Of a DNA stretch of 32,530 bases, positions 1 through 32,530 are shown in pieces. Within the stretch, counting starts at the first letter, position 1; every line of letters begins with the position of its first letter. This stretch comes from Spirochaetaceae bacterium (GTDB taxonomy: Bacteria; Spirochaetota; Spirochaetia; B11-G9). The notes beneath the pieces were generated by a model. It saw nothing but the letters and a program-made list of their open reading frames with translations. It had not been told where the DNA came from and did not search any database. Location of the stretch: positions 1 to 32,530 of the forward strand of contig WGCU01000096.1 in assembly GCA_015493635.1 (NCBI GenBank). Direction: 5' to 3'. The position numbers and the translations under genes were made by a program.

Positions 1-492
1 AGGCAGGTGATTATCGGTGATGGGGCTAAATGGATCTGGAATATCGCAGATGAACAGTTTCCCAATGCAATTCAAATTATCGACTTATTCCACGCAAAAG
101 GAACGATCTCGGATGCAGCCAAAGCCATTTTTGGAGCTAATGAGTTTGGAGAACAGTGGGCTAAAACATGTCGGGATGAACTGGAGGCAGGGGAAATAGA
201 TAATATAATAGGAAAGCTCGAATCATTTACTGAGACATCCAATGAAGCCAAAAGATGTCGGGATTATCTAATCAATAACACGGAACGTTTGAATTATCCT
301 TACTTCAGGAAGATAGGACTATCCACATCCAGCGGTATTGTTGAATCCGGATGTCGGCATGTTATTGGTGAAAGGGTTAAACGATCGGGGATGCATTGGA
401 CGGTCCGGGGAGCCAACAGCATTATTGCCCTTCGATGTTCAAGACTCAGCGGAAGATATGAAAACTTTATGGATGAACGAAAAGCCGGTTAA
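1..492 (+). CDS. ISKra4-like IS transposase, C-terminal part (5' end outside window)
   Basis: The reading frame is open from base 1, so this is the 3' part of a longer gene. The visible protein (about 163 residues) has the pattern of ISKra4-family transposases: a GDGAKWIWN segment at the left edge, carrying what is probably the second catalytic Asp of a DDE-type enzyme, then a helical region, then GIVESGC, carrying the likely catalytic Glu, and the ending VKRSGMHWTVRGANSIIALR. The C-terminus looks intact, with the usual R-C-x-R-L-x-G-R-Y-E ending. Family assignment is by recalled motifs, not by a search. Whether the whole element is functional cannot be judged because its left side is missing. 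Confidence 0.85.
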   Translation, partial: RQVIIGDGAKWIWNIADEQFPNAIQIIDLFHAKGTISDAAKAIFGANEFGEQWAKTCRDELEAGEIDNIIGKLESFTETSNEAKRCRDYLINNTERLNYPYFRKIGLSTSSGIVESGCRHVIGERVKRSGMHWTVRGANSIIALRCSRLSGRYENFMDERKAG

Positions 493-524
493 CGATGGTG
501 AAAAACAAAATTGTCGTACACCCC
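1..524 (+). mobile_element. Right end of an ISKra4-like insertion sequence, boundary approximate
   Basis: The element carries the transposase fragment. After its stop codon there are about 30 noncoding bases (493-524) ending in TTGTCGTACACCCC, which could be the right terminal repeat. The left copy lies outside the window, so neither the repeat nor a target duplication can be confirmed and the right edge is a guess. Confidence 0.4.
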
Positions 525-542
525 TTCAAGGATGGCTAAGTG

Positions 543-551
543 TGGTATACT
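543..551 (+). promoter_or_regulatory. Extended -10 promoter (TGG-TATACT) for the MBL hydrolase
   Basis: TATACT at 546-551 is preceded by TGG at 543-545, which makes an extended -10 element. No good -35 is visible. The ATG at 558 begins seven bases after the hexamer, where transcription would start, so the mRNA would be leaderless. This fits the absence of a Shine-Dalgarno sequence. Confidence 0.5.
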
Positions 552-557
552 TGCTCC

Positions 558-1400
558 ATGAAGCTTACGGTGCTTATGGACAATAATACATTGATTGACC
601 GGTATTTTTACGGTGAACCGGCTGTTTCGTATCTCATCGAAACTGAAGGGGAAAAAGTTCTCTTTGATACCGGTTATTCCGGTGCTTTTATCATGAATGC
701 GCGGAAGCTTGACATGGATCTTCTTGATATTGATTATCTTGTCCTGTCTCACGGGCATATCGATCATACCGGGGGTCTTGAACCTCTTCTTAAACTCTTT
801 ATGGAAAAATCCTTGCGTGCTTCAGCAGATAAACCTGAACTTATAGCACATCCTTCGGTGTTTTCCCGGAAGTTTTTCCATAAAGGACCGGAGATCGGTT
901 CTCTTGTACAGAAAGACAGCCTTTTACCTTTTTTTACCATGAAGCTGAGCAAAAAACCGGTTGTACTATCGAAAAATCTGCTGTTTCTCGGTGAAATCGA
1001 CCGGAAAAATTCTTTTGAATCCCGGGTACCTGTGGGAAAAACAATGAGAGAGGGAACTGCAGTAGATGATTTTGTTCCGGACGACTCAGCTCTTGTGTAT
1101 ACTTCAGGAGAAGGACTTGTCATTATTACCGGATGCTCCCATTCGGGGATATGCAATATCATTGCCGCTGCGCAAAAAGCAACAGGAATCAAACGGATTG
1201 CTGATATCATTGGCGGGTTCCATCTTCTTGACCCTCCGGAAGAGCAGCTGGAAGAAACGGCAGCATATCTGGATAAGGCAGGCCCCAAAACACTACATGC
1301 GTGTCACTGTACGGACCTGCAGTCAAAGATCCGTCTTTCGGCTGTTTCTGATCTTAAAGAAGTCGGTTCCGGGCTTGTACTGGAGTATTCTGACAGATGA
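558..1400 (+). CDS. MBL-fold metallohydrolase, COG1237-like
   Basis: A 280-residue metallo-beta-lactamase-fold protein. The metal-binding motif H65-G-H67-x-D69-H70 (SHGHIDHTGG) follows an FDTG strand, and further likely ligands lie in GCSHSG, GGFHL and HACHCTD. The order and length match the family often annotated as dihydropterin-6-methyl-aminobenzene-phosphate synthase; that name comes from archaeal work and the true substrate here is unknown. I chose the ATG at 558, where similarity begins (MKLTVLMDN); an upstream GTG at 540 would add six unconserved residues. There is no Shine-Dalgarno sequence, but an extended -10 box lies just upstream. The MutY-like gene follows 64 bases later on the same strand and may be cotranscribed. 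Confidence 0.88.
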   Translation: MKLTVLMDNNTLIDRYFYGEPAVSYLIETEGEKVLFDTGYSGAFIMNARKLDMDLLDIDYLVLSHGHIDHTGGLEPLLKLFMEKSLRASADKPELIAHPSVFSRKFFHKGPEIGSLVQKDSLLPFFTMKLSKKPVVLSKNLLFLGEIDRKNSFESRVPVGKTMREGTAVDDFVPDDSALVYTSGEGLVIITGCSHSGICNIIAAAQKATGIKRIADIIGGFHLLDPPEEQLEETAAYLDKAGPKTLHACHCTDLQSKIRLSAVSDLKEVGSGLVLEYSDR

Positions 1401-1464
1401 AGATACGAGACTGGATGCTTATTATTGGCGGGAGACTTTTTAGAAAGCGGGAGCCTGCACGGAG

Positions 1465-2286
1465 ATGAAAGCTTTCCGGAAACTTGTCTATGAATACTAC
1501 CGGACCTCCGGCAGACACGATCTTCCCTGGCGGCTGACAACAGATCCCTATGCTATTCTTGTTTCGGAAATTATGCTCCAGCAGACCCAGGTTGGACGGA
1601 TTATTCCGAAGTATACAGCATTTATAGCCAGGTATCCGTCGGTAAAAGCCCTGGCGGAAAGCTCAACGAAGGAGCTTCTGGCTCTATGGAGTGGTATTGG
1701 ATACAACCGCCGGGCACTCTGGATAAAGGAAGCCGCGCAGGAACTGCTGGAAAATTTCAGCAGCACCGTTCCCGACAACCCGGAACTGCTTATGAAACTG
1801 AAAGGAATCGGATACGCAACCGCCTGCGCCATTGTCGCGTACAGCTATAATATTCCCGTTGTCTTTATCGAAACAAATATCCGGACTGTCTTTATTCATC
1901 ATTTTTTTCCTGAAAAGGAGAATGTTCATGACCGGGAACTTATACCCCTTGTTGAAGGCGCTCTTGATACAATGAATCCCCGGACATGGTACTGCGCGCT
2001 GATGGATTATGGGGTATATCTGAAAAAAACCTATCCGAACGCTTCAAGAAGGAGCAGGCACTATACCAGGCAAAGTCCTTTTAAGGGATCAGACCGCCAA
2101 ATACGGGGGTGGCTTTTAAAAAGACTTTCAGCAGGAGGGATTCCTGTCAAAGAATGTATTGCCGAATGTACGGAGAGTCTTGCAGTCAGTGACTCTACAG
2201 GGAGAAGGATCAGAAAGATTATGGAAGAACTGGAGAAGGAAGGGTTTATCCGCCTGGAGAACGGAATTATTGATATTGATGGATGA
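1465..2286 (+). CDS. MutY-like HhH-GPD DNA glycosylase lacking the Fe-S cluster
   Basis: A 273-residue helix-hairpin-helix DNA glycosylase resembling A/G-specific adenine glycosylase. LPWR at 20-23 and SEIMLQQTQV at 34-43 are MutY hallmarks; E35 matches the catalytic Glu. The hairpin LKGIGYATACAI (112-123) leads to FIETN, where E136 sits at the position of the catalytic Asp (DGN in canonical MutY). The four-cysteine iron-sulfur motif is absent: the region after YGVYLKKTYPNA has no Cys and continues as HYTRQSPFKGSDRQIRG. The NUDIX-like domain that recognises 8-oxoG is also missing, replaced by about 70 residues resembling a small winged helix. It may repair A:8-oxoG mismatches or have another specificity. 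A GGGAG 11 bases upstream is a weak ribosome site. Confidence 0.85.
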   Translation: MKAFRKLVYEYYRTSGRHDLPWRLTTDPYAILVSEIMLQQTQVGRIIPKYTAFIARYPSVKALAESSTKELLALWSGIGYNRRALWIKEAAQELLENFSSTVPDNPELLMKLKGIGYATACAIVAYSYNIPVVFIETNIRTVFIHHFFPEKENVHDRELIPLVEGALDTMNPRTWYCALMDYGVYLKKTYPNASRRSRHYTRQSPFKGSDRQIRGWLLKRLSAGGIPVKECIAECTESLAVSDSTGRRIRKIMEELEKEGFIRLENGIIDIDG

Positions 2287-2288
2287 GG

Positions 2289-2330
2289 AAAAAAACTTCC
2301 GGGGGCAGGAATGTGCCCTTCCCCCGGAGA
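2289..2330 (-). terminator. Rho-independent terminator of the BMP-type ABC operon
   Basis: CCGGGGG at 2299-2305 pairs with CCCCCGG at 2321-2327, extended by one A:T pair. On the minus strand the hairpin is followed by seven T (2289-2295). It lies six bases beyond the stop of the last permease gene. There is no T-run on the plus side, so it serves the minus-strand operon and not the convergent MutY-like gene. Confidence 0.85.
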
Positions 2331-2336
2331 TAGTGA

Positions 2337-3263
2337 TCAGCCCCTGAATTCCCGGTCGTAGGGTTTACCAAGAGCAAGGGGCCCGAGACTCTGGCTTTTC
2401 CAGGTTAGAGCAAGAACTACAATAACAAGGACGTACGGTATTATGACAGCAATTTCATAGGGAAAGTTGATGCCGTATACCTGAATGAGACGCTGAAAGG
2501 AATGCGCCATACTGAACAGGAGTGCGCCTCCCATTATCCCTGATGGTTTCCAGCGTCCAAAATAGACGAGAGCAACGGCGATAAAACCGCGGCCCGCTGT
2601 AATGTTATCAGCAAACAGATGCGCCTGGCAGATGCTGAGGTATGCCCCGGCGAGTCCGGCCATTATCCCGCCGATAACGAGACTCTGATAGCGTATTTTT
2701 ACTACGTTGATACCCACCGTATCAGCAGCCGCGGGGGTTGTTCCTACCGCCCGGACTTTTAAGCCCCATGATGTTTTGAACAGCAGCCAGCTGGCCACGG
2801 GCACCAGAATGTATGCCACGTACACGAGAGGGTTCTGATTAAAAAGAATGGGTCCTATTACCGGCAGTTTGCTCAAGACGGGGATATTGATGCCATCGAT
2901 ACCTTTTATGGTGGTAACACCGCCTACATAAACACGGAAGAGTGTTCCAGAAAGACCCCACCCAAACATGAAGAGTCCGATTCCCGTAATACCCTGTTCG
3001 GCTTTGAAGGTTATACTGACAAGACCCATAAGCAGTCCCATCAATGCTCCGACAGCCATGGCAGCAATAATCCCCAGGATTGGACTGCCGATAGTATATA
3101 CGGTAAAGAAGCCGATAAAAGCGCTGAGCATCATGATCCCTTCTACTCCGAGATTAAAAACACCGCTCCGCTGAGTAAACATCTCACCAAGCCCGGCAAG
3201 GAGTAATGAGACACTTAAGGGGATTCCCCCTATTATTATACCTACTAAAAACTGTACAATCAT
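2337..3263 (-). CDS. ABC transporter permease 2, BMP/nucleoside type (NupQ-like)
   Basis: A 308-residue integral membrane protein of the BPD_transp_2 permease family, with about nine hydrophobic segments. Typical motifs are GEMFTQRSGVFNLGVEGIM near residues 26-44 and GLKVRAVGTTPAAADTVGI near 167-185, the cytoplasmic loop expected to contact the ATPase. It pairs with the permease encoded just upstream on the same strand, overlapping it by four bases (ATGA), which suggests translational coupling. Together with the ATPase and the BMP protein it forms an importer of the NupABC/PnrA class, for which purine or pyrimidine nucleosides are the usual substrates; the substrate here is inferred from family. 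It is the last gene before a strong terminator. Confidence 0.93.
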   Translation of the reverse strand: MIVQFLVGIIIGGIPLSVSLLLAGLGEMFTQRSGVFNLGVEGIMMLSAFIGFFTVYTIGSPILGIIAAMAVGALMGLLMGLVSITFKAEQGITGIGLFMFGWGLSGTLFRVYVGGVTTIKGIDGINIPVLSKLPVIGPILFNQNPLVYVAYILVPVASWLLFKTSWGLKVRAVGTTPAAADTVGINVVKIRYQSLVIGGIMAGLAGAYLSICQAHLFADNITAGRGFIAVALVYFGRWKPSGIMGGALLFSMAHSFQRLIQVYGINFPYEIAVIIPYVLVIVVLALTWKSQSLGPLALGKPYDREFRG

Positions 3264-4393
3264 CTTCTTTCTCCTTTATTCCGGTTTTTTAACCGGGCGT
3301 TAAAACCAAGTATCCACAACATTTTTTCCTTATACTTCGGATTCACGAGAAAGATCTGAGCTGATACAATGGCCAGAATGATCAAACCCTGAATGGAAAG
3401 GATGATTGATGCCGGGACATTTACCGCCCGCTGCATCATGTCAGAGCCTACAATGAGCAGGCCGAAAACAATGGAGGATGGGATAATACCTAGGGGGTGA
3501 AGACCTCCAAAGAGTGCCACAACAATACCGGAAAAACCGTATCCCGCGGAAATTGACTCAAGAGCCCTGTGATGCACTCCTGTTATTTCTACCGCTCCCG
3601 CCATTCCGGCAAACCCGCCGGAAAGGAGCATGGCCAGAAGGAGATACCATTGTACATTCATCCCTGCTGTCCGTGCTGCTTTCGGTTCAATACCTACCGC
3701 CCTCATCCTGTATCCTATGGTTGTTTTCCATAGTAGAATATACACTGCCACAGCAAGGACAATGGCAATAATAATTCCGGAATGCAGTCTCGTACCGGGT
3801 ATCAGTTTTGCAAGCCAGGCACTTTTAGAGAAAACAGCAGTCTGCGGTACCCCCGTTCCATAGGAAACCTCCTTTGGATCAATGAGCGGACCGCGGAGAA
3901 GAAACATGTAAACCTGCATTGCTATGTAGTTCAGCATAACCGTACTGAGAATTTCATTAACATTTAAATACGATCTCATCCATCCGGCTATACCTCCCCA
4001 GAGAGCTCCCCCAAGAAAAGAGGCCATGAAAATCATGGGAAGCAGTATTATCTTGGGCAGTCCGGGAAACGCCAGTGCAACCGCCGCTCCGGCAATGGCT
4101 CCAATTAGTATCTGCCCCTCGCCGCCGATATTAAGAATACCCGACCGGAAGGCAATAGCGATTCCCAGTCCGACGAGCATGAGGGGAGCGGCTCTTACCA
4201 GTATTTCGGTTATTCCGAAAAGGCTGGTAAAAGGACGGGTAAACATTACAGAGTACGCCTTAAAGGGGTTCCCTTTTGCAATGATAAAAAGAAGCGCCCC
4301 GATAAATAAAGCTACTAAAAGAGCTGCAACAACGATAAACAAATTAAGCAGTCTCTCCTGTTTCTGTTTTTTCTTTTCCTCATTATTCTTCAT
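3260..4393 (-). CDS. ABC transporter permease 1, BMP/nucleoside type (NupP-like)
   Basis: A 377-residue membrane protein of the BPD_transp_2 family and the larger of the two permeases, as in other BMP-type systems. A charged cytoplasmic N-terminus (several Lys/Glu-rich residues) precedes the first membrane segment near residue 15. The core shows ILNIGGEGQILIGAIAG and GYRMRAVGIEPKAARTAGM, corresponding to motifs in the partner permease. The start ATG at 4393 has a GGAG seven bases upstream on the minus strand. The gene overlaps the upstream ATPase by 11 bases and the downstream permease by four, a tightly packed operon. Likely function is forming half of the membrane channel for nucleoside uptake. 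Confidence 0.93.
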   Translation of the reverse strand: MKNNEEKKKQKQERLLNLFIVVAALLVALFIGALLFIIAKGNPFKAYSVMFTRPFTSLFGITEILVRAAPLMLVGLGIAIAFRSGILNIGGEGQILIGAIAGAAVALAFPGLPKIILLPMIFMASFLGGALWGGIAGWMRSYLNVNEILSTVMLNYIAMQVYMFLLRGPLIDPKEVSYGTGVPQTAVFSKSAWLAKLIPGTRLHSGIIIAIVLAVAVYILLWKTTIGYRMRAVGIEPKAARTAGMNVQWYLLLAMLLSGGFAGMAGAVEITGVHHRALESISAGYGFSGIVVALFGGLHPLGIIPSSIVFGLLIVGSDMMQRAVNVPASIILSIQGLIILAIVSAQIFLVNPKYKEKMLWILGFNARLKNRNKGERR

Positions 4394-5906
4394 CTGTAAC
4401 TCCTGCCATTAAAAGTCCCAATTTTCTGTTATCCGCTTCGCTGCCGGAGAGGACTTTTAATATTTTCCCTTCGTAGATAACAGCAATTCTGTCACAGAGA
4501 TCAAGGATTTCCTCGAGTTCTTCTGAAATAAGAAGAACTGCCATGCCGGCTCCCCGTGCTTCTATAAGACGCTGGTGAACATATTCCGCCGCCCCTATAT
4601 CAAGACCCCGAATAGGATAAGCAGCTATAAGCACTTTTGGTTTACGGGTTATTTCACGGGCCAGAATAACCTTTTGAATGTTTCCTCCGGAAAGGGACGC
4701 GCATGACGTGTACATATCCGGACATTTTATATTGAACGTTTCAATAAGATCTTCCGCAAATGAATCGATGACCTTCTTTTTCAAAAAAATGGAAGAAGAC
4801 ATCTGACTGGTAGTATAATCTTTGAGTATCAGGTTTTCTCTGACGGAAAAAGCGGGAAGTGTCCCTTCGTGAAGCCTGTCTTCAGGAATGTAGCCCAGTC
4901 CCTGATCGATAATTTTCTGGGCGGAGTGGTTTGTGATATTCCAGTTATCGAGAAGTATATCACCCTTTTCAACCTTTCTCACACCGTTAATAACGTCTGC
5001 AAGCTCCTTCTGTCCGTTACCTGAGACGCCTGCTATACCGAGTATTTCCCCCGCCTTAAGCTGAAGATCCAGTCCCTGAAGTCCCCATGCTCCCTGATCG
5101 TTGTGAGCCCAGACCTTTTTTATATCCAGCATTACATCACCGAATTTTGACTTCTCAGGGCTTTTGGGCAGATTGATCTGCCTTCCGGCCATCTGTTCTG
5201 CAAGCTCGGTAACACTGTACGAGCCTGTTGGCCCTTCATGTACCAGTTTCCCGTTTCTTAATACTGCAATTTTACTGCTGACTGTTTTCACTTCATTCAA
5301 CTTGTGACTGATAAAAATGATGGAATTATTATCTTTAGCCATCTCCTTGAGAAGATCAATAAGTTCATCAGTCTGCTGGGGGGTCAACGCGGCGGTTGGT
5401 TCGTCAAGAATAAGTAAATTTGCTCCCAGAGTCAGGGTTTTAACAAGCTCAACCCTCTGTTGTTCACCGACAGACAGCTGCCAGATATAAGCATCGGGAT
5501 TTACTGCCATATCGTACCTGACGGATATATCCATCATTTTTTTACGGACAAGGCCGAGATCCAGTTTAAACCGGGTATTCTGAAAATATCCCAGTGCTAT
5601 GTTTTCCAGAACGGTGAGGTTTGGGACGAGCATGAAATGCTGATGGACCATACCGATTTTATGCAGGAGAGCATCCTTAGGTGATTTGACATGGATGACT
5701 TCATTATCAATAAGGACCGTTCCTTCATCCTGGTGGTACAGGCCGTAAAGGATGTTCATCAGTGTAGTTTTCCCGGCACCGTTTTCTCCCAGCAGTGCAA
5801 GGATTTCCCCGTTTTTCAGTGTTATTGACACATCATCAAGAGCAAGAACCCCCGGAAAACGCTTGGAAATATGTTTCATTTCAAGCTGTTGTATTCTTTC
5901 TGCCAT
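4383..5906 (-). CDS. ABC transporter ATP-binding protein with two ATPase domains (NupO-like)
   Basis: A 507-residue protein with two ABC domains in tandem, the form used by BMP-type and CUT2 importers. The first domain has a full Walker A (GENGAGKT, 40-47), the signature LSVGEQQRVE and Walker B LLILDEP. The second, from about residue 260, has GVSGNGQ in place of Walker A, a good signature (LSGGNIQK) and a Walker B without the DEP acid (LIAAYPIRG), so it is probably not catalytic, as is normal for this class. It powers uptake together with the two permeases downstream. A GAGGG ribosome site lies upstream of the ATG. An 11-bp hairpin separates it from the binding-protein gene. Confidence 0.94.
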   Translation of the reverse strand: MAERIQQLEMKHISKRFPGVLALDDVSITLKNGEILALLGENGAGKTTLMNILYGLYHQDEGTVLIDNEVIHVKSPKDALLHKIGMVHQHFMLVPNLTVLENIALGYFQNTRFKLDLGLVRKKMMDISVRYDMAVNPDAYIWQLSVGEQQRVELVKTLTLGANLLILDEPTAALTPQQTDELIDLLKEMAKDNNSIIFISHKLNEVKTVSSKIAVLRNGKLVHEGPTGSYSVTELAEQMAGRQINLPKSPEKSKFGDVMLDIKKVWAHNDQGAWGLQGLDLQLKAGEILGIAGVSGNGQKELADVINGVRKVEKGDILLDNWNITNHSAQKIIDQGLGYIPEDRLHEGTLPAFSVRENLILKDYTTSQMSSSIFLKKKVIDSFAEDLIETFNIKCPDMYTSCASLSGGNIQKVILAREITRKPKVLIAAYPIRGLDIGAAEYVHQRLIEARGAGMAVLLISEELEEILDLCDRIAVIYEGKILKVLSGSEADNRKLGLLMAGVTDEE

Positions 5907-5920
5907 AGTTCCCTCTTTAG

Positions 5921-5953
5921 AAAAAGCCTGGAATCAACAAGAATTCCAGGCTT
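5921..5953 (-). terminator. Intercistronic hairpin and T-run, probable partial terminator
   Basis: AAGCCTGGAAT (5924-5934) and ATTCCAGGCTT (5943-5953) form a perfect 11-bp stem with an eight-base loop. On the minus strand the stem runs into five T (5921-5925). It sits between the binding-protein gene and the ATPase gene, where a leaky terminator or an mRNA-stabilising hairpin would give more binding protein than membrane components. Confidence 0.75.
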
Positions 5954-5983
5954 GAAAAGTTTTATGATACACACATGTTATCG

Positions 5984-6985
5984 TTACTCAACACTGATTT
6001 TAAGTGTTCCATCGTTGATTTTCTTTTCTGCGGCATCAATCTTTGCCTTCATATCAGGAGTAATTTCGGAAGCAAGCTGAGGATTGTACACTATCTCTTC
6101 CATTCCGTTTTTAAGCGTTAAAGGTATATGTTTCCCGCCTAAAACACCTTTACTCCTGCTGTCAATCATTTCTTCAATTACCTTTGAGAAATTGTAAGCC
6201 TGGGCAGCGAGTACTGTTTTTGGAGCCAGTGATGACTGATCCATATCCGATGAAAGCCAGAAAACATTTCCTGCTCCCTCTGCAACACGGATTGCACCGA
6301 CTGACTGCTGTGCGGTACCGGTTAATATATCAGCACCTGCCGCAATCTGGCTTTTTGCAATCTCCCCAGCGGCAACGAGATCACCAAAGCTTCCCGTATA
6401 CGCAATCCGTACTTTTGCTTTCGGATTTACAGCTTTTACACCAAGTTCAAACCCCTTGTTGTATTTTATGGCATCCCCTGATTCAACAGGGCCGACAATA
6501 CCAATAATGTTGGTTTTTGTTTTCAGGCCGGCGATCATGCCAAGCAGATACGCACCCTGCTGGGCAAAGGGGTCATAAGCGAAGATATTGGGCTGGTCTG
6601 CTGCGTAACCGGTTCCGTATGCGAAGGTGGTTTTTGGAAAGTCCGGAGCTATGTCATTAAGAAGGCTCTGATACTGCGCCCCGTGGGCAATAACGATATT
6701 GTATCCTTCGCTGGCGTACTGTCTGATTGCTGAACCTGCATCAACGGCATTCCACAGCCGTTCGCTGACATCCAGCTTCAGTTTGTCTTTACCCATTTTT
6801 TTCTGGACAGCAAGAATCCCATTGTACATGGCTTCACTCCATGCCATATCGTCTATAGTACTCGGAATGACAAGTGCTATTTTAATAACACCGCTTTCCG
6901 CTTTTTCTTTACTTCCGTTGGCGAATACTGTGGTACTGACGGAAATTAATAAAACCATCAGCACAAGGGAAAAAAATCTTTTCAT
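5984..6985 (-). CDS. BMP family periplasmic substrate-binding protein (probable nucleoside)
   Basis: A 333-residue BMP-family protein (TmpC/PnrA/Med class). An N-terminal Sec signal peptide (MKRFFSLVLMVLL onward) ends near VFANGSKEK, residues 20-28, with no lipobox Cys. It would therefore be a soluble periplasmic protein rather than a lipoprotein, unlike many family members. Conserved features include DDMAWSEAMYNGI, VIAHGAQYQ, TFAYGTGY and YLLGMIAGLKTKTNIIGIVG. It captures the substrate, most likely a purine nucleoside by family, for the ABC importer encoded downstream. It is the first gene of the operon, has a TAGGAGGACC ribosome site, and has a good sigma-70 promoter about 50 bases upstream. 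Confidence 0.93.
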   Translation of the reverse strand: MKRFFSLVLMVLLISVSTTVFANGSKEKAESGVIKIALVIPSTIDDMAWSEAMYNGILAVQKKMGKDKLKLDVSERLWNAVDAGSAIRQYASEGYNIVIAHGAQYQSLLNDIAPDFPKTTFAYGTGYAADQPNIFAYDPFAQQGAYLLGMIAGLKTKTNIIGIVGPVESGDAIKYNKGFELGVKAVNPKAKVRIAYTGSFGDLVAAGEIAKSQIAAGADILTGTAQQSVGAIRVAEGAGNVFWLSSDMDQSSLAPKTVLAAQAYNFSKVIEEMIDSRSKGVLGGKHIPLTLKNGMEEIVYNPQLASEITPDMKAKIDAAEKKINDGTLKISVE

Positions 6986-7035
6986 AAGGTCCTCCTAAGA
7001 AATTTGTTTCCATACAGAAACTTTACAATAATAGT

Positions 7036-7064
7036 ATTCTATATCAGCTTATGGAATAAGTCAA
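7036..7064 (-). promoter_or_regulatory. Sigma-70 promoter of the BMP-ABC operon
   Basis: On the minus strand TTGACT (7059-7064) and TAGAAT (7036-7041) are separated by exactly 17 bases, with an A/T-rich tract upstream (7065-7088) that may act as an UP element. The predicted 5' UTR is about 44 bases and contains a strong ribosome site. That is too short for a purine riboswitch. Confidence 0.75.
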
Positions 7065-7159
7065 ATTTTTTTTAATTATTTATTTAAAACATCGAATATG
7101 AACCCGTATTATGATGAAATCAGTAGAAAAGTAATAAACGTATACTTACAAGGGTTATT

Positions 7160-8083
7160 CTAAAGGGTAGGATGACGGGCAAAAAAGAGTATAAAGAGGA
7201 TAAGGGATGCAAGGGTATACAGCGTCAGCACTGCATTGATCTCCGCCCTTTCACGCTCCTGTTTCCCGGGGATAAAGAGCGGTATGATAAACGGAGGAGG
7301 CGCTATCAGGAGCGTGTACAGTCCTGCCGAATACGCAAAAGGTAATTTGAGAACTCTTTGAAACAGTGTTCCTATAATAAGGTAAAGAACAAGAATGACG
7401 GGAATACGGATAGCAAGGGTCAATAATCCAAAATTCAATCCTTTCCGGGAAAAATGAAGTCCGGCTCCAATGGTAATAAGAATCAGCGGAGCGGTAAGAT
7501 TCCCGAGCATGGTGATTGTCGTTTTGATGCCGGACAGGAAGGGACTGGTATCAATACTCCTGTTTATTCCGGCAGCATTCCCGAGAAGTCCCAGGAGAAT
7601 GGCAATAATGATGGGAGATGTCATAAAAGACCGGAATGTTTCTTTGAAGGAATTCCTTTTCCCTGATACAGACATTAAAGCGGTAACAAATATAAACCAT
7701 ATAAAGAGTTCATGGCCTAAATCCACCACAGCAATCGGGGCCACCGATGCTTTGCCGTAAGCTGCCCTGAAGACACCGAGCGCAAACATTCCATACTCAA
7801 ACCCGGTAAAGAGGAAAGGCACATATCTGTTGCGTGCATTGATCTTTCCTGCCGCCCGTCCAAACAGGAGAAGCAGTATATTAAGGAAAAACATGCCGGC
7901 AATAATATAGAGAAAAGAGATATCCATATCAGCATTAAGAAAAGAGAGGAAGAGCACGGCAGGGAGGCCGACATCAATTATTAATCTCTTGATGATGTCT
8001 GTTCCTCCTGTGGTAATAACGCGGCCCTTCTTTAAGAGAAATCCGAGAAGTATCAGGAGTATAACAGGGAGTATTGCCATCAT
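7160..8083 (-). CDS. AEC (auxin efflux carrier) family transporter
   Basis: A 307-residue, very hydrophobic protein with about ten membrane segments, matching the AEC family (MleP/YfdV-like) in length. The N-terminus LPVILLILLGFLLKKGRVI and the following LIIDVGLPAVLFLSFL are typical, as is NLTAPLILITIGAGL near residue 205. Bacterial AEC members move carboxylates such as malate or malonate, but nothing here fixes the substrate. It is transcribed alone, divergently from the methyltransferase gene. Two ATG codons lie at 8083 and 8080 without a Shine-Dalgarno sequence, and a TTGACA-based promoter places the transcription start next to the first ATG. Confidence 0.9.
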   Translation of the reverse strand: MMAILPVILLILLGFLLKKGRVITTGGTDIIKRLIIDVGLPAVLFLSFLNADMDISFLYIIAGMFFLNILLLLFGRAAGKINARNRYVPFLFTGFEYGMFALGVFRAAYGKASVAPIAVVDLGHELFIWFIFVTALMSVSGKRNSFKETFRSFMTSPIIIAILLGLLGNAAGINRSIDTSPFLSGIKTTITMLGNLTAPLILITIGAGLHFSRKGLNFGLLTLAIRIPVILVLYLIIGTLFQRVLKLPFAYSAGLYTLLIAPPPFIIPLFIPGKQERERAEINAVLTLYTLASLILFILFFARHPTL

Positions 8084-8090
8084 TGAATCA

Positions 8091-8120
8091 AGAGTACAAA
8101 ACTCTCACTTCCCTTGTCAA
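8091..8120 (-). promoter_or_regulatory. Promoter of the AEC transporter gene
   Basis: A perfect -35 (TTGACA, minus strand, 8115-8120) lies 18 bases from a poor -10 (TACTCT, 8091-8096). The ATG at 8083 begins eight bases after the -10, so the 5' UTR would be zero to one base. Confidence 0.5.
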
Positions 8121-8170
8121 CATTCAAAAAAGCTCTTGCACAAGGGAAACTGAACAGTGTATCACTAGGT

Positions 8171-9316
8171 ATGGAGAGGCAGTTAAACCTGGATCTTGAT
8201 ATATCTGGTGAGGATCATGACTATTTAACAAAACAGCTCATCACCTACATTGGAAACAAAAGGGCACTTCTTGATTTTATTGGCAGAGGAATTACCGCTG
8301 TTCAGCAGAGATTGGGAAAAGAAAAGCTTGAAATTGCGGATGTTTTTTCAGGCTCCGGTGTTGTCGCACGGTATTTGAAACAATTTTCACGTACTTTGAT
8401 AGTAAACGATCTGGAAAAATATTCTGAAGTAATAAACAGATGCTATCTTTCAAACTATTCTGAAATTCCCGTGGATCTTCTTCAAAATATATATGAGGAG
8501 TTGACACAAAAACTGGAAAAGCTCCCTTTAAAGCGGGGTTTTATTTCCAGCCTGTACGCGCCGGAGGATGATAAAGATATCAAACAGGGTGAACGGGTGT
8601 TTTATACAACACGGAACGCCAATTATCTGGATACTGCCAGACAGTATATCGGAACGCTTCACCCTGACCTTCAGAATTACTTTCTCGCTCCTCTTTTATC
8701 TGAAGCTTCAGTTCATGCCAATACTTCCGGAGTATTTAAAGGATTTTATAAGAACAGAAAAACAGGAATCGGCTGGTTCGGAGGAAAGAATGAAGACGCG
8801 CTTAAACGGATTAAGGGTAACATCACCCTGCCTTTCCCGCTTTTCAGCCGGTTTGAATGTGATTACAGTGTTTTCCGCCTTGATGCCAAAACGTTTATTG
8901 ATACGATAGGTGAAGTTGATGCGGTGTATCTGGATCCTCCGTATAATCAACATCCCTACGGATCAAACTACTTTATGCTGAATCTTCTTGTGGAGTACAA
9001 AAAACCTTATGGAATAAGCCGGGTATCGGGGATCCCCGAGGATTGGAACCGTTCCCCCTACAACAGCAGGACAAAATCGGTTGAGGAATTTTCTGCTCTC
9101 GTCAGAAATATCAAGGCACGGTTTCTTCTTGTATCCTTTAATTCGGAGGGGTTTATATCCCTTGAGAAGATGAAGGAGATCCTGAAATCAGTGGGTGAAG
9201 TATCTGTTTTTGAACAGAAATATAATACCTTCAGGGGCAGCCGGAATCTGGGAAACCGGGAAATCCATGTTAAGGAATATCTGTACCTGGTAGAACGAAG
9301 GAAACACGCCGTATGA
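8171..9316 (+). CDS. D12-class adenine-specific DNA methyltransferase (orphan)
   Basis: A 381-residue N6-adenine DNA methyltransferase of the D12 class. QLITYIGNKRALL near residues 22-34 is the AdoMet-binding start of the family, followed by DVFSGSGVVA and VNDLEKYS. The catalytic motif IV is DPPYNQHPYGSNY, with DPPY at 255-258. The C-terminus holds further target-binding and fold elements (FRGSRN). I chose the ATG at 8171; a TTG at 8114 would add 19 residues but lies on top of the -35 box of the divergent gene. Neither start has a clear ribosome site, and a weak TTGCAC/TATCAC pair would make the 8171 start leaderless. No restriction endonuclease gene adjoins it, so it is probably an orphan methylase. 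Its target site cannot be read from the sequence. Confidence 0.87.
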   Translation: MERQLNLDLDISGEDHDYLTKQLITYIGNKRALLDFIGRGITAVQQRLGKEKLEIADVFSGSGVVARYLKQFSRTLIVNDLEKYSEVINRCYLSNYSEIPVDLLQNIYEELTQKLEKLPLKRGFISSLYAPEDDKDIKQGERVFYTTRNANYLDTARQYIGTLHPDLQNYFLAPLLSEASVHANTSGVFKGFYKNRKTGIGWFGGKNEDALKRIKGNITLPFPLFSRFECDYSVFRLDAKTFIDTIGEVDAVYLDPPYNQHPYGSNYFMLNLLVEYKKPYGISRVSGIPEDWNRSPYNSRTKSVEEFSALVRNIKARFLLVSFNSEGFISLEKMKEILKSVGEVSVFEQKYNTFRGSRNLGNREIHVKEYLYLVERRKHAV

Positions 9317-9837
9317 GGATTTTTACCGCGTTAGCCCTTTCTGCAGAGGGACAGGACTTGCTGTACCGGCAGACTGAACACTTGAGAGAAGTATTTCCCC
9401 GGTTAAAATGGGTAGAAAAAGATTCTCTTCATATTACTCTTGAGTTTATTGGTGAGGTATCTGATAAGGCAGCAGCAGCTGCTGCCGCCCTTGAATCTGC
9501 AGTTCTCGATATACCCTCTTTTACCATTACGGTAAGGGGAAGAGGAACTTTTCCCCGGAAAGGACAGGCACGGGTCGTGTATGCAAGAATCAGGGAAGGG
9601 CATCAGGAATGTAAACGGATCTATTCCGAAGTGTCAGGAAGACGGGAGAGAGAGTACCTTCCTCATATTACCCTTGCGCGGGTACGGAGAGGTGTACGGT
9701 GGCCCTCTTCCGGAGACAACAGATCCGTCCCTTCTGGAACAGTATCTGTTGACCGGGTTGTACTGTTTCAGTCACTTCCGGGGCCTTCAGGTGCCCGTTA
9801 TGTAAAACTGGCTGAAAAAAAGTTAAAAACTTCTTGA
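9313..9837 (+). CDS. thpR: RNA 2',3'-cyclic phosphodiesterase (ThpR/LigT family)
   Basis: A 174-residue member of the 2H phosphoesterase superfamily, the usual length for ThpR. The two catalytic H-x-T motifs are clear: H40-I-T42 in SLHITLEFIGEV and H118-I-T120 in LPHITLARVRRG. Family enzymes hydrolyse 2',3'-cyclic phosphate ends of RNA to 2'-phosphates and can ligate tRNA halves in vitro. The start ATG overlaps the methyltransferase stop (ATGA, 9313-9316), so the two are translationally coupled, although no functional link is obvious. The stop codon lies inside the -35 box of the leucine leader promoter that follows. Confidence 0.92.
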   Translation: MRIFTALALSAEGQDLLYRQTEHLREVFPRLKWVEKDSLHITLEFIGEVSDKAAAAAAALESAVLDIPSFTITVRGRGTFPRKGQARVVYARIREGHQECKRIYSEVSGRREREYLPHITLARVRRGVRWPSSGDNRSVPSGTVSVDRVVLFQSLPGPSGARYVKLAEKKLKTS

Positions 9838-9862
9838 CTCATTTCCCCTGAACGGATACAGT
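9834..9862 (+). promoter_or_regulatory. Sigma-70 promoter of the leucine leader and leuA
   Basis: TTGACT (9834-9839) and TACAGT (9857-9862) are 17 bases apart. Transcription should begin near 9868-9870, two to four bases before the leader-peptide ATG at 9872. The -35 overlaps the thpR stop codon. Confidence 0.65.
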
Positions 9863-9871
9863 CAGTGCAGA

Positions 9872-9964
9872 ATGAACGGTAAAGCATTGAAACTAAACCT
9901 GCTCCTATCTCTGCTACTATCTTTTAAAAAGAAAGAAGCCTGTGGTGCGGGTTTACATCGATGA
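9872..9964 (+). CDS. leuL: Leucine leader peptide (attenuation control of leuA)
   Basis: A 30-codon reading frame, too short for routine gene calling, with nine leucines. Eight fall between codons 6 and 16 in LKLNLLLSLLL, and four of them use CTA (codons 8, 12, 15, 16). A basic FKKK stretch follows and the frame ends with TGA at 9962-9964. Leu codons placed before an intrinsic terminator and leuA are the classic layout for ribosome-mediated attenuation: shortage of charged tRNA-Leu stalls the ribosome and prevents terminator formation. There is no Shine-Dalgarno sequence, and the predicted transcription start is only a few bases upstream, so the leader may be translated from a leaderless transcript. 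The role is inferred from layout and composition. Confidence 0.8.
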   Translation: MNGKALKLNLLLSLLLSFKKKEACGAGLHR

Positions 9965-9971
9965 TGTAAAC
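9951..9971 (+). promoter_or_regulatory. Hairpin over the leader-peptide stop codon
   Basis: GTTTACAT (9951-9958) and ATGTAAAC (9964-9971) form a perfect 8-bp stem around the TGA of the leader peptide. A ribosome finishing the leader would melt it; a ribosome stalled at the Leu codons would leave it free. Its 3' arm can also pair partly with the loop region of the terminator (TTTAC), so it may be part of the switch. The exact antiterminator fold is unresolved. Confidence 0.55.
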
Positions 9972-9990
9972 ATAACGTCGTATAAAACGA

Positions 9991-10019
9991 GCCATGGGTT
10001 TTTACCCATGGCTTTTTTT
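9991..10019 (+). terminator. Attenuator terminator before leuA
   Basis: GCCATGGGT (9991-9999) pairs perfectly with ACCCATGGC (10004-10012) across a TTTT loop, followed directly by seven T (10013-10019). It lies 41 bases before the leuA start and 26 bases after the leader stop codon. Confidence 0.9.
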
Positions 10020-10059
10020 ATGTGGGCGTCCGTATAAACCGTAAAAAAAGGAGAACCGT

Positions 10060-11748
10060 ATGAAAAAGATGAATTTTAAAAGTTACGTACCAGCCCCTGC
10101 AGTAGAACTTGAGTCCAGGGACTGGCCTGATAAAAGAATCACTAAGGCTCCCTACTGGTGCAGTGTTGATCTCCGGGACGGAAACCAGGCACTGGATATC
10201 CCCATGAACCCTGAGCAGAAGAAGGAAATGTTTCTTCTGCTTTGTGATATTGGTTTTAAAGAGATAGAGGTGGGATTTCCGTCCGCTTCCCAGACAGATT
10301 TTGATTTCCTGCGTGTTCTTATAGATGAAAAGCTCATCCCGGATGATGTAACCATCCAGGTTTTAACCCAGGCCCGGGAGCATCTTATACGGAGAACCTT
10401 TGAGGCTCTTGACGGAGTAAAAAATGCCATTGTGCACATGTACAATTCGGTTTCAGTTCTCCAGCGGGATGTTGTCTTTAATATGAGCAAGGCTGAAATT
10501 ACGAAGATAGCGGTGGATGGAGCATCTCTTGTAAAGAAAATAAGTGATGAAATCAATAATCCGGGGATACGGTTTGAGTACTCCCCTGAAAGTTTTACCG
10601 GGACCGAACTGGATTATGCCCTGGAAGTAAGCCACCGGGTAATGGATATTTTCCAGCCGACGAAGGAAAAGAAACTGATTCTTAATCTTCCCGCTACTGT
10701 TGAAATGTCTACACCGAATATCTATGCGGATCAAATTGAATGGTTCTGTAAACATGTTAGAAACCGGGATACCGTGCTCATCAGTCTTCATGCCCATAAT
10801 GACAGGGGAACAGCGGTGGCAGCCAGTGAACTTGCCGTTATGGCAGGGGCTGACCGGGTGGAAGGAACTCTTTTTGGAAATGGTGAACGGACAGGGAACA
10901 TGGATATCGTTACGATGGCTCTTAATCTTTTTAGTCAGGGGGTTGATCCTGAACTTGATTTTTCTGATATTGACCATGTAAAAAAGGTTTATACTGCAGC
11001 AACAGGTATGAGTGTTCATCCCCGGCATCCCTATGCGGGAGAGCTTGTGTATACTGCGTTCTCCGGGTCTCATCAGGATGCTATCAACAAAGGCCTTAAA
11101 AAGAGGAAAGAACGCAGAGATACGATCTGGGGCGTACCGTATCTTCCCATCAATCCGGAAGATGTGGGGAGAACCTATCAATCCATTATCAGAATTAATA
11201 GTCAGTCCGGAAAGGGTGGTGTTGCGTATATTATGGCAAATGACTATGGATACAATCTGCCGAAGAAAATGCATCCTGAGTTTGGAAAGATAATTCAGAG
11301 AGTTACGGAAAAGCTTGGTTCTGAAATTTCTTCCCGAAAGATATGGGAGATTTTTCAGGAAGAATACCTAAAAAGGCAAACTCCTTACGAGTTGAAACAC
11401 ATAAAAATACTTATGGATGCAGATAGTGCTCATGCTGCATCAGAAGGGCTGACGACCGTTGAGGGGATACTACGGTATGGCGTGAAAGATATGGAGATAT
11501 CAATGAAAGGGAATGGACCGATTGATGCATTTTTAAAAGGAATAAATGCTGTAATCTCAAGTCCTGTTACATTAACCAGCTACAGTGAGCATGATATGGC
11601 GGGAGGATCGGACTCCACTGCGGTTTCCTACATCAGTTTGAAAAACAAAGACGGAATGGAGTGTTATGGTGTCGGAACCGATTCAAATATTTCCATGGCG
11701 TCCATAAAAGCGGTGGTGAGTGCGTTGAACAGGCTGGAAGTTGGGTAA
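10060..11748 (+). CDS. leuA: 2-isopropylmalate synthase, long (WPDKRI-type) form
   Basis: A 562-residue enzyme of the DRE-TIM (HMGL-like) family that condenses acetyl-CoA with 2-oxoisovalerate, the first committed step of leucine synthesis. SVDLRDGNQAL at 35-45 contains the catalytic R39-D40. H244 and H246 of HAHND are the metal ligands, and LFGNGERTGNMD is conserved. The N-terminal WPDKRI and PYWCSVDLRDGNQA mark the long LeuA form known from actinobacteria and others. The last 120 or so residues form the LeuA regulatory domain, which gives leucine feedback inhibition in the family. The AAAGGAG ribosome site is strong. Upstream lies a complete attenuator with a Leu-rich leader, so leucine probably controls both expression and activity. 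The XRE-cupin-acyltransferase gene follows after 43 bases. Confidence 0.95.
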   Translation: MKKMNFKSYVPAPAVELESRDWPDKRITKAPYWCSVDLRDGNQALDIPMNPEQKKEMFLLLCDIGFKEIEVGFPSASQTDFDFLRVLIDEKLIPDDVTIQVLTQAREHLIRRTFEALDGVKNAIVHMYNSVSVLQRDVVFNMSKAEITKIAVDGASLVKKISDEINNPGIRFEYSPESFTGTELDYALEVSHRVMDIFQPTKEKKLILNLPATVEMSTPNIYADQIEWFCKHVRNRDTVLISLHAHNDRGTAVAASELAVMAGADRVEGTLFGNGERTGNMDIVTMALNLFSQGVDPELDFSDIDHVKKVYTAATGMSVHPRHPYAGELVYTAFSGSHQDAINKGLKKRKERRDTIWGVPYLPINPEDVGRTYQSIIRINSQSGKGGVAYIMANDYGYNLPKKMHPEFGKIIQRVTEKLGSEISSRKIWEIFQEEYLKRQTPYELKHIKILMDADSAHAASEGLTTVEGILRYGVKDMEISMKGNGPIDAFLKGINAVISSPVTLTSYSEHDMAGGSDSTAVSYISLKNKDGMECYGVGTDSNISMASIKAVVSALNRLEVG

Positions 11749-11791
11749 AAAATGGAATATAATCGGATAGAGTAGTATCCGGAGGTACACA

Positions 11792-13264
11792 ATGCATACA
11801 GGCGACAACATACTGAAGATAAGAGCAGACAAGAATCTGACCCGAAAAGAGCTTGCTTCTGCTATAAACAGGGACGAAGCGTTTCTTACCGATGTGGAGG
11901 AGCGGGGGATAGAACCCTCTGTTTCCGATCTTCTCAAAATTGCAGATGTCCTTGATACAGATATTTCAGCGCTTATCTACGGTAAAGAGTTTCACAAAAA
12001 GGGTGTTGTTTTAACAAAAGCAGATTCACGGGTACGGATAGACAGGCGGAAGAGTTTTGATTACGAAAATCTTGCCCCTTACTACAGCGGACGGCACATC
12101 GAGCCCCTTTTAGTTGAAGTGTACAGCGGGAAATCCCTTGAATACAGTGTGCACAAGGGGGAAGAGTTCCATTATGTTATGGAGGGAACCTTAAAAATAA
12201 TTATTAACGAAAAGGAATATATTCTTGAGGAAGGGGATTCTATCTATTTTGATTCATCTTTCCCTCATGCTCTTACAGCAGTAGGGGAAAAGGCAAAAAT
12301 TCTTGCCGCGATATATAACAGTGAATCGATGGTTCATCTTTCCCGAAGTAAAAAAATGACCGACTTGATACAGGGCGCAAAACATCTGGGAGGGATGAAT
12401 CTTGTTATTGTTATTCCAAATGAAACTGCTGTTGAAGCAGCCAATATGGCCATAAAGGAAGATGTTGTTAAAAAAGCTTTTCTTATTGGAGACCCTGACG
12501 ATCTTCCAAAGGAATGGGCCGCGCATCGTGATGTCTATGAAATTGTAGAAATTAAAAAAAATGTTGATAACTACGATGCACTGTGTGCCGGGAAAGGTGT
12601 TGAATATATAAAAACCAGTAAGGGTGATATGCTTATGAAAGGGAATATAAATACGGCTGTCTATATGAGAGCCATCCTGAATAAGCAGTCAGGGATCGGT
12701 ACCGGCCGCCGGCTGTCCATGGTAAGCATGTTTGAAATTCCGAAACTGAACCGTTTTATATTCCTGACAGATCCCGGGATAAATCCTGAGCTGACAATAG
12801 CAAATGATATTGACACATCGCGGGATATCATTCTGAATGCCATAGATGTGGCGAAAAGCATGGGTGTAACGCACCCGAATGTTGCTATTCTTGATGCAAA
12901 CGAAAAACCTTCGGAGAAGATCCCTACGTCCATTTTTGCCCGGGAACTGTCAAAGATGGATTGGGGTGATGCAACGGTCTATGGCCCTCTTTCGTACGAC
13001 CTTGCGCTGTATGAAGAATCAGTCAAACATAAAGGTCTGACAAACCTTCCGGTGGCAGGGAAAGCGGATATCCTTATTGTTCCCCATCTTGCCGGGGGAA
13101 ACTTTCTTTACAAAGCCTGGGCCATGACGATGTCCGCTGATGTTGCCAACGTTGTTCTTGGAGCAAATGCTCCTATCATTATAACTTCCCGGAGCGACAG
13201 CGACATGACGAAATTTCTTACCCTCTGTGCCAGCGCTGTATACAGCAAGTATCTGCAGAAATAG
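11792..13264 (+). CDS. XRE helix-turn-helix, cupin and phosphate acyltransferase fusion protein
   Basis: A 490-residue protein made of three recognisable parts. Residues 5-62 are an XRE/Cro-type helix-turn-helix (LTRKELASAINRDEAFLTDVEE). Residues about 95-180 are a cupin barrel with HKGEEFHYVMEG (121-132) and a second motif ending FPHALTA. Residues about 190-490 are a PTA_PTB domain like phosphate butyryltransferase: GDMLMKGNINTA, VAILDANEKP, YGPLSYDLAL and the final ADILIVPHLAGGNFLYK plus IIITSRSDS. PTB enzymes interconvert acyl-CoA and acyl phosphate. XRE-cupin proteins alone are common regulators, but fusion to a full-length acyltransferase is unusual to me. The start has a GGAGGT site, with a small 6-bp hairpin just before it (11764-11781). 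The gene probably shares the leuA transcript. It may be a regulator that senses a branched acyl-CoA or acyl phosphate. Confidence 0.85.
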   Translation: MHTGDNILKIRADKNLTRKELASAINRDEAFLTDVEERGIEPSVSDLLKIADVLDTDISALIYGKEFHKKGVVLTKADSRVRIDRRKSFDYENLAPYYSGRHIEPLLVEVYSGKSLEYSVHKGEEFHYVMEGTLKIIINEKEYILEEGDSIYFDSSFPHALTAVGEKAKILAAIYNSESMVHLSRSKKMTDLIQGAKHLGGMNLVIVIPNETAVEAANMAIKEDVVKKAFLIGDPDDLPKEWAAHRDVYEIVEIKKNVDNYDALCAGKGVEYIKTSKGDMLMKGNINTAVYMRAILNKQSGIGTGRRLSMVSMFEIPKLNRFIFLTDPGINPELTIANDIDTSRDIILNAIDVAKSMGVTHPNVAILDANEKPSEKIPTSIFARELSKMDWGDATVYGPLSYDLALYEESVKHKGLTNLPVAGKADILIVPHLAGGNFLYKAWAMTMSADVANVVLGANAPIIITSRSDSDMTKFLTLCASAVYSKYLQK

Positions 13265-13267
13265 CAG

Positions 13268-15544
13268 TTAATCTTCGGTAAGTTTTATGTGCCGGGCACT
13301 CCTGACAAAGAGAGTGGGGGGAAGGTTATCATACTGTTTTATTTCTTTTGTAAAGAAGAACTCGTTCAGTTTAAAGAGAGTCCTTTTCTGTTTCTCAATA
13401 TAATTCCCCGGGAGACCCATCATGATAAGACTTGCATTTCCCGATATTTCTTCAAGAGTCTCTGTAAAAGGTGTATCATCGAAGGGGAGAATCATTATTT
13501 CACCAGTTAAGCGGGCCTTATTAAGAAGAGATGTTATCTCAAACCGTGTTGTTTCAATATCTTCTTCCTGCTGGAGTTTTCTGATTATCCGTACAGTATA
13601 GGGAGGGAAACCTTCATCAATGAGGGATCTGTTCATGATATACGCAAGCAGTACCATAAGGTTCCCGTTTCGTTCTCCCCTCCACCAGATATCCAGGCGT
13701 TCCCGTCTCTTTAGTTTCTCTCCGCCGTTGAAAAGCAGGATATCCTTTCCCATGGAGAGAATTTTATCAAGAATGGAAACATTATCAATTTTATTGTTGT
13801 ATTCAAGAAGAATGGTGTTTGGATTAATTCCAACAGGATTGGATGTCTGAAGGAGACTGATGATGGTTTTGGAAAAGTCCGCAGCATGAATAACTGCCGA
13901 GGGTATTTTAAGTATTCCGGTATCGGGAGGAAGCTCCTCCTCTTTTTCCCGGGGAGGAGCGGAGAGAATGTTCAAGTTCGCCCAGCCTTGATAGGTTGCT
14001 ATTCTTTCGGCTATAAGGGCCGTCTGGGACCATGCACCTGAACGGTACGCGTACACACTGATAATGGGTCTCCAGTTTCTGGAATCCAGAGCAATTGTTT
14101 TCAGTCTTGCGAGAGCACGGGTAATAAGGGTGAAAAAGAAGCCCCACCATACACCTTCCAGTTTTCCTTCCGATTTGTACTTGAGTATGAGCCGGAAGAT
14201 GAGATACTGGCTTACAAAGACAAAGAGGCCTATTCTCCAGTCAAACATGGTAATGATGGCAATGCAGGCGGCAAAGCCGTACAGAGATATAAGCCAGTGT
14301 CCCCGGAACGTCGGTCTGAATGTCGGGTTTCTACTGACCCGCTCCAAAAATGCAGCTCCGTTGACCCAGCCGTACACAACAAGGAACAAAATACCGACAA
14401 CGATGGCGGCAAAGCTGATATCTCCCATCCATATAATGACAAGTCCGACAAAGAAGGTAACAAGAACAGCATAACGGGGTTCATTTCCTCCTCTTTTAAA
14501 ATCGTACTGGAGGAAAGAGAACATTTTTGGAAGAATACCGTCTTTAGCGAGGTACTGCGCGGTCCGGGGACCGGTCATAAAAACACTGAGAGCGGAAGAT
14601 GCCGTTGCGAAAAGAACTCCAAGCAGAATAAGTATACCGGGTAGGTTCCAGGGGAACGGTTTGCCGAGGCCGAACAGTTCTGTCAGTATTACTCCGAAAG
14701 GAACATTATTCCGGTATCCGGAAATAAGGACATTTTTATCAATAAAAGAGAACAGCACAGCAATACCGATGTAGATAAACAGGGTAACAAAGATTGCAGA
14801 GAAGGTACCTTTGACAATACTTTTTTTCGGTTCTTTTAGGTCTCCGCTCATTCCAACTCCGGTACTTATTCCCGTTACCGCGGGGAAAAACTGGGTAAAT
14901 GTCAGAAAGAAAATTCCCAGGGTAAGGGGCCTGTTCCCCAGAAGGTTAAAAGAGCTGGTGAAAACTTTGGCTCCATGATAGTCCATGGGGATAAGGGGGG
15001 AGGCAAAGATGGTTATAATACTTAAAAACAGTATGACAAGAATGAGGCTCTGAAGCTTAAGAGTAAAATCAGCACCTATCATGACAATAATAAAAAAGAG
15101 CAGATAAAACGCTGTTGCTATCAGCTGTTTCTGTAGAAGTACCGCCTGGGGCGTTGTACCGGTAAAAAGTGGAAACATCTGCAGGTGGGGGACGATGAGT
15201 GCCCGTAAAGGTGCCGCAAAACCAATGGCGTAAAATCCTATGGATGCTGCCTGGGCAAGATAGAGCTGTATACCGATAGATCCTCCCATGGCATTGCCGA
15301 GGGACCGCTTGGAGAGGGCATACATTCCTCCGCCCTCTATCCTGTTCAGGTTTGTCGCACAGTCTGACAGGGAAAATGCAGTTGCAATTGTTACCGTATG
15401 GGCCAGAAGTATGACAACAAGCATGGGAATAAATCCCACATCCGCAGTCAATAAAGGCATGAGCAGAAATAAAACTGTACCGAGAATAGCTTCTGTTGAA
15501 GGGATAAAAACCCCTTTAAAGGTTCCGAATTTTTTTGTTTCCAT
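13268..15544 (-). CDS. SLC12-like (cation-chloride cotransporter family) APC transporter
   Basis: A 758-residue protein. Residues about 10-465 hold roughly 12 membrane segments of the amino acid/polyamine/organocation fold; the start GVFIPSTEAILGTVLF and the EGGGMYALSKRSLG motif near 69-82 are typical. The remaining 290 residues are soluble and begin with RNWRPIISVYA (from 489), the signature opening of the C-terminal domain of SLC12 cation-chloride cotransporters. It most resembles the prokaryotic CCC homologues, which are longer than ordinary amino acid permeases. Transport of K+, Na+ and Cl- or of amino acids are both possible. It lies 13 bases after the START-like gene on the same strand, so they form one operon. 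The ribosome site (AGGATG, 11 bases away) is weak. Confidence 0.85.
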   Translation of the reverse strand: METKKFGTFKGVFIPSTEAILGTVLFLLMPLLTADVGFIPMLVVILLAHTVTIATAFSLSDCATNLNRIEGGGMYALSKRSLGNAMGGSIGIQLYLAQAASIGFYAIGFAAPLRALIVPHLQMFPLFTGTTPQAVLLQKQLIATAFYLLFFIIVMIGADFTLKLQSLILVILFLSIITIFASPLIPMDYHGAKVFTSSFNLLGNRPLTLGIFFLTFTQFFPAVTGISTGVGMSGDLKEPKKSIVKGTFSAIFVTLFIYIGIAVLFSFIDKNVLISGYRNNVPFGVILTELFGLGKPFPWNLPGILILLGVLFATASSALSVFMTGPRTAQYLAKDGILPKMFSFLQYDFKRGGNEPRYAVLVTFFVGLVIIWMGDISFAAIVVGILFLVVYGWVNGAAFLERVSRNPTFRPTFRGHWLISLYGFAACIAIITMFDWRIGLFVFVSQYLIFRLILKYKSEGKLEGVWWGFFFTLITRALARLKTIALDSRNWRPIISVYAYRSGAWSQTALIAERIATYQGWANLNILSAPPREKEEELPPDTGILKIPSAVIHAADFSKTIISLLQTSNPVGINPNTILLEYNNKIDNVSILDKILSMGKDILLFNGGEKLKRRERLDIWWRGERNGNLMVLLAYIMNRSLIDEGFPPYTVRIIRKLQQEEDIETTRFEITSLLNKARLTGEIMILPFDDTPFTETLEEISGNASLIMMGLPGNYIEKQKRTLFKLNEFFFTKEIKQYDNLPPTLFVRSARHIKLTED

Positions 15545-15557
15545 AATAGTCTACATC

Positions 15558-16196
15558 CTATTGCCCAGCCATAGCCTCAATATTTTTACCAAGAATCATA
15601 ATCCTGCCGCCGATACTTTTTTTATACTGTTTAACGCTCATAATGGGATCAATAAGCCAAGTGAAATCGGTGGTACAACTGATATCAATCGCACTCAATT
15701 TTTCTCTATCAATAATGGACACTTTGATAAGCATACTGTTGATAGTCGGACCTGGTTTTGTATACGAGAGAGTATAGCTTTTAAGCCGGTTATGTTCGTA
15801 CTTCATGGATACAATATCCAGGGGGAACTCATTATTTTTACTTCCGAAGGGCCAGAAAAGATTGATATCATAGATAAGTATGACTTTATGTTCTTTCTTC
15901 CTGTACACAACATTCTTAAATATTCCAATATGCTTTCTGGAAACGGGGTCTTTCCCGTCAAGTCCCTTTAAGGCCCACCGGGAATAGTGGGCAAAATCTG
16001 AAAGAATGGCAGATACCTTTGCAGGAGGAAGGGAAAGAGGGACAATCCCTCGTGTATAATACTGCCCCTCCGGCAGTCTTTTTGCATAGAAAATGGAATT
16101 CTGGGCTGAAATACCCTCGATTGAGATAAAGAGCAGGAGAATAAAGATGAGAACCATTTTTTGATATTTTAAACTCTTGCTATCCCGCATACTCAT
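15558..16196 (-). CDS. Secreted START-like (SRPBCC fold) protein of unknown function
   Basis: A 212-residue protein not assigned to a named family. A hydrophobic segment at about 14-30 (MVLIFILLLFISIEGIS) followed by AQ looks like a Sec signal peptide, so the mature protein would be periplasmic. The stretch LPPAKVSAILSDFAHYSRWALKG is typical of SRPBCC/START-like domains that hold lipids or other hydrophobic ligands, and the pattern of alternating strands supports this. The start could be 16196 or the ATG at 16190; neither has a ribosome site. The first ATG lies next to a palindromic promoter region. It is the first gene of an operon with the SLC12-like transporter, so a link to membrane or osmotic homeostasis is possible but unproven. 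Confidence 0.65.
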   Translation of the reverse strand: MSMRDSKSLKYQKMVLIFILLLFISIEGISAQNSIFYAKRLPEGQYYTRGIVPLSLPPAKVSAILSDFAHYSRWALKGLDGKDPVSRKHIGIFKNVVYRKKEHKVILIYDINLFWPFGSKNNEFPLDIVSMKYEHNRLKSYTLSYTKPGPTINSMLIKVSIIDREKLSAIDISCTTDFTWLIDPIMSVKQYKKSIGGRIMILGKNIEAMAGQ

Positions 16197-16206
16197 GTAC
16201 TATAGT
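16177..16206 (+). promoter_or_regulatory. Promoter of the GH4 glycosidase gene
   Basis: TTGCTA (16177-16182) and TATAGT (16201-16206) are separated by 18 bases. The predicted transcript starts near 16213 and contains the AGGAG ribosome site. The -10 lies within a 12-base palindrome shared with the divergent gene. Confidence 0.5.
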
Positions 16207-16208
16207 AC
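16197..16208. promoter_or_regulatory. Perfect 12-base palindrome between divergent genes
   Basis: GTACTATAGTAC reads identically on both strands and gives a -10-like hexamer in each direction. It lies directly before the start codon of the START-like gene and 17 bases before that of the GH4 gene. It may be a shared promoter core or an operator. Confidence 0.45.
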
Positions 16209-16224
16209 TTGCTAGGAGTGATGT

Positions 16225-17703
16225 ATGTCAATGAAGATAGTACTTATCGGTGCAGGCAGCGCGCAGTTCGGAGCCGGAACACTGGGTGATATATTTCAGA
16301 GCAGTATTCTTTCCGGTAGTGAGATTGTCCTTCATGATATAAACGGGGCTGCTCTTGAGAAAATGCAGATAATGGCTGAACAGTTTATCAGAAACCATGG
16401 CTTGAATTTCAATATTACTTCAACTACAGACCGTAAAACGGCACTTGAAAATGCAGATTTTATCATCATATCGATAGAAGTAGGAGACCGATTTGCGCTT
16501 TGGGATATGGATAGAACAATTCCCCAGCAGTATGGGATACGGCAGGTGTACGGTGAAAACGGAGGTCCCGGAGGTCTTTTCCATTCACTGCGGATTATTC
16601 CTCCCATCCTTGATATCTGCGAGGATATCTCGGCGGTGTGTCCGGATGCGTTTATTTTCAATTACAGTAATCCCATGAGCAGGATTGTTACAACAGTAAA
16701 GAGGAAGTATCCGGAACTAAAGTTTACCGGTCTGTGCCACGAAATAGCGTCCTTGGAAGAGCATCTTCCTGCAATTCTCGGAGTTCCCCTTGATGCTTTC
16801 AGCTACCGGGCAGGAGGGCTCAATCATTTCAGTGCACTTCTGGAAGTAAAGTATAGGAGTACCGGTGAAGATGCCTACCCTGATATCCGCCAGAAAGCTC
16901 CGGCGTATTTTTCCGTTCAACCGGGATACAGTGAAATATGGAAATTCGCGCGGGAAACGCTGGGAACCTTTTTCAGCGGAGGGATGGTCTCTTCTTTTAA
17001 GACTGAGGAGCTTCTTCCCCAACTTAAACAAGCTCTCGGGGACATACTTCCCTCAAAAATAACCGATAAAGAAATTCTGGATGTGTTCAATACCGAGGGG
17101 TTTTACAGTTTTGACCTTAAATCTTATCTCAAACCTCTGAAAGCATGGAGCGACCGGTTTCTTTTCCGCGAAATACTTGATACCTTTAATCTGCTTCCCA
17201 TTACCGGAGACAGCCATTTCGGTGAGTGCATACAATGGGCGCACTCTGCGGTAGATCAGAAGGGGATTCTCGACTTCTATAGTTTTTACCGGACCGTACT
17301 CTCTCTTTTTACTCCCGAAATTTCTCTTAAACTTGATGAACGGGTAGTTCCCATTATAGAAGGCATTATAACCGATTCAGGGTATGAGGAAGCTGCTGTC
17401 AATATTCTTAACGACGGATATATAGAGGATCTTCCTCCCTGGATTGCGGTGGAAGTACCGGCAATAATTGATGCCCGGGGAGTCCATGGGATCAAGCTTA
17501 AGGTTCCCGGGGGATTCAGGGGGCTTCTTGCCAACCAGATCGGTATACATAATATGACGGCCGAAGCTGTTCTTCAGGGGAGAAAGGACCTTGTCATGCA
17601 GGCCCTCCTTGTCGACCCCGTTGTGGATACTTCTGCCGGATTATCTGAAATGGTTGATTTTATGATAGAAATGCAGTCTCCGTATTTACAGTATTTACAG
17701 TAG
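16225..17703 (+). CDS. Glycoside hydrolase family 4 enzyme (alpha-galactosidase/LplD-like)
   Basis: A 492-residue GH4 enzyme. These use NAD+ and Mn2+ to cleave glycosides by an oxidation-elimination route. The N-terminal nucleotide-binding motif is GAGSAQFGAG (9-18). VYGENGGPGGLFHSLR and FNYSNPM follow, and the metal and active-site residues are C171-H172 in GLCHEI and N200-H201 in GGLNHF. The four residues at the Cys site tend to track substrate class in GH4; CHEI here differs from those I associate with phospho-glucosidases (CNVP, CDMP) and resembles the alpha-galactosidase/galacturonidase branch. The substrate is therefore open. AGGAG lies six bases before the ATG at 16225, which favours that start over the ATG at 16231. 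The small gene downstream follows after nine bases. Confidence 0.9.
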   Translation: MSMKIVLIGAGSAQFGAGTLGDIFQSSILSGSEIVLHDINGAALEKMQIMAEQFIRNHGLNFNITSTTDRKTALENADFIIISIEVGDRFALWDMDRTIPQQYGIRQVYGENGGPGGLFHSLRIIPPILDICEDISAVCPDAFIFNYSNPMSRIVTTVKRKYPELKFTGLCHEIASLEEHLPAILGVPLDAFSYRAGGLNHFSALLEVKYRSTGEDAYPDIRQKAPAYFSVQPGYSEIWKFARETLGTFFSGGMVSSFKTEELLPQLKQALGDILPSKITDKEILDVFNTEGFYSFDLKSYLKPLKAWSDRFLFREILDTFNLLPITGDSHFGECIQWAHSAVDQKGILDFYSFYRTVLSLFTPEISLKLDERVVPIIEGIITDSGYEEAAVNILNDGYIEDLPPWIAVEVPAIIDARGVHGIKLKVPGGFRGLLANQIGIHNMTAEAVLQGRKDLVMQALLVDPVVDTSAGLSEMVDFMIEMQSPYLQYLQ

Positions 17704-17712
17704 AGGTGGCAG

Positions 17713-18072
17713 ATGCTCAGAGAAATTATAAATCCAAAGCAGTACCCGGAGGAAGGATTCAGGCGGTGGTTTACCGATGATTACTTTGATCTTATTGTCT
17801 GGTACCGGGATGACAGGAAAACGATACTGGGGTTTCAGCTGGCATATGACAAGGAACATAATGAGCGGGCTCTGACCTGGATGAGTACGGGAAGCTATAC
17901 CCACATGGGAATTGATGACGGTGAAATAACCGGAGGATACAAGCGGACCCCTGTTCTTGTTGCGGACGGAGCCTTTGACAAGAACCGGATTGCGGAAAAG
18001 TTTAAAAAAGCAGCCGGGAATATGGATAAGGATATAGCCTCCCTCGTTTACAAACGGCTTACTCAGTATTAA
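17713..18072 (+). CDS. Small conserved hypothetical protein
   Basis: A 119-residue soluble protein with no named domain I can assign. It has a mixed aromatic and acidic N-terminal half (EGFRRWFTDDYFDLIVWYRDD), a strand pattern around ILGFQLAYDK and ALTW, and a Lys-rich helical C-terminus. The start ATG has GAGG nearby (AGAGGTGGCAG) and lies nine bases after the GH4 stop, so it is cotranscribed. Its 3' end overlaps the 3' end of the convergent acyl-CoA ligase gene by 14 bases. I recall similar short proteins of unknown role in other bacteria, but nothing here indicates a function. Confidence 0.75.
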   Translation: MLREIINPKQYPEEGFRRWFTDDYFDLIVWYRDDRKTILGFQLAYDKEHNERALTWMSTGSYTHMGIDDGEITGGYKRTPVLVADGAFDKNRIAEKFKKAAGNMDKDIASLVYKRLTQY

Positions 18073-19996
18073 CAGAACCAGTAATATTTTCTATTGCCCG
18101 GAGATTCCGTTCATTCATAAAGTTGTTGTCCCGGTACATTGCTTCAATTCTGTCCGCGTAAAACTCGGTTACCCGGTACCGGACAAGCTTCATGGTTGAA
18201 TTGATAAGTTTATCCTCCTCTGAAAACGGTTTTGAAATGATCTCCATGGTGGAAGGGATCCATTGTGAAGGAATGGTGTCTTTTACAAACTCCCTGAAGG
18301 TGTAAACAGATTTCTGAACCGCTTTGAGAATATCTTCCGGGGAAGCAAGATTATGTTCCTTGATCAGGTTTTTGACAGTATCTTCCTGCAGGGTTATAAG
18401 AGCCGTTGTAAAATTCCGGTGATCATTGTAGACCATGATCTGATGTACAAGGTCGCAGTGGTTCAGTACCGCTTCCTCGATATCTTCGGGTGAATATTTT
18501 TCTCCGTCAGGTGAAATAAGAAGAGCCTTTGCACGGCCGGTAACAACAAGGAAATTATCCTCATCCATGAAACCGAGATCTCCCGTCCAGAGCCATCCGT
18601 CTTTAAGGACCTCGTCTGTGGCACTTTTATTTTTAAAGTACCCTTTCATGATGTTATCACCCTTTATAACAATTTCTCCCCGCTCACCCCGTTCGGCTTC
18701 CTCTGTTGAAGATTTCATTATCCGTATGGTAATTCCCGGAAGTACGGTTCCCGATGTTCCGAACTTATGCCGCTTCATGGCATTGGTGCATATCACGGGG
18801 GCAGCTTCGGTAAGACCGTATCCCTGATAGATAGGGATACCCAGAGCCGCAAAAAAGTTCTGCTGTTTAATTTCCAGGAGGGCCCCCCCTCCGATACAGA
18901 ACTGCAGACTGCTGCCGAAGATCTTTTTAACTTTTGGAAAAACAAGGATAGATGCCAGTTTATAGGGGAAGAAAGCCTTTACCCTGGTGAGAAAAGAAGG
19001 CTTGTTGTAGCCGTTGCCGTTGCGGGCAATCCCCGCTTTTATACCGTTTGTAAAAATGCTGTTGATGAAAGCGCCTTTTGCCGCAACGCCGGAAATAATC
19101 TTCTTCATGAAGTTTCCTGAAATCGCAGGGACTGTCATAAGAAGTGACGGATTGGTCTCAAGGAGGTTGACCGGTATATTTCTGATGAGGTTTATACTGC
19201 CCCCCCGTGCGTCAACAAAGTTCAGGGTCATCCCCCGGAGAAGGGAGATGTACAGCCCGGCAGTGTGAGCAAAAGAGTGGTCCAGGGGAAGCATGACAAG
19301 GGTGGAGAACTTTCCGTCAGGGATATCAATAACTTTCAGGGAATCATGGGTGTTTGCCCAGTAATTAAGGTTGGTGAGCATAATGCCCTTCGGGTTTCCA
19401 GTGGTTCCCGAGGTATAGCAGATGTTGATGGTATCATCTTCCTTTATATCCGATTCAATCCTGCTGATAAGTTTTTTATCTTTATCAAGGAATTCCCTTC
19501 CTTCTGTCACAAATGCTGTCCAGGAAATAATATCCTTCCCCGGAAGAATGGATGAAGCCGTCAGCAGTTCATTGGTTTTATCATCAAATTCATCGAGGAG
19601 GATAAGGAGCGGAGGCCGGGAGAAGGCGGGCCAGGCCTCTGAAACCTTGGACAGCACATTTCGCGAAACAAGGAAGACCTTTGCTTCTGAATGATTTATT
19701 CTAAACCCTATTTCTTCAGGGGTAAGTTTAATGGAGAGAGGAACTGAAACAAGTCCTGCTTTAATAATACCAAACTCGCCGATTACCCATTCCGGTCTCC
19801 CCTCCGCGAGAATTCCGGCAGAATCACCGGCTGTGAATCCCCTTTTGAGAAATGCCCCGGCAATAGTATCGGAAAGGGTGTCCACCTCTTTGTAGCTGAA
19901 AGAAGTCCATCCGCTGTCTGTTTTTGAAGAGACAAAGGCTCTTCCCTTGTATCTATCTGCTGCTTCATGGAGCATCTGAATTACTGTTCTCATCAT
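18059..19996 (-). CDS. AMP-dependent long-chain acyl-CoA ligase (FadD-like)
   Basis: A 645-residue ANL-superfamily enzyme that adenylates a carboxylic acid, probably a fatty acid, and transfers it to CoA. The AMP-binding loop YTSGTTGNPKG begins at residue 194. Later motifs are YQGYGLTEAAPVI, DGWLWTGDLGFMDEDNFLVVTGRAK and a C-terminal lid. It has long-chain ligase length and layout, with the central insertion seen in bacterial and spirochaetal long-chain ligases. GGGAGA precedes the ATG. It lies 12 bases after the M32 peptidase gene and shares its transcript, with no obvious metabolic connection. It is convergent with, and overlaps by 14 bases, the small gene at its 3' end. Confidence 0.92.
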   Translation of the reverse strand: MMRTVIQMLHEAADRYKGRAFVSSKTDSGWTSFSYKEVDTLSDTIAGAFLKRGFTAGDSAGILAEGRPEWVIGEFGIIKAGLVSVPLSIKLTPEEIGFRINHSEAKVFLVSRNVLSKVSEAWPAFSRPPLLILLDEFDDKTNELLTASSILPGKDIISWTAFVTEGREFLDKDKKLISRIESDIKEDDTINICYTSGTTGNPKGIMLTNLNYWANTHDSLKVIDIPDGKFSTLVMLPLDHSFAHTAGLYISLLRGMTLNFVDARGGSINLIRNIPVNLLETNPSLLMTVPAISGNFMKKIISGVAAKGAFINSIFTNGIKAGIARNGNGYNKPSFLTRVKAFFPYKLASILVFPKVKKIFGSSLQFCIGGGALLEIKQQNFFAALGIPIYQGYGLTEAAPVICTNAMKRHKFGTSGTVLPGITIRIMKSSTEEAERGERGEIVIKGDNIMKGYFKNKSATDEVLKDGWLWTGDLGFMDEDNFLVVTGRAKALLISPDGEKYSPEDIEEAVLNHCDLVHQIMVYNDHRNFTTALITLQEDTVKNLIKEHNLASPEDILKAVQKSVYTFREFVKDTIPSQWIPSTMEIISKPFSEEDKLINSTMKLVRYRVTEFYADRIEAMYRDNNFMNERNLRAIENITGSVNTE

Positions 19997-20008
19997 AAAT
20001 CTCCCTTT

Positions 20009-21526
20009 TTAAAATCCGTAAATCGAGCGGTATTTATTCTCCAGATACTTCGAACAGTAAACCGGATTAAGCGGCTCTCCGGTTGCGTTGATGCAGAGTT
20101 CTTCAGCAGTGAAGATACTGCCGTACTGGTGAATATTCTCCCTGAGCCATCCAAGAATGATGCCAAAATCTCCTTGCTTTATGAGGTCATCGACATTACC
20201 GAGGCTTTTTTTCATACTGTTGAAAAACTGTGCGCCGTAAAGGTTTCCCAGAGCATACGTCGGAAAGTACCCTATGGCGCCGAAAGACCAGTGAACATCC
20301 TGAAGGACTCCTTCAGCATCATTTTCCGGCCGGATTCCAAGTAATTCCTCCATCTTGCTGTTCCACGCTTCGGGAAGATCTTTTACAGCCAGCTCTCCTG
20401 ATATGAGTGCGAGTTCCAGTTCAAACCGCAGAATGATATGAAGCGGGTAGGTAACCTCATCAGCATCTACCCGAATCATGGAGGGTTCCACTTTGTTTAT
20501 TCCTTTGTAAAACTGTTCAAGGTTGACATCCCTTAGCTGATTTGGAAACATATCCTTAAGTTTTGGGAAGTAGTATTCCCAGAAGGGTAAACTCCGGCCT
20601 ATTATATTTTCCCATGTTCGGGACTGGGATTCATGGATGCCGAGGGATGTACCTTCTGCCAGAATTGAAACTTTAATATCATCCGGGAAACCCAGTTCAT
20701 ACAGACCGTGACCGCATTCATGGATAATACCGAATATTCCCGTTCTGAACTGGTTTTCTTGATACCGGGTTGTCAGGCGTACATCATCTGATCCCGTACT
20801 TGTTGTAAAGGGATGGGCGGATACATCAAGTCTGCCCCGGTTGAAATCGAACCCAAGATCCTGCAGCACGGTCCGCCCGAATGCTTCCTGTTCTCTGACA
20901 GGATAGTTTTTTAAGAGGAAGCTGTCATCCACCTGCTTTGAGCCGGCGATTTTACGGACAAGGTCCATGAGTTCAGGTTTTAAACTGCTGAAGATCTTTT
21001 TGATTGAAGCGGTTGTTGCAAATGGTTCAAACTCGTCGAGAAGCGCGTCGTAGGGGTGATCGGTATAGCCGATTTTTTCCGCTTTTTCCCGTGACAGGTC
21101 AAGTATTTTCTGTAGGTGAGGCGCAAAAAGAGAGAAATCTGATTTTTTCCTGGCTTCTATCCACTGCGCTTGGGAAAGGGATGCTTCTTCGGAAAACGCT
21201 ACAACGAGATCTTTTGGTATCTTTGTCTCCCTGAAATATTCCCTGGAAAATTTTCGTAAAAAAGCCCGGTCTCTCTCATCCAAATTATTGTCGCCCTTTA
21301 AATTTTCTTCTGAAACACCGCATGCTTCAAGCAGCGAGCCGACTTTTGTATCGGTCAGATAGTCGTGAAGTATTCCGGATAGAAGGGCCTGCTGCCGGGC
21401 TCTTTCTTCAACAGCACCCCGGGGCATGTAGGTTTCCTGATCCCAGCCGAGAAGGGCTGAAGTGTGGGAAATCAGCTGTAATTCCGTATCAATTTCTTTT
21501 AGTTTCTGTAAGGATTTTTTCATCAT
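20009..21526 (-). CDS. M32 family metallocarboxypeptidase (Taq-type)
   Basis: A 505-residue enzyme of the usual M32 length, mostly helical. The zinc site is H269-E-C-G-H273 within IIHECGHGLYELGF, E270 being the general base. Other family motifs are HPFTTSTGSDDVRLTTRY and the DEVTYPLHIILRFELE region that supplies further metal and substrate contacts, plus GIHESQSRTWENIIGRS. It removes C-terminal residues from peptides in the cytoplasm; no signal peptide is present. Two ATG codons are in tandem (21526, 21523) with no ribosome site; a good promoter places the transcription start on the first ATG. It is the first gene of an operon with the acyl-CoA ligase. Confidence 0.94.
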   Translation of the reverse strand: MMKKSLQKLKEIDTELQLISHTSALLGWDQETYMPRGAVEERARQQALLSGILHDYLTDTKVGSLLEACGVSEENLKGDNNLDERDRAFLRKFSREYFRETKIPKDLVVAFSEEASLSQAQWIEARKKSDFSLFAPHLQKILDLSREKAEKIGYTDHPYDALLDEFEPFATTASIKKIFSSLKPELMDLVRKIAGSKQVDDSFLLKNYPVREQEAFGRTVLQDLGFDFNRGRLDVSAHPFTTSTGSDDVRLTTRYQENQFRTGIFGIIHECGHGLYELGFPDDIKVSILAEGTSLGIHESQSRTWENIIGRSLPFWEYYFPKLKDMFPNQLRDVNLEQFYKGINKVEPSMIRVDADEVTYPLHIILRFELELALISGELAVKDLPEAWNSKMEELLGIRPENDAEGVLQDVHWSFGAIGYFPTYALGNLYGAQFFNSMKKSLGNVDDLIKQGDFGIILGWLRENIHQYGSIFTAEELCINATGEPLNPVYCSKYLENKYRSIYGF

Positions 21527-21532
21527 GAGTCC

Positions 21533-21561
21533 ATTATAATGGGCATTTTTTAATAAAACAA
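21533..21561 (-). promoter_or_regulatory. Promoter of the M32 peptidase-ligase operon
   Basis: On the minus strand TTGTTT (21556-21561) is 17 bases from a perfect TATAAT (21533-21538). The ATG at 21526 begins exactly seven bases after the -10, so transcription and translation would start on the same base. Confidence 0.7.
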
Positions 21562-21613
21562 CTGTTCATAAAAGGATTTTACCATTACTATACAACAGAT
21601 TTTGGAGGGTGGT

Positions 21614-22774
21614 ATGCTGTTGAAACTGCTTTTGTACGCATCATTTCTTGCCAATATCGGTATTGGAGTACTTAATTTCAGTCTTGTGTTTTATACAAAA
21701 GACCTTTTTCATGCATCACCGGGTGAGATAGGATGGATGTCTTCACTGTGGGCACTGTTTTACTTTATCGGCTGTTTTATTCTCCGGAAACCCAGTACCA
21801 GCCTGGGGCCGAAACGGGCCTTGATTCTTGCGTCTGCCGGAATGGCTGTCTTTTCTTTTCTTATTTTAATGAGCCCTTCCATGGTATGGATCTTTATTTT
21901 TTATGCTCTTTTCGGTTTTACAACAGCCCTTTTCTGGCCCACCCTTGAAGGATGGCTTTCCGAAGGGTATGAGGGGGCAACCCTTAACAAACGGGTGGGA
22001 CGGTTTAACCTCTCCTGGTCCTTTGCCCTTGTTTTAAGCCCTTATCTTGCAGGGCTTCTTGTCGAAAAGGGCCTGACACTGCCGCTTTTTGTATCAATTG
22101 GAACGTACGTTTTGCTTGCCGTCTCGCTCTGGTTTTTTGCTGTCTTTTATATAAAGGAGAAGAGTACGGTCTACCCGGGTGATCCTGCCGGCGGTATTCC
22201 GGCTGACAAAAGCACCCCCCTGCGGTATATCGCCTGGATTGGCAACTTTTCCACCTACATGGTTAACGGTATTATTCTTTTTGTATTTCCTTTGTATGCC
22301 AGAGATGTTCTTGGCTTTACAGAAGCAGATATTGGATTACTGCTTCTTTTACGGGCGCTTTTCAGCACAGGAATTTTTATTCTGACAAGCAGAACCGTGT
22401 GGTGGCACTTTAATAAGATTTACATGGCCGGGGTTCAGTTTCTTCTTGCCGCTTTCTGTTTTAGTCTTGTTATTATCCACAGCTGGACAATGATGGCGGT
22501 TATGCTTTCTTTTTTCGGCATTCTTTTTGCGTTTCACTATTCAAACAGCCTTTTTCACGGTGTGTCAGGGAGTGTAAACCGGGAAGGGAGGATGGCTGTC
22601 CATGAGGCAGTGCTTACCGCGGGAATTATTACCGGAGCTGTAAGCGGGGGAGAACTGTACCAGCGGTGGAATATGTCGGCGGTATTTGTTGCAGCAGGGG
22701 TGCTCCTTTCCCTTCTTTTTGCTGCTCAATTACTCATTTTGATTATACAGAAAAGGAAGTTCTCTGCAGGATAA
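21614..22774 (+). CDS. Major facilitator superfamily transporter
   Basis: A 386-residue protein with about 12 membrane segments and the two-half layout of MFS carriers. The first segment is LLLYASFLANIGIGVLNF; the loop between segments 2 and 3 has a weak form of the usual Gly/Arg motif (RKPSTSLGPKRAL). The middle holds a hydrophilic linker around residues 183-198. GFTTALFWPTLEGWLSEG near 105-125 resembles sugar or drug permeases, but the substrate cannot be named. The start is the ATG at 21614, preceded by GGAGGG; the TTG at 21602 overlaps that ribosome site and is not used. It is divergent from the M32 gene. Confidence 0.88.
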   Translation: MLLKLLLYASFLANIGIGVLNFSLVFYTKDLFHASPGEIGWMSSLWALFYFIGCFILRKPSTSLGPKRALILASAGMAVFSFLILMSPSMVWIFIFYALFGFTTALFWPTLEGWLSEGYEGATLNKRVGRFNLSWSFALVLSPYLAGLLVEKGLTLPLFVSIGTYVLLAVSLWFFAVFYIKEKSTVYPGDPAGGIPADKSTPLRYIAWIGNFSTYMVNGIILFVFPLYARDVLGFTEADIGLLLLLRALFSTGIFILTSRTVWWHFNKIYMAGVQFLLAAFCFSLVIIHSWTMMAVMLSFFGILFAFHYSNSLFHGVSGSVNREGRMAVHEAVLTAGIITGAVSGGELYQRWNMSAVFVAAGVLLSLLFAAQLLILIIQKRKFSAG

Positions 22775-22825
22775 AAAAGAAAAATCTGCTGGAAATTTAT
22801 TCTCCGGGAATATACACTTCCGTTC

Positions 22826-23107
22826 ATGGGACAATGTTACTTTTGCGGAAAGGAATTTGATCCTCCGGTATACAGAACAACAGTCTGTACATCCTGCGGG
22901 AAGGATCTGAAGATTTGTCTGAACTGCAGGTTCTACTCTCCCGGAAGCCACTACGACTGCAGTGAAACAATCCGGGAGCCTGTCAGGGACAAGGAACGGG
23001 CAAACTTCTGTGATTTTTTTCAGGCCGGATCAAATTTCAAGGGAACAGCAATAAAAGATAAAGCGGAAAAAAGCAAGGATGCCTTTGACAAGCTTTTTGG
23101 AGATTAA
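22826..23107 (+). CDS. Small cysteine-rich (zinc-ribbon-like) protein
   Basis: A 93-residue protein of unknown function. The N-terminal half has C-x2-C pairs (CYFCGK, CTSCGK), then CLNC, a single Cys in SHYDCSE and a last one in NFCDFF, a pattern suited to binding zinc or another metal. The C-terminal half is Lys-rich and helical. Several residues (CRFYSPGSHYDCSE, ANFCDFF) look strongly constrained, so it is a real gene and not chance. No ribosome site is seen before the ATG; a TATACA at 22811-22816 might serve as a -10. It lies between the MFS carrier and the antiporter on the same strand, with a 51-base gap upstream. Confidence 0.72.
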   Translation: MGQCYFCGKEFDPPVYRTTVCTSCGKDLKICLNCRFYSPGSHYDCSETIREPVRDKERANFCDFFQAGSNFKGTAIKDKAEKSKDAFDKLFGD

Positions 23108-23143
23108 GAAACAGCAGTAACTTTCTTGGAGGGGGAAAATCTT

Positions 23144-24982
23144 TTGCAGCACATGAAAATGCAGATATTCGAGATTGGTCTGCTTATTCTTGCAGCGTAT
23201 ACAGGGGGACGCTTAGCTCAGAAACTGAAAATAGGTGAGGTTGTCGGACAGATTATCGGCGGGGTTCTTGTTGGGCCGCATTTTCTGGAGCTTATTCACC
23301 GGGTTCTTTTACGGTACGCATTTTTAAACCGTTATATTGTTTTTAAACCCATATACCACTTCTATAACAGTCAGTTTTCGGAGTATGCAAAGGTCCTTGA
23401 GAGTTATCATTTCTTTGTTTTCCTGTTCCTTGGAATTATTGCATTTTCCATCGGGGAAGAACTGCACCGGGACAGACTCCGGCGGGTAGGACTTGCGGCA
23501 ACGTTTATCTGTGTTTTACAGGCTCTTTTAACGTTTTTACTGGGATTTCTCGGGTTCTGGCTGATATTTCACTTTTCAGTTATCAATGCCCTGCTCATGG
23601 GGTCAATGGGTATCGCAACAGCTCCCGCACTGACGTTTGTTCTTATGAATAAATTGAAGATTGAAGGGCGTCTTAAAAATATTCTGGCTAATATTGTTGT
23701 CCTGGATGATGTTATCGAGGTTATCTTCTTTTCAATCTTTTTCGGCATTGCCCTCGCACTTCAGCGTGGTACAGCATTGTCGGTAACGCATCTTGCTGCG
23801 GGAATAGTGGAAGAACTGTTCTTTGCCGCTCTTATAGGGGTTGTTATTTTTTTAATTCTCAAGGTTACCATCCGGAAAAAACTTCCCCGGGAAGAGGACT
23901 TTCCTGATGATCAGAACTTTTTGTCACAGGTGACCTCGGCTCATCCGACCCCGTCAGTTGAAATTCTCCTTGTTATTACCGGGATTGTGGCTATCGGAAT
24001 TTCCGTTGCCATCGATTTTGATTTACCCTTCCTTATAACCGCGGTTATCGCGGGTTTTCTTGTTTCCAATTTTCATTCCCATGCTCTTTTTGATTCTTTA
24101 AAAATCGAAAATGTCATGCCGTTGTTTAACTTGATGTTTTTTGCCATCATCGGTTCAAGTGTACGGGTGGAAAGTTTATCTGTCGGTTCTCTTCCCTATG
24201 TCCTTGGATACCTTATTTTGAGAACCGCCGGAAAACTGTTCGGAAACTGGGCAGGTTGCCGGCTGACCGGACAGGATGAAAAGATTACCGCCTGCCTCCC
24301 CAAACTGATGCTTCCCCAGGCCGGTATGGCTGCAGTGGAAACCATCATGGTGGCAACCGCCCTTGCCCCGTCCGGAGGGGGGAAACTGTTTGATACCATC
24401 ATCCCTGCTCTCGTTATCTTTGAACTTGTCGGTGCATGGCTCTCTGAAAAAACCCTTATCAAATGGAAGAACTGGATAGTCGGTGAGCAGGAAGCCTTAA
24501 AGAAGCCGGGAATAGCGGTGGATAACCAGTCCCTTTCAGGATTAATTGAAGGACGAATATTCGAACTGTCCGCAGGTACCCGCAATGATGCCATTTTTGA
24601 ACTCGGGCAGTTCTGCGTCAAAGAACAGATTGTTCCTGAAATCGGTATCGTAGCCGATCCTGTCCGGGAAAGGGAAAAACTGGCTCCGACGGCCATCGGA
24701 AGGGGTATTGCGCTTCCTCATTGCCGTCTGGGAACGGTGGACCGCACTATAGTCGTATGCGGACTGCTACGTCATCCTGTTGACTGGAATGCTCCGGACG
24801 GGCAGCCGGTGGATCTTGTTTTCCTCCTCCTGAGTCCCGATGAACGGCCGGAAGAGCATCTGAAAGCAATAAGGACAATCAGTCTTGCGTTACAGAAAAC
24901 AGGTTTTATAGAAGGACTGAAACAGGCTGCAGCCGAAAAGAGTGCGGAAAGATATCTGAAACAGTTTACCTGCAATACCTAA
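23144..24982 (+). CDS. CPA2-type cation:proton antiporter fused to a PTS EIIA domain
   Basis: A 612-residue protein of two parts. Residues about 5-445 form a CPA2 (KefB/NapA-like) exchanger with roughly 12 membrane segments; GEVVGQIIGGVLVGPHFLEL near the N-terminus and NILANIVVLDDVIEV in the core are typical. Residues about 470-610 form a PTS EIIA domain of the fructose/nitrogen type, with GIALPHCRLG containing the phosphorylatable H526. Such a domain could let the phosphotransferase system adjust ion exchange. I start it at TTG 23144, eight bases after a GGAGGGGG site; the TTG at 23126 overlaps that site, and the ATG at 23153 is too far from it. A PTS energy-coupling protein is not encoded nearby. 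Confidence 0.88.
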   Translation: MQHMKMQIFEIGLLILAAYTGGRLAQKLKIGEVVGQIIGGVLVGPHFLELIHRVLLRYAFLNRYIVFKPIYHFYNSQFSEYAKVLESYHFFVFLFLGIIAFSIGEELHRDRLRRVGLAATFICVLQALLTFLLGFLGFWLIFHFSVINALLMGSMGIATAPALTFVLMNKLKIEGRLKNILANIVVLDDVIEVIFFSIFFGIALALQRGTALSVTHLAAGIVEELFFAALIGVVIFLILKVTIRKKLPREEDFPDDQNFLSQVTSAHPTPSVEILLVITGIVAIGISVAIDFDLPFLITAVIAGFLVSNFHSHALFDSLKIENVMPLFNLMFFAIIGSSVRVESLSVGSLPYVLGYLILRTAGKLFGNWAGCRLTGQDEKITACLPKLMLPQAGMAAVETIMVATALAPSGGGKLFDTIIPALVIFELVGAWLSEKTLIKWKNWIVGEQEALKKPGIAVDNQSLSGLIEGRIFELSAGTRNDAIFELGQFCVKEQIVPEIGIVADPVREREKLAPTAIGRGIALPHCRLGTVDRTIVVCGLLRHPVDWNAPDGQPVDLVFLLLSPDERPEEHLKAIRTISLALQKTGFIEGLKQAAAEKSAERYLKQFTCNT

Positions 24983-24987
24983 CACAA

Positions 24988-25006
24988 CTTTAACATTTTC
25001 CTCATA
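24988..25006 (+). promoter_or_regulatory. Possible Pho box upstream of pstS
   Basis: Two half-sites 11 bases apart, CTTTAACA (24988-24995) and TCCTCATA (24999-25006), match 11 of 19 positions of the enteric PhoB box CTGTCATAAATCTGTCATA. No good -35 is visible here, as expected for an activated promoter. The site lies about 60 bases before pstS in a cluster that encodes PhoB. The match is moderate. Confidence 0.4.
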
Positions 25007-25063
25007 AAACCCTAAAAAATGGTGATTATTTTAAAGCCAACAATAAAATTTTAGGAGGAAGCA

Positions 25064-26149
25064 ATGTTAAAGAAAATTGCTGTCATTACCGTAATGCTGA
25101 TAATGTTTACAGGAATATTGTTTGCAAGCGGAAAGAAAGAAACATCTTCAAAGGAACCATCTGCAACGAAGGTTAGTGAGCTTCTCGGCGCCGGGGCAAC
25201 CTTCCCCTATCCTTTCTACTCAAAAATGTTTGATGTTTACCATAAAAAAACAGGAGTAAAGGTAAACTATCAGGCTATCGGTTCCGGCGGCGGAATTAAG
25301 CAGCTCTTAAGCAAAACGGTTGATTTCGGCGGAACAGATGCTTTTATGAAAGATGCTGATCTGGCTAAAGCGGACGGGAAAATACTGCATATTCCTACCT
25401 GTATGGGTGCGGTAACCATTACCTATAATCTACAGGGGCTACCGGCACTTAAATTCACCCCGGATATTATTGCAGGTATCTTTCTTGGTGATATTGTAAA
25501 GTGGAACGATGCAAAAATACAGAAAGTAAACAGCGGCGTAACCCTTCCGGATGAAAAGATTGTGGTAGCCCATCGGTCTGACGGCAGCGGAACAACAGCT
25601 ATTTTCAGTGACTACCTTTCCAAAGTAAGCCCTCAGTGGAAAAGCAGGGTAGGTGCGGGGAAATCTCTTAACTGGCCGGTAGGTCTCGGCGGGAAGGGAA
25701 ATCCCGGAGTGGCCGGTATTGTTAAGCAGACCCCCGGAGCAATCGGATATGTTGAACTTATCTATGCACTTCAGAACAACATGCCTGTTGGACAGGTCCA
25801 GAACCAATCCGGAAATTATATAACCCCATCAATTGAAGGAGTCAGCCTTGCGGCAAATGTGGAACTCCCCGCCGATACCCGTATATCCATTACCGATACC
25901 CCTGCAGCAAAGGGATATCCCATAAGCGGATTTACCTGGATGATTTTCTATAAAGAGCAGAACTACGGCGGCAGAAGTCTGGACAGAGTAAAAGAACTTC
26001 TTAAACTCCTTTGGTATGCAGAGCATGAGGGCCAGCAGTATGCAGAACCGCTTCACTACGCACCGCTTCCTGCAGCAGCGGTAAAAAAAGCGGAAGTTAT
26101 TATTAACAGTGTTACCTTCGACGGGAAACCGGTTGAATTTGACAAATAA
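25064..26149 (+). CDS. pstS: Phosphate ABC transporter, periplasmic phosphate-binding protein
   Basis: A 361-residue PstS. A Sec signal peptide (residues 1-21) ends at LFASGKKE with no lipobox Cys, so the protein should be soluble in the periplasm. Phosphate-contacting segments are GAGATFPYPFYSKMF (near 42-56), YQAIGSGGGIKQL, DFGGTDAFM and HRSDGSGTTAIFSDYL. It delivers phosphate to PstCA. The ribosome site TAGGAGGAAGC is very strong, fitting a protein needed in excess. It is the first gene of a same-strand run through pstCAB, phoU, phoB, phoR and mgsA, and is preceded by a possible Pho box. Confidence 0.96.
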   Translation: MLKKIAVITVMLIMFTGILFASGKKETSSKEPSATKVSELLGAGATFPYPFYSKMFDVYHKKTGVKVNYQAIGSGGGIKQLLSKTVDFGGTDAFMKDADLAKADGKILHIPTCMGAVTITYNLQGLPALKFTPDIIAGIFLGDIVKWNDAKIQKVNSGVTLPDEKIVVAHRSDGSGTTAIFSDYLSKVSPQWKSRVGAGKSLNWPVGLGGKGNPGVAGIVKQTPGAIGYVELIYALQNNMPVGQVQNQSGNYITPSIEGVSLAANVELPADTRISITDTPAAKGYPISGFTWMIFYKEQNYGGRSLDRVKELLKLLWYAEHEGQQYAEPLHYAPLPAAAVKKAEVIINSVTFDGKPVEFDK

Positions 26150-26164
26150 CAACAAAAAACACCA

Positions 26165-27055
26165 ATGAATAAAGAGATATTTTCGGAAAAAGCTTTTAAG
26201 CTTATTCTAAAAGGAACCGGTATTGTCATATTCATGATACCGGCTCTTTTACTGGTAACCCTCATCGTTCAATCAGTCCCTGCAGTCAGAGCCTACGGGG
26301 CCGGATTTATATTCAGACAGACCTGGGACCCTGTACGTGAGATATACGGGGCTTTACCGTTCCTAGCCGGAACACTTGTTACAAGTTTTTTAGCACTTAT
26401 ATTAGCGTTCCCCTTTTCATTTTCTGTTGCTCTTATTCTGAGTGAATACCTGAAAGAGGGTACAGCAGCAGCGATAGTGAAAAGTGCAGTTGAACTTTTG
26501 GCGGGAATCCCCTCTGTTATCTACGGGTTCTGGGGGCTGCTTGTGCTTGTTCCGCTGATAAGAAAGCTGGAGCTTGCTGCGGGGATTCCTCCTTACGGGG
26601 TCAGTATCCTTGCAGCATCAATTATTCTTGCAATCATGATTATTCCCTATGCTTCGACTATTGCCAGAGAAGTAATGAGCATGATCCCCCCGGATATAAA
26701 AGAGGCAGCATATTCCCTTGGCGGTACCCATTGGGAAGTACAGAGAAAAGTAGTTATTCCAACTTCCTATTCAGGAATTTTTGCCGGAGTACTGCTTGCT
26801 CTTGGCCGGGCCCTTGGTGAAACCATGGCAGTAACCATGGTTATTGGTAATACAAACAAGCTTTTCTCGAATATATTTGAACCCGGGAATACCATGGCCT
26901 CTGTTATTGCCAACGAATTTACCGAAGCTGTCAGCGATCTGTACCTTTCGTCCCTGATTGAGCTGGGACTGCTACTCTTTATAGTAACCGCACTTATCAA
27001 TTTTATAGGCAGACTCATTATAAAGCGGTTTGAAGTGAAAGGAGCAGGTGAATAA
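26165..27055 (+). CDS. pstC: Phosphate ABC transporter permease PstC
   Basis: A 296-residue membrane protein with six main hydrophobic segments. GTLVTSFLALILAFPFSFSVALILSEYL near residues 69-100, AGIPSVIYGFWGL near 117-129 and the cytoplasmic EAAYSLGGTHWEV loop (from 181) that contacts PstB are diagnostic; GRALGETMAVTMVIGN follows. It forms the phosphate channel with PstA. The ATG lies 15 bases after the pstS stop but has no ribosome site, so initiation may depend on ribosomes from pstS. Its stop overlaps the pstA start by one base. Confidence 0.95.
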   Translation: MNKEIFSEKAFKLILKGTGIVIFMIPALLLVTLIVQSVPAVRAYGAGFIFRQTWDPVREIYGALPFLAGTLVTSFLALILAFPFSFSVALILSEYLKEGTAAAIVKSAVELLAGIPSVIYGFWGLLVLVPLIRKLELAAGIPPYGVSILAASIILAIMIIPYASTIAREVMSMIPPDIKEAAYSLGGTHWEVQRKVVIPTSYSGIFAGVLLALGRALGETMAVTMVIGNTNKLFSNIFEPGNTMASVIANEFTEAVSDLYLSSLIELGLLLFIVTALINFIGRLIIKRFEVKGAGE

Positions 27056-27936
27056 TGGATACAGTGTATCTGAAAAGAATTCTTGAAGATGAAAAAGCGA
27101 TCAGACAGAGAATTTTAAAAAATAATCTTTCAGGGGTGATTATAACGTTTATCTCGAGCCTGGTGGTTGTACCCCTTGTTTTAATACTCGCTTATCTGCT
27201 TATAAATGGTATTTCGTCAATAAATTTCGATTTTATTACACAACTCCCGAAACCTGTCGGCGAGGCAGGAGGTGGAATTGTTAATGCAATTGCCGGTTCT
27301 GCAATAATTGTTTTTCTTGCTCTTGTTCTTTCCGTTCCTCCGGCAGTATTCGGGGGAATCTACCTGTCTGAATACCCTGATTCAAAACTCTCCGCCCTTG
27401 TTCGTTTCAGCAACGAGATCCTCCAGGGAACCCCTTCGATAGTAATCGGCATATTTGCATGGGTACTGGTGGTTGTTCCCATGGGTCATTTTTCAGCATT
27501 CTCAGGCAGTGTAGCCCTTGGTATCATGTTAATACCAATCGTTCTTAAAGCCACCGAGGAAACCCTTAAGCGGATTCCCCCTGAGCTCCGGGAAGCTGCT
27601 GCATCAATGGGAGTTCCGTATCACCGGGTAATATTAAAAGTTGTTGTCCCAACAGGATTAAAAGGGATTGTGAATGGAATACTCCTTGGAGCAACCAGAA
27701 TATCCGGAGAGACAGCTCCGCTGCTTTTTACTGCTTTCGGCAGCCCCTTTATGAATTTACATGCCGGTAAACCCATGAGTTCTCTTCCGCTTGTAATCTA
27801 CAACTATGCCACGAGTCCCTATGATGAATGGCATAAACTGGCATGGGGTGCATCGCTTCTGCTCATTCTGGCAGTCTTCGGGATTAACATGCTGGCACGG
27901 ATATTTGTATCAAAACAAGGAGGAGGTACACAATGA
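27055..27936 (+). CDS. pstA: Phosphate ABC transporter permease PstA
   Basis: A 293-residue partner of PstC with six main membrane segments. After a charged N-terminal tail of about 28 residues come GIVNAIAGSAIIVFLALVLS, GGIYLSEYPDSKLS and GTPSIVIGIFAWVLVV. The cytoplasmic loop IPPELREAAASMGVPYHRVILKVV docks on PstB, and the segment ATRISGETAPLLFTAFGSP is conserved in PstA. The start overlaps the pstC stop by one base and the stop overlaps the pstB start by four, as expected for subunits made in equal amounts. Confidence 0.95.
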   Translation: MDTVYLKRILEDEKAIRQRILKNNLSGVIITFISSLVVVPLVLILAYLLINGISSINFDFITQLPKPVGEAGGGIVNAIAGSAIIVFLALVLSVPPAVFGGIYLSEYPDSKLSALVRFSNEILQGTPSIVIGIFAWVLVVVPMGHFSAFSGSVALGIMLIPIVLKATEETLKRIPPELREAAASMGVPYHRVILKVVVPTGLKGIVNGILLGATRISGETAPLLFTAFGSPFMNLHAGKPMSSLPLVIYNYATSPYDEWHKLAWGASLLLILAVFGINMLARIFVSKQGGGTQ

Positions 27937-28703
27937 GCATAAAAACAGAAAAACCTCTGTTACAGCTTAACAATCTAAGCGCATATTTCCATGATAAAAG
28001 AATATTAAAGGATGTGAATTTCTCTGTTGAAAACAGCAAAGTAGTTTCAATAATGGGACCTTCGGGGTGTGGTAAAACAACACTGATTCGGTGTGTTAAC
28101 AGAATGCATGAAATGAGCCCCGGGGGAACGGCCGCAGGCAGTATATTGCTGGATGGAGAAGATCTGAATCAGCTTAATACCATTACGGTAAGGAGAAAGA
28201 TCGGGATGGTTTTTCAGCGTCCCAACCCATTTCCCACCATGACCATTTATGAGAACGTCATTGCCGGCTATCTCTTGAACGGAATAAAAATACCAAAAAA
28301 ACTTTCTCTGGAAATAGTTGAGGATTCTCTTTCAAAAGCTGCACTCTGGGACGAGGTAAAAGACAGCCTTAATAAAAAGGGCACCTATTTGTCAGGGGGG
28401 CAGCAGCAGAGGCTGTGCATTGCCAGAGCATTAGCCATGAATCCTGAAATACTTCTTCTTGATGAGCCGACATCTGCACTGGATCCGAAAGCTACTTCCC
28501 GCATTGAAGAACTGGTTGTTCAGTTAAAAAAGAATGTAACCATTTTAATGGTAACCCATAATATAGCTCAGGCTGCAAGAGTGTCGGATGATACAGCCTT
28601 CATGTATCTTGGTGAACTTGTGGAGTACGGCTCTACAAAAGAAATGTTTACTGTCCCCAAGGATAAACGGACAGAAGAATATTTAACAGGAAAATTCGGA
28701 TAG
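27933..28703 (+). CDS. pstB: Phosphate ABC transporter ATP-binding protein
   Basis: A 256-residue ATPase of normal PstB length. Walker A is GPSGCGKT at 42-49; FQRPNPFPTMTIYENV is the Q-loop region specific to PstB, YLSGGQQQRLCIARALA is the signature, LLLDEPTSALDP is Walker B with the D-loop, and VTHN holds the switch His. It drives phosphate import through PstCA and, in the known systems, also signals transport state to PhoU and PhoR. GGAGGTACACA precedes the start, which overlaps pstA by four bases. Confidence 0.96.
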   Translation: MSIKTEKPLLQLNNLSAYFHDKRILKDVNFSVENSKVVSIMGPSGCGKTTLIRCVNRMHEMSPGGTAAGSILLDGEDLNQLNTITVRRKIGMVFQRPNPFPTMTIYENVIAGYLLNGIKIPKKLSLEIVEDSLSKAALWDEVKDSLNKKGTYLSGGQQQRLCIARALAMNPEILLLDEPTSALDPKATSRIEELVVQLKKNVTILMVTHNIAQAARVSDDTAFMYLGELVEYGSTKEMFTVPKDKRTEEYLTGKFG

Positions 28704-28711
28704 GAGAAGAT

Positions 28712-29371
28712 ATGTTACACGATAAAATTGACGAACTTAAGCATGATATTATTGCCTATGCAAATCATGTAAAGATAATGCTGGTAAAAAGTATGGAAGG
28801 GCTTTTAACCGGAAACGGGCAGCTCTTGAATGAGGTGATTGACACAGATGAACCAGATGCCAACGGACGGGAGTTATCCCTTGATGACCAGTGTATGGCT
28901 GTAATTGCCAGGTATGAGCCGCGGGCGGTAGACCTCCGGATGGTTCTTATGATTTTAAAGATGAACAATGACCTTGAAAGAATCGGGGATCATGCGGTAA
29001 ATATCAGCGAAAGTGCCTTGTATTTAATACAGCACGATCCGGTGAAACCGCTTGTGGATCTTCCGCGGATGTCAGAAATTGTCGTATCCATGATGGATAG
29101 ATGTGTTGCTTCTTTCCTTAATAAAGACGCAAAGGCTGCGGATGAAGTATGCCTGGAGGATGATAAAGTGGATCAGCTCCGGGACCAGATACTAAGGGAG
29201 CTTATAACCTATATGAGCTCCGATCCCTCAACCATCAAACGTTCCATACATCTGCTTCGGATAGCTTCGAACATAGAGCGGGTTGCGGATCTGGTTACGA
29301 ATATCTGTGAGGATATTATTTTTACGGTAGAGGGAAGGGTGGCAAAACATCATCTTTATCAGGATCAATAA
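28712..29371 (+). CDS. phoU: Phosphate signalling regulator PhoU
   Basis: A 219-residue all-helical protein with the two repeated three-helix bundles of PhoU. The metal-binding repeats are recognisable: the first around LKMNNDLERIGDHAVNISE and the second around LRIASNIERVADLVTNICEDI, both with the E-R-x-x-D core. PhoU links the Pst transporter to the PhoR kinase and damps signalling when phosphate is ample. A GGAGAAG site precedes the ATG, eight bases after the pstB stop. Confidence 0.95.
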   Translation: MLHDKIDELKHDIIAYANHVKIMLVKSMEGLLTGNGQLLNEVIDTDEPDANGRELSLDDQCMAVIARYEPRAVDLRMVLMILKMNNDLERIGDHAVNISESALYLIQHDPVKPLVDLPRMSEIVVSMMDRCVASFLNKDAKAADEVCLEDDKVDQLRDQILRELITYMSSDPSTIKRSIHLLRIASNIERVADLVTNICEDIIFTVEGRVAKHHLYQDQ

Positions 29372-29389
29372 ATAGTGTACTATACCTCA

Positions 29390-30103
29390 ATGGCAAAGAA
29401 AACAGTTCTTGTTGTCGATGATGAAGAAAGTATCCGCAAACTGATTTCATATAATCTTGAAAAGGAAGGGTACAAAACAGAAGCCGTTTCCAGCGGAGAA
29501 AAAGCTCTTTCCTCCGCATTTGATATTGTTCCTGATTTAATAGTTCTGGATCTAATGCTTCCGGGTCTTGACGGTATGGAGGTTTGCAGAATCCTGTCAA
29601 AAGATCCCCGTACATCGCATATCCCCATTTTAATGGTGACCGCCCGTGGTGATGACAGTGATGTTGTTTCAGGGCTTGAAGCCGGGGCTGATGATTACAT
29701 TACAAAACCCTTCAGCCCTAAAATACTTTCCGCCCGTGTAGGCGCGGTGCTGAGACGGAAAAGAAAAAATATGGAAGTGAGTGATTCCGGGTCTGTTATT
29801 TCCATACACGGGATTTCAATAAATTTAAATAAACATGAGGTTGCCCGGGGAGGTAAGAGTATTCCCCTGAGCACAACCGAGTTTGCGATTCTTGAACTCC
29901 TGTGCAGAAATCCCGGATGGGTCCTTTCCCGGAACCAGATTATAAGTGCGGTAAAAGGGGAAGACTACCCTGTTACCGAACGGTCTGTTGATGTTCAGAT
30001 TCTTGGGATCCGGAGGAAGCTGGGGGAACAGGGAAAGTACCTTGAGACGGTCAGAGGCATTGGATACAGGATGGCAGAGGAAGCGGATGAAACAGCAACC
30101 TGA
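29390..30103 (+). CDS. phoB: Phosphate regulon response regulator, OmpR/PhoB family
   Basis: A 237-residue response regulator. The receiver domain (about 4-118) has acidic residues D10-D11, phosphoacceptor D54 (IVLDLMLPG) and the conserved Lys in DDYITKPFS. The C-terminal winged helix (about 135-232) of OmpR type has STTEFAILELLCRNPGWVLSR and a recognition region ending VRGIGYRM. Position between phoU and phoR supports the PhoB role. The start is the ATG at 29390; the GTG at 29375 would add five unconserved residues. No ribosome site exists, and a TACTAT at 29378-29383 ends seven bases before the ATG, a possible internal promoter giving a leaderless transcript. The 3' end overlaps phoR by 17 bases. 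Confidence 0.93.
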   Translation: MAKKTVLVVDDEESIRKLISYNLEKEGYKTEAVSSGEKALSSAFDIVPDLIVLDLMLPGLDGMEVCRILSKDPRTSHIPILMVTARGDDSDVVSGLEAGADDYITKPFSPKILSARVGAVLRRKRKNMEVSDSGSVISIHGISINLNKHEVARGGKSIPLSTTEFAILELLCRNPGWVLSRNQIISAVKGEDYPVTERSVDVQILGIRRKLGEQGKYLETVRGIGYRMAEEADETAT

Positions 30104-31190
30104 TACCGATATACAGCATGAAAAAGAACTAGAGGCAATATTTTCTGCTCTTGTTGAAGCTATTATTGTTACTGACAGCAGTCTGGTTATAAAGGAGATA
30201 AATACAGCGGCCCTGCGCCTTTTTAAAATTGAAAAAGATAATGCCCTCGGGAGTCCTCTTTCCGCAGTTACCATTAATAAAGGATTGAATGATCTTGCCG
30301 CAGCAACGTTACAAGCAAAAGAGGGTAAAAAGAACAAACTGTTGATAAAAGAACAGATTCCTTCTGTAGACGAGTTTGAAAATCAGAAATTCACCTCCCG
30401 GGAACTGTTCTTTCAGGTAAATACTTCATATCTTGAAACCGGAGAAAATGATATACGGATTATTCTTGCACTTCACGATATTACCCAGGTGGAAACTCTG
30501 GAGCGGATACGGAAGGATTTTGTTGCTAACGTATCCCATGAACTTAAAACGCCGGTTACGTCAATTCTTGGATTTGTTGAGACTATAAAAAACGGTGCGA
30601 TTGATAATCGGAATGATACCCTTGAGTTTCTGGATATAATAGAGGCTCAGTCACAGCGTCTTGATGCGATCATCAAGGACCTTTTAAGCCTGTCAGCTCT
30701 TGAATCCTATGAAAATACCAACGTGGAAACAGCGGATCTTCTTTTTTCGGATGTTGTCTCTGCGGTGCTGAAGATATGCAGGAGAAAGATCAGAAGAAAG
30801 AAATTTAATGTCAATGTGAAGTATCCTGATGGGTTTACCGTACGGGCGAACTCTCTTCTTTTTGAGCAGGCTCTTGTTAATCTTATCGATAATTCGGTAA
30901 AATACTGCCCTTCCGGCAGTACCATTACAATAACAGGTGTCCGGTTTCCGGATTATTCCCTGATCAGGCTTAGTGATAATGGTCCCGGAATTCCGGAAAA
31001 GGATATCCCGAGAGTTTTTGAAAGATTCTATACGGTGGATAAAGCCCGGAGCAGGGAACTGGGCGGAACCGGTCTTGGACTTTCAATAGTTAAACATATA
31101 GTTCTTGCCCATAAGGGACAGATAAGCCTTAACAGCAGTCAAGGAAAGGGTGCGGATTTTATTATCCGGCTTCCTTTGATATATAACTAA
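30087..31190 (+). CDS. phoR: Phosphate regulon sensor kinase PhoR-like, without membrane segments
   Basis: A 367-residue histidine kinase. Residues about 12-135 look like a PAS sensor domain (EAIIVTDSSLVIKEINTAALRLF). Next comes the HisKA helix pair with phosphoacceptor H151 in FVANVSHELKTPVTSILGF, then the ATPase domain with N-box NLIDNSVKYCP, G1 DNGPGIPEKDIPRVFERFY and G2 GGTGLGLSIVK. No hydrophobic segment long enough to cross the membrane is present, unlike the membrane-anchored PhoR of E. coli, so it should be cytoplasmic and take its signal from PhoU or PstB. The ATG at 30087 is chosen because it follows an AGAGG site and precedes the PAS domain; an ATG further upstream (29988) would overlap phoB by over 100 bases. 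Confidence 0.9.
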   Translation: MKQQPDTDIQHEKELEAIFSALVEAIIVTDSSLVIKEINTAALRLFKIEKDNALGSPLSAVTINKGLNDLAAATLQAKEGKKNKLLIKEQIPSVDEFENQKFTSRELFFQVNTSYLETGENDIRIILALHDITQVETLERIRKDFVANVSHELKTPVTSILGFVETIKNGAIDNRNDTLEFLDIIEAQSQRLDAIIKDLLSLSALESYENTNVETADLLFSDVVSAVLKICRRKIRRKKFNVNVKYPDGFTVRANSLLFEQALVNLIDNSVKYCPSGSTITITGVRFPDYSLIRLSDNGPGIPEKDIPRVFERFYTVDKARSRELGGTGLGLSIVKHIVLAHKGQISLNSSQGKGADFIIRLPLIYN

Positions 31191-31202
31191 AGGAAAAACA
31201 TT

Positions 31203-31673
31203 ATGAAAGAAAAAAAGACGATAGCACTTGTGGCTCATGACAACAGAAAACAGGATCTGGTCGAATGGGTTGAATGGAATTACGGTATTCTTGCCGGTTT
31301 CGATCTGGTTTGCACCGGTACAACCGGACGCCTTGTGGAGGAAACCTTCATGAAAAAGCTTACTGCAAAACAGAAAAGAACCGGGATGCCGAAAATAACA
31401 AAACTTATGTCAGGCCCCCTCGGCGGTGATCAGCAGCTGGGAGCTATGATAACAGAAGGGAAGATAGATATTTTCATTTTTCTATGGGACCCCATGGAAC
31501 CCCAGCCTCACGATGTGGATGTTAAAGCTCTTCTGCGTATTTCCGCTCTCTACAATGTCCCTACCGCTCCCAACCGTTCGAGTGCGGATTTTATTATCTC
31601 TTCTCCGTTAATAAATGAAGATTACAAACCCATGCTCAAGGACTACAGCAGTTATATTACGAGGGAAGTGTAG
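31203..31673 (+). CDS. mgsA: Methylglyoxal synthase
   Basis: A 156-residue enzyme that converts dihydroxyacetone phosphate to methylglyoxal and releases phosphate, a bypass of lower glycolysis. The N-terminal IALVAHDNRKQDLVEW, the phosphate-binding CTGTTGRL, SGPLGGDQQLGA with D76, and LWDPMEPQPHDVDVKALLR with H103 and D106 all match the family, including the catalytic Asp and His residues. AAAGGA lies before the ATG. It follows phoR by 12 bases, so it is part of the phosphate transcript. Family enzymes are inhibited by inorganic phosphate, which makes the placement meaningful. Confidence 0.95.
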   Translation: MKEKKTIALVAHDNRKQDLVEWVEWNYGILAGFDLVCTGTTGRLVEETFMKKLTAKQKRTGMPKITKLMSGPLGGDQQLGAMITEGKIDIFIFLWDPMEPQPHDVDVKALLRISALYNVPTAPNRSSADFIISSPLINEDYKPMLKDYSSYITREV

Positions 31674-31807
31674 GCTCAGAAACTGTATAAAATGATCTAT
31701 CCAAATCATGAACTGCCTGGAGTGCACTGCGTTTATATATAACAGACTTACCCTGTCGATACAAAATTCAGAATCTGTCTGATACAGTAGAAAGTCTCTA
31801 TCATTCT

Positions 31808-32380
31808 TTAATTCTTCATCTGATCCACTGTATTTTTCAACAAGATGGTTGTAGCCAAAGTTCTCAAGCCGCCGAGATTCCAGACAGAGATGAGTAAACA
31901 GGTTGTCAGAGAGGTAGTATTTTTTTTTGAGTCTGTAATATCTCTTAGTTTAGCGGCACTGACTATTGTTCCGGGATTTTTCGCAATGTATAGAAACAGG
32001 TTTTGTATGATGTCAGGTTTATTTATCCGGTAGCGGTTTATAATATCCTTCAGGACAATCTTTTCAAGAAGAGACTTACGGTAGATTACTTTCTGATCTT
32101 CAGTAAGCAGGAATGTTTCATAGAACCCGCCGTATTCAAGATAGGTATCAAACAACTGACTGAGTTCAATCTTTTTCTCAATAATTGAAAATTGGTCCAG
32201 TTTACTATACCCGTGAAAGTCAAGAAATTCCCGGAAAGTGAAGGGTTGAAGCTTGTACTCCAGCACCCTGCCTCCGATTACAGTACTGAACTCACTGGAT
32301 AGCAGTTGACTGTTTGATCCGGTAATGTATATATCGTCATTTCCTGAATGCATGTAACAATTTAACGGTATCGTAGCATT
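31808..32380 (-). pseudogene. AAA_14/DUF4143-type ATPase remnant, 5' cut by an IS and frameshifted
   Basis: Minus-strand remnant of an ATPase of the AAA_14/DUF4143 type. The readable part begins NDDIYITGSNSQLLSSEFSTVIGGRVLEYKLQPFTFREFL, the end of the AAA domain with its Arg finger region, and continues with helices typical of the family. The N-terminus with Walker A is missing because the frame runs into an IS66-like element at 32381; the ATG at 32467 belongs to that element. In the tail, a run of nine A (minus strand, 31920-31928) shifts the frame. Reading on in the other frame gives KYYLSDNLFTHLCLESRRLENFGYNHL, which fits the family better than the open frame. Sequence beyond about 31800 is degenerate. 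Confidence 0.75.
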
Positions 32381-32530
32381 GTAAGCGTAAACTCTACCCC
32401 GTCTTTTCAGCATAATAAAAAAGAGGCATATTTTCTTTATAGAGAAATCTGGAGGGAAATATGTCAAAGAGAATCACAGCTAATAGATGGGAAAAGATAT
32501 TACAAGAGTGGAAAGAGAGTGGAGAACCCA
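32381..32530 (+). mobile_element. Left end of an IS66-like insertion sequence
   Basis: The element is inferred to start at GTAAGCGTAAAC (32381), since IS66-family terminal repeats begin with GTAA. It lies 80 bases before a gene resembling the IS66 accessory protein TnpA. The interrupted ATPase gene on the left side supports the boundary. The right end and target duplication are outside the window. Confidence 0.65.
32461..32530 (+). CDS. IS66-type accessory protein TnpA, 5' fragment
   Basis: The first 23 codons of a gene that runs off the window. It starts MSKRITANRWEKILQEWKES, the usual opening of the small IS66-family TnpA protein (a helix-turn-helix-like start with R-W-x-x-I-L-x-E-W). GGAGGG lies before the ATG. 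The larger transposase genes would follow outside the window. Too little is visible to judge whether the element is intact. Confidence 0.7.
   Translation, partial: MSKRITANRWEKILQEWKESGEP

Follow-up and report, generated by a model that had tools for sequence, protein, structure and literature searches.

A phosphate butyryltransferase-type domain joined to an XRE-cupin module in Spirochaetia: a candidate regulator-enzyme

The fusion protein and its closest described systems

XRE-cupin proteins act, as shown experimentally in Pseudomonas, as local repressors of adjacent metabolic genes, and the described factors (ErfA, PsdR, PauR and PuuR) consist of an N-terminal HTH_3 domain and a cupin, after which the chain ends (PMC7901475). 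Regulator-enzyme fusions are also already known. BzdR joins an XRE domain to a shikimate-kinase-like benzoyl-CoA sensor that has lost its enzymatic activity (PMC3602430), and in the hybrid malic enzyme MaeB a PTA domain, reported to be without critical catalytic residues, serves as an acetyl-CoA sensor that controls an enzyme and not DNA (PMC7902834). The bifunctional enoyl-CoA hydratase/phosphate acetyltransferase PRK08190 carries a C-terminal domain of the phosphate butyryltransferase (PTB) type behind a hydratase. We know of no phosphotransacylase that is fused to a DNA-binding sensor. A literature search, in which subscription journals were mostly uncovered, likewise found no paper joining a cupin with a phosphotransbutyrylase, in agreement with the initial annotation, whose author knew of no described example.

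In the window, by which we mean the whole 32,530-nucleotide stretch of DNA analysed, an uninterrupted frame on the + strand (11792..13264, ATG start, TAG stop) encodes a protein of 490 amino acids with orthologues in 16 genomes. Judged against the curated Pfam cut-offs, it contains an HTH_3/XRE DNA-binding domain (PF01381, residues 8–59, 11813..11968) that scores 25.9 bits and thus barely exceeds its cut-off of 23, a Cupin_2 domain (PF07883, residues 107–171, 12110..12304) with 53.3 bits, also above cut-off, and a PTA_PTB domain (PF01515, residues 245–475) with 93.8 bits versus a cut-off of 24. The three domains that had been proposed from the letters of this frame are therefore recovered by profile search, the third of them indeed as PTA_PTB. 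NCBIfam places the C-terminal ~300 amino acids (residues ~187–486, 12350..13249) into the phosphate-butyryltransferase branch, with NF004472 as the best match (residues 187–486, 212.9 bits, under its 399-bit cut-off); the equivalog cut-off of TIGR02706 is likewise missed (205.2 versus 410.5 bits).

The PDB sequence match of the window protein is the PTB of C. acetobutylicum (7vg9, E 3e-47). An AlphaFold model calculated with an alignment of 56 related rows reached a mean pLDDT of 87.9 (57.5 with 11 rows) and displays five helices in the HTH region and beta strands in the cupin region. Its best solved match in Foldseek is again 7vg9, with a TM-score of 0.89 by target length. The domain had been correctly described as a complete acyltransferase domain, with the conserved residues discussed below retained. 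The viral fold library returned generic cupin matches only. The model is also matched by HppE, an XRE-cupin-like epoxidase, and by sequence this match is to the N-terminal half. A putative metal triad of the cupin, H121-x3-E125...H159 (12152..12268), is invariant in 11 aligned fusions and aligns to the H...E...H of HppE (1zz6/4j1x), positions that we take to be the iron ligands of HppE. It is plausible that the cupin binds a metal or a small ligand.

When compared to the described systems, the protein shares with the XRE-cupin factors its N-terminal HTH_3 domain, its cupin and the adjacent metabolic genes, PuuR being the best regulator match (NF007408, 40.5 bits), but it adds the complete ~300-amino-acid acyltransferase. 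With the PTBs of C. acetobutylicum, Listeria (Lmo1369, 3u9e) and E. faecalis (1yco) it has in common the fold, ~33% identity, the conserved residues and a genomic pairing with butyrate kinase, whereas its own PTB domain stands behind a regulator, belongs to a separate clade, carries fusion-specific residues and scores under the equivalog cut-offs. It would work like BzdR in that an XRE domain is joined to an enzyme-derived domain reading a CoA thioester; however, the enzyme family is another one and BzdR possesses no cupin. It is no member of the BzdR group, and its NCBIfam match to PRK08154 covers the HTH only (residues 4–69), with no shikimate-kinase-like C-terminal domain in the window protein. 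Similarly, it resembles MaeB in that a domain of the PTA/PTB fold is attached to a domain of other function, and is no MaeB member; Pfam finds no malic-enzyme domain in the window protein, and the NF009501 match spans only the PTA residues 321–468. PRK08190 matches the window protein with 200.5 bits, although its N-terminal partner is a hydratase and not a regulator. Judged from the sequence, the fusion adds a third domain to XRE-cupin regulators and a regulator to PTB enzymes.

Distribution and origin of the fusion

Whole-genome searches detected the three-domain gene in 16 of 395 Spirochaetia genomes from four families, with 52–79% identity and each time as one open frame, one of the 16 beginning at a contig edge without residues 1–39. 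The fusion is present in each of the eight genomes sampled from the family of the window, and the carriers include a single-contig genome of 4,653,970 bp matching Sediminispirochaeta smaragdinae, a cultured host that makes the fusion accessible to testing. These 16 open frames are neither a product of chance nor of an assembly join, and the first of the two outcomes that would have spoken against the initial annotation, a fusion absent from close relatives and due to an assembly error, is thereby ruled out; the second, a third domain other than PTA_PTB, is ruled out by the profile search. The census further comprised a single scan with a short pattern across 84,980 species of bacteria and archaea, represented by one genome each, beside the class and phylum samples of ~400 genomes. 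The scan yielded 11 loci, all in metagenome-assembled genomes of spirochaetes and 61–79% identical, and in the phylum sample three of 393 genomes carried the fusion, all three known from the other searches. Among plasmids, no record covered 80% of the query in a single location.

In a tree of PTB sequences the 16 fusions group as a single clade with an SH-aLRT of 99, whose stem branch is long (1.17), apart from the stand-alone PTBs of the same genomes. In a tree of XRE-cupins the fusions lie on one side of a branch with an SH-aLRT of 93, and the free XRE-cupins nearest to them adjoin genes for AMP-forming acyl-CoA ligases; both trees are quick ones, and the sample of free XRE-cupins is small (n = 13). 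As each half thus forms a single clade, the data fit one fusion event in which both parents would have been linked to acyl-CoA chemistry.

A repeated pairing of regulator and ligase was also seen in two loci where XRE-cupin genes alternate with genes for AMP-forming acyl-CoA ligases (L053:6676–11118 and L054:4966–14147); in L054 this series lies behind genes for subunits of a 2-oxoacid:ferredoxin oxidoreductase. A frame of 749 amino acids with an XRE-cupin in genome G027, considered as another fusion, resolves into a separate XRE-cupin of 188 amino acids beside AMP-ligase genes.

The PTB domain and butyrate kinase

To describe the state of the PTB half, the 16 fusions were compared residue by residue with stand-alone PTBs, 40 rows in all, of which 37 stem from spirochaetes and three from solved structures. 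The fusions retain K283, G284, T288, S309, D327, E371, G398, P399, D403, K414, G423, D426, N437, K441, G457, P461, S466 and R467. The pair S466-R467 (13187..13192) is invariant in fusions and stand-alone PTBs and is, by motif, the equivalent of the catalytic Ser-Arg of phosphotransacetylase, roles that are assigned to S309/R310 in the M. thermophila Pta (PMC10194888). Of the columns with a conservation of 95% or more in stand-alone PTBs, the fusions deviate in no more than two, a proline (position 338) and a lysine (position 343), both of which are loop positions around the start of the helix 340–356. No other part of the fusions is as conserved as the PTB core (residues 261–486), which has a mean pairwise identity of 0.80, and the constraint covers this core entirely. 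In six of six genome pairs the dN of the fused PTB was below that of the stand-alone PTB, for example 0.004 versus 0.027 and 0.031 versus 0.095, the difference being only slight in the pair G005/G007. The fused PTB is under purifying selection.

The genomic neighbourhoods point to acyl-CoA/acyl-phosphate chemistry. In G183, the deepest-branching member, the butyrate kinase gene buk precedes the fusion with a 4-bp overlap and is the only buk found in that genome. A ptb gene lies beside buk in 19 of the 36 stand-alone PTB loci viewed, and it is this place that the fusion occupies in G183. In the Sediminispirochaeta loci L048 and L049, S. smaragdinae included, the genes iorA-iorB-ptb-buk-fusion follow each other closely on one strand, with the fusion last and an Lrp-type gene in divergent orientation. 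The window's genome and G003 possess a stand-alone ptb-buk pair at another place than the fusion. In four further fusion genomes that were viewed (G001, G004 and G007 of the genus g2, and G067), buk lies without an adjoining ptb, the locus retaining its downstream neighbours in G007, G004 and G067. Butyrate kinase scored above cut-off in all 16 fusion genomes versus 22 of 49 relatives without the fusion, counts that are not phylogenetically independent. No gene of acyl metabolism directly adjoins the fusion on the same strand in any of the four genomes that represent family f26.

A separate arrangement was seen in other Spirochaetia, in which a protein of 734–735 amino acids unites a PTA_PTB and an acetate/butyrate-kinase domain (L104:3661–5865 and L105:3801–6008), with G008:C33:4360–5421 as a candidate further locus. 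Such a protein would lead from acyl-CoA to acid and ATP on one chain.

Acyl-CoA and acyl-phosphates are thought to be status signals in fermenting bacteria. We give slightly better than an even chance to the reading that the fusion is a bifunctional regulator-enzyme, a phosphotransacylase and local repressor in which the acyl-CoA/acyl-phosphate state gates DNA binding. The C-terminal PTB would bind an acyl-CoA whose acyl group is short, branched or aryl, and would probably interconvert this acyl-CoA and phosphate with the acyl-phosphate and CoA; the acyl-phosphate would feed a butyrate-kinase-type enzyme and so give ATP. The N-terminal XRE-cupin module would serve as the local repressor, and occupancy of the PTB site by acyl-CoA or acyl-phosphate, and/or of the cupin by a ligand or metal, would alter DNA binding. 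In this manner, flux through the acyl-CoA/acyl-phosphate node would determine how strongly the neighbouring genes, or the fusion gene, are expressed. That the signal is acyl-CoA or acyl-phosphate, as proposed earlier, stays plausible, with both the effector and the binding to DNA being what we infer.

The retained residues, the slow evolution and the pairing with buk argue against the PTB domain being vestigial. From the initial wording of a catalytic or vestigial acyltransferase, the vestigial part is therefore disfavoured and the catalytic part would be the probable one. The main rival, which we regard as rather unlikely, is that the PTB performs no turnover and merely senses a CoA thioester for an XRE-cupin repressor. 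MaeB (PMC7902834) and BzdR (PMC3602430) are precedents for such a sensor, and the long stem of the fusion clade, the fusion-specific substitutions and the scores below the NCBIfam equivalog cut-offs speak in its favour, as does the stand-alone PTB present in every fusion genome, owing to which the fusion is not the sole possible source of acyl-phosphate. Yet the fusions, unlike the PTA of MaeB, retain Ser-Arg and the conserved PTB residues, the constraint extends across the entire PTB core, and the fusion in G183 is paired with the sole buk found there.

The fusion-specific residues are W443, Y402, Y407, W391, N370 and S374, of which the aromatic W443, Y402, Y407 and W391 suggest a different acyl pocket. 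Together with the scores below the equivalog cut-offs, these residues imply that the substrate or even the chemistry may have shifted.

If the enzyme is active, the bifunctional regulator-enzyme would be an example from nature of an enzyme that was taken into a regulator and kept its activity, and flux through the ATP-yielding acyl-phosphate step would directly set gene expression. In some anaerobic spirochaetes, an apparently intact fermentation enzyme and the control of genes may thus share one polypeptide. Somewhat short of even, in our estimate, is the more specific idea of a trigger enzyme, in which the active phosphotransacylase is also the DNA-bound repressor and the very conversion of acyl-CoA into acyl-phosphate acts as a direct transcriptional switch, a state prior to a loss of activity as in BzdR or MaeB.

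The N-terminal half, candidate operators and leuA

An enzyme whose XRE-cupin half exerts no transcription control, but aids assembly or is itself catalytic in the manner of HppE, appears improbable to us. The alignment of this half with HppE and the kept H-x3-E...H triad would agree with such a role, and so would the HTH as one of the less conserved parts (mean pairwise identity 0.57) and the finding that no operator common to the different families was detected, inverted repeats being present but differing between families. However, a variable HTH is what differing operators would give. All three members that were scanned pass the HTH_3 cut-off (with 41.5 bits in G183 and 30.5 bits in the Sediminispirochaeta locus L048, in addition to the window protein), and within the sample this half is most closely related to free XRE-cupin regulators. 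Moreover, a block TTACG..TTTTCGG..TTCTCG upstream of the -10 element is conserved in four f26 genomes. In the window, the intergenic region contains TATAAT (11758–11763) followed by the inverted repeat CGGATAGAGTAGTATCCG (11764–11781; together 11758..11781, + strand), a weak candidate whose repeat differs in relatives and which is possibly the fusion's own promoter/operator or a 5′ hairpin.

The gene leuA, encoding 2-isopropylmalate synthase (10060..11748, + strand), ends 43 bp upstream of the fusion in the window, and the initial annotation had proposed a tie between the two. A role in which the fusion responds to isovaleryl- or isobutyryl-CoA and adjusts leuA is in our view very improbable. 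leuA lies directly before the fusion in the window, in L008 and in L013, which belong to three different genera. These are three of the 15 visible contexts, which are not independent by phylogeny; in the other 12 it does not adjoin, and elsewhere the fusion sits with buk or ends the iorA-iorB-ptb-buk series. leuA as a general stable partner is hence rejected, and the proposed tie is weak. In G004, the sequence ahead of the fusion (L012:7744–8000) is similar to the 3′-terminal codons of leuA (GTGAGTGCTTTGAACCGATTAGTCGCTGGTTGA), an apparent remnant that suggests a deletion of leuA, and in the window's genome another XRE-cupin heads leuC-like and leuD-like genes behind an upstream region rich in inverted repeats (L096:6314–8725). 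Both observations would favour a leucine-pathway regulator, but this XRE-cupin is not the closest free relative of the fusion.

Furthermore, leuA carries its own leader on the + strand, comprising a Leu-rich open reading frame (MNGKALKLNLLLSLLLSFKKKEACGAGLHR, 9872..9964, nine Leu in 30 residues) and an intrinsic terminator (9989..10014) in a region that folds far better than shuffled sequences (z = -5.4). Both L008 (leader at 847–933) and L013 (leader at 1765–1857) likewise show a leader rich in Leu and a hairpin plus T run. The arrangement looks like ribosome-mediated attenuation of leuA by leucine and is a probable leucine attenuator in a spirochaete, so that leuA would not need the fusion for leucine control. 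When leucine is short, read-through from leuA could co-express the fusion. A promoter-like TTGACT-17-TACAGT lies nine nucleotides before the ATG of the leader frame, whose transcript is possibly leaderless, and the terminator follows (region 9834–10014). An Rfam match to preQ1-II over the leuA terminator was weak (28 versus 47 bits) and taken as chance.

The remaining neighbours of the fusion vary by lineage, with a convergent adenylate kinase gene in f26 and, in genus g2, a downstream gene for a PAS/hemerythrin/DUF438 protein. In two genomes the 3′ end of the fusion shares 4 bp with a DUF952 gene, in L011 (8001–9883, assigned by Pfam) and L017 (1–1760, by similarity). In the window, the gene for a protein of 758 amino acids resembling amino-acid permeases and cation-chloride cotransporters (13268–15544) is convergent to the fusion, with 3 bp between them.
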